The notes below the pieces were generated by a model. It ran no database searches and was not told the origin of the DNA. It worked only from the letters and a program-made list of their open reading frames with translations. A stretch of 64,000 bases of DNA, taken from the NCBI GenBank assembly GCA_021166685.1, contig JAJPEU010000009.1:61055-125054 (forward strand). Direction: 5' to 3'. The DNA is from Sulfurovum sp. (GTDB lineage Bacteria > Campylobacterota > Campylobacteria > Campylobacterales > Sulfurovaceae). The translations under genes were made by a program, and so were the position numbers. This document shows positions 1-64,000 of this stretch, piece after piece; the stretch's first letter is position 1, and each line of letters starts with the position of its first letter.

Positions 1-1273
1 GCTCCATTGAATCCTTAATATTTTGCGCCCATCCTGAAAGCAAATTACCAAGCAAAAGAAGCGGAATTGCTACTATAAGCCCCTGCATAGTTGTTACAAG
101 CGCGGCCGATATACCGCCAGAGAGAAGTTTGGGATCGCCGGTCCCAAACTCGGTAATAACATCAAATGTTTCAATCATACCAGTAACCGTGCCAAGCAAT
201 CCCATCAATGGCGAAACAGCAGCTATCACCAGAACGAAACTGCCGAATCTGTCGATTTGAGTGCTCTCGTTGAGAATATTTTCCATAATCACATCTTCTA
301 TATGGTCTCTTTCCCTATCGATATTTCTCAATAAGGACTTGATAACCCGCGCGGTTGAGCCATTATAGTTCTTAATCGCCTCTAATGCCTCATGCTTTTC
401 CCCGCTTTTAACTTTATCAACCACAATTTCTGTAATCTTATTTACATTGGAACTTGCCTTGAGCAGATTGAGCACCCTTAAGGTGATCAGTATGAACCCC
501 AAAAAGCCCAAAATAAAGATAATATATCCTATAATTCCGCCGTCTTCCAATGTGTCCGAAATGCTCTTCTCTTTGACATAATCAACCTCCTTATCCATAT
601 TTTCATAGACAAAAATATCAATCGTATCGGTCATCTCTTTTGCAAAAAGCGCTTTGGCATCATCTGACGAACCCGTTGCATTCCAAAGCTTGTAGGCCTC
701 CGATCCGGCGGGAGCTAATGCGCCTGCAGCTTCCTTGGATATGCCATAGGCTGCGATATTTCCCACTTTAACGATATCTCCTTCAACTTTTTTCCCATCC
801 GGCAGATAAAAATCGCCTTTGGCTACAGAAAGCGTCGAAAGATCTCCGTAAAGCTTGGCTGCAACATTAAAAGCCTGTTTTATCTTCTCAAGGTTATTCG
901 TTTGATTGTTGTCAGAGATCTTTATGCCATAAGAATGAAGCGTCAAACGCATCTGATCCGTCACATTCCCTGTCAAATCGCCGTTTTCCTCTTTTTCGGA
1001 GAGTATTTTGGTTACTTTTTCAAGCTTTTCAGTGCTTACTTTTATTTTCTCTGAGAGATCAAGAAGGTTTTCCTGAAGTGAATCAACTTTTGTCTTTGCC
1101 GATTCAAGCTCACTCGACTGCATTGCCTTATCGGTCTGAAGTCTTCTTTCAAGTTCTGTTTTTTGCGCTTTTAGAAAAGCGTATTCTTTTTGATAGGCTC
1201 TTTCCAATTCACCGGCATGCAAACAAAAAAACAAAAAGAACAGCGTTGCTAATACTCTAAATATTGTTTTCAT
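1..1273 (-). CDS. MotA/TolQ/ExbB proton channel family protein with long N-terminal periplasmic coiled-coil extension (TtpC-like); C-terminus truncated by window start
   Basis: Manual minus-strand translation: MKTIFRVLATLFFLFFCLHAGELERAYQKEYAFLKAQ... then TolQ/ExbB-like ...VLVIAAVSPLMGLLGTVTGMIETFDVITEFGTGDPKLLSGGISAALVTTMQGLIVAIPLLLLGNLLSGWAQ. Start codon overlaps the stop of the upstream gene (TGATG). Confidence 0.9.
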   Translation of the reverse strand, partial: MKTIFRVLATLFFLFFCLHAGELERAYQKEYAFLKAQKTELERRLQTDKAMQSSELESAKTKVDSLQENLLDLSEKIKVSTEKLEKVTKILSEKEENGDLTGNVTDQMRLTLHSYGIKISDNNQTNNLEKIKQAFNVAAKLYGDLSTLSVAKGDFYLPDGKKVEGDIVKVGNIAAYGISKEAAGALAPAGSEAYKLWNATGSSDDAKALFAKEMTDTIDIFVYENMDKEVDYVKEKSISDTLEDGGIIGYIIFILGFLGFILITLRVLNLLKASSNVNKITEIVVDKVKSGEKHEALEAIKNYNGSTARVIKSLLRNIDRERDHIEDVIMENILNESTQIDRFGSFVLVIAAVSPLMGLLGTVTGMIETFDVITEFGTGDPKLLSGGISAALVTTMQGLIVAIPLLLLGNLLSGWAQNIKDSME

Positions 1274-2040
1274 CAATTAACCTCTCTTAATAATAATGCA
1301 TTGGGCAAGGTAAAATATCCGGTACGGATCTGTTTTTGCAATGCGTCAAAAAGATTGACGATTTGTTCGCGTGCATCAGTTTCTGTGACAGTCACATATG
1401 CGTACCCGTGATTCTCTTTTTTTACATAGCCGACTTTCTCATCCGGCGTAGCAAAGAACATCATAACTGAGCCTATCTTTGCGATTTTTGCGATCGTCGG
1501 TCTCCCCTCTACGGTAATCTCTTGTTTGAATTGTCCTATTTCTTTGGTCGAACGCAATACATCATCGTAGCTTGCCCAAGTAAGAGCCAAGGCCTTTTCC
1601 TGTGTTACACTGCCATCTTTTAAGTCTTTTTTTATTTGCGAAAGTGCTGCTATTCTTTCTTCTGTCTTAAAAGGTATACCAGTTTTGATCTCTTTGATCA
1701 ATAAATCTATGGCATCATTGATCATTGGCTTGATATCTACAGAAGAGCTGTCCAGGGCTGCCAATTTTTTCTCTGTTTTTTCTATAGTTTGGTTGGTAAG
1801 CTTTAACGAAGTCTCTTGTCTGTTAATCTGTGCTTCACTGTCGGAGACTTGAAGCGTATAGGATTTCATTTGCGATTTATATGCCTCCTTGTTGTCATCA
1901 ATCTGATTATAAAGCGTTTCTACTTCTCCGCGCAGCTTCATGATTGATGTCACCATGTCGTCTTCAGCCGCAAAGACATAAGAAGCAAAAATACTTAAGG
2001 CTGCCATGGAAACTAGCAGTTTTTTAGAGAGCATAAGCAT
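1273..2040 (-). CDS. DUF3450 family protein (periplasmic coiled-coil, TonB-system associated)
   Basis: Signal peptide MLMLSKKLLVSMAALSIFASYVFAAEDD plus coiled coil; start chosen at 2040 because TTGGAG sits just upstream; stop overlaps start of the TolQ/ExbB gene. Confidence 0.75.
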   Translation of the reverse strand: MLMLSKKLLVSMAALSIFASYVFAAEDDMVTSIMKLRGEVETLYNQIDDNKEAYKSQMKSYTLQVSDSEAQINRQETSLKLTNQTIEKTEKKLAALDSSSVDIKPMINDAIDLLIKEIKTGIPFKTEERIAALSQIKKDLKDGSVTQEKALALTWASYDDVLRSTKEIGQFKQEITVEGRPTIAKIAKIGSVMMFFATPDEKVGYVKKENHGYAYVTVTETDAREQIVNLFDALQKQIRTGYFTLPNALLLREVN

Positions 2041-2085
2041 GTGGTTTCTCCAAGGGTATATTTTTGCGAAAATATACAATAGGGA

Positions 2086-2103
2086 GATAACAAAGTGATA
2101 ACA
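2086..2103 (-). promoter_or_regulatory. Tandem direct repeat TGTTATC-N4-TGTTATC (11-bp phase) upstream of DUF3450/TolQ operon
   Basis: Plus strand gataacaaagtgataaca; two copies starting 11 bp apart (2086, 2097). Confidence 0.5.
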
Positions 2104-2221
2104 TAAAGTTTGGCATATTTTTAGAATTGTCGAAGTTTAGTGTAGTCAACAAGCAGTATTGCAGGCGATTATACAGTTAGCAGACCATGCTGCCAACTTG
2201 TATCCAATCATATAAAGTATT

Positions 2222-3751
2222 TTATTGATTATTATAAATCCCCTCGAGCGTAGCCGCCGAAGTCCCTGTAAATCTTGCACCTGTCGAAGCGCCTTCGATT
2301 GTCACATTGGTGAATGAAATGTTGGCTGCATCTACGGTATCAGAGGTGCCGTCTGCACTCTTGGAGTAGAATGCGCCGTATGTATCGTTTACGTTGTCTG
2401 CAATGGTACCATTCATGAAATGTCCGCCTACGACATCCCCTTTGAAGTAAATACCGCCCTCTTTTGCCGAACCGTTTTGCACAATGTTAAATCCGTCAAA
2501 CGTTGCATGGGTCGTACCTGACATCTCCACTGCAGCGTTGCCTGTAGTTGTTGTGACAGTAAGGTTTTTCACTATTCCGGAGAATCCGTCATCGATATCG
2601 AAGTAGTCATCTGTGCATCCCGTAATGTTGACATTTGTAAGGTTTACCGTACCGCCCCACAGTTCGATACCATCATCGTCTGAAAGATCCACTGTGATGT
2701 TCTCCACGACCGTACCTGAACCCACACCTACCATGGAAAGGCCGTTGATCTCTTTGTCTGTTTCCATAGTAATACCGGAATTAAGAATCTTCACATGTCT
2801 GAGAATGCCCGAGTTGTCTTCCGTGTCTGTATTGCCGGCAACAAACGCATCGTTTACCTCATATGGTTTCACCTGCTCATTTGCTGCGTTACCGATGATG
2901 GTTAATCCTCCCCACTGTCCTACCGCGGGCGTTTCACCGTCAATGGCTGCTTTTGTTGAAGTAAATATAATCGGCTCAGTTTCTGTACCGTCAGCAATGA
3001 TCTTCGCGCCTTTGTCTACGATCATATAAGAAGTTTGTTCTCCCGTACCGTCATATCCGGCGATTGTTGTTCCCGGCTCGATTGTCAATGTCGCACCGCT
3101 CTCTACAACTACCAACCCGTCCAGCAGCCATAGTTTGTCTTTAGTAAGCGTCATTGCTCCCGTAATACTGTTTGGCAGTGTCTCTTGGGGTTTAACAACA
3201 GAGTCTGCTATTGCTGCTGTAGCTGTTGTATGATCAAAACTGAAATTTTCATAGCTCTCTTCGGTGATACTGTTTTCATTACTGATCGTCTCACCGTCTT
3301 TGACCACAAGGAAGGTATCCGGTTTTCCCGCAAGCCCCTCATAAACCTTCTCTCCTACATCATAATAAAGCATGAATGCGGCACCTGTAGGAATGATCTC
3401 TTTTTGAATATAATAAAAATTTACATCATAACAATGATTGGCCATTGTCAATGCACCGCCATCTCCCGTAGCGCCCTCTTTGAGGGCAGGAAAACAAAGT
3501 TCTCCGTTATTATAAGTAGGGAAACTGCTAAACTGATTATCGATTTGCGTAAGATCCTCGGCTTGGATTTGTCCTGCTTTGTGAGTATAAACTTTATTTA
3601 CAGAAGGCATCACTAGCGCATATTGCGTTTTATCGGCATTATCATACGCAACATAAAAACTCGTATTGGCATACTCAGCTGCATAAAGCGACCCGCTTAA
3701 AACAGAAGCTGCGACAACTGATCTGGCTAAAAATCTTGATTTAAAATACAT
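2222..3751 (-). CDS. Secreted right-handed beta-helix (pectin-lyase-fold-like) repeat protein
   Basis: Signal peptide MYFKSRFLARSVVAASVLSGSLYAAE; GATLTIEPGTTIAGYDG...GAKIIADGTETEPIIFTS...GQWGGLTIIGNA pattern. Start at 3751 supported by AAAGGAGAAAG; longer ORF start overlaps upstream gene. Confidence 0.7.
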   Translation of the reverse strand: MYFKSRFLARSVVAASVLSGSLYAAEYANTSFYVAYDNADKTQYALVMPSVNKVYTHKAGQIQAEDLTQIDNQFSSFPTYNNGELCFPALKEGATGDGGALTMANHCYDVNFYYIQKEIIPTGAAFMLYYDVGEKVYEGLAGKPDTFLVVKDGETISNENSITEESYENFSFDHTTATAAIADSVVKPQETLPNSITGAMTLTKDKLWLLDGLVVVESGATLTIEPGTTIAGYDGTGEQTSYMIVDKGAKIIADGTETEPIIFTSTKAAIDGETPAVGQWGGLTIIGNAANEQVKPYEVNDAFVAGNTDTEDNSGILRHVKILNSGITMETDKEINGLSMVGVGSGTVVENITVDLSDDDGIELWGGTVNLTNVNITGCTDDYFDIDDGFSGIVKNLTVTTTTGNAAVEMSGTTHATFDGFNIVQNGSAKEGGIYFKGDVVGGHFMNGTIADNVNDTYGAFYSKSADGTSDTVDAANISFTNVTIEGASTGARFTGTSAATLEGIYNNQ

Positions 3752-3774
3752 TACTTTCTCCTTTGTTATTCGTT

Positions 3775-5148
3775 TTAGTCTTCGCATCCGCCCGTAATCG
3801 GGTTATAAACTTGACACTCAGTAGGTTCTGTAGGATCGGTGGGTTCGGTGGGTTCGTCCTCGCATCCTCCAGTAAGAGGATTAACATTCTGACATTCGAT
3901 TACATTAACCGTTCTTGTTAGGGTCGCTGTATTTCCTGCCGCATCTGTTGCGGTATACGTTATCGTATAATTTCCGACTTTACCGGTATCTACCGTACCG
4001 CTCGTTGTTACATTGACGCTTCCGTCAACTTCATCGATAGCGCTTGCGCCCGGATCCACAAAAGCGGTTCCCATATAAACAGTGATCGAATTTTCTCCGT
4101 TTAGAGTAATTTGTGGCGGTGTTGTATCTTCAATGACAGGTTCTTTGACAATAACCGTTCTTGTCGCAGTTCCTACGTTGCCTGCCACGTCCGTAGCTGT
4201 CCATATAATCGTATAGGTGCCCACCTTAACTGTATCGACACTTCCGCTCATTACCGGTGTCAATGTGCCGTCTACATTATCGGTTGCCGTTGCACCCGCA
4301 TCACTGTAAGCTGCGCCTACCGCAATGGTGACTGTCGCTTCTCCCTGAAGTGTCACAATCGGCGGTGTCGTATCAGCCACCGGCTCTTCTTGCACGATCA
4401 CGGTTCTTGTTTTACTTGCGCTATTACCCGCTTTGTCCGTCGCAGTATAAGTGATAGTATAGGTGCCGGCTGCTGCAGTATCGACCAAACCGGACTTCTT
4501 GGGGTCGATCGCGCCTTCGAAAACATCATGGGCCGTGGCGCCTGCATCTATATAACTTGTGTTTGCCGTGTTTGCCGTGATAGTAACCGTTTCTTCGCCA
4601 AGCAGTGTTACAACAGGCGCTTCTGTATCGGAGTCTTTCAAGTGTTCAATTGCCGTTTGCTCGCCGACCAGCACAAGGCCTGCCTGCTGAAGAAGCGTCT
4701 GGACATCTCCTTCAAACTCGCTGCTTGCAACATCAAGCGGATTGGTTATAGTTTCTTCAACCTGTTTTGGATCAAGTACAATTTCATTATCAGGAGTGTT
4801 ATCATTATCAAACGTTAGCAGAAGCTGTGCCAGATTGACTGCTGCTGTGTCATTTGTCGGATACAGTATATAAGGCGTTACAATCATCCCGTCTTCCGCT
4901 TCAACCGGCCCAAACTCCATAGCGCCAAGCTTAAACGAGACGCTGTCTCCTACGTTACAGGTAAATTTTCCCTCCTCATCCGTTACGCCGCTTTTGTTTG
5001 ATTTGCTGCATGTATACGATAACCCTACAACCGCTGCATCTATAAATGTCCCTGTTGCTTCAGGGGTTGTTTCGCTGCTGCTATTGCACCCCGAAAACAT
5101 AAATATTGCCGAAGCAACATATGCCGACAAGATTATTTTTTTACTCAT
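3775..5148 (-). CDS. Lipoprotein with three DUF5011/Ig-like domains and a C-terminal duplicated Cys motif
   Basis: Lipobox-like IFMFSGCNSSS; three repeats of type DTTPPIVTLQGEATVTIAVGAAYSDAGATATDNVDGTL...GTYTIIWTATDVAGN; C-term CQNVNPLTGGCEDEPTEPTDPTEPTECQVYNPITGGCED. Confidence 0.8.
   Translation of the reverse strand: MSKKIILSAYVASAIFMFSGCNSSSETTPEATGTFIDAAVVGLSYTCSKSNKSGVTDEEGKFTCNVGDSVSFKLGAMEFGPVEAEDGMIVTPYILYPTNDTAAVNLAQLLLTFDNDNTPDNEIVLDPKQVEETITNPLDVASSEFEGDVQTLLQQAGLVLVGEQTAIEHLKDSDTEAPVVTLLGEETVTITANTANTSYIDAGATAHDVFEGAIDPKKSGLVDTAAAGTYTITYTATDKAGNSASKTRTVIVQEEPVADTTPPIVTLQGEATVTIAVGAAYSDAGATATDNVDGTLTPVMSGSVDTVKVGTYTIIWTATDVAGNVGTATRTVIVKEPVIEDTTPPQITLNGENSITVYMGTAFVDPGASAIDEVDGSVNVTTSGTVDTGKVGNYTITYTATDAAGNTATLTRTVNVIECQNVNPLTGGCEDEPTEPTDPTEPTECQVYNPITGGCED
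3895..4630 (-). repeat. Three tandem ~80-aa Ig-like domain repeats within the lipoprotein gene (approximate limits)
   Basis: Protein-level repetition of D(T/E)xPxxTLxGExxxT...DAGAxAxDxxxGxxxxxxSGxVDTxxxGxYTIxxTATDxAGN. Confidence 0.75.
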
Positions 5149-5187
5149 TTGCGTATTCCTTGTTGTCAAATTTGCCATGAATCATAA

Positions 5188-5234
5188 ATAACAGGCGTAA
5201 CATATTGATAACAAACAAGACCATTTGGTAACAT
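5188..5234 (-). promoter_or_regulatory. Cluster of TGTTAYC-type direct repeats upstream of lipoprotein/beta-helix operon
   Basis: Plus-strand aataaca 5188, cgtaaca 5197, gataaca 5208, ggtaaca 5228; 5197 and 5208 are 11 bp apart. Confidence 0.45.
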
Positions 5235-5312
5235 TTTGGAAATATATAAAACAGAGTATTTTGAAATGAAGTTTTTACATGATGGTAGGCCGGAAGTTTA
5301 AAAAGATGCAGA

Positions 5313-5332
5313 AAGCAAGCTGTGACTTGCTT
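5313..5332. terminator. Hairpin terminator candidate
   Basis: AAGCAAG-CTGTGA-CTTGCTT, followed on + by TTGTATTTTT. Confidence 0.5.
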
Positions 5333-5370
5333 GTATTTTTAAAGATTGAATTAGTTCAACTAAGCAATAC

Positions 5371-5904
5371 TTATTTATCGGGGTAGAGATTAAACTTAGC
5401 CCCTTTTTCTTCTAAAAATTCGACTACTTTTTTTTGCCCTAGTTTTTTTGCATAGTCTTTTGCTGTTGCTCCTGAGCTGTCTTTTGCATCCAGTTTGGCA
5501 CCGGACTCAATAAGAAGTGCTATCATTTCTAAATCACTAAAACATGAGGCCAGCATCAGAGGCAAGATACCGCTTTTTCGTTTTGTCTGATTCAGATCGA
5601 TGCCTTTGTCTATACAAAGCCGGACAACCTCTTTACGTTTGAACTTAATGGCGATATCAAGAGCACCCACCCCATCTCTATCGACATCATAAATACTTGC
5701 TCCATGCGCAAGTAAAAGTTCTATCATTTCAATAGAAGCATATTTGCGTATCGCATAAAAAAGCGGGCTGATCTCATCATATTCTTCAAGATCATACTCT
5801 TCCCCAATGAGGATCGGCTTGATTGCACTTGCTCCCTTTTCAAGCATTGATTTTAGCTTCGTTAGAGAATCGTTAGCTATCGCTTCTGTCATTTGGTTCA
5901 TCAT
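5371..5904 (-). CDS. Ankyrin repeat protein
   Basis: Ankyrin motifs: DEISPLFYAIRKYASIEMIELLLAHGASIYDVDRDGVGALDIAIKFKRKEVVRLCIDKG. Confidence 0.85.
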   Translation of the reverse strand: MMNQMTEAIANDSLTKLKSMLEKGASAIKPILIGEEYDLEEYDEISPLFYAIRKYASIEMIELLLAHGASIYDVDRDGVGALDIAIKFKRKEVVRLCIDKGIDLNQTKRKSGILPLMLASCFSDLEMIALLIESGAKLDAKDSSGATAKDYAKKLGQKKVVEFLEEKGAKFNLYPDK

Positions 5905-5992
5905 CTATCCTTTGTTACCGTTTGGTAATCTTGCTATTGTATGATTTTACTATCTCAAAAAGAGATCAAAAAACTATAAAGGAGAAATCAAG

Positions 5993-6121
5993 ATGAAAAT
6001 AAGCAAAATCCTTAAAAAGGCGATTAAACTAGACGGGCATCACTCGTTAACATCAAGAGCAATCGTCAAACTGCAATCGTCAAAAGAGTTCAGCTATCTT
6101 GTCGATATCAAAAAACTATAA
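5993..6121 (+). CDS. Small hypothetical protein (42 aa), not in ORF track
   Basis: RBS AAAGGAGAAATCAAG before ATG; translation MKISKILKKAIKLDGHHSLTSRAIVKLQSSKEFSYLVDIKKL*. Confidence 0.5.
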   Translation: MKISKILKKAIKLDGHHSLTSRAIVKLQSSKEFSYLVDIKKL

Positions 6122-6123
6122 AC

Positions 6124-6438
6124 CTATTTTGATCCGAAAGGGTTGAATCCGCCCATCATTCCAAGTGCCTGAGACTTCTTATTGTCTTCTACCATTTTGA
6201 TCACATCATTCATCGCACTCATAAGTAAAATCTGCAGTGATTCTTTATCTTCGAGCAGACTGTCATCGATCATCACATCTATAATCTCTCCTGACCCATT
6301 GGCTTTTACCACAACAAGCCCTCCGCCGCTTTTTGCCGCTAATTCTATATGTTTAGCTTCTTCTTGGAGCACTTTGGCTTTTTCTTGCATCTGTTCGAGC
6401 ATTTTGCCCATATTGCCCAAATCCAGTCCTTCAAACAT
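6124..6438 (-). CDS. YbaB/EbfC family nucleoid-associated protein
   Basis: [27 protein letters not shown]...[21 protein letters not shown]. Confidence 0.9.
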
Positions 6439-6807
6439 TTATTTCAATCCTTCAAAAGTTTGGGAAATTGTATTGTCATCGTCCAAAATTACAATCTTTG
6501 GCACGTAGCTGTCTGCTTCTTCTTCACTCATCATTGCATAAGCAATAATAATAATCTTATCACCCCTGTGCACTTTTCTGGCTGCAGCTCCATTGAGACA
6601 AATATCACCCTTTCCCCGTTCGCCGGCGATAATATAGGTAGAAAATCTTTCACCGTTATTGACATTGACAATATCTATTTTTTGACCTACCCGCATTTTG
6701 GCAGCATCCAAAAGTTCTTGATCTATCGTTATGGAACCTACATAGTTCAAATTTGCATCTGTAACTGTTGCTCTATGAATTTTGCTATAAAGCATTGTAA
6801 TGTTCAT
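6439..6807 (-). CDS. panD: Aspartate 1-decarboxylase
   Basis: [29 protein letters not shown]; processing-site and NxNNGxRFxTY motifs. Confidence 0.95.
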
Positions 6808-7019
6808 ACCTGTTCTCCTTCAAAATAAGCAACGCCTTGCATTTTTCCATTTCTTTGCAATTATACCAAAATCTCTTTATTACTATTATACTCAAAATTG
6901 TGAAGTGAAAGTGAAACAACAACTGTCGTCTTCTCGCCTTCTTTCTAAATTGGATTGCTCATGAACTTTACAGGAAGCCCAAAGCAGATTCGGGACGAAC
7001 ATTTTTATTAACAGCTGCT

Positions 7020-7400
7020 TTATCTGGCTATACTCGCCGGCAAAGTAGGTTCTCCCCACATTTCTTCAGCTATTACATATTCCTTCACCACATTTCCGCC
7101 GATAATATGCTCTTCTATGATGCGATCAATTTTTTCTTTTGTCAATCCTACATACATTGTATGTCCGGGCTCAACAAGCATAACAGGCCCCTGCTGACAA
7201 CGATTTAAACATCCCGTCTGCACCGGCTGCACTGTGCCAATAATCCCTTTCATCATCAAGCTTTGCGCCAAGTACTGAAAAAGCTGCTGAGATTCCGGAT
7301 CATTTTGACTTACGCAGCTTGGTTTTGGCATGCCCGGAGGCGCACTCTGCTGACACTTAAAAATATAAAATGCTGGTTGCGGTATACTGCCTATCATCAA
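7020..7400 (-). CDS. (2Fe-2S) ferredoxin domain-containing protein
   Basis: Thioredoxin-like ferredoxin cysteine pattern FKCQQSAPPGMPKPSC...TGCLNRCQQGPVMLVEP. Confidence 0.75.
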   Translation of the reverse strand: MMIGSIPQPAFYIFKCQQSAPPGMPKPSCVSQNDPESQQLFQYLAQSLMMKGIIGTVQPVQTGCLNRCQQGPVMLVEPGHTMYVGLTKEKIDRIIEEHIIGGNVVKEYVIAEEMWGEPTLPASIAR

Positions 7401-7504
7401 AAATCCTTTAAATTTTAATTAAGAGCATTTTACTCCTAATTGCTTAATTGCAGATTAACCAATTTATTATAGATAAAATTTCACCCTCCGATAAGAATTC
7501 GACT

Positions 7505-8800
7505 TTACGCACCGTGCCCCAATAGCTCCCTTACAACTTCCCTGTCATCAAAATGATATTTGACCCCTTTGATTTCTTGATAATCTTCATCTCCTTTACC
7601 TAGGATTAAAAGCACATCCTCTTTTTCGAGTTCATCAATTGCCATTTTAATCGCCAGTTTTCTGTCCGGTGTGGCTACAACATGATTTTTGCCTGCAAGG
7701 CCTGTCAAAATATCTTCAAGTATCGTCTCAGGTACTTCATCGCGAGGGTTATCGCTTGTAACATAAATTTTCTTGGCAAACTTACCGGCTACTGCACCCA
7801 TGCGGGGACGTTTGCTCTTGTCACGATTTCCTCCTGCCCCAAACACTACAGAGATATCTTTATCTTTAATAGAATCAAGCACCTGATGCATCCCGTCATC
7901 AGTATGTGCAAAATCAACAATGATAAGCGGATCACGGCTTACCACCTCCATGCGACCTGCCACCCCGGCAAAATTCTCTACCACCTCACACACTTCTTCG
8001 AGTTTTTTGTTTGTCAATATCACTACAGACCCTATTGCCGCCATGAGATTAAAAAGATTAAAAAGTCCGACCATAGGAGAATGAAAGGTTGCTTCTTCTT
8101 TTAAATGTTTGATTCCCGCGGTAATACCATCAAGCAATGAGAAGGCTTGCACTTTAAATGTAGCAGGCTGATCAACTCCATAGCTTTGTGCTCCGATGGG
8201 ATTGTAGGTGATATTTTTAATATCATCCTTGTTGAGAAGCTTTGGGGATTCATCGGCAAAAAAGAGACTTTTTACCCTTCTGTATTCTTCTATGGTGCCA
8301 TGGTAGTCAAGATGATCGCTTGTCACATTTGTGTGCACCTTGAGTGCAAATTTTATTCCCTCGATACGCTTTTGATCTATCGCATGGGAACTTACTTCCA
8401 TAATAAAATAGTTGCAGCCCAAATCCATGGTTTTCTTCATATTGTGAAGTGTTTCCAGCACAGACGGGGTTGTCATACTCTTCTCTTCAATGCGCTTCTC
8501 TTGTGCAAAAAGCCCGCGTGTTCCCTGCAGAGCGGGTCTTTCTCCAAGATCGATCAAGAAAGAATATATAGCAGCGGTTACTGTTGTTTTACCGTTTGTA
8601 CCCGTTACTCCCACGACCTTTAATTTGTCTATTTTCCAAAAAGCAATAAGCTCTTCAGGTGTAATAACAGGCGGTTTTTCTTCTAGCGTCTCATGGTATT
8701 TAGTGTTTTGTGCTGTTTTTAAAAAAAGCGTATGACCATCTAATTCGTGAGTATCATCGGTTAAAAAGCAATATACTCCTTTTTCAAAAGGTATTTTCAC
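7505..8800 (-). CDS. murE: UDP-N-acetylmuramoyl-tripeptide synthetase
   Basis: VVGVTGTNGKTTVTAAI, VSSHAIDQKRIEGI, HTNVTSDHLDYHGTIEEY, FGAGGNRDKSKRPRMG, SDNPRDEVP. Confidence 0.95.
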   Translation of the reverse strand: MKIPFEKGVYCFLTDDTHELDGHTLFLKTAQNTKYHETLEEKPPVITPEELIAFWKIDKLKVVGVTGTNGKTTVTAAIYSFLIDLGERPALQGTRGLFAQEKRIEEKSMTTPSVLETLHNMKKTMDLGCNYFIMEVSSHAIDQKRIEGIKFALKVHTNVTSDHLDYHGTIEEYRRVKSLFFADESPKLLNKDDIKNITYNPIGAQSYGVDQPATFKVQAFSLLDGITAGIKHLKEEATFHSPMVGLFNLFNLMAAIGSVVILTNKKLEEVCEVVENFAGVAGRMEVVSRDPLIIVDFAHTDDGMHQVLDSIKDKDISVVFGAGGNRDKSKRPRMGAVAGKFAKKIYVTSDNPRDEVPETILEDILTGLAGKNHVVATPDRKLAIKMAIDELEKEDVLLILGKGDEDYQEIKGVKYHFDDREVVRELLGHGA

Positions 8801-9378
8801 TATTTTACTCCCTTGACCACATGGTAAAGAGCTAAAATCTCCTGATCGTTCCCAAAAAGATTTGCGCTCGCATCGAGATAGTTAAGTGCCATTTCATCAA
8901 ATCCTTCCCTGGAGAGTCTCGTAACAAAATCAATAAATTCATCTTTATTGGTAATTACCACTTTAGTGGAGAACATAATATCTTCAAATGTTTTTTTAAA
9001 ACTGCCTCTTTGTTTGACGAGTTCAATAAAATCTCCGTAGCGGATGCCTTCGCCATACTCAACCTCTTCCTCCAAGGAATTGCCAAGGAGATCTTGCACT
9101 TTTAGCTTTGTATCTTCCAGCGAAGTGATAATGCTGTCAATAATTTGGGCAGCATTCTCTTTTTGGTATTTAATAATCTGATAATAATCAAATAGGGCTT
9201 GTGCCTCTTCTTCTCTTTCAATACCAAGATCACTCAAATATACCCCCACTTTTGCCTCGTCAAGCGTTGGATAATCTTTAAGTATAAGTCCATAATTTCT
9301 CAAAGCATTGGCATATTCTCCTCTTAGAAATTCGTTTTCTGCTCTTTGCAATAAGATTTGTTTGCTTGTTTTACCCAT
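8800..9378 (-). CDS. Hypothetical TPR-like protein
   Basis: AENEFLRGEYANALRNYGLILKDYPTLDEAKVGVYLSDLG; ends 1 nt into murE start. Confidence 0.7.
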   Translation of the reverse strand: MGKTSKQILLQRAENEFLRGEYANALRNYGLILKDYPTLDEAKVGVYLSDLGIEREEEAQALFDYYQIIKYQKENAAQIIDSIITSLEDTKLKVQDLLGNSLEEEVEYGEGIRYGDFIELVKQRGSFKKTFEDIMFSTKVVITNKDEFIDFVTRLSREGFDEMALNYLDASANLFGNDQEILALYHVVKGVK

Positions 9379-9379
9379 T

Positions 9380-9658
9380 TTAATTCAGTTGATCCAATTT
9401 ATCTTCAAATCCGGCCGGCACATTGACCACCCTAAGTTCAGGATGAATCAGCGTCTGCATTTGTCTCTCTACCCCAAATTTCAATGTTGTATTGCTGCTT
9501 GCACATCCTACACATGCACCCTGCAATTGTACAAATACAACGCCTTCCTTAATGGCTATCAGTTTAATATCGCCTCCGTCAAGCTTGATAGAAGGCCTAA
9601 CCTTATCTATCACTCCTTGTACCGCGGGCTGTAATTCTTCATCTGTAAAAGGGATCAA
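9380..9658 (-). CDS. NifU C-terminal domain (Nfu-type) Fe-S scaffold
   Basis: VIDKVRPSIKLDGGDIKLIAIKEGVVFVQLQGACVGCASSNTTLKFGVERQ. Confidence 0.92.
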   Translation of the reverse strand: MIPFTDEELQPAVQGVIDKVRPSIKLDGGDIKLIAIKEGVVFVQLQGACVGCASSNTTLKFGVERQMQTLIHPELRVVNVPAGFEDKLDQLN

Positions 9659-9748
9659 AGCCTCTCCTTTGTTTTATTATTGGTGCAAATAAATATTATT
9701 TAATTATAACAGAAGCATCGTAAATTTTCCATATAATTTTTTATTGTG

Positions 9749-9777
9749 TTTATACACTAAAAGATTGAGTTTGTCAA
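9749..9777 (-). promoter_or_regulatory. Sigma70-type promoter for nfu operon
   Basis: Minus strand TTGACA (9777-9772) - 17 bp - TATAAA (9754-9749). Confidence 0.6.
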
Positions 9778-9820
9778 TACTGACAAAATAGGGATTTCTA
9801 TCGAAAAATTAGAGTGAGGT

Positions 9821-9847
9821 GCAATTCAAGACTTAGCCTTGAATTGC
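9821..9847 (-). terminator. Hairpin downstream of rplQ (alpha operon end)
   Basis: Perfect 10-bp inverted repeat GCAATTCAAG-N7-CTTGAATTGC; no strong U tract. Confidence 0.5.
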
Positions 9848-9865
9848 TATTTTGCAGAATAACAA

Positions 9866-10216
9866 CTATACGAGTTCTATAATTGCCATAGGTGCTGCAT
9901 CACCTTTTCTTATGCGTGTTTTAATAATTCTTGTATATCCACCGTTTCTTTCTTTATAGGTAGGCGCAATTTCATTTACAAGTTTATTCGTACATTCTTT
10001 ATCTTGCAACATCGCAAAAATAGCTCTATGGGCATTAAAATCACCTACAGAAGCTTTGGTAATCAGCTTTTCATAGTAACCTCTAAGCTCTTTTGCTTTT
10101 GGCAATGTAGTTTCTATTCTGCCTTCTTTTGTCAAAGCGATAGAAAGATTTTTTAGAAGTGCCGCTCTATGAGAAGACGTTCTGCCCAATTTGCGGTAAC
10201 CATGCTTATGTCTCAT
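9866..10216 (-). CDS. rplQ: 50S ribosomal protein L17
   Basis: [24 protein letters not shown]. Confidence 0.98.
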
Positions 10217-10240
10217 ATTAATCCTTTATTGTCTGTACAA

Positions 10241-11242
10241 CTATGCTTTTAGTTGCTCTAATTTCTTTACAAGAATTGCTCTTGTATTATCCGGGAGTTC
10301 AAACTCTGAACCAAATCCATGTTCGACAAGACACTCACTGATCTCATCTAGAGATTTTTTACCAAGATTTTTGATATTTTTAATCTCTGTTTCACTCATC
10401 AATACCAATTCGCCAAGAAACTTTAATCCTGCTCTATCAAGTGAGTTAAAAGATCTGGCACTCAATCCAAGACTATCAACTGGCTGCAAGAAAAGTTTAA
10501 GTTCACTGTCATCGTTGCTTCTCTTCACTGGAGTGTTGCCGATATCAACATTTAGCACACCGCCAAATACAGAAAGCTGTTTATTCATAACCTCTAGTGC
10601 ATTGGTAAATGCTTCTACCGGTCCGATTTGGCCATCGGTTACAATGTCAAACGTAATCTTTTCATAATTAGGGTTATCCTCTACCAGTACCGGTTCGATC
10701 TTATAGTTTGCTTTTCTTACCGGAGTAAAAAATGCATCTAAAGCGATGCTGTCTCTGTCTATATCGTCCCTAAGGTCTTCACTTGGCACATAGCCGATCC
10801 CTTTTGCGATAACTACTGTAAAGTTAAGTTCTGCATCCTCGTTGAGTGTTGCAAGAGGAAGATCTCCGTTCACCACTTCAATCTGATCATTGTTAAGATC
10901 CAGCGCAGTCACTTCCTTGTGTCCGCTAAAACTGTACTTAAGCTCTACCTTATTGCTTTCGTCTTTGATTTTAAAACGAATATTTTTAAGGTTAATAATA
11001 AAAACAGCAACATCTTCATGCATACCTCTGATATTATCAAACTCATGAGCAGCACCTTCAATCTTTACAGAAATAGGTGCATAACCGATAGAACTTCCCA
11101 AGATAAGTCTTCTTAGCGGATGCGCAAGTGTAACTGCATATCCACTCTCAAAGGGATAAGCAATAATTTCAGCTCTATTGGCATCAATTTCTTTTACTTC
11201 CACCTCTGTTGGCATATATGGTGCAACTTTAATTTTTCTCAT
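10241..11242 (-). CDS. rpoA: DNA-directed RNA polymerase subunit alpha
   Basis: HPLRRLILGSSIGYAPISVKIEG and alpha-CTD LGLSARSFNSLDRAGLKFLGELV. Confidence 0.98.
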   Translation of the reverse strand: MRKIKVAPYMPTEVEVKEIDANRAEIIAYPFESGYAVTLAHPLRRLILGSSIGYAPISVKIEGAAHEFDNIRGMHEDVAVFIINLKNIRFKIKDESNKVELKYSFSGHKEVTALDLNNDQIEVVNGDLPLATLNEDAELNFTVVIAKGIGYVPSEDLRDDIDRDSIALDAFFTPVRKANYKIEPVLVEDNPNYEKITFDIVTDGQIGPVEAFTNALEVMNKQLSVFGGVLNVDIGNTPVKRSNDDSELKLFLQPVDSLGLSARSFNSLDRAGLKFLGELVLMSETEIKNIKNLGKKSLDEISECLVEHGFGSEFELPDNTRAILVKKLEQLKA

Positions 11243-11261
11243 TAACTAGCCTTTACTAAGA

Positions 11262-11888
11262 TTATTTAGAATAAAGCTCGACGATTAGACGCTCTTCAAC
11301 TGGGATTGAAATCTCTTCTCTTTCAGGAATTCTTGTAAAAAGTCCGAAAAGTTTTTCTTTATCCACATCAACCCACTCAACCATACCGGTTTGGTTAGTC
11401 AACTCGATTGCTCTAAGAATTTGAGAATTGCTTTTGCTTTTCTCTCTAATTTCAATTTTTTGACCTGCTTTTACTCTGTATGAAGGAATATTTACTCTTT
11501 TCCCATCAACCACAATATGTCCATGATTAACAAATTGTCTTGCGGATGCTCTTGTTGTAGCGAATCCCATTCTATACACAACATTATCAAGTCTTTGCTC
11601 AAGAAGCTGGATCAAAATATTTCCTGTGTTTCCTTCTTTTGCATGTGCTTCCTTAAACAATGTTCTAAATTGTTTTTCACTTACGCCGTACATAAATTTA
11701 GCTTTTTGTTTCTCTCTAAGCTGGAGACCGTATCCGCTAATTTTTGTTCTTCTTTGTCCATGTTGTCCTGGCGCATATGGTCTTTTTTCCAATGCACTTT
11801 TACCGGCAAGTTTTCTCTCACCTTTCAATCCAAGATCAACACCAAGTCTTCTTTCTAGTTTTTCAACAGGACCTCTATATCTTGCCAT
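11262..11888 (-). CDS. rpsD: 30S ribosomal protein S4
   Basis: [25 protein letters not shown]...S4 domain. Confidence 0.98.
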
Positions 11889-11974
11889 CTATATTACCTT
11901 TTTATTTTTCGTAAAAAATATAAGCATTGCAATGCAATGCATACCTAAACTACTATTTTTAATTATTAATTAAA

Positions 11975-12349
11975 TTACACTCTTCTCTTTTTAGGAGGTC
12001 TGCATCCGTTGTGCGGAAGCGGTGTAATATCTTTGAGGAATGTTACACGAACACCTTCTGTTGCACCGATAGATTTAACAGCTGTATCTCTACCGGAACC
12101 TGGACCCTGTACTTTAATGCCCACTTCTTTGATGCCGTTTTCTTTTGCTTTTTCCATTGCGTCTGCTACAGCTTCTGCCGCTGCAAAAGGTGTAGATTTT
12201 TTACTTCCTTTAAAGCCTAGTGCGCCTGCACTGCTCCAAGAAATTACATTTCCCATTTCGTCAGTTACTGTAATTACAGTATTGTTAAATGTTGCAGCTA
12301 CGTACACTATACCTTTAGCAATACTTTTTTTTGCTTTTTTCTTAGCCAT
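11975..12349 (-). CDS. rpsK: 30S ribosomal protein S11
   Basis: [48 protein letters not shown]...[13 protein letters not shown]. Confidence 0.98.
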
Positions 12350-12360
12350 TCATCTACTCC

Positions 12361-12723
12361 TTATGCCGCGCCAACAGTTTTACGCTTACCTTTTCTAGTA
12401 CGCGCGTTAGTCTTAGTACTTTGTCCACGAACAGGAAGTCCTCTTCTGTGTCTAAGACCTCTATAGTTTCCTAAATCCATAAGTGCTTTGATGTCAAGTG
12501 CTACTTTTTTACGAAGATCGCCTTCCACCATGACATTTTCTTGAATGTCATTACGAATTATTGCTGCTTCAGCATCTGTAAGTTCGTAAACTCTCTTGTT
12601 ATAGTCTATGCCGGTTCTGTCAAGAATTTGTCTTGACGTTGTAAGCCCTATACCAAAAATATAAGTAAGAGCATACTCCATTCTTTTCTTTTTAGGTAAA
12701 TCAACACCTGCTATACGTGCCAT
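12361..12723 (-). CDS. rpsM: 30S ribosomal protein S13
   Basis: [26 protein letters not shown]...[19 protein letters not shown]. Confidence 0.98.
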
Positions 12724-12725
12724 AC

Positions 12726-12839
12726 TTATCCTTGTCTTTGTTTATGTTTTGGATTTTTACAAATCACGCGTACGATACCTTTGCGCTTAATAACTTTGCA
12801 GTCATCGCACATTTTTTTCACTGATGGTCTAACCTTCAT
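12726..12839 (-). CDS. rpmJ: 50S ribosomal protein L36 (37 aa; not in ORF track)
   Basis: Manual translation [37 protein letters not shown]. Confidence 0.97.
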
Positions 12840-13050
12840 TGGTTACTCCTACGATATTTTTGCACCTAGAATGCACAAGGCACTCTTTGTTTGCGTGGAT
12901 TATCGAGTATCATAATCCAATCCTTGAGTAATCGGTGCTACTTAATCAAAGATTCTTCACGCAGTTTTAAATCCCTAGAGTTTAAGGGACAGTGATTTTA
13001 TCTAAATAATTATTAAATAATGCTTATAGAATTTAATTCGGACTGAAATA

Positions 13051-13073
13051 TACCCACGGGTTCGCCTTGGGTA
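13051..13073 (-). terminator. Hairpin downstream of infA
   Basis: TACCCA-N11-TGGGTA inverted repeat between infA and rpmJ. Confidence 0.35.
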
Positions 13074-13105
13074 TCATCTTAAAAGAAGAGATGCCGCTAG
13101 AAACA

Positions 13106-13324
13106 CTATTTATATCTAAATGTAATACGGCCCTTGTCCAGGCTGTACGGTGTCAGCTCCACCTTTACTTTATCTCCCGGAAGGATTTTAATGTAGTGCA
13201 TCCTCATTTTTCCTGCAATATGGCAAAGTACAATATGACCATTCTCAAGCTCTACCCTAAAAGTTGCATTGGGAAGCGCCTCTACCACTTTGCCGTCTAT
13301 CTCTATTACATCATCTTTTGCCAT
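13106..13324 (-). CDS. infA: Translation initiation factor IF-1
   Basis: [72 protein letters not shown]. Confidence 0.98.
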
Positions 13325-13371
13325 TCTATTCCTTTATGAAATGTATGCTATTCAAACTGTCGTTGCCTATT

Positions 13372-14127
13372 TTATACTTGAGTCAGTATCATCGCTTTGC
13401 CATCCACGACAGCAATCTGATGCTCATAGTGACTTGTTCGCAATCCATCTTCGCTCACTACCGACCAATGGTCCTCCAGTATTACCGGTTTGCCACTTTT
13501 TTTGCACACCATAGGCTCTATACAAAAGACCATCCCATTTTTTATTTTGGGGCCCTGGTTTGGTTTTCCTTCGAGGTAGTTAGGAATATTGGGTTCACCA
13601 TGAGGACTTGTTCCGATACCATGACCGCAATACTCTCTCAATGGCACAAAACCGCGAGAGACAATGAAGTCTTCAAGAATTTTTGTCAATTCTTTAAAAC
13701 GCATACCCTCTTTGATCAAACTGATCGCATGATAAAGTGCATCCCTGGAGCAGTCAATAAGCTCTTGATCTTCCGGAGATATTTCTCCTATTCCCATCGT
13801 AATCGCTGCGTCACCATAATAACCGTCTAATTTGGTACCAATATCAAGACCCAAGATATCACCTGCTTTAACAACGGTTTCATTAGGTACGCCATGGATG
13901 CAGACTTGATTGAGAGAGGTGCAAACAGAACCCTTGAAGCCATAAAGACCTTTAAAAGAAGGCTCTGCGCCATGTTGGCGAATAAATGCTTCGCCAATGC
14001 TGTCTATTTGCTGTAAAGTCATTCCAGGTTTTATAATATTCTGAAGATGCTGAAGTGTTTTTCCTACAATCTCGCCAGCTTTTTTAAGCTTGACGATCTC
14101 GTCGGATTTCCTAATCGCAATAGCCAT
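13372..14127 (-). CDS. map: Type I methionine aminopeptidase
   Basis: SLNQVCIHGVPNETVVKAGDILGLDIGTKLDGYYGDAAITM...GHGIGTSPHGEPNIPNY. Confidence 0.97.
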   Translation of the reverse strand: MAIAIRKSDEIVKLKKAGEIVGKTLQHLQNIIKPGMTLQQIDSIGEAFIRQHGAEPSFKGLYGFKGSVCTSLNQVCIHGVPNETVVKAGDILGLDIGTKLDGYYGDAAITMGIGEISPEDQELIDCSRDALYHAISLIKEGMRFKELTKILEDFIVSRGFVPLREYCGHGIGTSPHGEPNIPNYLEGKPNQGPKIKNGMVFCIEPMVCKKSGKPVILEDHWSVVSEDGLRTSHYEHQIAVVDGKAMILTQV

Positions 14128-15389
14128 TATAGACCTACATTGCCCAATGTATCATATTGATTCATTGTTCTTTGTGCTTCAATCTTTCTCATGGTGTCAA
14201 GCGCCACTTGAACAATAATCAGCACAGAAACTCCCCCGAAGTAAAAACTTGCACCCATTCCACTAATAAGTAAAAAAGGTATGGTGGAGACAATCGCCAA
14301 ATAGACTGCACCTGAACCGGTAAGTCTGCTTGCTACTTCGTTCAAAAACTCTTTAGTGTGTACTCCAGGTCTAACACCGGGTATAAATCCGCCCTGTCTT
14401 TTAAGGCTGTCTGCAATGTCTTTGGCATTAAATGCAATCGAAGCATAAAAAAATGCAAAGAACATCACGAGCAAAAATGTCGCAACATTAAATACTATCC
14501 CTCCCGGTGCCAATGCGTCAGCAATTGCTGTCATCCAAGGATGCGTGCTTGCCTGCAACATTGTAAGCGGGAACATTAATATGGCAGAGGCAAAAATAGG
14601 CGGTATAACTCCAGAAAGATTCACTTTTACAGGAATATAATTCATCACTCTTTTGCTTTGGTTTTGCATAATCGTTTTTCTTGAATAAGAAATTGGGATT
14701 CTTCTTTCGCCCAATTCCACATAGATAATAGCCCATACAGTGATCAAAATGATTGCTAAAATACCAAGCACAACCAAAAAGTTCATCTCTCCTGCATTTA
14801 CCGCTTTAACCGTATTAGATATAGCCGAAGGCAATCCTGAAACGATACCGGCAAAAATAATCAAAGAAATACCGTTTCCAATACCTTTTTGTGTAATCTG
14901 TTCACCTATCCACATCAGCAACATTGTACCTGTTAACATAGAGAAAGTCGCCAGCACTGTAAACATCATCGGGTCAATCATTACTGCACTTTCACCGCCT
15001 CGACCTGTCATGCTTTGCAATCCCATTGATACTCCGACCGCCTGAACCACTGTAATAAAAATAGTAAAATAACGAATAATTTGCATATATTTTTGCATGC
15101 CGTCACGTTCTTTTTTCATTTGACCGAGTGTGGGGAAAGTAGCTGCGAGAAGTTCCATTACGATAGAAGCAGTAATGTAAGGCATGATACCCAAGGAGAT
15201 AATACTTAAACGCTCAACTGCGCCACCGCTAAACATATTGGCTAATCCCAAGGCATTATTTGTATTGTCATCAAAGAACTCTTTGATGACATTCAAATCA
15301 ACACCCGGTGTTGGGATATAAGCTAAAACTCTATACGCAAAAAGGAATCCCAAAGTAATCAGGATTTTCTGAGTTAAAGCATTGCCCAT
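14127..15389 (-). CDS. secY: Preprotein translocase subunit SecY
   Basis: SecY signatures; start taken as MGNALTQKILITLGFLF because the longer ORF overlaps rplO. Confidence 0.97.
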   Translation of the reverse strand: MGNALTQKILITLGFLFAYRVLAYIPTPGVDLNVIKEFFDDNTNNALGLANMFSGGAVERLSIISLGIMPYITASIVMELLAATFPTLGQMKKERDGMQKYMQIIRYFTIFITVVQAVGVSMGLQSMTGRGGESAVMIDPMMFTVLATFSMLTGTMLLMWIGEQITQKGIGNGISLIIFAGIVSGLPSAISNTVKAVNAGEMNFLVVLGILAIILITVWAIIYVELGERRIPISYSRKTIMQNQSKRVMNYIPVKVNLSGVIPPIFASAILMFPLTMLQASTHPWMTAIADALAPGGIVFNVATFLLVMFFAFFYASIAFNAKDIADSLKRQGGFIPGVRPGVHTKEFLNEVASRLTGSGAVYLAIVSTIPFLLISGMGASFYFGGVSVLIIVQVALDTMRKIEAQRTMNQYDTLGNVGL

Positions 15390-15390
15390 C

Positions 15391-15789
15391 TTATTTTCCG
15401 CTTGTAGTAACAGCTTCGTCTTTGATTTTAGATGCAAGATCTTTTGCACTTGCGCCAATCAATTTAACTCTCGTTACTGTTTTTTGTAACTTGTGTACTG
15501 ATTTGATACTTTCTAGAGTGATTTCGGAAAGTTCAGCAATTGCTTTAATTTTTTCAACATTGATCACATATGGTTTTTCAACGCTTGACACGAAACCGAT
15601 TTTAGGCAATCTTTTATAAAGCGGTTGCTGACCGCCCTCAAAACCTCTTTTTCTTTTGTTTCCTGTTCTAGCTTTTTGACCTTTATGCCCACGTCCGGCT
15701 GTTTTACCTGTACCTGAACCTTGACCGCGTCCAACTCTTTTTTTGTTTTTAGTTGAGCCTGGAGCTGGTTGTAAATTATGTAAACCCAT
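15391..15789 (-). CDS. rplO: 50S ribosomal protein L15
   Basis: [41 protein letters not shown]. Confidence 0.98.
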
Positions 15790-15799
15790 ATTTTACCCC

Positions 15800-16243
15800 T
15801 TACGCTTTGATTCTAGTAAGTGCTTGGATTGTTGCCCTTACTAGGTTGTTTGGATTGTTTGAACCGATTGATTTTGAAAGAACATCTTGGATCCCTGCAA
15901 GCTCTAGTACCGGTCTAGCTGCGCCACCGGCAATGATGCCGGTACCTTCACTCGCTGGTCTCAATACAATTCGGCTCGCATTGAATTTGTGTTCAATATC
16001 ATGAGCGATAGTCGCACCTTTGATATTCACTTTCACAAGGTTCTTGTGTGCATCATCCACCGCTTTTTTAATCGCATCGGGTACTTCTTTGGCTTTGCCA
16101 AATCCGTATCCCACTGTACCATTTTTGTCACCGATAACAACAAGCGCAGTAAATCTGAATCTTCTACCACCCTTAACAACTTTGGTAACACGTCCGATAT
16201 TTACGATTACTTCTTCAAATTCTTTTTCAATAGTTTCCATCAT
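15800..16243 (-). CDS. rpsE: 30S ribosomal protein S5
   Basis: [45 protein letters not shown]. Confidence 0.98.
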
Positions 16244-16249
16244 GCTTCC

Positions 16250-16606
16250 TTAAAACTTAATTCCGGCTTCTCTAAGTGCATCAGCAAAAGAGGCTACAAC
16301 ACCGTGGTAAAGGTAACCATTTCTGTCAAATACAACACTGTCGATATTTTTAGAAGCAAGGTTTTTCGCCATTTCCTCAGCCACTCTCTTGACATCGTCT
16401 TTGTTAGCTTTAAGTCCAAGCTTTCTGCCATCAGCATGAGCCAATGTTACACCTGCATTGTCATCGATTGCTTGTGCATAAAAATGCTTGTTAGACTTAA
16501 AGATGGTCAATCTTGGTTTTGTTTCAGTACCGAAAATTTTACCTCTAACCCTAGTTTTTCTTTGAGTGCGCAGTTGATTTTTTCTTTTTTGAATACTTTT
16601 TAACAT
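16250..16606 (-). CDS. rplR: 50S ribosomal protein L18
   Basis: [20 protein letters not shown]-type L18 core ([29 protein letters not shown]). Confidence 0.97.
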
Positions 16607-16615
16607 CCGTCACTC

Positions 16616-17158
16616 CTACTTTTTCTTGCCGGCTGATTTACCAGCTTTTCTTATGATTGTCTCATCACTGTATTTAACACCTTTGCCTTTATACGGCTCT
16701 GGCGGTCTAAATTCTCTAATTTCGGCTGCAACCTGCCCAATAACTTGTTTGTCTGTACCGCTAATGCTGATAACGTTCTTCTCTACAGAGATATCAACGC
16801 CCGCCGGGATTGGGTATAGAATATCATGTGAATATCCAAGCTGCAGTTTAAGTGCATTGCCTTCAACTGCTGCTCTGTAACCCACACCATTGATTTCCAA
16901 AGATTTTTTAAATCCTTGGTCTAAACCAATAATAATATTATCAAAAAGTGCTCTGTATGTTCCCCAGAACGCTGAATCTTGTTTATCATCGCCTACTCTT
17001 GAGAAGGTAACTTCATTACCATCTATGCTGATGCCTACTCTACCGTAAGTTTCAAGTCTTTTTTCAAGATTGCCTTTTTTAGCGACGAGAGTCGTACCGT
17101 CGAGTGATACCTCAATACCACCTGCTACAGTTACTGGTCTTTTTCCTATTCTTGACAT
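16616..17158 (-). CDS. rplF: 50S ribosomal protein L6
   Basis: [35 protein letters not shown]...[27 protein letters not shown]. Confidence 0.98.
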
Positions 17159-17168
17159 CTTTAATTCC

Positions 17169-17564
17169 TTACCAAATACTACAGATTACTTCGCCACCGA
17201 TACCGCGTTTATACGCCTCATCGTTTGCAAGTACACCTTGGCTTGTTGAAACCACCAAAGTACCGTATCCGTTTTTAAATGTTCTAATTGCATCTTTACC
17301 CTGGTGAACACGTCTACCAGGTTTAGAAATCTTTTTTATTTCATTGATAACACTTTTTTCATTCTCATCATATTTAAGAACTACTTGAATTGTTCTCTTG
17401 TTGCCATCTTCCAACACTTTGTATCCCTCAAGATACCCTTTTTCAGCAAAAATAGCCACTGTTGCTTCAATGGTTTTTGAGTGAAGAAGCGTTGTTACGT
17501 CTAATTTTCTTTGCGCAGCATTTCTTATACGAGTAAGAGAGTCTGCAATTATATCTGTCATCAT
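17169..17564 (-). CDS. rpsH: 30S ribosomal protein S8
   Basis: [19 protein letters not shown]...[31 protein letters not shown]. Confidence 0.98.
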
Positions 17565-17577
17565 CTATTTCTTCTCC

Positions 17578-17763
17578 TTACCAGCTTGCTTTACGCATAC
17601 CAGGAATTAGACCTTCGTTGGCCATCTTTCTTAAACACACACGACAGATACCAAAATCTCTGTATACTGAGTGTGGTCTACCGCAAATATTACATCTTGT
17701 ATAGGCTTGAGTAGAAAATTTTGGTTTTCTCTTTTGCTTAGCAATCATTGATTTCTTTGCCAT
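17578..17763 (-). CDS. rpsN: 30S ribosomal protein S14, zinc-binding (C+) short form
   Basis: 61 aa; [40 protein letters not shown] with CxxC...CxxC. Confidence 0.98.
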
Positions 17764-18308
17764 TAGTTTCTCCCTTTAGCGAAAGGCATACCAAGCTTTT
17801 CTAAAAGCGTGAATGCTTGTTTATCATCTTCAACATTTGTAACGATCGTGATATTCATACCGTGAGTTTTAATGATTTTATCAAAGACCACTTCCGGGAA
17901 CATCAACTGCTCTTGAAGACCGAAGTTATAGTTGCCTCTACCATCAAAACCTTTTCTTGGCGTCCCTCTAAAGTCTTTTACTCTAGGAAGTGCGATAGAT
18001 ACAAGTTTGTCAAAGAAGTTATACATATTTGCGCCTCTAAGCGTTACTTTAATACCGCTTGGTGAACCTTCTCTTGCTTTAAAACCGGCTACAGATTTTT
18101 TCGCCATAACAATCACTGCTTTTTGTCCTGCAATAAGAGAAATAGTATCTGCCATATTCTGAATCAACTTACTATCTTTACCCTCTTCGCCGGCACCAAC
18201 AGAGATAACGATTTTTTCAAGCTTCGGAGTCTGCATCGCATTAGCTATCCCACACTCTTCTCTAAGCGCAGGAACGATGTCATTGTACTTTTGCTTCATT
18301 CTACTCAT
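17763..18308 (-). CDS. rplE: 50S ribosomal protein L5
   Basis: [19 protein letters not shown]...[32 protein letters not shown]. Confidence 0.98.
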
Positions 18309-18312
18309 AGGA

Positions 18313-18552
18313 TTAACCCTCTACTTTTTTTACATTTGAGACATGGATTGGCATCTCTTTGTTTGCAAATCCACCCTCTTTGTTTTGTTCGCTCGGCTTA
18401 ACAGCTTTTTTAGCTATTTTACACCCAGAAACAACCACTGCTTCTTTCTTAGGCAACACCTGAAGAACTTCTCCCGTTTTGCCTTTATCATCACCAGCGA
18501 TGACCAATACTTTGTCACCTTTTTTGATTTTTAACTTTGTAGCCATTACCAT
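18313..18552 (-). CDS. rplX: 50S ribosomal protein L24
   Basis: [36 protein letters not shown]. Confidence 0.97.
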
Positions 18553-18914
18553 ACCTCCGGCGCAAGTGATACGATTTTCATAAAACCTGCATATCTTGTT
18601 TCACGACTTACTGGGCCGAAGATACGCGTACCTATTGGCTCTCTTTTGTCGTCAATAATTACAGCAGCGTTGTCATCGAATCTGATAAGTGATCCGTTTT
18701 CTCTCTGGATCTCTTTTTTGGTTCTTACCACAACCGCCTTAACTACTTTACCTTTTTTTACTTTTCCTGTCGGAAGTGCTTTTTTAACTGAAGCGATAAT
18801 GACATCACCTACTGATGCGTATCGTCTCTTGGAACCGCCAAGTACTTTGATACACATAACTTCTTTTGCTCCGCTGTTGTCTGCAACATTCAATCTTGTA
18901 AACGCTTGAATCAT
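18546..18914 (-). CDS. rplN: 50S ribosomal protein L14
   Basis: [37 protein letters not shown]. Confidence 0.98.
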
Positions 18915-19162
18915 TACGCTTCTCCTCTCTTGACGATTTCAAGAAGTCTAAAGCTTTTTGTTTTTGAAAGCGGTCTGCACTCAATAGCATTTACCGTATC
19001 GCCAACATTCACTACATTCTTTTCGTCATGAACAAGGTATTTTTTAAATCTTTTTACTGTTTTGTGATATCTTGGGTGAAGAACTCTTCTCTCAACCAAA
19101 ACAGTCGCTGTTTTATCTCCAGCTTTTTTAATCACTGTTCCTGTTATCTGTCTTTTTGGCAT
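18914..19162 (-). CDS. rpsQ: 30S ribosomal protein S17
   Basis: [47 protein letters not shown]. Confidence 0.98.
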
Positions 19163-19172
19163 ATTTTACCCT

Positions 19173-19364
19173 TTACTTCGATCTCACAGCTGTGAGTGCT
19201 GTTTGGATTCTTGCGATATCTTTTTTCGCTACTCTTAACTCTGAAGTGTTCGTCAACTGCATAGTTCTTAGCTTTGCATTAAGCGTAAACACTTCAAGTT
19301 TTTTCTCTTTAAGCATGGCTAAAAGTTCTGCTTCATTTTTATCTTTCAAATCAATATAATTCAT
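19173..19364 (-). CDS. rpmC: 50S ribosomal protein L29
   Basis: [57 protein letters not shown]. Confidence 0.95.
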
Positions 19365-19776
19365 TACTATCCTTTGCAGTGATGATTTTACACTTGAACG
19401 GCATTTTGTGAATTGCCAACATCAAAGCTTCTCTTGCAAGAGTCTCTTCAACACCCGCCATTTCAAAGATGATTCTGCCCGGCTTGATATTCATAACCCA
19501 TTTTTCAACGGATCCTTTACCTTTACCCATCCTTGTTTCAAGTGGCTTAGCAGTCAGCGGTTTATGAGGGAATACTCTAATCCATGTTTTACCTGATCTA
19601 CTGATTTTTCTTGTCATAGTAATACGCGCTGCTTCAATTTGTCTAGAATCAATTCTACCTGCTTCGGTAGCTTTAATTGCGATATCACCGAACTCAATTT
19701 TGTTACCTCTGAAAGCTTTACCGCGGTTACGGCCTTTTTGCTGCTTTCTCCATTTGGTTCTTTTAGGCATCAACAT
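19351..19776 (-). CDS. rplP: 50S ribosomal protein L16
   Basis: [32 protein letters not shown]. Confidence 0.98.
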
Positions 19777-19778
19777 AA

Positions 19779-20477
19779 CTATTCACCTCTTTTTCTAGAT
19801 GGTCTTTTGCCACCTTTTTTCTCTTCTTGCGGTTCTGCTTGGATACCTTTTGCGAGGACTTCTCCTTTAAAGATCCATACCTTAACGCCGATAATTCCGT
19901 ATGTAGTATGTGCTTCTGCGAAACCGTAATCAATTTTTGCTCTAAGTGTATGTAGAGGCACTCTTCCTTCTAGATACCACTCAGTTCTTGCCATTTCTGC
20001 ACCGCCAAGACGACCGGAAACAGAAATTTTGATTCCTTTTGCGCCTGACTTAAGCGCACCCTGAATCACTTTTTTCATCGCTCTTCTAAAGGCTACCCTT
20101 CTTTCAAGTTGTGTTGCAACGTTCTCTGCTGCAAGTTGGCCTGAAGCTTGGGGACGCTTTTCTTCTTTAATGTTAAGTGCAACTTCTTTGCCAAGCATCG
20201 TAGTCAATGTAGACTTGAGCTTTTCAATATCTGCACCTTTTTTACCGATAATGATACCCGGACGTGCTGTCACAATATTCACTCTTAGTTTTTTGGCAGT
20301 TCTTTCGATAATTATATTAGATACGCCTGCATAGAAAAGTTCTTTTTTCAAATATTTTCTAATTTTATAATCTTCAGCAATAAAATCAGCCGCTCTACCT
20401 TTTGCGGGGAACCATCTTGACTCCCAATTTCTATTGATTCCAAGTCTAAGACCTATTGGATTGACTTTTTGACCCAT
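19779..20477 (-). CDS. rpsC: 30S ribosomal protein S3
   Basis: [23 protein letters not shown]...KH domain [19 protein letters not shown]. Confidence 0.98.
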
Positions 20478-20478
20478 A

Positions 20479-20817
20479 TTAAGCGTCCTCCCCTTTTTTT
20501 TCAGCTACGCCGACTTCCACCAAGATGTGTGCTGTCGGCTTAATGATTCTTGATGCAGTACCTCTTGCTCTTGGTCTCCATCTTTTCATTACTGCTGCTT
20601 TATCTACTCTGCACGAAGTAATGGTTACCTCTTCGGGCTCATAGTCACCGTTTGCTACAGCCGATGCAATCACTTTGGAGATAATTCCTGCTGCTTTGTT
20701 TGGCATAAACTCAAGACTTGCAAGCGCAAGCTCAGCGTTCATTCCCTGAACTTCTTTAGCAATCAGTCTCGCTTTTGTAGGTGAGACTCTTACGAATTTT
20801 AATAGTGCTCTACTCAT
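20479..20817 (-). CDS. rplV: 50S ribosomal protein L22
   Basis: [44 protein letters not shown]. Confidence 0.98.
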
Positions 20818-20827
20818 CTCTCAACCC

Positions 20828-21106
20828 CTAGCCTATTTTCTTCTGAACAGAACCTTTATGGCCCTTAAATGTTCTTGTCGGTGCAAATTCACCAAGCTTA
20901 TAACCTACATGGTTTTCAGTTACAAATACCGGCACAAATTGTCTACCATTATGTACATTAATCGTCAAACCGATAAATTCAGGGAAGATCACTGATCTTC
21001 TTGACCACGTTTTAATCGGTTTGTTTGAATTTTCTTCTTTTGCTTTAAGCACTTTTTTCATTAGGTGACCATCGATAAATGGACCTTTTTTTGTCGATCT
21101 TGCCAT
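20828..21106 (-). CDS. rpsS: 30S ribosomal protein S19
   Basis: [19 protein letters not shown]...[50 protein letters not shown]. Confidence 0.98.
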
Positions 21107-21115
21107 TTTAGCCCC

Positions 21116-21943
21116 TTACTTCTTTCTCTTAGAGATGATAAGCTTATCACTAGCTTTTTTCTTACGTGTCTTATAACCTTTAGTTGGCATACCCCAAGGA
21201 GAAACCGGATGTCCGGAAGAACCTGTTTTACCTTCACCACCACCATGCGGGTGATCTACCGGGTTCATTGCTGAACCTCTTGTTTGAGGTCTAATACCAA
21301 GGTGTCTGCTTCTGCCGGCTTTACCGATCACAATATTTGCAAAGTCTTCATTGCCTACAGTTCCGATCGTTGCCAAGCATTCGCCAAGAACATATCTCAT
21401 CTCGCCCGAAGGAAGTCTCAAGGAAACATATTTGCCCTCTCTACCCATGATCTGCGCATAACCGCCTGCTGCTCTTGCCATCTGGCCGCCACGACCCGGA
21501 TTGAGTTCGATATTGTGAACCAAAGTTCCCACAGGAATACTTTTAAGTTTCATTGCGTTACCGGTTTTAATATCAAGTCCGGACTCTGCTGACATGATTT
21601 TGTCGCCAACACTCAAGCCTTTTGACTGAAGCACATATCTTCTGTCTCCATCAACATATTTGACAAGACAGATTCTACAGTTTCTGTACGGATCGTATTC
21701 AACCGTTGCAACAGTTCCTTCGACACCAAATTTGTTTCTTTTAAAATCAATGATTCTATATAGCTTTTTTGCGCCTGCCTCTTTGTGTCTAGACGTGATT
21801 CTACCGTTACTGTTTCTACCTGCTGCTGCCGGTAATTTTTTAAGTAGACTTCTTACACTTGCTTTAGCAGTAATATCACTGCTGTCAAGGTTTGTCATAT
21901 AACGACGTGAAGGTGTGGTTGGTTTATATGATTTAATTGCCAT
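21116..21943 (-). CDS. rplB: 50S ribosomal protein L2
   Basis: [18 protein letters not shown]...[41 protein letters not shown]. Confidence 0.98.
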
Positions 21944-21953
21944 CTCTTCTTCC

Positions 21954-22235
21954 TTATACCGCTAAGCTTTCAATTTTAGCATCTTCAGGAAGCTTGACAT
22001 AGAATTTTTTCAAATCTGCTCTTTTTCCTTCGATACCTTTAAATCTTTTCACTTTTCCGTTCACTCTCATAGAGTTTACTCTGAGTGGATTAATACCAAA
22101 AAACTCTTTGAATACCTCTTTAAGACCATTTTTAGTCATTCTTGGAGTTGTTTGAACAACGATGACACCCTCTTCTTGAAGAGACAAACTCTTCTCTGTA
22201 TACATTATTGATTTAATATCTGTAATATCTGCCAT
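21954..22235 (-). CDS. rplW: 50S ribosomal protein L23
   Basis: [62 protein letters not shown]. Confidence 0.97.
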
Positions 22236-22236
22236 C

Positions 22237-22830
22237 TTAACTCTCTTTAGTCAATTTTTCAAATACAGCTTTTTCAATCACAATCGAGTGATATGCAGCT
22301 GCAAGATAAGCGTTAAGCTCATTTTCTTCAACAAGATATGCATTTTGAAGATTTCTGAATGCCAAGAAACTCTTGTCATCAATCATCTCTTTTACTACAA
22401 GTACGTCTCTTTGTCCAAGACTGTTTACAAATGCCAAAGCATCTTTGGTTTTACCGGATTCTACAGCAATATTGTCTACCACAAAAAGTCTTTCATTTGC
22501 TGCTTTTTCTGCTACGGCATGATACAGTGCAAGTTTCTTTTGCTTTTTGTTCACTTTGAGGTCATAGTTTCTGTCTGTACTTGGTCCAAACGCAACACCG
22601 CCGCCTTTATAGTGTGGAGCACGGATTGATCCTTGTCTTGCTCTACCGCCGCCTTTTTGGGCGAATGGTTTTTTACCTCCACCGCTCACTTCTGCTCTTG
22701 TTTTGGCCTTTGCAGTATTTGCTCTAAGGCCGGCTGCATAAGCTTTGCAGTAAAGATAAAGGTTATGCGGATGAACTTCCAAAAATGCTTTAGGAAGATC
22801 AGTTGTTTTGATTACTATTGGGTTACTCAT
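22237..22830 (-). CDS. rplD: 50S ribosomal protein L4
   Basis: [48 protein letters not shown]. Confidence 0.98.
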
Positions 22831-23408
22831 TTCACGATCCTTACCAATCCTCTAGCGCCATTATGCCCAGGAATTGAACCTTTTAATACTAAGATGCCAT
22901 TTTCAGCGTCAAAAGACACAACATCATTTTTTACAGTTATTTTAGTGTTCCCATATTGTCCAGGCATTTTTTTACCCTTCTGAACACGTCCCGGCCATTC
23001 AGCATTACCGATAGAACCAACTCTTCTGCCAAATCTATGCCCGTGAGCACCTGGTCCACCGCTGAACCCGTGACGTTTCATACCGCCCTGGAAACCTCTA
23101 CCTTTGGTGTTTAGAGACGTTTTTACAACTGCGGCTTCTGCAAGTGCTGCTGGATTTAACTCACCTGCCTCAGTGCCTTCTGCCACTTCAATCGTCATAA
23201 ATTTATTAAACTCTTTAGAAACACCGTATTTAGTCTGCTGACCTTCAATGCTTCTATTTAGTTTTTTGCTGCTGTTGTATGCCACAAGTGCTTTCCCGTC
23301 TTCTCTCACTTCACAAACTTTCGCCTCAACGACTTTAAGAAGCGTAACTGGAACACTTGGTACATCAATCGTTCTACTCATACCAATTTTTTCTATAATA
23401 AATTCCAT
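22827..23408 (-). CDS. rplC: 50S ribosomal protein L3
   Basis: [54 protein letters not shown]. Confidence 0.98.
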
Positions 23409-23417
23409 TCCCTGCTC

Positions 23418-23729
23418 CTACTTGTCCATTGATCTGATTTCAACTTCGATTTCAGGTGCCAAATCCAACTTCATAAGTGAATCAATAGTATCTGAAGTAG
23501 CCGAAACGATGTCGATCATTCTTCCATGGGTTCTGATCTCAAATTGCTCACGACTGTCTTTATTGACATGCGGCGATCTAAGAACCGTATAACGCTTAAG
23601 TTTAGTAGGCATTGGAATAGGGCCTCTAATCTCTGCACCTGTACGTTTGACTGCATCTACAATGGCAGCAACTGATCTGTCTAACACGCGATGATCATAA
23701 GCTTTAAGCTTTAATCTAATTTTTTCCAT
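23418..23729 (-). CDS. rpsJ: 30S ribosomal protein S10
   Basis: [64 protein letters not shown]. Confidence 0.98.
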
Positions 23730-23901
23730 TTTTTACCCTTTAAAGAACTCGTTATTTATATCCAAAACTCAAGGTAAGGATACGCCTAACATAAATTTAG
23801 GAACGCGAATTATATCTAAACTTTTTTTTACGGGCAATAGTTTTTAATCTAAAAATGCTACAATTTGAAAAAACATTTCCTTTTTGAAAGGAAGGATGGG
23901 T

Positions 23902-24975
23902 ATGCTTTTACTTGAATATTATCAAAATCAGCACTATTTTAATGAATATTACGTGCCAAGAAAAACTCAAATTCCTCTTCATGGAGATATTAATCTCTAC
24001 GGCGTAAGGGGATCTGGCAAAAGCGCGATGGTCCTGGACTTCATTCAAGAAGAAGCGCAAGAGAGTACACTCTATATTGATATGGAAGACCCCAACCTTA
24101 TCTTTGCTCCCCTTACGGTCGATGGATTACAAAGATATATAGACAAAATGCAAATCAAACTGCTCGTTTTGGATCACTATATAGAAAATACGTTCACTTC
24201 TTTTCCCAGTGTAGAAAGACTGATCGTGGTGACGCGGATCAAACTGCATCATGCCCCCCTTGAGCCGTTGGAACTCTTACCTTTGGACTACGAAGAGTTT
24301 CTTGCTTTCGAAGGCTCTATTTCGGCCACCAATGCTTTTAACCATTTTCTTAAAACCGGCACACTCCCACAGATGGCAAAACTTTACAAATCAAACACTT
24401 CTGCAATGAAGCTCTTCATGCAGAGCCGCTTTGAACCCAATGAACAAAAACTCCTTTTAATCCTCGCACAACATCACACCAAGCACCTTACCATACATCA
24501 AATTTACAACTTTGCCAAAGAAAAATTCAAAGTTTCAAAAGATTGGCTCTACAAAACGATTAAATCATTTAGTGATGAAAAGCTTATTTTTTTTATTGAA
24601 GACAGATATCAAAAAAGCGGGAAAAAAATGCTGTTGTTTGATTTTGCTTTTGCAAAATATTTTACAACAGGGCAGCCTTTTATGGTTCAATTTGACAACA
24701 TGGTTGCATTGGCCATGATCAAACATCGTATCGCTTTTGAAGCTTTGGGGAATCATGGCTATCTGACGCAAGAAGATGAACTTGTTATTCCTGCGCCGTT
24801 TGAGAGTGAAGAGAGTTTCTGGGTCAAATCACAAAATAAGTTTTCTCTGTATAAAAAGTATGGCATTCGCAAAGTTACGATTGTTACGGTAGCCAACCAA
24901 TACGAGTATCACATAAAAGATATATCTTTTGAAGCGCTGCCGTTTTATGAGTGGAGTATTTTAAATGAAGAGTGA
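23902..24975 (+). CDS. AAA-type ATP-binding protein (P-loop)
   Basis: Walker A-like INLYGVRGSGKSAMVLDFI; likely start MLLLEYY after GAAAGGAAGG. Confidence 0.75.
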   Translation: MLLLEYYQNQHYFNEYYVPRKTQIPLHGDINLYGVRGSGKSAMVLDFIQEEAQESTLYIDMEDPNLIFAPLTVDGLQRYIDKMQIKLLVLDHYIENTFTSFPSVERLIVVTRIKLHHAPLEPLELLPLDYEEFLAFEGSISATNAFNHFLKTGTLPQMAKLYKSNTSAMKLFMQSRFEPNEQKLLLILAQHHTKHLTIHQIYNFAKEKFKVSKDWLYKTIKSFSDEKLIFFIEDRYQKSGKKMLLFDFAFAKYFTTGQPFMVQFDNMVALAMIKHRIAFEALGNHGYLTQEDELVIPAPFESEESFWVKSQNKFSLYKKYGIRKVTIVTVANQYEYHIKDISFEALPFYEWSILNEE

Positions 24976-24977
24976 AA

Positions 24978-25089
24978 GCACCTCTCCCCAGATCCCTGCG
25001 GCACACAGTAAAGAAAGGTGGGCTGCTATGTTCCCATCCTGACCCGCTGTCTCTCAGTACCGTTGCACAGGTCTAAGAAGAGGCAGCAG
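24978..25089 (-). ncRNA. ffs: Bacterial small SRP RNA (4.5S RNA)
   Basis: Minus strand GGGTCAGGATGGGAACATAGCAGCCCACC matches the conserved SRP54-binding core (GUCAGG...GGAA...AGCAGC); flanking arms GCCTCTTC / GGGGAGAGGT can pair. Ends approximate. Confidence 0.88.
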
Positions 25090-25253
25090 AATGATACCAA
25101 ACTTTGTCTTAAAATTTTTATAGGTTTCTAAGGATTTTAAAGGATACTATTTTGTATAATACCGTTCTTCGATCCAGGCTAGAATTGAAAGCGAAAGCCG
25201 ATATTTTAGTAAAACGATAGTTAGATGAAAGTTTTTCATTTAAAAGCAACGAT

Positions 25254-25341
25254 AGAGAGGTGGCCGAGTGGTCGAAGGCGCACGACTGGAACTCGTGTAT
25301 GGGGCAACTCATCGAGGGTTCGAATCCCTTCCTCTCTGCCA
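25254..25341 (+). tRNA. tRNA-Ser(GGA)
   Basis: Acceptor AGAGAGG/CCTCTCT-G-CCA; anticodon loop CTGGAAC; long variable arm; GGTTCGAATCC. Confidence 0.95.
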
Positions 25342-25548
25342 TAAAATCACTCACATATCAAATACATCCCTAAAACACGACACTTTATAGCTTTTTTAAG
25401 ATTTCTTATTTTTTGTAAGTCCGCAATTAGTCTGTGGTGTATGAAAAAACCACTAATTTTATAATGTCACAAAAAATTTCGACAGCGATTTAAGAGTTTC
25501 TTATTCCTAATTGATACAATAAATGAGGAATGCAGGAAAGGAAAAAAG

Positions 25549-25629
25549 ATGAGCAAACAACTCTATATTAAGCAGAATATGATCTCGGGAAAAATAAATG
25601 CTCATGACAATGCAAAATTGGTTAGTTAA
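25549..25629 (+). CDS. Small ORF (26 aa), possible relic of a LURP-one/YxjI-like protein
   Basis: RBS-like AGGAAAGGAAAAAAG; MSKQLYIKQNMISGKINAHDNAKLVS*. Confidence 0.25.
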   Translation: MSKQLYIKQNMISGKINAHDNAKLVS

Positions 25630-25698
25630 GAAGCATTTATTTTGTGGTAAAGATTTTATAGTATACTACCGATTCATATAAACAAGGAGTATGTCCGT

Positions 25699-26160
25699 AT
25701 GCGCAAATCCAAAACTATTTTCTTTGCTTTTTTTATAGCGGTTTTTGCACTCGTTTTAAATAACTGCAGCACCCCAAGCTTTTTGGGAGGCAAAGTTGAA
25801 AGAGAGTATTTTACCGGAGGCAAAATCCGTTCGGAGTTTATCATGAGTGACGATACGGGCAAAAACGGATTACTAAAAAAATACGGATACGATGGACGGG
25901 TCACTTCTACAGCCCAGATCAAAGACGGAATGAAAAACGGTATAGAAACATGGTATGATAAAGAAGGCCGTATGCTAATGACTATTCCTTATGTCAATGG
26001 GAAAAAAAAGGGTACACAAAAAGCGTTTTATCCAGATGGCGACCTCATGATCTCAACCACCTACAAAAATGACATTAAAGAAGGAGAGGCTATCGCTTTC
26101 AATAAAGACGGCACGATCCACCAAAAAGTGATTTTTAGAAACGGGCAAATCATCAATTAA
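25699..26160 (+). CDS. YwqK/MORN-type repeat lipoprotein
   Basis: Lipobox-like LNNCS; repeats GKNGLLKKYGYDGRV, KNGIETWYDKEGRM, KKGTQKAFYPDGDL, KEGEAIAFNKDGTI. Confidence 0.8.
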   Translation: MRKSKTIFFAFFIAVFALVLNNCSTPSFLGGKVEREYFTGGKIRSEFIMSDDTGKNGLLKKYGYDGRVTSTAQIKDGMKNGIETWYDKEGRMLMTIPYVNGKKKGTQKAFYPDGDLMISTTYKNDIKEGEAIAFNKDGTIHQKVIFRNGQIIN

Positions 26161-26164
26161 CCAG

Positions 26165-26836
26165 ATGAGTTCTTTATTTCCTGGTTATACTCATATTGTC
26201 AATCCAAAGCTCAAATATATCTACCTTTCGTTTGATGCCAAGGGGAACCTCATCATCAAATCCCCTAAGGTTTCGCTTAAGCATATCGAGAATCTTTTAC
26301 TTAAAAAAACAAAGTGGATTCAAAACTCTAGAGAAAAAATACAAAATAAAAAAGGCAGGCTGTTGGATTTTTCAGAGGATAATTTCCTCTATTATCTGGG
26401 AGAACGGTACCCGCTCGAACTCAAATCTCATTTGCCCAAAAAAACCGGACTGGAATTTGACGGTACTGCCTTTACACTCTTTTATCATTCTTTCGATCCG
26501 TTGCTTTTTCAGGCGCATATAGACCGTTTTTATACAAACAGCGCTAGGGAAATTTTATCTCCGCTCGTCAAAGAGTGGTCCAAAAAGATGCAGCTTGTTC
26601 CCTCTGAGATAAAATTTCGCAAGACTAAACGGCAATGGGGGAGCTGCAGCCAAAAAAATATCATAAGCTTCAATACCATGGCCGCCAAACTCCCGCTTAA
26701 TGTGATACATTATCTTGTAGTGCATGAGTTGGCCCACATCAAGCACAAACATCACCAAAAAAGCTTTTGGGAACTTGTCGCACATCATTTGCCTGCCTAC
26801 AAAGCTTATATCGGCGAACTTAAAACCTATTTTTAA
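26165..26836 (+). CDS. YgjP-like/DUF45 metallopeptidase domain protein
   Basis: HELAHIKHKHHQKSFWELV zinc motif preceded by RKTKRQWGSCSQKNIISFN. Confidence 0.88.
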   Translation: MSSLFPGYTHIVNPKLKYIYLSFDAKGNLIIKSPKVSLKHIENLLLKKTKWIQNSREKIQNKKGRLLDFSEDNFLYYLGERYPLELKSHLPKKTGLEFDGTAFTLFYHSFDPLLFQAHIDRFYTNSAREILSPLVKEWSKKMQLVPSEIKFRKTKRQWGSCSQKNIISFNTMAAKLPLNVIHYLVVHELAHIKHKHHQKSFWELVAHHLPAYKAYIGELKTYF

Positions 26837-26844
26837 GGATCCAA

Positions 26845-27105
26845 ATGGATACACTCTATCTCATACTCTTTTTACTGATTGTTCTTTCGGGCTCTGTGTT
26901 GAGCTATATCTATTATCTCAAAGAGAAAAAGAGTGAGTTGGCCAGCATTAAACGAGGTTTTTGCCCCAAATGCCACTTTAAAAGCATCGAACTTTCCGAT
27001 CAACGATCCATGGGATGCTGCGGGCCTAAAATGGTTACTTTCGTTTGCAGAGAATGCGGCTATACTAACACCTTTTCAATGCATGATTCAGATTGTGCTA
27101 TTTAA
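26845..27105 (+). CDS. Small membrane-anchored protein with zinc-ribbon-like cysteines
   Basis: N-terminal TM followed by CPKCHFKS...GCCGPKMVTFVCRECGYTN. Confidence 0.6.
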   Translation: MDTLYLILFLLIVLSGSVLSYIYYLKEKKSELASIKRGFCPKCHFKSIELSDQRSMGCCGPKMVTFVCRECGYTNTFSMHDSDCAI

Positions 27106-27177
27106 GCGTTTAATTGCAATGGATGTTGGTGTCATATAAAACACTATGCTTTGGATGCTGCTTCTTTTATTGCTCAA

Positions 27178-28113
27178 TTAATCAAAACGTTTTATCTGCC
27201 TATGGCAATAGGGGATTTTGTTTTTCTTTTGATAATAATCCTGATGGTATGCCTCAGCCTCATAAAAATTATCCTTTTTAAGTATTTTTGTGGCTACCTT
27301 GAATCCCTTTTTTTCTAGCAGGCCGATAAGATTTTCAACAATACTCCTTTCATTTTGATCGCCTACAAACACCGCCGAAAGATACTGTTCTCCTATGTCC
27401 GGGCCTTGGCCGTTAATTTGTGTAGGATCATGTATCTCGAAAAATACTTTGGCAAGTGCTTCATAAGAGATGGCGGAAGGATCATAAGTGACTTCAACAA
27501 CCTCCAAATGTCCTGTTTTGCCGGAGACCACCTGCTCATAGGTGGGACTTTTGATGCTGCCGCCCATAAACCCTGAAATCACCTCTTTGACGCCATCAAG
27601 CTTTTCAAGATAGTACTCTACGCCCCAAAAGCATCCTCCCGCAAAATAAGCCTTCTTTAGCATTGTGCCGCTATCTCCTTTTTTTTCTTCAAACTGAAGC
27701 GATATGGAGTTTACGCAGTGTCTTGTATTTTTGGGAGTAAACCTCTCTCCCCTGAACACATGTCCAAGATGCGCGCCGCACTTGGAGCAAACTATTTCCA
27801 TGCGCTTTCCGTCGGCATCCATTTGCTCTTTGACGGCTCCCGGAATTGCATCATCGAAACTTGGCCATCCGCAATGCGAATTAAATTTATCCTTAGAAAC
27901 AAAAAGCGGCTGGCCGCATACTTTGCATTGGTACATACCTTCTTGAGTTGTATTCACATATTCTCCGGAAAAAGGCCTTTCGGTTCCTTTATCCACAATC
28001 ACATGCTTTTCTTCTGGCGATAGTTTTTTAATGCGCTCTGTCCAAGGCTTCATCTGATCTCCAATAAGTAGGGTTAAAAACAATGCTATCCACATAAGCC
28101 CTATTTTTTTCAT
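27178..28113 (-). CDS. msrAB: Bifunctional peptide-methionine sulfoxide reductase MsrB-MsrA fusion, membrane-anchored/exported
   Basis: MsrB motifs GMYQCKVCGQPLF, HCGWPSF, RHCVNSISLQF then MsrA KKAYFAGGCFWGVEYYLEKLDGV; N-terminal signal/TM MKKIGLMWIALFLTLLIG. Start supported by AAAGGGAAAT. Confidence 0.92.
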   Translation of the reverse strand: MKKIGLMWIALFLTLLIGDQMKPWTERIKKLSPEEKHVIVDKGTERPFSGEYVNTTQEGMYQCKVCGQPLFVSKDKFNSHCGWPSFDDAIPGAVKEQMDADGKRMEIVCSKCGAHLGHVFRGERFTPKNTRHCVNSISLQFEEKKGDSGTMLKKAYFAGGCFWGVEYYLEKLDGVKEVISGFMGGSIKSPTYEQVVSGKTGHLEVVEVTYDPSAISYEALAKVFFEIHDPTQINGQGPDIGEQYLSAVFVGDQNERSIVENLIGLLEKKGFKVATKILKKDNFYEAEAYHQDYYQKKNKIPYCHRQIKRFD

Positions 28114-28170
28114 TACATTTCCCTTTATTTTTAACATGCTCTGCTAACGTTTTATGCATTTGTTATCCTT

Positions 28171-28554
28171 CTAGTCGCGTATGATCGCATATTTCCCGGA
28201 CCCCAGCAGAACAATCGCAAGCGAAGAGAGAAAAAACAGCATAGGCAACTCAATACTCCATGCCCCGTGAGCATTGATAGCAAAGATATCTTTGCTGTGT
28301 GCTAAATAGATAGCCCCTGCCATCGTTACCGCAATGATACCGGCCCACCATCTGCTTTTCCATCCCATGATAAGAAAAATGGGTGCAAGTATCTCGCCCA
28401 CATATACTCCATACCCAAAAAAATCCGGAAGATGATGCGCTGCAAGCATTCCCTTGATCGGGGCAATACCGTGTGTTGCTTTGTAAATACCGTGAAACAA
28501 CATCAAGCCCCCCACCATAACCCGCAACATAAGCTTTGCTATATTTTCATGCAT
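28171..28554 (-). CDS. DoxX family membrane protein
   Basis: RVMVGGLMLFHGIYKATHGI...GYGVYVGEILAPIFLIMGWKSRW. Confidence 0.8.
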   Translation of the reverse strand: MHENIAKLMLRVMVGGLMLFHGIYKATHGIAPIKGMLAAHHLPDFFGYGVYVGEILAPIFLIMGWKSRWWAGIIAVTMAGAIYLAHSKDIFAINAHGAWSIELPMLFFLSSLAIVLLGSGKYAIIRD

Positions 28555-28870
28555 CTTCCGCTCCTTTGAATAAATCTAATTTCATCATTTTATCATAGCA
28601 TAAAATACACATTTTCCTATTAATTTTTAAGTATGCCAGTTTGCTTCTGTAAAAAATATTTATCTTCTTGGTACAACTTTCATCGATTCACCCGAAACAA
28701 TTTTTGATATTTTTTAAGCATTGCCGTACTGCCTTTGACAATCATTTGTTATATTTTAAAGAAATTTCTTTTTTCCTATAAAGTCTTATGTTTATATTTT
28801 TTGCTGTAACGATTTTAGTTACATCTTTAGAATTATTCCTTAATGATATTTATTATTTGTTGATAAATAC

Positions 28871-28899
28871 TTGACATCATATTTAATTAGTTATACAAT
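28871..28899 (+). promoter_or_regulatory. Sigma70-type promoter of cyd operon
   Basis: TTGACA - 17 bp - TACAAT. Confidence 0.7.
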
Positions 28900-28927
28900 A
28901 TGAGCATATGTGCAAAAAGGTAAGGTT

Positions 28928-29137
28928 ATGGATGTTATAAGACTTATTTATAAAATGTATGCGGAAGGATTCAGGAAGATGACTGTAGGCAAAACGCTAT
29001 GGAAAATAGTTTTTATAAAACTATTTGTGATTTTGATAGTACTGAAACTTTTTACGCACAACAAAACATTTCAAAGCGAATACAAAACAGATACCGAAAA
29101 ATCTGAATTTGTTTCATCTGCTTTAATCAGGAGATAA
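28928..29137 (+). CDS. DUF4492 protein (cytochrome bd operon leader gene)
   Basis: MDVIRLIYKMYAEGFRKMTVGKTLWKIVFIKLFVI immediately upstream of cydA. Confidence 0.8.
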   Translation: MDVIRLIYKMYAEGFRKMTVGKTLWKIVFIKLFVILIVLKLFTHNKTFQSEYKTDTEKSEFVSSALIRR

Positions 29138-29139
29138 CC

Positions 29140-30666
29140 ATGGAAGAAACATTAGTAGACTGGAGCAGAGCACAATTTGCTTTGACCTCAATTTATCATT
29201 TTCTGTTTGTCCCTCTTACTTTGGGACTTGGTTTTATAGTGGCGTTTATGGAAACCATCTATGTTAAGACCGGTGATGAAAGATGGAAACAGATTACCAA
29301 ATTTTGGATGACATTGTTTGCAATCAACTTTGCCATAGGTGTCGCAACGGGTATTATTATGGAGTTTGAGTTCGGCACAAACTGGGCAAACTACAGTTGG
29401 TTTGTGGGCGACATTTTTGGAGCGCCTCTTGCAATTGAAGGTATTTTGGCATTTTTTATGGAAAGTACATTTTTTGCGGTAATGTTTTTTGGATGGAACA
29501 AGGTATCAAAAGGCTTTCATCTACTATCAACTTGGCTTGTGGCTATAGGATCAAATCTTTCGGCACTTTGGATTTTAGTTGCAAACGGATGGATGCAGCA
29601 CCCTGTAGGTATGGTATTTAACCCTGATACGGCAAGAAACGAAATGAGTAATTTTTGGGATGTAATACTTTCCCCGGTAGCCGTGAGTAAATTTTTACAT
29701 ACCATAGGAAGCGGTTACGTGATCGCCTCTTTATTTGTTGTGGGCATAAGCAGTTGGCTGATACTGAAAAATAAAGATATATGGATGGCTAAAAAATCCA
29801 TGATCATAGGAGCAACTTTTGGATTCATTACTTCACTTTTTATTATTTTTAGCGGTGATGAATCCGCACATCAGGTTGCCCTGACACAGCCGGTCAAACT
29901 GGCTGCCATGGAAGGTTTGTATGAAGGAAAAAAAGAAGCGGGTATTGTGGCGATAGGGATGCTCAATCCAAACAAAACACTTCAAAATAATGAAAATGCA
30001 TATCTGTTTGAGCTTGAGATTCCGTATATTCTATCGTTTCTTGGGTATCACGATATTAACGCCTATGTACCGGGGCTTAAAGATTTGGTTTGGGGAAACA
30101 GCAAACAAAACATCATGAGCACAGAAGAAAAGATCCAAAAAGGCAAACTTGCCGTTAAAGCATTTAAAGAATATAAAAATGCAAAACATGCCGACAATCA
30201 CGAAAAAGCAAACGAAGCAAAAATGGTTTTGGATGAGAATATGGCATATTTTGGGTATGGATATTTAAAAAAACCGGAGGATGTTGTTCCGCCCGTTGCT
30301 TTAACATTTTATTCCTTTCATCTGATGGTAATCCTGGGAATTTGGTTTATGATACTTTTTGCCCTTGTTTTGTTTATTGTTAAAAAAAGAGAAATTTCTG
30401 ATTATAAACTCATTTTAAGATCTGCTCTTTGGTCAATACCTCTTGGGTATATCGCCGCCGAAGCCGGATGGATTGTAGCCGAAGTCGGCAGACAGCCATG
30501 GGCTGTACAAGACCTTATGCCGGTTGGCGTAGCGGTTACAAATATTTCGAGCACAAATGTAATGATAACATTTTGGCTCTTTGCTGTTCTGTTTACTGCA
30601 TTATTGATTGCTGAAATAAAAATTATGGCAAAACAAATTAAACTTGGATTTGAAGGAGGACACTAA
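29140..30666 (+). CDS. cydA: Cytochrome bd ubiquinol oxidase subunit I
   Basis: WSRAQFALTSIYHFLFVPLTLGL...GRQPWAVQDLMPVGVAVTNIS. Confidence 0.96.
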   Translation: MEETLVDWSRAQFALTSIYHFLFVPLTLGLGFIVAFMETIYVKTGDERWKQITKFWMTLFAINFAIGVATGIIMEFEFGTNWANYSWFVGDIFGAPLAIEGILAFFMESTFFAVMFFGWNKVSKGFHLLSTWLVAIGSNLSALWILVANGWMQHPVGMVFNPDTARNEMSNFWDVILSPVAVSKFLHTIGSGYVIASLFVVGISSWLILKNKDIWMAKKSMIIGATFGFITSLFIIFSGDESAHQVALTQPVKLAAMEGLYEGKKEAGIVAIGMLNPNKTLQNNENAYLFELEIPYILSFLGYHDINAYVPGLKDLVWGNSKQNIMSTEEKIQKGKLAVKAFKEYKNAKHADNHEKANEAKMVLDENMAYFGYGYLKKPEDVVPPVALTFYSFHLMVILGIWFMILFALVLFIVKKREISDYKLILRSALWSIPLGYIAAEAGWIVAEVGRQPWAVQDLMPVGVAVTNISSTNVMITFWLFAVLFTALLIAEIKIMAKQIKLGFEGGH

Positions 30667-30667
30667 G

Positions 30668-31798
30668 ATGTTTGAAAATTTATCTTTGCTGCAATTGCAG
30701 CAATATTGGTGGATGATAATCTCTCTGCTTGGAGGATTATTTGTTTTTATGCTGTTTGTACAAGGAGGACAAACTCTTTTAAATGCTCTTTCTGCAAACG
30801 AAACGGAAAAAACGATGATGGTTAACAGTCTAGGAAGAAAATGGGAACTTGGATTTACCACTTTGGTGTTATTTGGCGGAGCACTTTTTGCCGCCTTTCC
30901 TCTTTTTTACAGTACAAGTTTCGGCGGGGCATACTGGGTATGGATGGCAATTCTTTTTTGCTTTATAATTCAAGCCGTTAGCTATGAATACAGAATAAAA
31001 CCAAATAACTTTTTTGGCCAAAAAACCTATGAAATATTTTTGTATATTAACGGGAATATAGGCGTATTTTTGTTAGGTGTTGCCATAAGTACTTTTTTTA
31101 GCGGCAGCGAATTTTTCATAGATGAGAGAAATTTTTCATATTGGCAAAACAGCCTGAGAGGTCTAGAAGCGTTACTGAACCCATTAAATTATTTGCTTGG
31201 GTTTGCTTTGGTTTTTTTGTCAAAAATCTTAGGCGCATTATATTTTATAAACAATATAAATTATCAAGACATACAGCATAGAGCTATCAACTCAATTAAA
31301 TTTAACATGATTGCATTTTTAATATTCTTTCTTGGTTTTCTTGTCTGGGTTTTGACAAAAGACGGTTTCGCTATCAATGAAACTGGTTCAATTTATATAC
31401 AGCCTTTTAAATATTTGTTTAACTTTCTCACTATGCCTATCGTTCTAGCTATGTTTTTGGCGGGTGTTGCTATGGTAATTACAGCAGTTTTTATGACAAT
31501 TCGTTTTAACAAATCTTCCTGCATTAAAACTGGAGGAATGGGCGCAGTATTAGCAGTAACTGCACTGCTATTGAATGTAGGACTCAATAACACCGCCTAC
31601 TATCCTTCTACTTTTGATTTACAAAGCTCTTTAACAATTATGAACAGTTCGGGCAGTCACTATACCTTGAAGGTTATGGGATATGTTTCCTTGATGGTTC
31701 CTTTTGTTTTAGGATACATAGTGTACGCCTGGTATCAAATGGATAAAACAAAAATTACAAAAGAAGAAATTGAAGCGCCTGATGCGCACAATTATTAG
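30668..31798 (+). CDS. cydB: Cytochrome bd ubiquinol oxidase subunit II
   Basis: YWWMIISLLGGLFVFMLFVQGGQTLLNAL; follows cydA; start at ATG 30668. Confidence 0.92.
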   Translation: MFENLSLLQLQQYWWMIISLLGGLFVFMLFVQGGQTLLNALSANETEKTMMVNSLGRKWELGFTTLVLFGGALFAAFPLFYSTSFGGAYWVWMAILFCFIIQAVSYEYRIKPNNFFGQKTYEIFLYINGNIGVFLLGVAISTFFSGSEFFIDERNFSYWQNSLRGLEALLNPLNYLLGFALVFLSKILGALYFINNINYQDIQHRAINSIKFNMIAFLIFFLGFLVWVLTKDGFAINETGSIYIQPFKYLFNFLTMPIVLAMFLAGVAMVITAVFMTIRFNKSSCIKTGGMGAVLAVTALLLNVGLNNTAYYPSTFDLQSSLTIMNSSGSHYTLKVMGYVSLMVPFVLGYIVYAWYQMDKTKITKEEIEAPDAHNY

Positions 31799-31807
31799 GA
31801 GAAAAAG

Positions 31808-31930
31808 ATGGATTATACAGTTTCGTTATTTTGGCTCAGTCTTTGGCCTGCAATCCTATATCTAGGCTATAAAATTTCACTGAAAAATGTAAAAGAACCA
31901 AAAAATGGAAACAATATCTTTAAAAAATGA
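31808..31930 (+). CDS. CydX-like small membrane subunit (40 aa; not in ORF track)
   Basis: RBS TAGGAGAAAAAG; MDYTVSLFWLSLWPAILYLGYKISLKNVKEPKNGNNIFKK*; 9 nt after cydB. Confidence 0.65.
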   Translation: MDYTVSLFWLSLWPAILYLGYKISLKNVKEPKNGNNIFKK

Positions 31931-31994
31931 ATAAAATTTAAAGTACTTGATTGAGATGAAATTACATTTGCGATTAGAATCGGTGAAATGAGTG

Positions 31995-32082
31995 TGGCCG
32001 GGAGAGGGGGATTCGAACCCCCGGAAGTGTTACCTTCGCCGGTTTTCAAGACCGGTGTATTCAACCGCTCTACCATCTCCCG
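31995..32082 (-). tRNA. tRNA-Ser(UGA)
   Basis: CGGGAGA/TCTCCCG-G-CCA; anticodon TGA; long variable arm. Confidence 0.95.
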
Positions 32083-32137
32083 ATGGTTATAAAAAGAATA
32101 AAATTTTATCTTAAAAAGATAAAATTCAGTTTAAAGA

Positions 32138-32211
32138 TGGAGGAGCTACCCGGATTTGAACCGGGGATAGCAGCTTTGCAGGCTGCGGCCTTACCGCTTG
32201 GCGATAGCTCC
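32138..32211 (-). tRNA. tRNA-Cys(GCA)
   Basis: GGAGCTA...GCAGC-CTGCAAA-GCTGC...TAGCTCC-T-CCA. Confidence 0.95.
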
Positions 32212-32216
32212 AAAGG

Positions 32217-32305
32217 TGGTGCCCGGAGCCGGACTCGAACCGGCACAGCTGCAATAGCCGGGGGATTTTAAGTCCCCTGTGTCTACCGATTTCACCATCC
32301 GGGCA
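32217..32305 (-). tRNA. tRNA-Leu(UAA)
   Basis: TGCCCGG...GGGGA-CTTAAAA-TCCCC...CCGGGCA-CCA. Confidence 0.95.
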
Positions 32306-32425
32306 TCATAGAAACACCATTTAAACAATTATAAATTTATACATTTCTAGTCTCTTCTGACTTGCAATGAATTCAGTAAGATTAATCGATTGTGATCCGT
32401 TTCTCATCAAGAGGATTTTTATTTA

Positions 32426-32500
32426 TGGAGCGGGCGAACGGATTCGAACCGTCGACCCTAACCTTGGCAAGGTTATGCTCTACCCCTGAGCTACGCCCGC
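32426..32500 (-). tRNA. tRNA-Gly(GCC)
   Basis: GCGGGCG...TAACC-TTGCCAA-GGTTA...CGCCCGC-T-CCA. Confidence 0.95.
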
Positions 32501-32673
32501 ACCCCAACAACCATTCAAAAAGAGTTTAATCCGAAAATGGAATGAGATTATAGCTAAAAAATATTTTAATGTAAAGAGAAAACCATGCTTTTATGACAAA
32601 AAAATAATTTATTCTGCTCTTTTTGAGTACGAAAGTGCTATAATCATTCAAATTATCTTAAAGGTTCTTAACA

Positions 32674-34362
32674 ATGAGAAGTGATGAAATAAAACAGGGG
32701 TTCAATAGAGCCCCCCACAGAAGCTTGCTTCGTGCTACAGGATTGAAAGATGAAGATTTTAGCAAACCGTTTATCGGTGTGGCAAACTCTTTTATCGAAA
32801 TTATCCCCGGACATTTTTTTCTCAACAAGGTGTCAGAAATCATCAAAGCAGAGATACGCGCAAACGGCTGCATTCCTTTTGAATTCAACACTATTGGAGT
32901 TGATGATGGAATTGCAATGGGACATGATGGTATGCTCTACTCTCTTCCAAGCCGTGAACTTATTGCCAACTCCATAGAGACAGTAATGAATGCTCACAAG
33001 CTTGATGCAATGATTGCCATTCCCAACTGCGATAAAATCGTTCCGGGCATGATTATGGGTGCGCTGCGCGTAAATGTACCAACAATATTTGTATCTGGCG
33101 GGCCAATGCAAAAAGGATACACAAAGGATGGAATGCCTATCGACCTTGCTTTTGCCTTTGAAGCAGTTGGAAGGCATGAAACAGGTGAAATTACCGATGA
33201 AGAGCTTTATGATATCGAATGCCATGCGTGTCCAAGCGGCGGCTCATGTTCTGGAATGTTTACAGCCAACTCCATGAATACACTCATGGAAGCAATGGGA
33301 ATAGCGCTTCCCGGAAACGGAACCATTCTTGCTTTGACTCCCGAAAGAACAGAGCTTTACAAAAAAGCAGCTCGCCGTATCTGTGAAATAGCTAAATCCG
33401 AACAAGCAGAACGTGAAAAATATAAACTTAGAAACATTCTTAATGAAAATGCTGTACGCAATGCATTTGCTGTGGATATGGCAATGGGAGGAAGTTCTAA
33501 TACTGTTTTGCATATGCTGGCCATAGCAAAAGAAGCTGAGGTGAACTTCAATCTTGAAGATGTAAACGCCATAAGCAAGCGGGTTTCTCATATAGCAAAA
33601 ATCTCTCCTTCTTTAACAACAGTACACATGGAGGATATCAATAAAGCCGGTGGAGTCAATGCCGTCATGCATGAGATGATGAAGCGTGGAGATCATGTTC
33701 TTATTGATAACCTTACTATTACGGGCGAAAGTTTGTATAAAAAAATAGCGGGTGCTGAAATTTTAGATACCACTATAATTCACACTATAGACAATCCCTA
33801 CTCAGAAGTTGGCGGGCTTGCCATACTTTATGGAAATCTTGCCGAACAGGGAGCTGTTATCAAAACGGCGGGCATCACAGGAAGTAGGGTTTTTACTGGT
33901 TCTGCGGTATGTTTTAATTCCCAAGATGAAGCTATCGAAGGTATTCTCAAGGGAAAAGTAAAAGCCGGAAACGTAGTTGTTATTCGCTACGAAGGCCCCA
34001 AAGGCGGCCCGGGAATGCAAGAGATGCTAAGCCCGACAAGCCTTATTATGGGGATGGGGCTTGGCGATAAAGTTGCATTGGTTACCGACGGAAGATTTTC
34101 CGGTGCAACCAGAGGTGCAAGCATTGGGCATGTCAGCCCTGAAGCCGCCGAGGGTGGTTTGATCGGATTGCTTCAGGATGGTGATGAAATTTTTATTGAT
34201 GTGGACAATTATATACTGGAAGCAAAACTTACCTTTGAGGAAATAGCAGAAAGAAGAGATCGTTTTAAACCTATCGTTAAACCTCTTGCAAGCAAATGGC
34301 TCAAACAATATAGAGCTCTAGTTACCAATGCCAGCTCCGGGGCTGTTTTGGAAACAGAATAA
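32674..34362 (+). CDS. ilvD: Dihydroxy-acid dehydratase
   Basis: [29 protein letters not shown]...[24 protein letters not shown]. Confidence 0.97.
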
Positions 34363-34369
34363 AACAAAG

Positions 34370-34398
34370 CAAAGACTCTCGTTTTTAGAGGGCCTTTG
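34370..34398. terminator. Hairpin between convergent ilvD and NlpC/P60 gene
   Basis: CAAAGaCTCT-cgttttt-AGAGggcCTTTG. Confidence 0.5.
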
Positions 34399-34422
34399 GA
34401 GGAAAATATAATTTAGAAAATT

Positions 34423-35466
34423 TTAGAGGGATGTTGAAGTTGGAGGAGTAACTCTTCTTGCGACTTTAAATCTTTCGTTATAAAAAGATTTTGATAAATC
34501 AGTTATAACCACTTTATTTTTAGCTGAACTCGCATGGATGAATTTACCATCCCCGATATAAATACCTACATGATTAACATATCCTTTGCGACTTTTGGAT
34601 GTATCAAAAAATACAAGATCGCCTTTGCGCAACTCTTTTTTGCTTACAGGTTTGCCCACTTTGGACTGTGCTATCGCTCTTCTTGGAAGGCTGATGCCAT
34701 TTTTCTTATATACATAAGTCGTCAAACCTGAACAATCAAAAGTATCTCTATTTCCTGTTGCGCCCCAAACATATTTTTTTCCCAATTTTTGCTTTGCCAA
34801 AGAAGTAATTCTTGTAGGCTCAACATTGCAAATATTTTCGGATTTGGTTTTTGTAGTTTTTGTAGATAATTTTTGATTATTTTTTTGAGTATGCTTGCTT
34901 TCCAACGGAGCCGCATGGGAAATAAGAGCTGTTTTAAGGGCCTTATTTGACTGATCATTTTTTGCCGCCAATGTTTTTATTGTTTTTTTATTTTCTTTGT
35001 TTGGCTTAGTCGTTTTGGAGGCAACCTGAATTATTTTTTGATTGCTGTTTTGAATATTTGTTTTTTGGGGCACCTGTATCATTCTGCCGAGCTTAAGTGT
35101 TTCTCCGCTTTTAATGCCGTTTACACTCCTTATCTCATTGACGGTTGTGTGGTATTTGCGGGCTATAGCAAAAAGGGTATCCCCTTGGCAAATAATATGT
35201 GCTGTAGATTTTACACTACTTTTTTGTGCTATTTTTTTGCTTATTTTAGTGTTCGATGGCACTTTTAATACGTTGCCGAGCTTAAGAATTTCTCCCTTCT
35301 TGATGCTATTGGCCTTTTGGAGTTCTGCAACACTGGTATCATACTTTTTAGCTATTGTATAAAGAGAGTCGCCACTTTTTATAGTATGGTTAATTAATTT
35401 TCCAGATGCATAAATTGTTGTAGTTGAGAGAGACATTGCAAGCAATAGTGTATAAAATTTCTTCAA
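34423..35466 (-). CDS. LysM-LysM-NlpC/P60 cell wall hydrolase
   Basis: Two LysM (KSGDSLYTIAKKYDTSVAELQKAN; CQGDTLFAIARKYHTTVNEIRSVNGI) then GKKYVWGATGNRDTFDCSGLTTYVY...HVGIYIGDGKFIHASS. Confidence 0.93.
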   Translation of the reverse strand: MKKFYTLLLAMSLSTTTIYASGKLINHTIKSGDSLYTIAKKYDTSVAELQKANSIKKGEILKLGNVLKVPSNTKISKKIAQKSSVKSTAHIICQGDTLFAIARKYHTTVNEIRSVNGIKSGETLKLGRMIQVPQKTNIQNSNQKIIQVASKTTKPNKENKKTIKTLAAKNDQSNKALKTALISHAAPLESKHTQKNNQKLSTKTTKTKSENICNVEPTRITSLAKQKLGKKYVWGATGNRDTFDCSGLTTYVYKKNGISLPRRAIAQSKVGKPVSKKELRKGDLVFFDTSKSRKGYVNHVGIYIGDGKFIHASSAKNKVVITDLSKSFYNERFKVARRVTPPTSTSL

Positions 35467-35748
35467 AAATACTCCTTCTTGTTAGACTTTTAATTTCAGA
35501 ATGATGACATATGTCAAAAACGTTCTACCATTCTAACGACTTTAAATTAACAAAAAATGAACATTGGTTGAATTTTAACTTAAATGCTCTATGGCCTTCA
35601 ATCGTCATTTAAACAATCAACAAACCGAACACTATTAGTCTCCTTGTGCTCTTGCTTGCATTTGTTTCAAAACAGCTATTTCACATTTTGTCCACGAATC
35701 ATTGTATAATAATCATAAATTGTTTATAAAAATAAAAGAGGGTGAATT

Positions 35749-36237
35749 ATGAAACGTATATTGATTTCAGGTATTGTACTTCTTGCATTAAGCGGATGCC
35801 AAGACAGCAAAGAAGAACAGGCTCGACATGATGCAATAATTGCACAAGAAGCCAGAGAACAACTGCTGGAGGAACTTAAAGCCAAAGAAACTGCAGAACA
35901 AAAAGCCAAAGAAGAGAAAGAAAAAGATTCAAAACTTTCACAGATGGGTGTCACGATAGACAAAGGTGTACTGACTGTCGACACCAACAAAACTAAAGGT
36001 TTTTTTCAGGATTTGGGCAATAAGCTGGAAAATAAAATGAAAACGATAAGCAAAGATCTTGACGATGGCACACTTAACGAAAAAGAGGCGGGCATAGAGC
36101 TCAATAAAACACATATCAATATTGATCTTAATAAAACTAAGAGTTTTCTTGATGATTGGAGTGTAAAAATGCAGGCACTCATAAAAGAGTTGAACACCAT
36201 AATAAAAGAGCTTGACGAAAAAGCCGACAATGAATAA
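35749..36237 (+). CDS. Putative lipoprotein with coiled coil
   Basis: MKRILISGIVLLALSGCQDSKEEQARHD lipobox. Confidence 0.65.
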   Translation: MKRILISGIVLLALSGCQDSKEEQARHDAIIAQEAREQLLEELKAKETAEQKAKEEKEKDSKLSQMGVTIDKGVLTVDTNKTKGFFQDLGNKLENKMKTISKDLDDGTLNEKEAGIELNKTHINIDLNKTKSFLDDWSVKMQALIKELNTIIKELDEKADNE

Positions 36238-36287
36238 ATGAAGTTTAAAAGATTTATTTGATTGGGGTTGGCGAAAAATAAATAAAT

Positions 36288-36311
36288 GAAGTACGCCAAG
36301 GGCGTAACTTC
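36288..36311 (-). terminator. Terminator of thrS-infC-rpmI-rplT cluster
   Basis: Minus strand GAAGTTACGCC-CTT-GGCGTACTTC followed by ATTTATTTATTTTTC. Confidence 0.6.
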
Positions 36312-36321
36312 TAAACAAAAA

Positions 36322-36678
36322 TTATTTTGCCAGTGCCGCTTTTGAGGCAGTAGCTAGTTTTGTGAAGGCTTCAGGTGCATTCATTGCCATGTCCGCAAGA
36401 ATTTTTCTATCAAGTTCAATATTTGCAAGTTTAAGACCATGCATAAATCTTGAATAATTCAAGTCGTTTAATCTTGCAGCTGCATTTATACGAATGATCC
36501 AAAGTCTTCTGAAATCTCTTTTTTTCTGTCTTCTGTCTCTGTAAGCATATACCAATGAACGCTCGAGTTGCTCTTTCGCTTTTCTGAAGTGTTTTCTTCT
36601 TCCGCTATAGAATCCTCTTGCTTGTTTTAATAATCTTTTATGTCTTCTGTGTCTAACGACACCTGTTTTTACTCTCAT
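36322..36678 (-). CDS. rplT: 50S ribosomal protein L20
   Basis: [37 protein letters not shown]. Confidence 0.98.
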
Positions 36679-36785
36679 GGTTTTCCTTTACCTTATCTTG
36701 TACCCTTATCGGGTTTTAGTAGGTGTCAAACATGTTCGTTTGAACTTGCCTCATTATTGAGGGAATACTACTTTGCAGGATTAAC

Positions 36786-36977
36786 TTAGTTAATCATCTC
36801 TTTGATGTTTTTAGCATCAACACTATCAACATGCTTAGGGCTTCTCATACTTCTGTGGTGTTTACCATCCACTTTAGTAAGGATGTGGCTTCTAAATGCC
36901 GTTCCTCTTTTGATTTTGCCGCTTTTTTTAATTTTAAAACGCTTTACGGCGCCTTTAACGCTTTTCATTTTAGGCAT
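36786..36977 (-). CDS. rpmI: 50S ribosomal protein L35
   Basis: [51 protein letters not shown]. Confidence 0.97.
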
Positions 36978-37223
36978 ATGCTTACTCCCTATTGAATTTT
37001 TTCTATACTTAACAGAAAATGGGACGCAATTATACCCAAATATTCTAAAATATTTCTAAAAATTTTTGTTCCTCTGCGATCTTGTCCCAATACAATTAAA
37101 TGAAACAAACATTACAAAAAGAAAGTTCAGTCGATTTTATCGGCTAAAATCGATTTATTTGGAAAGAAAAGTAATTTTGAGCTGCCTGTACTGCAAGCAA
37201 CCCACAAAATCATTCACTAAAAG

Positions 37224-37772
37224 TTATTTTTTGAGCGGTGTGACATACATATTGATATAGCGGCCTTCTTGGTGGGCATCCTTCTCCAGATGTCCAACAT
37301 CTTGGAGCATTGGCCATACACGCTGCAATACTTCGATGCCCCACTCTGGATTTGCCATTTCTCGTCCTCGCAGAAATACACGAAGCTTCACATGCTTCCC
37401 GTCTTCCAGAAACTCTCTGGCATGCTTCACTTTATAATTAATATCGTTTTCTGCTATTTTACAAGAAAATTTAACCTCTTTAACTTCAATTTTTTTCTGG
37501 TTCTTTTTGGCTTCTTTTTTCTTTTTTTCGACTTCGTACTTATGCTTTCCGTAATCCATCACTTTAGCAACAGGAGGTTTGGCATCCGGAGAAACAAGCA
37601 CCAAATCTAATCCTTTGGCTTCGGCAATACTAAGCGCTTCGACCTTAGGAATGATCCCGTATTGTTCGCCATCATCACCCAGTACTCTAAGCTCTGTTGC
37701 TCTGATTTCGTCATTCATGATGACGTCATCCCCTTTTTTTCTACCTCTGCTTCTATCGTTTTGTTTGCTCAA
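37224..37772 (-). CDS. infC: Translation initiation factor IF-3
   Basis: [61 protein letters not shown] start overlaps thrS TGA. Confidence 0.96.
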
Positions 37773-39625
37773 ATTTTACCTTCTTGAAGTTGTTGTTTTA
37801 ATTTTACCATAAATTCGTCTTGTGTAAGATTATATTGTTCTTTAGCTCTTCTGTCGCGTATTGCAACCGTCTGCGTGCTTACTTCTTCATCGCCAACAAC
37901 TACCACATATGGCACTCTTTGCTTTTCTGCAGTACGAATACGTTTATTAAGCGAATCATTTTTATCGGATACTTCCGCATCTATTCCCTCCAGCATCAAT
38001 ACCTGCTTAAGAGTGTTTGCGTAGGCGGCATGACTTTGTGCAATCGGTACAAATATTACTTGTGTTGGTGCAAGAAAAAATGGGAATTCTCCGGCATAAT
38101 GTTCAGTCAAAATAGCAATGAATCTTTCAAATGAACCAAGGATTGCTCTATGTATCATTACCGGCTGTCTTCTGGTATTGTCCTCCGCAACATACTCTAC
38201 ATCAAAACGCTGTGGCAAATTAAAATCAACCTGAATCGTTCCGCACTGCCATTTTCGACCAAGTGCATCGGTAATCTTCACGTCTATTTTTGGACCATAA
38301 AATGCGCCGCCTCCCTCATCTATCGTATAAGGCAAACTGTTCCCATCAAGGGCATCTTTTAATCCTTGTGTTGCCAATTCCCAAACGCTATCTTCTCCAA
38401 TAGCCTTGTCTGGTTTTGTTGCGATTTCCATCGTATAATTAAATCCGAACAGTTTCATGACGGCATCCACAAACTCTACCACATCAAGGACTACACTGCT
38501 AATCTGCTCCGGCGTACAGAAAATATGTGCATCATCTTGTGTGAACTCACGAACTCTGAGCAGACCATGCAATACCCCTGATTTTTCATGTCTGTGTACA
38601 ACGCCATACTCATAAAATTTTAATGGGAGATCGCGATAGCTTTTTTGTGTCTGTTTAAAGATCTGAATGTGGCCGATACAGTTCATCGGTTTAATGCCGT
38701 ATTCTTGCTCATCAATGTTTGTCAAATACATGTTTTCGCCATAACAAGCATAATGACCTGATGTTCTCCACATATCAGACTTGAGTATCTCAGGACCGCG
38801 TACAGGCTGATACCCTCTGATGCGGTGCGCCCTATGAAGGATCTCCTCCAATTTCACTCTCAACTTTGCACCTTGCGGCATCCAAAACGGCAATCCTGCA
38901 CCTGCCTCATCATTAAACATGAAAAGTTCCATTTCTGTGCCTATTTTTCGATGATCACGCTTTTTTGCCTCTTCAAGCATTGTCATATGGGCATTAAGGG
39001 ATTCTTTATCCGCAAAAGCAATTCCATAGATACGTGTCAGCATCTCTGCCTTTTCATCCCCGCCAAGATATGCTCCTGCGACACGGGTCAGTTTAAAATT
39101 ATTAAGAAATCTTAATGAAGGAACATGCGGCCCCCGACAAAGATCCTCAAATTCTCCCTGCTTGTAGATGCTAACCACATCGTCTGGAATGCGAGAAAGT
39201 ACCGCCAGCTTCAGATCGTCATTTGCAAACTTTTCAAGTGCCTCTTCTTTGCTTATTGTATATTTTTCAATACTGTATTTTTTCTTGATGAGTTCTTTCA
39301 TCTTTTTTTCAATAGCTTTAAGATCCTCTTCTCCTATTTTTTCGGTCACCCTAAAATCATAGTAAAATCCTTCATTCACTACAGGCCCCACAAAGAATTG
39401 GGAGTTAGGATAAAGTTCAGTGATTGCTTGCGCCATAAGATGTGCGGTTGAATGTCGAATAATCTCAAGTGCCTCTTGACTGTTGTCGAATTCTATGGAG
39501 GTAGCTCCGCAAGATCCTTGCGCGGTTTGTGTATCTATAATGTTACCCTGATCATCAATGTAACCGATAATATTTTCGCTCAAAATAAACCTTTTATCAT
39601 ATTTGTTTTTAACATAATGTTTCAA
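37769..39625 (-). CDS. thrS: Threonyl-tRNA synthetase
   Basis: [35 protein letters not shown]...[29 protein letters not shown]. Confidence 0.97.
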
Positions 39626-39673
39626 AATGGGGTAATTATAGCTAAAAGTTTGATAGAAATAAATTAAACGTAG

Positions 39674-39750
39674 TGGTGATCACGATTGGACTCGAACCAA
39701 CGACCCCTACCATGTCAAGGTAGTGCTCTACCAACTGAGCTACGCGATCA
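39674..39750 (-). tRNA. tRNA-Val(GAC)
   Basis: TGATCGC...CTACC-TTGACAT-GGTAG...GTGATCA-CCA. Confidence 0.94.
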
Positions 39751-39782
39751 AGATACAAGATGGCATTATGCCAAAGATATCC

Positions 39783-40421
39783 TTAATTTTTGCACACCCA
39801 GGCACTCTCCTTGCAAAGCTTATCTAGATATTCACCCGCCTCGCTTTTTCCGCTTTCTAATGCCTTTTTAAAATTTTCATACGCTTTCATTTTATCATGA
39901 GTCATGCCTTCTCCCCATGCATACATAATGGCAACATTCATTTGCGCGCTGCCGTCCCCCATTTGTGCACCCTTCTGGAAAAGCTCAAATGCTTTTTGTG
40001 AATCTTTTTTTACGCCTCTGCCTTCTAAATAAAATGAAGCAAGATTATTATAAGCCTCTTTAAGCCCACCTTCAACTGCTTTTTCATACCAATATTTAGC
40101 TTTTTCGTCTGCATGAGCATCATTTATTATGCGCTCATGATAGAGTTGTGCAAGATTGTATTGTGCCGATGCATTGCCCTGTAGGGCAGATTTCTCATAC
40201 CATCTCATTGCCTGAGAAACATCTGATTTTACTCCTTTGCCGTTGGCATAAATCAGGCCTACATTATACTGGGCTTTAGCATCTCCTTGTTTTGCCAAAA
40301 CAAAAAAAGCATTCAGGGCCTTAATAACATTTCCTTTTTTATAGTCTGAAACTGCCTGCTCAAAGTCACCGGAAAACAAACTTATCGTTGCAACGGTTAA
40401 AATAATAAGTATTTTTTTCAT
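39783..40421 (-). CDS. Sel1-repeat/TPR protein
   Basis: DAKAQYNVGLIYANGKGVKSDVSQAMRWYEKSALQGNASAQYNLAQLY repeats; signal peptide. Confidence 0.88.
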   Translation of the reverse strand: MKKILIILTVATISLFSGDFEQAVSDYKKGNVIKALNAFFVLAKQGDAKAQYNVGLIYANGKGVKSDVSQAMRWYEKSALQGNASAQYNLAQLYHERIINDAHADEKAKYWYEKAVEGGLKEAYNNLASFYLEGRGVKKDSQKAFELFQKGAQMGDGSAQMNVAIMYAWGEGMTHDKMKAYENFKKALESGKSEAGEYLDKLCKESAWVCKN

Positions 40422-40452
40422 TTTGCCCTATTCTTCAAATACAATCATCGTC

Positions 40453-41199
40453 TCATATTAAGGTCTCTGCAACAAATATTTTTGTCACCTTTCCCCCAAA
40501 ACGATAAACACCATTTTCATAACTCACATAAAGCTCATCACCGCTTTTGGGATGTGCTTTTACTTGGTCGGGCACCTTGCCCTCTTTGTGGTTCCGTATA
40601 AAACATGCAACCATACCTGTCCCACAAGCCAGGGTCTCGTCCTCTACTCCTCGCTCATAAGTGCGCACATACATAGTATCGCCATCCACACTACAGATAT
40701 TAACGTTACAATCATATTTTTGACGCAAAGTTCGAGCCTGTTCGATATCAAAAATATCGATATTCTCACGAATGGCAACCAGGTGCGGAACTCCTGAATT
40801 AATTAGCCACCATATTTCACCATACTCCAAAATATCTTCTCGGAGTATTTGAGGCTCAACCATGTCGCTTACGACATAAAGTCCATTAATTGTTGCACGA
40901 ATAACGCCTGCTCCCGTTAGAAATTCGGCTTTATTATCTTTAGAAATACCTTTTTCATGCGCAAAATGCGCTACACAGCGAGAAGCATTTCCGCACATAT
41001 CCGCACGGCTTCCGTCTGCATTATAAAATTCCCACTCAAAATCATATTCAGGATGAGGCAGCACGACAACCATTCCATCTGCCCCAACGCCGTTTTGCCT
41101 GTGACATAGTTTTTTGGCCAATTGACTTCTGTCTGCTTTTTCCTGTGCTATAAAAATAATAAAGTCATTGCCGTTGCCTGAATATTTAGTCACTGTCAT
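40453..41199 (-). CDS. dapF: Diaminopimelate epimerase
   Basis: KYSGNGNDFIIF, NADGSRADMCGNASRC, YERGVEDETLACGTGMVAC. Confidence 0.95.
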   Translation of the reverse strand: MTVTKYSGNGNDFIIFIAQEKADRSQLAKKLCHRQNGVGADGMVVVLPHPEYDFEWEFYNADGSRADMCGNASRCVAHFAHEKGISKDNKAEFLTGAGVIRATINGLYVVSDMVEPQILREDILEYGEIWWLINSGVPHLVAIRENIDIFDIEQARTLRQKYDCNVNICSVDGDTMYVRTYERGVEDETLACGTGMVACFIRNHKEGKVPDQVKAHPKSGDELYVSYENGVYRFGGKVTKIFVAETLI

Positions 41200-41789
41200 G
41201 AAAAATCCTTTAAAATAGCTTCTTTGGCGCGTTCACACTCATGCTGCAACTGTCTCAAGTCACCACTGTTGTCAATAACATATATGGCTTTTTTGCGCTT
41301 CTCTTCTATACTCATTTGAGAATCTATGCGATTGCTTGCTTCTATTTGATTATATTTATCTCTTTGCATCAATCTCTGCAATTGCTGCTCTCTTGTTGTG
41401 TAAACTACAAGGGATTTTTCTATAGGATAACGGCCGCCTTCAAAAAAAAGCGGGATATCTATGATATAGGGTCTTTGGAATTGCTCTTCTATGTGTGCTT
41501 GTTGCTCTATCTCCTGATAAATAAGAGGATGCAAAAGGGACTCAAGTGCTTTACGTCTTGCGCTGTCTGCAAACACAATACTCCCCAACTTCTTTCTGTC
41601 TACCTTATTGTTAAGAACCAAATCCTTCCCAAACATTTCCGCAATTCCTAAGTGCTGCTCGTCCAATATTTTATGTGCTATCTTATCTGCATCAATAAAA
41701 CGAAATCCATACAAAGAAAGGATGATGGTTGCAGAACTCTTTCCTGTAGCAATTCCTCCTGTCAGTGCAATGGCGTATTTGAATGACAT
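41196..41789 (-). CDS. coaE: Dephospho-CoA kinase
   Basis: YAIALTGGIATGKSSATIILSLYGFRFIDADKIAHKIL. Confidence 0.95.
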   Translation of the reverse strand: MSFKYAIALTGGIATGKSSATIILSLYGFRFIDADKIAHKILDEQHLGIAEMFGKDLVLNNKVDRKKLGSIVFADSARRKALESLLHPLIYQEIEQQAHIEEQFQRPYIIDIPLFFEGGRYPIEKSLVVYTTREQQLQRLMQRDKYNQIEASNRIDSQMSIEEKRKKAIYVIDNSGDLRQLQHECERAKEAILKDFS

Positions 41790-41790
41790 A

Positions 41791-42381
41791 TTAGAATTTA
41801 ATCAACCCTGCAAATCTTTTTTTGCTTATCGTGGGAACCTGAAATGCACCGATTGCAATATCTGAATTGTAATAATTCAGTCCGTCCGTCAAATCTGCTC
41901 TTTGAAGATTAATATCCGCAGTAGGATGATATGCTTTGCTTGCAAACAAAAGATTTTTGCACACCATGTGTCCATCTTCTGTAATCCCTTCATAGCGGTA
42001 AGGCATCACAATCTTAAAAAGCTCGCCTGCCGTTTTAAGCTCTTTCTCAAAAACTTCTTCCTGCACAAGCATGGTGCTCGCCACTGTGGAAACTACACCT
42101 TTTGGATGAAGTGCTTTATGCAACAAACCCCAAAAAACCCTGTCTGTTTTAAAATTTTCATCCGCAACAATAGCTACATCAAAAAAATGTTCGCTCAATC
42201 TTGTCATTCGATCTGCAATATTTTCTCTGACGGCAAGAATATCTTCCAAACCTTTATGTTTTTCTACCTCATTTTTAATCTTATCACACCCGCCGATAAT
42301 CAAAATATTTTTGGGCTGGGCATGCGTACACATGGGAATATGCACAAGCATCTCGTCTTTAATATAGTGTAATTTTTCCAT
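41791..42381 (-). CDS. Spermidine synthase-like protein (short form)
   Basis: PKNILIIGGCDKIKNEVEKH, DVAIVADENF; 196 aa, SpeE-like by pattern. Confidence 0.6.
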   Translation of the reverse strand: MEKLHYIKDEMLVHIPMCTHAQPKNILIIGGCDKIKNEVEKHKGLEDILAVRENIADRMTRLSEHFFDVAIVADENFKTDRVFWGLLHKALHPKGVVSTVASTMLVQEEVFEKELKTAGELFKIVMPYRYEGITEDGHMVCKNLLFASKAYHPTADINLQRADLTDGLNYYNSDIAIGAFQVPTISKKRFAGLIKF

Positions 42382-42458
42382 ACTTTTTTTCCTTTAAGCA
42401 ATGTCAATTTTAGCGATTGTATCAAAAAACCATCTAAATAAGATTAAAATAGTCTTAT

Positions 42459-44150
42459 TTACCAATTTCTATACGATTTAAGTTGCATTTCATCATATCC
42501 ATACACATCATCTCTAAATTGAAGCTTACCGTCATGGTCAATCCATGCAGTTAAATAAACAACATCTATAGGAACACTATTGTCAAGATTCAAATAAGTC
42601 ATGTTTTTCCCTTTTAGCGTCTCTTGAGACTTATCAAAATCCACATTGGTGTTAAACGTAGAAAATGTTTTTAACAACTCTATCGGCTTGGCCAACCTGA
42701 TGCACCCATGGCTAAATGCTCTTGTCGTTCTGTTAAAAAGTCCCTTTGTGGGGGTATCGTGCATATAAACGGAAAACTCATTCGGAAAAAGAAATTTTAC
42801 TTTACCCAGAGCATTATGCGCACCCGGCACTTGTGCAAATCTAAACGGTACAGTTTTGCTGTAACGGTATTGACTCCAATCTACAGAAGCGGGGTTAATC
42901 TTCTTGTCATCTTCTCCCCAACCGCTGTGAATCTCTATTTTTTCTCTTGCCATCGCATTGGCGTTACGCAATAATTTTGGAATCATCTCTTTTTGTATAA
43001 TACTTTCAGGTACATTCCAATAAGGATTTAAAACAATCTGTTTTACACGATTGCTAAAAATAGGCGTAGGATTCTTTCGCGTTCCTGTGATTACGCCCAT
43101 TTCCTGTCGTAATTTTCCGTCTTCTTCAAAATACAGAGAAAATGCAGGAATGTTGATAATGATATGACGTTTTTCATTACGCTCCTTGAACCATTTGATA
43201 CGATCAAGATTTAAACGCATTGTAGCGATTCGTCGCTCAATACTCTGATTGAGCGCCTTAATGGTCGCCTGCCCTATTATTCCTTTTGCTTCAAGTCCAT
43301 TTCGTTTTTGGAAGCGAACGACTGCCTCTTTAAGACAATTATCATATATTGTACTCTCTCTACTTCCGCTACAGCCCTGGTAATCTCCTGTTGCCCGCAA
43401 TCTTTCCCTAAGATACGGCACCGCCTTGTAAGACTGCCCTACTGCCAATGTCCCATTCAAAGGTACGGGTGGCCATCCTCCGTTTCGCTGGATTTTGAGG
43501 TACTGAATCAGTGCCCTGCGAAGTTCTTTATAGTGATATTCATTTGGCATTGCATTTCGAAATCCCTCTTTTAGGCTTCCGTTCATAAGCGCGCTTTCAA
43601 TGAGTGAAACCGGACTTTCTTTGGGCTTATGGGTTACCCATGCTGCTCCAATATCTTTTGTTTTAAGATTGGAAAGCCTTGCCTGAAATGCACCCCAATT
43701 AATGCTGCCATAAAGCGCATAGTCCGCATATCCTTTATAAAGTTGAGCAATCTTAAATTCCAAATCAACTTTATGTGCCAACGTGCTCGAGGATTCATAA
43801 ATTTTTTTTGCTTTTTCCTCAAGCTCCAACATATCCCCATATAATCTTGTTGAATGATCAAGCGTTTCATCCTCTTTTATTTGAACAAATAGCTCTTGAG
43901 CAAAAGAAGAAAGGGATCTTTCATTGATCCAGACCGGAACAAAAAAAAGCTGGGTATACATCTTTCTTAAAAAACTATTTTGGGGTTGAGTCTGAAGTGA
44001 ATTTATCATGATATCCGAAGCGGCTTCATGAAATTCAACTCCCACGAGACTCGCTGCAGCTTGAGGTGCAGTCCACAGCATTAAAACCATACCAACTATT
44101 GCTAATTTATCGAATATTTTATTTTTTATTTTTGTTATCATTTTAGTCAT
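42459..44150 (-). CDS. Murein L,D-transpeptidase (YcbB/LdtD-like)
   Basis: PG-binding domain plus NPYWNVPESIIQKEMIPKL...YMHDTPTKGLFNRTTRAFSHGCIRLAKP (HxxxSHGCIR). Confidence 0.9.
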   Translation of the reverse strand: MTKMITKIKNKIFDKLAIVGMVLMLWTAPQAAASLVGVEFHEAASDIMINSLQTQPQNSFLRKMYTQLFFVPVWINERSLSSFAQELFVQIKEDETLDHSTRLYGDMLELEEKAKKIYESSSTLAHKVDLEFKIAQLYKGYADYALYGSINWGAFQARLSNLKTKDIGAAWVTHKPKESPVSLIESALMNGSLKEGFRNAMPNEYHYKELRRALIQYLKIQRNGGWPPVPLNGTLAVGQSYKAVPYLRERLRATGDYQGCSGSRESTIYDNCLKEAVVRFQKRNGLEAKGIIGQATIKALNQSIERRIATMRLNLDRIKWFKERNEKRHIIINIPAFSLYFEEDGKLRQEMGVITGTRKNPTPIFSNRVKQIVLNPYWNVPESIIQKEMIPKLLRNANAMAREKIEIHSGWGEDDKKINPASVDWSQYRYSKTVPFRFAQVPGAHNALGKVKFLFPNEFSVYMHDTPTKGLFNRTTRAFSHGCIRLAKPIELLKTFSTFNTNVDFDKSQETLKGKNMTYLNLDNSVPIDVVYLTAWIDHDGKLQFRDDVYGYDEMQLKSYRNW

Positions 44151-44215
44151 CCAAATATTTTGTAAAGTATAACCAAAAAAATTTCAATCTACCCTATATT
44201 TTCAAACAACAGGCT

Positions 44216-44872
44216 TTACAAAATATCTTCATATTTTTTATCAGAATCAATTTTTAATTTTCCCTCTATTTTTGCCAATCTCCTGTCGCCTTCTTTGTAT
44301 GCTTTTTTAAGATATTTTCGTATGCGTTGTTTTTCTTTTTCTTTGATGATGTTTTGCCTTTTAAGAAATTTCTTTATTCCTATCCATTTTTCAAACGTTT
44401 CAGTTGACACTGAAGAAATCTCTGCCATCTCTTTCTGCAAAAGAGGTTTTGTCTTCATTTGTTCTATTTTGTGCGTATACAATGTTCGCATTTCGTAAAA
44501 TGCCTGCTTAAGCAACTCAATTTCACCTTTCAGAGTTGATGACATTTGTTTATTGCTCTTTTTAAGCTCTTTCATGGTGCCTTTAAGTATTTGAATTGTT
44601 TCATCCTTGGCCGCCAATAAACGTTTGTATTCTTGTTCATTTTTCTGTTTTTGCGAACTAGACATATCGCCTGCACTCATATTGGTTTTGGAAATAATTG
44701 CTTCTGCTGGCTCCCCTTTAAATACTTGAGAATCTTTGTGAAGCACAATATAAAGTTTTCCTTCTACATTTTTAGTTGCCAAAATACCCCGCTTTATTTT
44801 TGCGTAAACTGCTTGCCGTGAAATTCCAACTTCTTTTGCATATTCTGCTGGTTTTATCAGCTTTTCCATCAT
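44216..44872 (-). CDS. HTH-initiated coiled-coil protein (DUF3972-like)
   Basis: KPAEYAKEVGISRQAVYAKIKRGILATKNVEGKLYIVL followed by long coiled coil. Confidence 0.55.
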   Translation of the reverse strand: MMEKLIKPAEYAKEVGISRQAVYAKIKRGILATKNVEGKLYIVLHKDSQVFKGEPAEAIISKTNMSAGDMSSSQKQKNEQEYKRLLAAKDETIQILKGTMKELKKSNKQMSSTLKGEIELLKQAFYEMRTLYTHKIEQMKTKPLLQKEMAEISSVSTETFEKWIGIKKFLKRQNIIKEKEKQRIRKYLKKAYKEGDRRLAKIEGKLKIDSDKKYEDIL

Positions 44873-44929
44873 TTTGCCTTTAGTGTTGCTGTTTTTAATC
44901 ATAGCATAAAGTCAATGAAAATGTGTCAA

Positions 44930-45562
44930 CTACTTTTGTGTTCCGTCCAAGATGGGCACAAAAAGACAGGGCTCTATCGCTTCTGAAGTAATGCGGCCGT
45001 TTCGCTTATAAAAACGAGTGATGATCTGCATCGGTCCTTCTTCTACGGGGGCGAGCAAAATGCCTCCTTCTGCCAACTGCTCAAAAAGCACAGAAGGAAT
45101 TTCTTTGGCAGTTGCCGAAAATAGAATACGCTCAAAAGGGGCATACTGCTTCCATCCTCTTTGCCCATCATCAAAACGAGTAAATATATTATATATGCCC
45201 AAGGCAGAAAAACGTATTTTAGCCTGTCTGAGAAGTTCATCAATGCGCTCAATAGTAAAAACACGGCGGCATATTTTACTTAATATCGCCGCCTGATATC
45301 CACTTCCGCATCCCACCTCAAGTACAGAATCAATCCCGTCCAGCTCTAAATGTTGTGTCATTTTCGCCACTGTCAACGGAGAAGAGATCCACTGACTTGC
45401 AGCCAAAGGAAGTGCATCCAACTGGTAAGAGAGATGCTTAAAACCATTTGGTACAAAAACTTCTCTATCAACCGTTAAAAAAGCTTCTTTGACATGCGGA
45501 TCTAAAATAAAATGTGTTTCGATTTGTTCTACTAAGTGTTGCAGTTGTCGGACTGTTGTCAT
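44930..45562 (-). CDS. Protein-L-isoaspartate O-methyltransferase family protein
   Basis: VDREVFVPNGFKHLSYQLDALPLAASQWISSPLTVAKMTQHLELDGIDSVLEVGCGSGYQAAILSKI. Confidence 0.88.
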   Translation of the reverse strand: MTTVRQLQHLVEQIETHFILDPHVKEAFLTVDREVFVPNGFKHLSYQLDALPLAASQWISSPLTVAKMTQHLELDGIDSVLEVGCGSGYQAAILSKICRRVFTIERIDELLRQAKIRFSALGIYNIFTRFDDGQRGWKQYAPFERILFSATAKEIPSVLFEQLAEGGILLAPVEEGPMQIITRFYKRNGRITSEAIEPCLFVPILDGTQK

Positions 45563-45618
45563 ATATACTCTTCCCCCGTATTAGTGGGCAGATTCTATCT
45601 AAAATGTGATTAAAAGTA

Positions 45619-46347
45619 TTAATTCATCGCGATATAGCGACGCATTCTTTTGATCTCTCTCAAATCCACTATGCCTTCGACTTGGGATTGCGCATCATCT
45701 TGCACCGCATTGCCATTGGGTGAGATGATTGAGGAAGATCTTGCCATATCTGCATCGCTGCTATCAGAAACAATAACATAGCACTGATTCATGACGGCCA
45801 AGGCACGTGACAATATTTCAAGGTGCTGCTTTCTGGGTAATCCCCATCTTGCAGGAATAACTACAATATCTGCACCTTCAATCTGTTTCCAAAACATCTT
45901 AAAGCGCAACTCAAAACAGATTAATAGAGCATACTTCACCCCTTCTATCTCAAAAGGTTTGATGTTTTTCTTTTTGCCCGGCAAGAAATAGCGAGTTTCA
46001 TTTCCTAAGGCAAACAATTTTACCTTCTCCTGCCTATGGACAACTTTATGTTTGTGAATTACTACTGCACGGTTCACAAACCCCCCTCTATCTTCCAAGA
46101 CAAGTGTCAATACCACAATCTGCCTCTCAACTATTTTCTTGATGATCTTAAGTGCTTTTGCAGAAAATTTAGCTGCCGTTTTCAGGTGCGTATAGTCAAA
46201 TCCGGTCAAGCACACTTCTGGCGCTACTATGAGTGTTTTATTTTGGTGTTTTTTCAGACATTCGATTAGTTTCTCAAGATTGTCTTGATAGCGCTGAACC
46301 ACAGGAAGCTGTAAGGAGACGGCTTCCATTTCTTGAAACGTTTGCAT
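45619..46347 (-). CDS. Carbon-nitrogen hydrolase (nitrilase family)
   Basis: LIVAPEVCLTGFDY, RQEKVKLF, LLICFELRF, VIPARWGLPR - Glu-Lys-Cys triad context. Confidence 0.85.
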   Translation of the reverse strand: MQTFQEMEAVSLQLPVVQRYQDNLEKLIECLKKHQNKTLIVAPEVCLTGFDYTHLKTAAKFSAKALKIIKKIVERQIVVLTLVLEDRGGFVNRAVVIHKHKVVHRQEKVKLFALGNETRYFLPGKKKNIKPFEIEGVKYALLICFELRFKMFWKQIEGADIVVIPARWGLPRKQHLEILSRALAVMNQCYVIVSDSSDADMARSSSIISPNGNAVQDDAQSQVEGIVDLREIKRMRRYIAMN

Positions 46348-46358
46348 ATACAGCTGCC

Positions 46359-47378
46359 TTAAAAATCATCCAAATTCAAACTTCCCTTGGAATAGTTCGT
46401 CACATTTCCTTCAAAAAAGTTTGTTTTTTGATCATTAAATTGAGAAAAATTATCTACCCACTTAATGGGGTGCTCGACATTGTAAAGCCTTTTAAGCCCA
46501 ACAGCATTTAGCCTTTTATCTGCAAGATACTGGATATACTGTTCGATAATTTGATCGGTGAGTCCTAAAATTTGCCCCTGCGTGATATATACTCCCCATT
46601 CACATTCAAGCTTTACCGCATTTTTAAACATTTCATAAACTTCTTCAATCAATTCATCGGTAAAAAGTTCGGGTCGTTCTTTTTTGGTGGCATTAATCAT
46701 ATTTTGAAAAAGTAAAAGATGGGTAACTTCATCTCTTTGAATAAAACGAATCATCTGTGCGGAGCCTAGCATTTTACCCGAACGTGCAAGAGTATAGATA
46801 TAAGTAAATCCGCTATAAAAATATATACCTTCCAGTATTTGATTGGCAAACATTGCTTTAACAATATTGGTATCGGTAGGATCTTTCGACAGATCCTCAT
46901 ACACTTTTGCAATGGCATCATTTTTATGCTTAAGCTTCATATCCCTTCTCCATAATTGGTAAATCTCTTGGGAGTTCGTAGAGATGCTGTCCACCATCAC
47001 GGCATAACTTTGGGAGTGCAGCGCCTCCTCAAATGCCTGTCTTACCAAAACCAGATTAATTTCCGGTGAAGTAATAAAAGGATTAAGATTGTCTATAATA
47101 TTGTTTGTCTGTAATGAATCCATAAAAATGAGTTGCGCAAGCACTTTATCATATGCCATTTTTTCTGCATCAGTGAGATGCTTGTAATCATTTACATCCC
47201 TTGTCATATCCACTTCTTTTGGAAACCAAGTATTATTAAGCATCATTTCCCATAAATTATATGCCCACTGATATTTGATGTCATTAAGCTCAAATATTCC
47301 CGTAGGATTTCCGCCGAATATCTTTCTTTGATTTGTCTTCTCTTGGGATTCAGGGTTATATATTTTTTTACGTATCAT
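46359..47378 (-). CDS. nrdB: Ribonucleoside-diphosphate reductase beta subunit (class Ia-type)
   Basis: [69 protein letters not shown]. Confidence 0.95.
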
Positions 47379-47547
47379 TGTTTCTCTTCACTAAATTTTA
47401 ATCTGTAATTGAAAAATATTATACACTTTTAGTCTGATTTTTTACCAGCCGAGCATGGAGGAGCAATGCATCTCAGATGGGGGAGGAAATGATGCATTGC
47501 AACTTTCTTATTTAAAGTATATATATTTTTGCGTGATGCTCATGCGC

Positions 47548-47865
47548 CTAAAGATAAGAACAACAATAATCTACCAGAGTAGTCGTTCTTATTTGAAACC
47601 TGCTCTTCGCAGGAACGTCAAATGACTCTCCTCCTTTCACTTTTTTCCACTCATTGCAATCAGATAATTTTACCTCCAGTTGGCCAGAAGTGATCTCCAT
47701 CAATTCAGCCGTATCCGTTCCAAACTCATACTCACCCGGCTGTATAAATCCTAATGTTTTTTTGCTTCCGTCTACAAAAGTGAGCGTACGGCTTGTCACC
47801 GCCCCATCAAAATAACTGTTGCCCTCTACGGCAACAGCAACATTTTCAAATTGTTTCATGATCAT
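47548..47865 (-). CDS. ppnP: Pyrimidine/purine nucleoside phosphorylase (PpnP/DUF1255)
   Basis: FENVAVAVEGNSYFDGAVTSRTLTFVDGSKKTLGFIQPGEYEFGTDTAELMEITSGQLEVKL. Confidence 0.88.
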   Translation of the reverse strand: MIMKQFENVAVAVEGNSYFDGAVTSRTLTFVDGSKKTLGFIQPGEYEFGTDTAELMEITSGQLEVKLSDCNEWKKVKGGESFDVPAKSRFQIRTTTLVDYCCSYL

Positions 47866-48241
47866 CCTTTTTTTAAGAAATTATAACTAAATATCATTTG
47901 ACGCACCTCATTGGTTTATTTTTATATCTTGCATATCGATAGGAAATACCTATCGATATGCAAATTTTGTCATTCGCCTGTTGATAAATTATATTGGTTT
48001 TAATTTGGTGGCAACTATGCATTCGCAATAAAATGTTGAGAATGCGAAAAAGATAAATCTATATTTTAGAAGTGAATCCGCTATTGTGTGTCATCTATTG
48101 TAAACTTTTTTAAAACATATTCACAAAAATACCGTACTGTTATTTTGTACGATTAAAACTATTTTATTATTGATTTGGCTGGACTCATTAATAATAAAAT
48201 AGAGCAGCACTTCAAATACTTCTTGCTAAAATACTAAAGAA

Positions 48242-50608
48242 CTATTGGCATCCTGCACACTCTTGACTTCTGTCCTCTACATCGTTGCTGGCCTCAGGCG
48301 ACTGACTTCTGAGATAGTAGGTTGATTTCAGTCCATATTTCCATGCATCCATATAAATATCATTTAAATATTTGCCGCTGGCTTTGTCCAGGGTGATAAA
48401 AATATTCAAACTTTGCCCTTGATCTATCCATTTTTGCCTAATGGCAGCAGCATAAACAAGCACTCTTTGGTCGAGATCATAACTTGGCGTATAATACTCC
48501 CATGTATCAACAGAAAGGTTTGGTGCGACCACAGGAATAAGTCCAGAGAGATTCTCTTCGAACCATTTTCTTTTATAGACAGGTTCTATGGCCTGCGTAG
48601 TTCCGGTAAGAATAGAAATGGAGCTAGTCGGGGCAATCGCCATGAGATATCCATTACGCATCCCATCTGCTTTAACTTTTTCTTTAAGTGACTGCCAATC
48701 ATGAATATTCCCAAAAAGTCCTCCTCTGTCAACCAACTTACACGCATTTTCATTAGCTTTATCAATAGGAAAAATACCCTTGCTCCATTCAGATCCTTCA
48801 AAGGTAGGATATTTTCCTTTTTCCAAAGCAAGATCGCTAGATGCACGAATGGCATAGTAGGAAATAGACTCCATCACTTCATCAATTTTTACGAAATGTT
48901 CCTGGCTTCCCCATCTGATACATTTTTCAGCGAGCATTTGCGCTTCACCCATTACGCCCAGCCCTATTGCTCTTGATTTATTGTTTGTCTTTTTCACTTT
49001 TGCAAGAGGATAAAAGTTGAGATCTATTACATTGTCAAGCATACGAATAGCTGTCGGCACCACCCTTGCAATATCTTCTTGCGTGTGAATTTTAGAAAGA
49101 TTAACAGAAGCCAGATTGCAAACTGCCGTATCCCCATCTGTTTTTTCTTTATCCACAATCCATATCTGTTTACCATTGATACTATCAAGTGCTGTCACTT
49201 TTTTTGCCGGCTTTGTCATCCCGCTGTCAACCGTCAACATCTCGTTTTCACTGTGCGCCTCCATACTTCCGTCTTCAAAGATAAATCTTGTTTTATAGGT
49301 ATTTGGAGCTGTGTTTTGAAATATTTCCGTACAAAGATTTGAACTTCGTATAATTCCGGTATGTTTATTTGGATTGGCCTTATTGGCAGCATCCTTGAAT
49401 GTTAAAAATGGGCTGCCTGATTCGAAATAACTTCGAAGTATTTCTTTCCATAATCCTTTAGCCGAAATAATTTCTCTTGTAACGCTTTGCGTTTTTTCCA
49501 GTTCAACATAACGCGCTTCGAATGCTGCCCCGTAAAGCTCCGTTAATTCAGGTACTTCGTACGGATCAAAAAGTGTCCATGTGGCATCTTCCTGAACACG
49601 CTTCATAAACAAATCATTCAGCCAAAGTGCAGGAAAAAGGTCGTGCGCCCTGCGACGCTCTTCCCCTGAATTCTTTTTAAGATCAATAAAATCTCTTATA
49701 TCAATGTGCCAAGGCTCTATATATACGGCAATAGCTCCTTTTCTCGTTCCTAGTTGATCAACGGCAATAGCAACATCATTGGCAATTTTCAAGAAAGGCA
49801 CAATACCCCCTGCGGCATGCTTATGGCCATCTATATATGAACCCATGCCGCGCACAAGTGACCAATCCCATCCAATGCCTCCCCCAAATTTTGAAAGAAG
49901 CGCCATCTCTTTATATCCATCAAAAATACCTTCGATATTATCCGGCGTAGAACCAATATAGCATGAGCTGAGTTGATGTCTTGGTGTTCTTGCATTGGAT
50001 AAAGTTGGCGTAGCCGCCATTACTTCAAATTTACTCAAAATATCATAGAACTTCTTTGCCCATGTTTGACAATCAAATTCATTTTGTGCCAAAAACATCG
50101 CAACCCCCATAAAAAGCTGCTGCGGAAGCTCTATTGGAGAGCCTGATCTGTCTTTAATGAGATACCTGTCATAAAGCGTACGAATCCCCAAATAATTGAA
50201 CTGCAAATCGCGTTCGGGCTTAATATAGTCGTTTAATTCATCAAGATCGTACTTATCTTTTAAGCCAAGAACGATTCGTCCTTCTTTTTCTCCGCGCTCA
50301 AAATGCTCTTTGAGATGATTATAGCCTGTAAAACCGCTTGCCTTATGGTAGATATCATACAAAAAAAGCCGTGCAGCAACAAATGTCCAATTAGGTCTAT
50401 CAATATCAATTTTGTCAACTGCAGTTTTAATCAATGTTTGCTGTATCTCTTCGGTATTGATCATATCTCGAAATTGTAGTTTTGCATCAACCTCCAGCTC
50501 GCTTTGACTGACTCCCTCTAAACCTTCTACTGCTGCGGATGTGTACTTTTGAATTTTTGATATATCCAATGTTTCTATTCTTCCGTTTCGCTTGACAACT
50601 CTAATCAT
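48242..50608 (-). CDS. nrdA: Ribonucleoside-diphosphate reductase alpha subunit
   Basis: RTPRHQLSSCYIGSTPDNIEGIF, GGGIGWDWS, RSSNLCTEIFQNT; C-term ECAGCQ. Confidence 0.96.
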   Translation of the reverse strand: MIRVVKRNGRIETLDISKIQKYTSAAVEGLEGVSQSELEVDAKLQFRDMINTEEIQQTLIKTAVDKIDIDRPNWTFVAARLFLYDIYHKASGFTGYNHLKEHFERGEKEGRIVLGLKDKYDLDELNDYIKPERDLQFNYLGIRTLYDRYLIKDRSGSPIELPQQLFMGVAMFLAQNEFDCQTWAKKFYDILSKFEVMAATPTLSNARTPRHQLSSCYIGSTPDNIEGIFDGYKEMALLSKFGGGIGWDWSLVRGMGSYIDGHKHAAGGIVPFLKIANDVAIAVDQLGTRKGAIAVYIEPWHIDIRDFIDLKKNSGEERRRAHDLFPALWLNDLFMKRVQEDATWTLFDPYEVPELTELYGAAFEARYVELEKTQSVTREIISAKGLWKEILRSYFESGSPFLTFKDAANKANPNKHTGIIRSSNLCTEIFQNTAPNTYKTRFIFEDGSMEAHSENEMLTVDSGMTKPAKKVTALDSINGKQIWIVDKEKTDGDTAVCNLASVNLSKIHTQEDIARVVPTAIRMLDNVIDLNFYPLAKVKKTNNKSRAIGLGVMGEAQMLAEKCIRWGSQEHFVKIDEVMESISYYAIRASSDLALEKGKYPTFEGSEWSKGIFPIDKANENACKLVDRGGLFGNIHDWQSLKEKVKADGMRNGYLMAIAPTSSISILTGTTQAIEPVYKRKWFEENLSGLIPVVAPNLSVDTWEYYTPSYDLDQRVLVYAAAIRQKWIDQGQSLNIFITLDKASGKYLNDIYMDAWKYGLKSTYYLRSQSPEASNDVEDRSQECAGCQ

Positions 50609-50904
50609 TTTTGCTCCTACTATGCTTCAAAATAAACGTAAACTGTGTTAAATTTGCTGATTAACAATTTCTCTTCTTGGGATTATGGGTATTTCTTTAT
50701 ATCCCAAACAGCATAAAATTTTTTAAAAAAATTATATCCAAGGATACATCTGTTTTATAAAAAATTCTACTCAAATTTTACTTGTGTGCATTTGAATTTA
50801 TTTATTATTTTATACAAATTTTTATAAGAAAATAAATATCCTTTATAAAAATTGCAAATCCTTTTCCCGCTTTATTATTTCACCATAAAAAAAGAGGAGA
50901 ATGA

Positions 50905-50940
50905 TAAAAAATTTCGCAGGATCAATAAAAACCTGCAAGA
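50905..50940 (-). terminator. Intrinsic terminator of purB
   Basis: Minus strand GCAGG-N11-CCTGC then GAAATTTTTTATC. Confidence 0.6.
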
Positions 50941-50943
50941 TTT

Positions 50944-52272
50944 TTATTTGAATACGCGAGAAAAAATCTTATCTACGTTTTTTGTGTAATAATCATAATT
51001 AAAACATTCTCTTATCTGCTTTTCACTTAACGAGGCTCTCAACTCTTCGTCTTCCAAAAGATATTGAAGATAGAGCGATTCCCCTTTTTCATTGGTTGTT
51101 GGTTTGCCATGCTGTATTTCTTCCCATACCTTCATTGCATTGCGCTGTACAATTCGGTAAGCATCTTCTCGGCTGACGCCTGCTTTTGGCAACTCAAGAA
51201 GAACTCTTTGGGAAAAAACCAATCCTCCCGTTAGATTGAGATTTTTCATCATATTTTCCGGCATAACTGTCAAATTTGCGATCACATTATTCATACGATG
51301 AAGCATAAAATCTGTTGTAATGAAAGCATCAGGCAGCCAAAATCTTTCTGTTGAGGAGTGAGAAATATCTCTTTCATGCCAAAGCGCTACATTTTCCATT
51401 GCAGGGATAGAGTATGCTCGAATAATGCGCGCAAGTCCGGTAATATTTTCTGTTAAAATAGGATTCCTTTTGTGAGGCATTGCTGATGACCCTTTTTGGC
51501 CTTTGGCAAAAAATTCTTCACACTCATATACTTCTGTACGCTGCCAGTGTCTAACTTGTACGGCAAACTTTTCAACACTTGATGCAAGCAATGCCAAAGC
51601 CGAGGCAAGTCTGGCATACCGATCCCTCTGGATGACTTGATTGGATGCCGGTGCAAACTTTAGTCCTAATTCTTCACATGCATATTCTTCAAGCTCAAGC
51701 GGAGCATGGGCGAAATTTCCCATTGCACCAGAAATTTGCCCTACACGAATAACTTCCATGGTTTGCTCAAGATTTTCAAGATGCCTTGCCATCTCATCAT
51801 ACCATACTGCAAGCACCAAGCCAAAAGTGATGGGTTCCCCATGGATGCCATGACTTCTTCCGACCATCAGCGTCATTTTGTGCTCATGCGCTCTTTTTTT
51901 GATAGATTCCATCATCATCTTCACATCTTCTATAATCAGTTTAAGCGAAGACGTCATTTGCAAAGCCACTGCGGTATCGACGGTGTCTGAACTTGTCATT
52001 CCGTAGTGGAACCAACGGCTTTCATCACCCAGTGTCTCAGATACAGAAGTAGTAAAAGCAATAAGATCATGTCTTGTTATTGCTTCAATCTCGTCAATAC
52101 GCTCTACAGAAAATCCTGCGTTGTTTATAATTTTTTGTGCATCATCATCCGGAATAAGACCCAATTTGTTCCATGCTTTTACTACTGCTAGCTCAACATC
52201 CAGCCATGCTTGATACTTTGCGTGCATCGTCCATTTGCTACTCATTTCTTCTCTAGCATATCGTTCAACCAT
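50944..52272 (-). CDS. purB: Adenylosuccinate lyase
   Basis: MVERYAREEMSSKWT; FAKGQKGSSAMPHKRNPILTENITGLARI. Confidence 0.97.
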   Translation of the reverse strand: MVERYAREEMSSKWTMHAKYQAWLDVELAVVKAWNKLGLIPDDDAQKIINNAGFSVERIDEIEAITRHDLIAFTTSVSETLGDESRWFHYGMTSSDTVDTAVALQMTSSLKLIIEDVKMMMESIKKRAHEHKMTLMVGRSHGIHGEPITFGLVLAVWYDEMARHLENLEQTMEVIRVGQISGAMGNFAHAPLELEEYACEELGLKFAPASNQVIQRDRYARLASALALLASSVEKFAVQVRHWQRTEVYECEEFFAKGQKGSSAMPHKRNPILTENITGLARIIRAYSIPAMENVALWHERDISHSSTERFWLPDAFITTDFMLHRMNNVIANLTVMPENMMKNLNLTGGLVFSQRVLLELPKAGVSREDAYRIVQRNAMKVWEEIQHGKPTTNEKGESLYLQYLLEDEELRASLSEKQIRECFNYDYYTKNVDKIFSRVFK

Positions 52273-52336
52273 ATCTATTCCTATTCAACAATTTTAGATA
52301 TCATTCTACCAAAATCGCAGTTACAGAGAGGTAAAG

Positions 52337-53263
52337 ATGCCATTTGTCAAAGAAAAATTTATTGTCCCCAAAGAGATGCCTGCTTTCCTTTATATCATGC
52401 GTACATTTGATGCAACCCAAGGCGAAGCCCAAAGACTTATCACAAAAGGAAGACTGCTCATACAAGGCGAGTCTATGTATAGGCCCGGAGAAAAAATAAA
52501 GGGAGAGATAGAAATAGTTTATTTTAAACCGCATTCTCAAAATAATCATCTCCTTTTTCAAAATCAAGATTTTATGATTCTTGAGAAACCTTCTGGTATT
52601 TTAGTTCATCCCAACACCATGTCAACACCCTATTCGATGCTTGATGAAATACGTCATTTAGCCGGAAATGATGCTAATGCTACGCATCGTATTGATATGG
52701 AAACATCAGGATTACTGCTTGCAAGCAAGCACAAAAAGTCCGAAACCTATCTTAAGAATGCATTTGAGGCAAAAACAATACAAAAAAGTTATTTGGCCTG
52801 GGTGGACGGTAAAATTACAGAACCGTTCTCTGTTACCAAGTCCATCAAGGTTAATGACGACTACAGTTTAACAAAACATAAAGTATTAATTGATGATTCA
52901 GGGAGATCTGCGCACACAGATTTTAAGCCGCTTTACTATGATGAAAAATTAGATGCCACAATGGTCGCATGTTATCCTTTGACCGGCAGAACACATCAAA
53001 TCAGAATACATTTGTTTCACGTGAAACATCCAATCTTGGGTGATCCGATCTATGGTCCTACTTTTCATGCCAGTAATGCTTATTTAGATCAAATTCTTAA
53101 TGATGAGGAACGCATGATGCAGATGGGGGCCGGCAGACTATTGCTTCATGCACAAAGTTTGTGTTTTCAATATAATTCAAAATTTTATATAGAGAGCAGA
53201 ACTGACTTTGTTAAGATGAAAAATTTGATTTACGAAAAAGAAAAAAGAAAATTTAACCGATAA
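52337..53263 (+). CDS. RluA family pseudouridine synthase
   Basis: ATHRIDMETSGLLLASKHKKSETYLKNAF; LTGRTHQIRIHLFHVKHPILGDPIYG. Confidence 0.93.
   Translation: MPFVKEKFIVPKEMPAFLYIMRTFDATQGEAQRLITKGRLLIQGESMYRPGEKIKGEIEIVYFKPHSQNNHLLFQNQDFMILEKPSGILVHPNTMSTPYSMLDEIRHLAGNDANATHRIDMETSGLLLASKHKKSETYLKNAFEAKTIQKSYLAWVDGKITEPFSVTKSIKVNDDYSLTKHKVLIDDSGRSAHTDFKPLYYDEKLDATMVACYPLTGRTHQIRIHLFHVKHPILGDPIYGPTFHASNAYLDQILNDEERMMQMGAGRLLLHAQSLCFQYNSKFYIESRTDFVKMKNLIYEKEKRKFNR
53013..53028. promoter_or_regulatory. parS centromere site (ParB binding), perfect TGTTTCACGTGAAACA
   Basis: Exact 16-bp palindrome identical to the B. subtilis-type parS consensus; lies within the RluA gene. Confidence 0.9.
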
Positions 53264-53369
53264 TCCAGTAGCAATCAACAGAAAAACATTCACGTTGCCA
53301 TAAAAAGTAATTTTATTTTCTGTCCCGTAAAACATTTCAGTCAACCGCTGCAATGGATGCAAAATCTTA

Positions 53370-53468
53370 TTATTTATCATTTCTGTTGGCATCATATACA
53401 AACCAGCCAATCCCTATCAATGCGACAACACTAATAAAAATCACTAAAAATTCATCTAAATTTGTCAT
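53370..53468 (-). CDS. Small single-TM protein (32 aa; not in ORF track)
   Basis: [35 protein letters not shown] overlaps rlmN TGA stop (TGATG). Confidence 0.55.
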   Translation of the reverse strand: MTNLDEFLVIFISVVALIGIGWFVYDANRNDK

Positions 53469-54544
53469 CATATCTCTTTTTGATTGAGTTCTTGCTCTCT
53501 AAGTTGACCGCAAGCCGCAGAGATATCTAGGCCTTTAGACTCTCGAATGGTGCACAATAGTCCTCTTTGCGTTAAATACTCTTGAAATTTCAGCATATCC
53601 CCATATTCCGGCCTTTTGAATTCTGTTCCTCCATAAGGATTGAAATAAATTAAATTGACTTTTGCCTTAATGCCGTCAAGCAAACTCAAAAGCTTCTTGG
53701 CTGCTGAAATATCATCATTGACATCTTTAATGACAAGATATTCGAACATAACCCTTTTCCTGTCGTTGACAGGAAAATTTTTAACTGCCGCAATAATGGA
53801 TTTTATATTGTATGCTTTATTGATCGGCATAAGTTTTTGTCTCAGGTCATCATCTACTGCATGCAGCGATATGGCAAGATTGATTCCCAATTCCATTTTT
53901 CCAAGTTTTTCTATCTTGGCACTCAATCCTGAAGTCGAGACTGTTTGACGATGAGGGGCAATGGCCATTCCCTCAGGGTCCGCAAAGATCTTTACTGCTT
54001 TGGCTACGTTTTCCAGATTATCAAGAGGTTCCCCCATGCCCATGTAAACAATGTTGACACGGCGGTTGGCATCAATATCGTTATCTTTTTTAATCATGAG
54101 TAGTTGGGATACAATTTCTCCGGAAGTTAAATTTCGAACAAAACCGCCCTTTGCAGTCAAACAAAAAGCACACCCTACCTTGCACCCTACCTGCGAAGAG
54201 ATACAGACAGTATACCGCTCCTGATGCTTTGTGGAACCGTCCTCATGGTACTCTTTTTCTTTCATCAGAAGAAGTACCGCTTCTATTGTATGCCCATCAT
54301 ACAATTCAAATAGATATTTACGGCTGCCGTCTTTACTGTTTTGAATCATCACGGTTTTTAGCGGAGTAAGTGTATATTCTTTTTCGAGTTTTTCTCGCAT
54401 CTCTTTAGGAATATTTTTCATCGTTTCAAAACTATTTGCATATTTATGATAAATCCAATGATATATCTGTTTTGCCCTAAAAGAAGGTTTAATTATTTCG
54501 CTCAGCTCATCTTTGGTAAAATCTTGTATTATTTGTTTATTCAT
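53468..54544 (-). CDS. rlmN: 23S rRNA (adenine2503-C2)-methyltransferase
   Basis: [35 protein letters not shown] radical-SAM CxxxCxxC. Confidence 0.96.
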
Positions 54545-54599
54545 TTTTTCTTTCTTTGCTCTTTGTCATCTTAAATTTAGTTCAAAACACTATAAATGA

Positions 54600-55127
54600 C
54601 TATTTGAATCTATTTTTTATGTATTTAGTAAGTCTATCCATAGCCTCTTTTTGATTTTTTAAAAAATCCCTATGTGCATTTGCATCACAATAGTTCGTCA
54701 CAATAAATACTCCTCCCGCAGAAATTCCAAACTCCTTGGCTACTTTCAGCACGGCATAAAACTCCATATTCTCAAGATGAATCTGGTGGCCAAGATAATA
54801 TTTTGCCGAATCGGCATCTGTTGTGATATAGTTTGAAGAGTTCACAAATGTTTCACGTGAAACATCTTCTGCACTTGAAACTACATTATCTATGGGTGTG
54901 TAGGAAGTTCCAGTAAAAAAACTGTTTTCAATATTGGTAGCTGTTTTTGATTCTATAATATCAAATATTTTTTTTTCACCGTAACTTCCCGCTGTTCCCA
55001 CAAAAAGTATAAACTCCGGAGGATTCAGCAGACATAGTCTTGTAAGATTAATCGCAACATCTGTCATTCCTATTCCCACAGGTATAGCGAAATCGAAATT
55101 TTCACTGTCTCCGGCACAGATAATCAT
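54600..55127 (-). CDS. Nucleosidase/purine nucleoside phosphorylase family protein
   Basis: FILFVGTAGSYGEKKIFDIIESKTATNIENSFF...LENMEFYAVLKVAKEFGISAGGVFIVTNYCD. Confidence 0.7.
   Translation of the reverse strand: MIICAGDSENFDFAIPVGIGMTDVAINLTRLCLLNPPEFILFVGTAGSYGEKKIFDIIESKTATNIENSFFTGTSYTPIDNVVSSAEDVSRETFVNSSNYITTDADSAKYYLGHQIHLENMEFYAVLKVAKEFGISAGGVFIVTNYCDANAHRDFLKNQKEAMDRLTKYIKNRFK
54849..54864. promoter_or_regulatory. parS centromere site (ParB binding), perfect TGTTTCACGTGAAACA
   Basis: Second exact 16-bp copy, 1836 bp from the first, inside the nucleosidase gene (encodes VSRETF on minus). Confidence 0.9.
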
Positions 55128-55128
55128 T

Positions 55129-55893
55129 TTATACCCTTACAGGAATCTGTTTTTCCCGCAGATAGTGTTTTAATTCCATAATATCTATCTCTTTAAAGTG
55201 AAATACAGATGCAGCCAATGCTGCATCAGCATGCCCCAAAGTGAATGCTTCCTCTATGTGCCGCATTGTGCCTGCACCTCCGCTGGCAATGACAGGGATA
55301 TTAACATGATCACTAATTTTGCGGTTAAGTTCATTATCGAATCCGGCCTTAGTTCCGTCTGCATCCATAGAAGTCACCAGCAACTCTCCTGCTCCTCTTT
55401 CACAGGCCTCTTTGGCCCATTCAAATGCGTCAATCCCTGTATCATTTCGGCCGCCATGCGTAAAGACATGCCAAGTACTTTCACCCACCCTTTTAGCATC
55501 GATAGCAACTACAATACATTGGGATCCGAAACGTTTGGCACCCTCTTCTATAAACATTGGTCTTTTGATTGCGGCAGAGTTTATACTGACCTTATCACAA
55601 CCGACATCAAGAAGATTATAAATATCTTGCAATTGGCGTATCCCCCCGCCCACAGTCAATGGAATAAACACTTCCTGCGCTACCCTTTTTACTACGTCTA
55701 CTATCGTATCTCGACCCTCATGGCTTGCTCCAATATCCAAAAAAGTAATTTCGTCCGCACCTTCATCATTATAGCGCCTTGCAACTTCTATCGGATCGCC
55801 CGCATCACGTAATCCAATAAAATTCACCCCCTTGACTACTCTTCCGCCATTCACATCTAAACAAGGAATGATACGTTTTGCAAAATTATCCAT
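55129..55893 (-). CDS. hisF: Imidazole glycerol phosphate synthase cyclase subunit
   Basis: [54 protein letters not shown]. Confidence 0.97.
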
Positions 55894-55977
55894 CTAATTA
55901 GTTATCTTCCTTTAAAAATTATGGTAAAATTATACAAAAATTATCCATTGGCATAGTTTATAAAGGTATATTATAGT

Positions 55978-56850
55978 ATGATTCAGAAGGATTTGGCTAA
56001 TTTTGCAGATAAAAGATTTGGTCAAAATTTTCTTAAAAATGATATCTATATACAAAAAATCATCCAATCGATGCCCAAAGACAGCCTCAGGGTTGCAGAA
56101 ATTGGGCCTGGATTAGGTGATTTAACCAAAGAGCTTATAAAAGCTAAAAATGTCACAGCATTTGAGGTTGACAAAAGATTATGTGAGCATCTGAGCGCGC
56201 TGTTTGAAACACTCATTCATCAAGGGAGTTTCAAATTGGAATGCGGGGATGTGCTTGAGCGTTGGGAGTCAGGAAGCTTGCTGGATGAACCTTATCATCT
56301 GGTGGCAAACCTGCCCTATTATATTGCTACCAATATCATCCTAAAGGCATTAAAAGATATCCATTGTCAGTCAATACTGGTAATGGTACAAAAGGAAGTG
56401 GCGGATAAATTTGCCGCCGGAGTGAAACAGAAGGCTTTTTCTGCCCTCTCTGTTATTGCAGGCAGTGTCGGCAAAGCAAAAGTATGTTTCGAGGTTGAAC
56501 CTGAAGCATTTGTGCCGCCGCCAAAAGTAACTTCCGCGGTACTTTTAATCGAAAAAGAGATGACAAGGGATGACGAAAAGTTTGAAGCGTTTCTCAAAAT
56601 TGCTTTTGGGCAACCGCGCAAAAAACTTATGCGAAATCTCATGTCAGCTTTTCCTCAAGAGATGGTAGAGCAAACTTTTAGCAAATTGGGCTTAGATGCC
56701 CTCTTGCGACCGCATGAGGCTGAGACATCTATATATCATCACTTATATAATGAATTAAAGGATTATTTAGATGGACAACCAAAACAACGAGAACACAAAC
56801 AACAAAAAAGAAAATCAAGAAGGCAGATCACAACGCAGCAGAAGACCTAA
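55978..56850 (+). CDS. rsmA: 16S rRNA dimethyladenosine transferase
   Basis: KRFGQNFLKNDIYIQKIIQSM; VAEIGPGLGDLTKELI; VANLPYYIATNIIL. Confidence 0.95.
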   Translation: MIQKDLANFADKRFGQNFLKNDIYIQKIIQSMPKDSLRVAEIGPGLGDLTKELIKAKNVTAFEVDKRLCEHLSALFETLIHQGSFKLECGDVLERWESGSLLDEPYHLVANLPYYIATNIILKALKDIHCQSILVMVQKEVADKFAAGVKQKAFSALSVIAGSVGKAKVCFEVEPEAFVPPPKVTSAVLLIEKEMTRDDEKFEAFLKIAFGQPRKKLMRNLMSAFPQEMVEQTFSKLGLDALLRPHEAETSIYHHLYNELKDYLDGQPKQREHKQQKRKSRRQITTQQKT

Positions 56851-58870
56851 TCCTCACCGGACAAAAAATCCCAATCAAAATGGACAGGCAGAGCGTGAAA
56901 ATCCAAACAGAAAACCACATCCAAACAGAAAACCCAATCCAAACAAAAATCAACCAAATCTGCAGACAACACAAGAGCAAAACATTAATCAAGATGCCGA
57001 TACCAAGGTAAACCCAAGCGGCCAGAATAAGAAACCGAATTTAAGCAGCAAGCCCAGCCAAAAGACTCATACCCAAAATATCGGCAGTAAAAATAAAAAT
57101 CGCAGAAAAAATCCTACAACAGTAAGTGAAGAGATGCGAGCCTGTATCAATGAAAATACACGTATTCAAAATGCAAGAATGCAACCTTGGAAACAATTGG
57201 ATATCTCGAATCAAGGAAAAATACGCTTTACGCCGCTGGGAGGTCTTGGCGAAATAGGTGGAAACATGGCAGTACTTGAAACAGAGACAACCGCTATTAT
57301 TATTGACGTAGGGATGAGTTTTCCGGATGAAACGATGCACGGCGTAGATATTTTAGTACCTGACTTCTCTTATCTTCATACGATTAAAGACAAAATCAAA
57401 GCTATTGTTATAACACATGGACATGAAGACCATATTGGGGCAATGCCTTATCTTTTTAAAGAGTTAAAATTTCCTGTATACGGAACACCCCTGGCTCTTG
57501 CAATGATTGAAAATAAATTTAATGAACATGGTCTTAAAGCAGATGCAAAATACTTTAACTTTATTACCAAAAGAAAACAATATGAGATAGGTGACCTTAA
57601 AATAGAATGGATCCATATGACGCATTCTATCATAGATTCATGTTCCCTTGCCATTGAAACACCTGCCGGAACCATAGTACATACTGCTGACTTCAAAATA
57701 GACCACACTCCCATCGATGGATACACTGCAGACTTGCATCGTTATGCTTATTATGGAGCAAAAGGCGTTTTATGCCTCTTCTCTGATTCCACCAATTCTC
57801 ATAATCCCGGATTTACAAAAAGCGAATCAGTGGTAGGCAAAACATTTGATACACTCTTTGATCTTGCTACGGGAAGAGTCATAATGTCAACATTTTCTTC
57901 AAATATGCATCGCATCTACCAGGCCATGACAAGAGCGGTTGCTGCGGGAAGAAAAATCTGTGTGATTGGACGCTCCATGGAAAGAAATGTCGAAACAACC
58001 AGGGCTTTAGGCTATATAGATATTGACGATAAACACTTTATTGAGGTGCATGAGGCTCCTAAATACAAAGACAATGAAATACTTATTGTTACTACCGGCT
58101 CTCAGGGAGAAACAATGGCTGCACTTAACCGAATGGCGACTGATGAACATCGACATATCAAACTTAAGCCTTCCGATACTGTTATTATTTCTGCGAGCGC
58201 TATCCCGGGAAATGAAGCCTCTGTTTCCAAGCTCATGAACCTTCTTATGAAGGCAGGAGTGACTGTACGCTATAAAGAGTTTAGCGATATTCACGTTTCA
58301 GGACATGCGGCACAAGAAGAACAAAAACTTGTACTTAGACTTATACAGCCAAAATTCTTTTTGCCTGTGCACGGTGAGTACAATCATATCGCCCAACACG
58401 CAAAAACTGCCGTCAGTTGCGGGGTGGAGGAGAGAAATATTCTCTTAATGAGTGATGGAGATCAAGTTGAAATCACACCAAAATATATCAAAAAAGTAAA
58501 AACAGTCAAAAATGGAAAAACATATATTGACAATCAAAACAATATGAAGATTGAAAATGATGTGGTTCTTGACAGACAAAAGCTAGCCGAAGACGGTATT
58601 ATCAATATCGTTGCGCAGGTCTCCCAGGAAAATCAAAAAGTAGTTGGAAAACCGATTGTTACTTCCCACGGACTTGTGGCAGACAAAGATGACAAAAAAT
58701 TTGCCAAAGAGATTGAACTGCTTCTTGAGACCATGTTGCTCAATATGAAGCCTGAAGCATTAAAAGATCACAGAAATATTGAAAATGAAATTAGAACCAG
58801 CGTTAGAAAACATGTAGTGCGCACAAAAAAAAGATATCCTCTTATTATTCCAACAATTTTTATTATCTAG
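56771..58870 (+). CDS. rnj: Ribonuclease J with long disordered basic N-terminal extension
   Basis: RFTPLGGLGEIGGNMAVLE; ITHGHEDHIGAMPYL; SDSTNSHNPGFT; FLPVHGEYNHIAQHA. Confidence 0.95.
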   Translation: MDNQNNENTNNKKENQEGRSQRSRRPNPHRTKNPNQNGQAERENPNRKPHPNRKPNPNKNQPNLQTTQEQNINQDADTKVNPSGQNKKPNLSSKPSQKTHTQNIGSKNKNRRKNPTTVSEEMRACINENTRIQNARMQPWKQLDISNQGKIRFTPLGGLGEIGGNMAVLETETTAIIIDVGMSFPDETMHGVDILVPDFSYLHTIKDKIKAIVITHGHEDHIGAMPYLFKELKFPVYGTPLALAMIENKFNEHGLKADAKYFNFITKRKQYEIGDLKIEWIHMTHSIIDSCSLAIETPAGTIVHTADFKIDHTPIDGYTADLHRYAYYGAKGVLCLFSDSTNSHNPGFTKSESVVGKTFDTLFDLATGRVIMSTFSSNMHRIYQAMTRAVAAGRKICVIGRSMERNVETTRALGYIDIDDKHFIEVHEAPKYKDNEILIVTTGSQGETMAALNRMATDEHRHIKLKPSDTVIISASAIPGNEASVSKLMNLLMKAGVTVRYKEFSDIHVSGHAAQEEQKLVLRLIQPKFFLPVHGEYNHIAQHAKTAVSCGVEERNILLMSDGDQVEITPKYIKKVKTVKNGKTYIDNQNNMKIENDVVLDRQKLAEDGIINIVAQVSQENQKVVGKPIVTSHGLVADKDDKKFAKEIELLLETMLLNMKPEALKDHRNIENEIRTSVRKHVVRTKKRYPLIIPTIFII

Positions 58871-58985
58871 TGCTAATCGATCCGCCCCCCTATTCAAAAG
58901 GACGGGCACCCTCTCTTCTTAGACCTTTCTTCTCTATTTAGAGTTACCTTATGCTATAATTTTTCATTCAAACAAAGGCTACACA

Positions 58986-59954
58986 ATGGACCTCATAAAA
59001 ACCGCAAAAGAAACATTTTACACTGAAGCACAAGCGCTGGAACGGGCTGCTGCACGGCTTGACAAAAATTTTTTAGATGCTATTGATCTCATTATGCGAA
59101 CCAAAGGGAAACTTATTATTACCGGCGTAGGAAAATCTGGTTTAGTGGGTGCAAAAATGGCTGCCACTTTTGCAAGTACAGGTACATCCAGCTTCTTTTT
59201 ACATCCCACTGAAGCACTGCACGGCGACCTAGGAATGATAAGCAAAGGGGATACGTTGCTTGCCATAAGCAGCAGCGGAGAGAGCGAAGAGCTTACCAAA
59301 ATTCTTCCGCACATCAAACGTTTTGAAATTCCGCTTATAGGTTTGACCGGTAATCCAAAATCTTCACTTGCATACTATTCAGATGTATTTTTGGATATCT
59401 CTGTAGAAAAAGAGGCCTGCCCTCTGAATGTTGCACCTACTGCCTCCACTACGCTGACCATGGCCATAGGAGATGCTCTGGCTGTGGCACTGATGGAAAA
59501 AAGAGGCTTTAGGCACGAAGATTTTGCTTCTTTTCATCCCGGCGGCACATTGGGCAAAAAACTCTTTATCAAAATTAAAGATCTCATGCGTACAGAAGCA
59601 CTACCCATTATTCAGGATGACACAACACTTAAAGAAGCTATCGTTACCATGAGCGAAGGAAAACTTGGTACCGTACTTATCGTCGATAAAAAAGGAAAAT
59701 TCTGCGCGCTGCTTAGTGACGGAGATTTGCGAAGAGCATTGATGAAAGAATCTTTTAGCTTGGAACATCTTGCCATAGACTATGCTACACGGAACCCAAA
59801 AAGTTATCATGATACCCAATTGCTTGCAAGTCAAGCGCTTGAAATCATAGAAAATGAACGCATACAACTGCTGCCCATTACAAATAAATCAGGAAAAATC
59901 ATAGGTGTACTACACATCCATGATCTAATCAATGCCGGCATTAAAAGCAAATAG
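58986..59954 (+). CDS. kdsD: Arabinose-5-phosphate isomerase (KdsD/KpsF/GutQ)
   Basis: ITGVGKSGLVGAKMAATFASTGTSSFFLHPTEALHGDLGMI plus two CBS domains. Confidence 0.93.
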   Translation: MDLIKTAKETFYTEAQALERAAARLDKNFLDAIDLIMRTKGKLIITGVGKSGLVGAKMAATFASTGTSSFFLHPTEALHGDLGMISKGDTLLAISSSGESEELTKILPHIKRFEIPLIGLTGNPKSSLAYYSDVFLDISVEKEACPLNVAPTASTTLTMAIGDALAVALMEKRGFRHEDFASFHPGGTLGKKLFIKIKDLMRTEALPIIQDDTTLKEAIVTMSEGKLGTVLIVDKKGKFCALLSDGDLRRALMKESFSLEHLAIDYATRNPKSYHDTQLLASQALEIIENERIQLLPITNKSGKIIGVLHIHDLINAGIKSK

Positions 59955-59960
59955 AGGACA

Positions 59961-60764
59961 ATGCACATGAGACTCAACAAATACATTTCACATCATACCA
60001 AATATTCACGCCGCGATGCAGACAAACTCATAGAGGCAGGCGAAGTCACGCTCGGCAAAGTGGTTCTTAAAAGTTTTAGTTATGAGGTGAAAGAAGAAGA
60101 TCGCATTTATATTAAGGGCAAACCTATCAAGGTACGTACCGAACTTACGATCATTGCATACAATAAACCCAAAGGAGTACTTGTCACCAAAAAAGATGAC
60201 AGGGGGAGAACGACTATCTATCACAAACTTTCTGGGAAATTTAGACACTTTATTCCGGTGGGAAGGCTTGACTACGCCTCAGAAGGACTTTTGCTTTTAA
60301 CGGACACTCCGGAAGTGGCGCAAGCACTCATGGAGAGTAATCTGGACAGAACCTATAACATCAAAATAGATAAACCCGTAACCGCCGAAATGATGGAAGC
60401 GATGGAAAAAGGACTTGTTTTGGATGATGCAAGAGCAGGAGCACATAGCAAAAGCGCTATTACCAGTATGGAGTTTGCCCCTTTTGCGCATTATGAAATT
60501 CGTCATGCCGGGCAAAACTTCACCAAACTTCGGGTAACCATCTCTGAGGGCAAAAATCGTGAACTTAGACGTTTTTTTGCCCATTTTGATGCCGCGGTGC
60601 TGGATCTTAAACGTGTCGCTTTTGGAGGAATAGAGCTAAACAATCTTCCCACAAACAAAACACGTTTTTTTACACGAAAAGAGTATGACGATGTTCATAA
60701 ATTTATGAAAAGAATCAAACAAAATCAAGCCAAAGACAAAGATAAACACAAAAACAAAGGATAG
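59961..60764 (+). CDS. RsuA/RluB family pseudouridine synthase
   Basis: MRLNKYISHHTKYSRRDADKLIEAGEV; PVGRLDYASEGLLLLTD; EGKNRELRRFFAHF. Confidence 0.93.
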   Translation: MHMRLNKYISHHTKYSRRDADKLIEAGEVTLGKVVLKSFSYEVKEEDRIYIKGKPIKVRTELTIIAYNKPKGVLVTKKDDRGRTTIYHKLSGKFRHFIPVGRLDYASEGLLLLTDTPEVAQALMESNLDRTYNIKIDKPVTAEMMEAMEKGLVLDDARAGAHSKSAITSMEFAPFAHYEIRHAGQNFTKLRVTISEGKNRELRRFFAHFDAAVLDLKRVAFGGIELNNLPTNKTRFFTRKEYDDVHKFMKRIKQNQAKDKDKHKNKG

Positions 60765-60767
60765 GCG

Positions 60768-61955
60768 TTGGCAAATTTTGCGCTCAAATATCGCCCTAAA
60801 ACATTAGATGAGCTTATGGGGCAGCCACATCTGGTGCATCCCTCCTCGCCTTTAAGAAAGTTAATTGAAGCCGATGCGCTTTTGCACACTTTTTTTTATG
60901 GGCCTCCGGGATCCGGAAAAACAACACTTGCGCGCGCAATTGCATCACAACTTGATAAACCATTTTATGAGATGAATGCGACGACCCTCAAAATAGAACA
61001 ATTACGTCAAATCTTCAAAGAATATGCCTATGCATTGCAAAAACCGCTTATTTTTATTGATGAAGTACACCGCTTAAGTAAAAATCAACAAGAGGTGCTT
61101 TTGCCTTTTATGGAAAACCAAGCTGCTCTCATTATCGGGGCATCCACCGAAAACCCTTATTATTCACTCACTGCTGCAATGCGTTCACGTTCTCATCTCA
61201 TTGAACTCAAGCCCCTTGGCACAAAAGATATGGCAATTTATCTTGAGAAAATACTAAATGCAGAAAATATTTCAATAGAAGAAGAAGCAAAAAAATATTT
61301 AATTTTTTCAAGCGGAGGAGATGCGAGGGCCATGCTAAATCTACTTGAAACTGCAAGCATAATTGAGGGGCCGATCACACTTCATACACTCAAACAAATA
61401 AGATCTCATGCCGTACAGGCAGGAAGCTCAGAAAGCGAAAGTCACTACGAACTAACATCAGCCATGATAAAAAGTATACGCGGAAGTGATATTGATGCGG
61501 CTATTTATTATCTATCCAGGTTGGTGGACGGGGGGGAGCCTGCAGAATTTATTGCTAGACGTTTAGCTATCCTGGCCAGTGAAGATATAGGCAACGCAAA
61601 TCCCCACGCACTCAATCTCTCCAGTTCTGTGCTGAACATTGTTAAGCATATCGGTTATCCTGAGGCAAGAATAACACTTTCCCAATTGGTTATCTACCTT
61701 GCCTCTTCCCCTAAGTCAAATGCGGCCTATTTGGCCATAAATCATGCCTTGCAAACCCTAAAAGAAGAGGAAGCCGCCCCCGTCCCCCCTCACATCAAAA
61801 CACATGCGAAAGCATATCTCTATCCTCATGATTTTGGAGGATGGATAAAACAAGATTACCTCACAAAACCCAAAAAGTTTTACCAAACAAAACAGATAGG
61901 TTTTGAAAAAACTCTTTTTGAGTGGCATGAAAAAATAACATCCCAAAAGAAATAA
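60768..61955 (+). CDS. rarA: Replication-associated recombination protein A (AAA ATPase)
   Basis: LMGQPHLVHPSSPLRKLIEADALLHTFFYGPPGSGKTTLARAIA; TTG start. Confidence 0.93.
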   Translation: MANFALKYRPKTLDELMGQPHLVHPSSPLRKLIEADALLHTFFYGPPGSGKTTLARAIASQLDKPFYEMNATTLKIEQLRQIFKEYAYALQKPLIFIDEVHRLSKNQQEVLLPFMENQAALIIGASTENPYYSLTAAMRSRSHLIELKPLGTKDMAIYLEKILNAENISIEEEAKKYLIFSSGGDARAMLNLLETASIIEGPITLHTLKQIRSHAVQAGSSESESHYELTSAMIKSIRGSDIDAAIYYLSRLVDGGEPAEFIARRLAILASEDIGNANPHALNLSSSVLNIVKHIGYPEARITLSQLVIYLASSPKSNAAYLAINHALQTLKEEEAAPVPPHIKTHAKAYLYPHDFGGWIKQDYLTKPKKFYQTKQIGFEKTLFEWHEKITSQKK

Positions 61956-62017
61956 CACAATTTTGACACTTTTCTGTGCTATAATTAATTAGTTATATAA
62001 TTGAATTAGGAGAATGA

Positions 62018-62296
62018 ATGAAGCTCAAAATAGTAAAATTTGTGATTGCAAGTGGTGCATGTATCATTGGATTGAGTGGTTGCACAGGGCAAGAAGCTGT
62101 TCCTAGTAATGCAACCCAAACAGGTGCAGTGACAGGTGCGTTAGCAGGTTCTGTAATCGGGTACAATACTTCAGGACACAACAAGGGCCAACGTGCTGTT
62201 ATAGGTGGTCTTCTTGGTGCAGCTGCCGGCGGTGCAATTGGTCATGCAATAGACAATCAAAATCCAGAACCTGTAGAAACTGGCGGCTGGGAATAA
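62018..62296 (+). CDS. Glycine-zipper lipoprotein
   Basis: IIGLSGCTGQEAVPSNATQTGAVTGALAGSVIGYNTSGHNKGQRAVIGGLLGAAAGGAIGHAID. Confidence 0.8.
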   Translation: MKLKIVKFVIASGACIIGLSGCTGQEAVPSNATQTGAVTGALAGSVIGYNTSGHNKGQRAVIGGLLGAAAGGAIGHAIDNQNPEPVETGGWE

Positions 62297-62330
62297 CTTT
62301 TAATACAAAATATACAAAAAGGAGAGTGAT

Positions 62331-63044
62331 ATGAAATTATTTAAACCTGTGATTGCCTCTACAGTAGTGGCATTCATGCTAAGCGGATGCTATAACGAAC
62401 CTGGATTAACACAAGATACAAGTTATGATCGAACCAAAACAGGTGCTGCAACCGGTGCATTGGCAGGCGCACTGATAGGATACAATACTAAAGGGCACGA
62501 TAAGGGACAAAGAGCTCTTATTGGAGGTCTTTTGGGTGCTGCAGCAGGCGGCGCAATCGGATACAGTTTAGACCAGCAAGCTAATGAAATAGCTCGTGCG
62601 CTAGGAACAGGGGTGGACAACGATCCTCTTGCTGTACTTGACCCGCAAAGAGACATTATCGTTTCAAAAACAAATAATTATGTAAAAATCATGTTTAGGG
62701 ACCGCATGATGTTTGCCACTGATTCGTCAAATCTGCAGTCAAATGCACGCTATAAAGTAAATAAGGTAGCACAGCTCTTGCAAAATTATCCGCAAACCGT
62801 AGTGGGAGTCGCAGGCTTTACCGATAATCAAGGAAGCTATGAGTACAACCAAGGACTTTCAGAAAGGAGAGCAGCTTCTGTAGCTAATATACTTGCTGTA
62901 AACGGCCGTCCTTTAACTAAAGGGTGTTCCTACAATAAAGCTATAGCTCCGAATGATACTGCAGAAAATAGGGCTCTTAACAGACGTGTAGAGGTGTATT
63001 TGTATGCAGATAGAAATAAGATGAGCGATCCCTGCTACCAATAG
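62331..63044 (+). CDS. Glycine-zipper plus OmpA-like peptidoglycan-binding lipoprotein
   Basis: GALAGALIGYNTKGHDKGQRALIGGLLGAAAGGAIGYSLD; VVGVAGFTDNQGSYEYNQGLSERRAASVANIL. Confidence 0.9.
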   Translation: MKLFKPVIASTVVAFMLSGCYNEPGLTQDTSYDRTKTGAATGALAGALIGYNTKGHDKGQRALIGGLLGAAAGGAIGYSLDQQANEIARALGTGVDNDPLAVLDPQRDIIVSKTNNYVKIMFRDRMMFATDSSNLQSNARYKVNKVAQLLQNYPQTVVGVAGFTDNQGSYEYNQGLSERRAASVANILAVNGRPLTKGCSYNKAIAPNDTAENRALNRRVEVYLYADRNKMSDPCYQ

Positions 63045-63068
63045 CATAAAGATCTAATATAAATAAAA

Positions 63069-63500
63069 TTACTTCAACGAGTCAAGCTTTTGCTTGGCTT
63101 GTTCTGCATTTAATGTGCCTTCAAAAAATTGGCCTTCTGTTTCATTGATCACATTTAAAAGTTTTGTCTGAAACAACTCACCCCTGATTCTTTCGTTCGC
63201 AAAATGTTTCATTTCACCAAAATCAGGGAAAAGCTTTAGAAATTCTTTTTTTAGTTTGCTGTGTTGCCATGCTTCAATTTGTGTTTTTTCATCAATATCT
63301 GACACTATTAAAATATCTCTGCCTACGCTATCAACACTTTGATATTTATCGTACTTATGTTCCAATATGTAATCATTATTACTAAATTTATCATCTTCTT
63401 TTTGAATATCACCAACGAAACTGGTTATAAAATAAATAAACCCTATCCCCACAATCACAAACAAAATAAATGTCTTATCCATCTTTAAATCCTCAAACAA
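63069..63500 (-). CDS. Hypothetical membrane-anchored protein
   Basis: N-terminal TM MDKTFILFVIVGIGFIYFITSFV; no family recognised. Confidence 0.5.
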   Translation of the reverse strand: MFEDLKMDKTFILFVIVGIGFIYFITSFVGDIQKEDDKFSNNDYILEHKYDKYQSVDSVGRDILIVSDIDEKTQIEAWQHSKLKKEFLKLFPDFGEMKHFANERIRGELFQTKLLNVINETEGQFFEGTLNAEQAKQKLDSLK

Positions 63501-63591
63501 ATTGGAATAAATATAAAAAATATTATACTATAAATTCGTAATTAGAATTGATGAAGTGATAATGAAAAAATTGAAGTTGAATGAAAAGAAG

Positions 63592-63614
63592 TGGTGCGGA
63601 TGAGAGGACTCGAA
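63592..63614 (-). repeat. tRNA 3'-end fragment (att-like remnant, probable tRNA-Leu)
   Basis: Minus strand TTCGAGTCCTCTCATCCGCACCA = T-loop, 3' T-stem, acceptor CATCCGC, A, CCA; adjacent sequence cannot form the 5' half. Confidence 0.75.
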
Positions 63615-63722
63615 CTGGATAACTTAAGATTTTTTACAATTCATTACAATATAAAACCACCCGAAAAATAGGGCTCTTTAATCTTTTTGAAACTTTTTCA
63701 ATGTATAATAATTCCATGAGTC

Positions 63723-63758
63723 GGTATCCCCCAAGGTATCCCCCAAAGTATCCCCCAA
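63723..63758. repeat. Three tandem 12-bp repeats RGTATCCCCCAA
   Basis: ggtatcccccaa ggtatcccccaa agtatcccccaa. Confidence 0.9.
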
Positions 63759-63783
63759 AATTCTAAGAATATGAGAGGCAAAA

Positions 63784-64000
63784 ATGGCCATTGATCTAAA
63801 AGACTTCAAACAGACAAAATACCCAGGTCTTTATAAAAGTATTGCCAAAGACAAAACAAAGGGATATAAATATCTGATGTGGTCAAAAATAGACGGCAAA
63901 TTACATAAAAAGATTATTGGTTGCAGCGAAACAGACAAGCTAACGGACAGACAAGCAAAAGACAAGCTCGAAAAGATCAAAGCAGACATAGAAGCAGGCT
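63784..64000 (+). CDS. Tyrosine-recombinase/phage integrase N-terminal part (truncated by window end)
   Basis: MAIDLKDFKQTKYPGLYKSIAKDKTKGYKYLMWSKIDGKLHKKIIGCSETDKLTDRQAKDKLEKIKADIEAG, typical integrase arm-binding domain; next to tRNA fragment. Confidence 0.75.
   Translation, partial: MAIDLKDFKQTKYPGLYKSIAKDKTKGYKYLMWSKIDGKLHKKIIGCSETDKLTDRQAKDKLEKIKADIEAG

Follow-up and report, generated by a model that had tools for sequence, protein, structure and literature searches.

We find that two exact copies of a 16-nucleotide palindrome, TGTTTCACGTGAAACA, carried by two unrelated genes of a 64,000-nucleotide stretch of DNA (the window) from a Sulfurovum-like bacterium of the order Campylobacterales, are almost certainly parS, the centromere of its chromosome. 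All features open to a test at the sequence level are those of an ordinary ParB-parS centromere; the unusual part is its long residence in two genes and the protein constraint that results. The original prediction that the sites mark a chromosome segregation centre is supported by a parA-parB operon, nearness to the replication origin and codon constraint at both sites. What appears to be new is an intragenic parS pair conserved across the order: we found no earlier report of this arrangement in the literature on parS in Epsilonproteobacteria, Sulfurovum and Campylobacter, where subscription papers are thinly covered.

Table 1. Coordinates of the parS sites, their host genes and the flanking region in the window
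Feature	Position	Strand	Basis or content
parS site 1, TGTTTCACGTGAAACA	53013..53028	.	codons for L-FHVK-H, end of RluA helix
parS site 2, TGTTTCACGTGAAACA	54849..54864	.	codons for VSRET, length-variable loop of nucleosidase-like protein
RluA-family pseudouridine synthase gene, carries site 1	52337..53263	+	ORF; PF00849 96 bits
RlmN-like radical-SAM gene between both sites	53468..54544	-	ORF; named from sequence alone
Nucleosidase / phosphorylase-superfamily gene, 175 aa, carries site 2	54600..55127	-	ORF; PF01048 43 bits
Flank: ksgA, RNase J-like, kdsD-like, rluB-like, rarA-like, others	55978..64000	+	synteny with G121 contig 24

A pattern search of the window returns both copies, each a full match to the parS consensus, exactly at the positions first given, and no third site within three mismatches is present there (shuffled sequences average 0.37). 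The genome-wide count that had been suggested as a check, made on an assembly of 1.8 Mb in 21 contigs that is 94% complete, gives only this pair, 1.8 kb apart, at up to two mismatches. The reversed control pattern yields two matches in the whole genome at up to two mismatches and none at up to one, where the parS pattern yields two. The reading frames first proposed for the sites, LFHVKH on the plus strand and VSRETF on the minus strand, are right, as is the assignment of the host genes to the RluA and nucleosidase families (profile scores in Table 1).

The match of the RluA-family protein to the subfamily model TIGR00005 falls under the cut-off; its structure model has a mean pLDDT of 91.5, and the residues encoded by parS include the end of helix 219-228. 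An orthologue of the nucleosidase is present in 146 of 150 genomes of the order, and its relatives are found in Sulfurovum and other Campylobacterota genomes, the nearest at 93% and 87% identity. The fold model of this protein has pLDDT below 50 at residues 63-100, covering the site-bearing segment and unusable there, and we place site 2 in a loop because length varies at this point of the nucleosidase alignment. Insertions of ~30 residues are seen at this loop in two nucleosidase genes (L133 and L134, of genomes G121 and G140), and in G140 the site is retained within the inserted stretch. The gene order purB-rluA-rlmN-nuc-hisF-ksgA is kept in many relatives.

The predicted nearness to oriC is borne out by synteny. 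In this assembly dnaA lies on contig 16, where GC skew switches sign at dnaA, and the contig that carries the sites stops at the window end. In the congener G121 the dnaA and parS genes share one contig, on which the flank listed in Table 1 faces dnaA and the gene order sets the end of contig 16 against the end of the window. The distance between dnaA and parS is thus ~27 kb, an estimate that rests on synteny with one congener, our own assembly being in 21 contigs. The 21 relatives with parS and dnaA on one contig agree, the nearest parS lying 2-84 kb from dnaA (median 43 kb). In the same 21 relatives parB is separated from dnaA by a median of 24% of the genome, typically hundreds of kb.

A ParB, whose absence would have told against the prediction, is encoded in the genome, with parS-type recognition residues, together with a ParA. 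Their genes sit outside the window, next to each other on contig 5, with ATP-synthase genes to one side and a biotin-ligase-like gene to the other. The ParB has ParB_N and HTH_ParB domains, and its CTPase and recognition motifs include GERRxR, ENIQR and the KSR..N and GH residues of parS-type ParB; the closest solved structure is Helicobacter pylori ParB/Spo0J (4umk, 243 bits). These features bear on the idea that the 16-mers serve Noc or some other regulator and are not parS, a reading suggested by the NCBIfam models, among which the ParB scores best against Noc, at 219 bits, under the cut-off of 315. The sequence is canonical parS, however, and at the two contact positions that tell parS-binding ParB from Noc the protein carries R and G, in keeping with the reported specificity residues of parS-type ParB, where Noc has Q and R (PMC7383237); this contact-residue comparison covers 18 of 20 proteins (G056 and G123 left out). 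Only two sites exist, moreover, and both lie in the region of the origin, unlike Noc sites, which are scattered over the chromosome (PMC7383237); we consider a Noc or other regulator very improbable. None of 60 genomes of the order has an SMC protein above the SMC_prok_B cut-off, a search of that family only, in which 10 of 14 controls pass, and SMC loading is therefore an unlikely role for parS here. This genome also encodes another ParA/ParB-like pair (L004:421-1947; contig C15:122202-123728), which includes a KorB-like domain and may derive from a plasmid or an integrated element.

Codon use at the sites, which had been singled out as a check, is constrained across species: excess codon conservation tops at the site in both genes, ranking first of 299 codon windows in rluA and first of 171 in the nucleosidase gene, as maintenance by selection at the DNA level would predict. 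The valine of FHVKH is GTG in 50 of 50 peptides (10.5 expected), the exact site is spelled by 49 of these 50 (0.7 expected), and the exact site codons are found in 44 of 58 VSRET peptides (0.2 expected), the expected numbers serving for orientation rather than as a formal test, as related sequences are not independent. In an order-wide set free of motif-selected loci, GTG is used in 35 of 35 and the exact site is found in 26. The 16-mers could in principle be by-products of conserved protein motifs, FHVKH and VSRET, with no function at the DNA level, and both peptides are indeed widespread among orthologues. That account is extremely improbable, as the choice of synonymous codons is fixed to a degree that codon usage comes nowhere near explaining, and one palindrome is shared by two genes that are unrelated and read it in different frames; nor do the enzymes need these peptides, since orthologues without parS have other residues. 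All 20 rluA orthologues from genomes without a site in rluA encode ordinary residues at this position (HSIGH, YSIGH, AHIGH, AYLGM), like the AHITH of E. coli RluD, and the residues therefore appear to follow the centromere and not the enzyme. It is also highly unlikely that the pair is true parS retained by inheritance under little current selection, with the working centromere elsewhere. Some lineages have moved or lost their sites, as with the kdsD-like gene of family f7, but no other parS within two mismatches is found in this genome, and silent sites would have decayed over the divergence seen, which in RluA reaches ~40% identity. Both sites can be read in 39 genomes, of which 18 have an identical pair and 9 have the same non-consensus variant at either site (2.8 expected on shuffling, p = 0.0001), a result only suggestive of co-variation between the two sites, with kinship not controlled.

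A parS within one mismatch is present in 118 of 150 genomes of the order, usually as a pair 1.5-5 kb apart, and in 54 of 60 genomes of a family sample; a phylum-wide draw yielded members of the same order alone, and the scope of this conservation is thus Campylobacterales. Neighbourhoods fetched via the nucleosidase show sites in both genes in many families, read in frame 1 in rluA and in frame 2 in the nucleosidase gene. A second set of 80 loci, chosen by nucleosidase similarity alone with sites called within two mismatches, partly overlaps the first, some public records being the same genomes; here 66 of the 80 nucleosidase genes have the site, as do all 57 full-length rluA genes, in the same frames, and 117 of its 137 sites within one mismatch fall in one or other gene. 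In family f7 the sites are placed differently, in and near a kdsD-like gene. A convincing ParB is missing from 8 of 32 parS-less genomes and from none of 18 parS-bearing genomes (Fisher p = 0.04), in a sample picked by parS status at one mismatch or fewer. About 24 of those 32 still have ParB, and some ParB-bearing genomes of this kind hold two-mismatch versions in the same codons. Three genomes of genus g37, family f9 (G042, G055 and G091; loci L179, L180 and L181) have an rluA site eroded to TGTTTTATGTGAAACA in the same codons and a nucleosidase site decayed to three-mismatch versions; ParB is present in all three, with contact residues unchanged. Four genomes of family f22 (G036, G049, G062 and G075), three of them many-contig drafts, give no Bac_DnaA match (0/4), ParB as weak fragments only and no parS, and the DnaA C-terminal domain is not found in G036; joint loss of DnaA and ParABS is possible in this family. 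Genome G159 (family f1, genus g66), although 99% complete, likewise matches neither DnaA nor ParB, which may be an assembly gap.

Established ParB biology suggests how the pair would work. ParB, made from the parAB operon elsewhere on the chromosome, would bind both sites, load as a CTP clamp and slide into flanking DNA, and ParA would then move the ParB complex so as to part the freshly replicated origin regions. Since both sites are embedded in genes, selection for ParB binding would fix silent codons and several amino acids in both enzymes. We lean slightly towards a history in which an early ancestor of much of the Campylobacterales had parS fixed in both rluA and the nucleosidase gene. 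From then on the sites would have been an overlapping code, forcing four residues on a conserved RNA-modifying enzyme; both sites would shift together to the same variant as ParB preference drifts, and ordinary residues would return once the centromere moves. Such a natural case of a centromere written in coding DNA across an order would make the cost to the enzymes measurable. It also marks the predicted place of ParB loading in an order to which Helicobacter- and Campylobacter-type bacteria belong, and, with parAB far from parS and canonical SMC not found, a ParABS-only model of segregation becomes testable.

The chromosomal ParABS systems of Bacillus, Caulobacter and Pseudomonas (consensus TGTTTCACGTGAAACA) have the same palindrome, an origin-proximal cluster and a parA-parB operon; in contrast to these, parAB in the relatives studied here is far from both parS and dnaA, and no SMC passes the threshold in the 60 genomes. 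Within the order, H. pylori HpParA/HpParB (Soj/Spo0J) with parS offers the closest solved ParB (PDB 4umk; PMC11229316). The published H. pylori parS oligonucleotide, TGTTCCACGTGAAACA (PMC11229316), is the variant that three genomes of family f19 carry in rluA and in the nucleosidase gene alike. Unlike the window genome, the H. pylori-like genome G092 has its RluA orthologue elsewhere, without parS; its single listed site lies 10.6 kb from dnaA. Intragenic parS is known from Pseudomonas aeruginosa PAO1, where 9 of 10 sites are predicted within coding sequences (PMC4368675); what differs here is that the same two gene positions are kept across many families, with the constraint on codons and residues measured.
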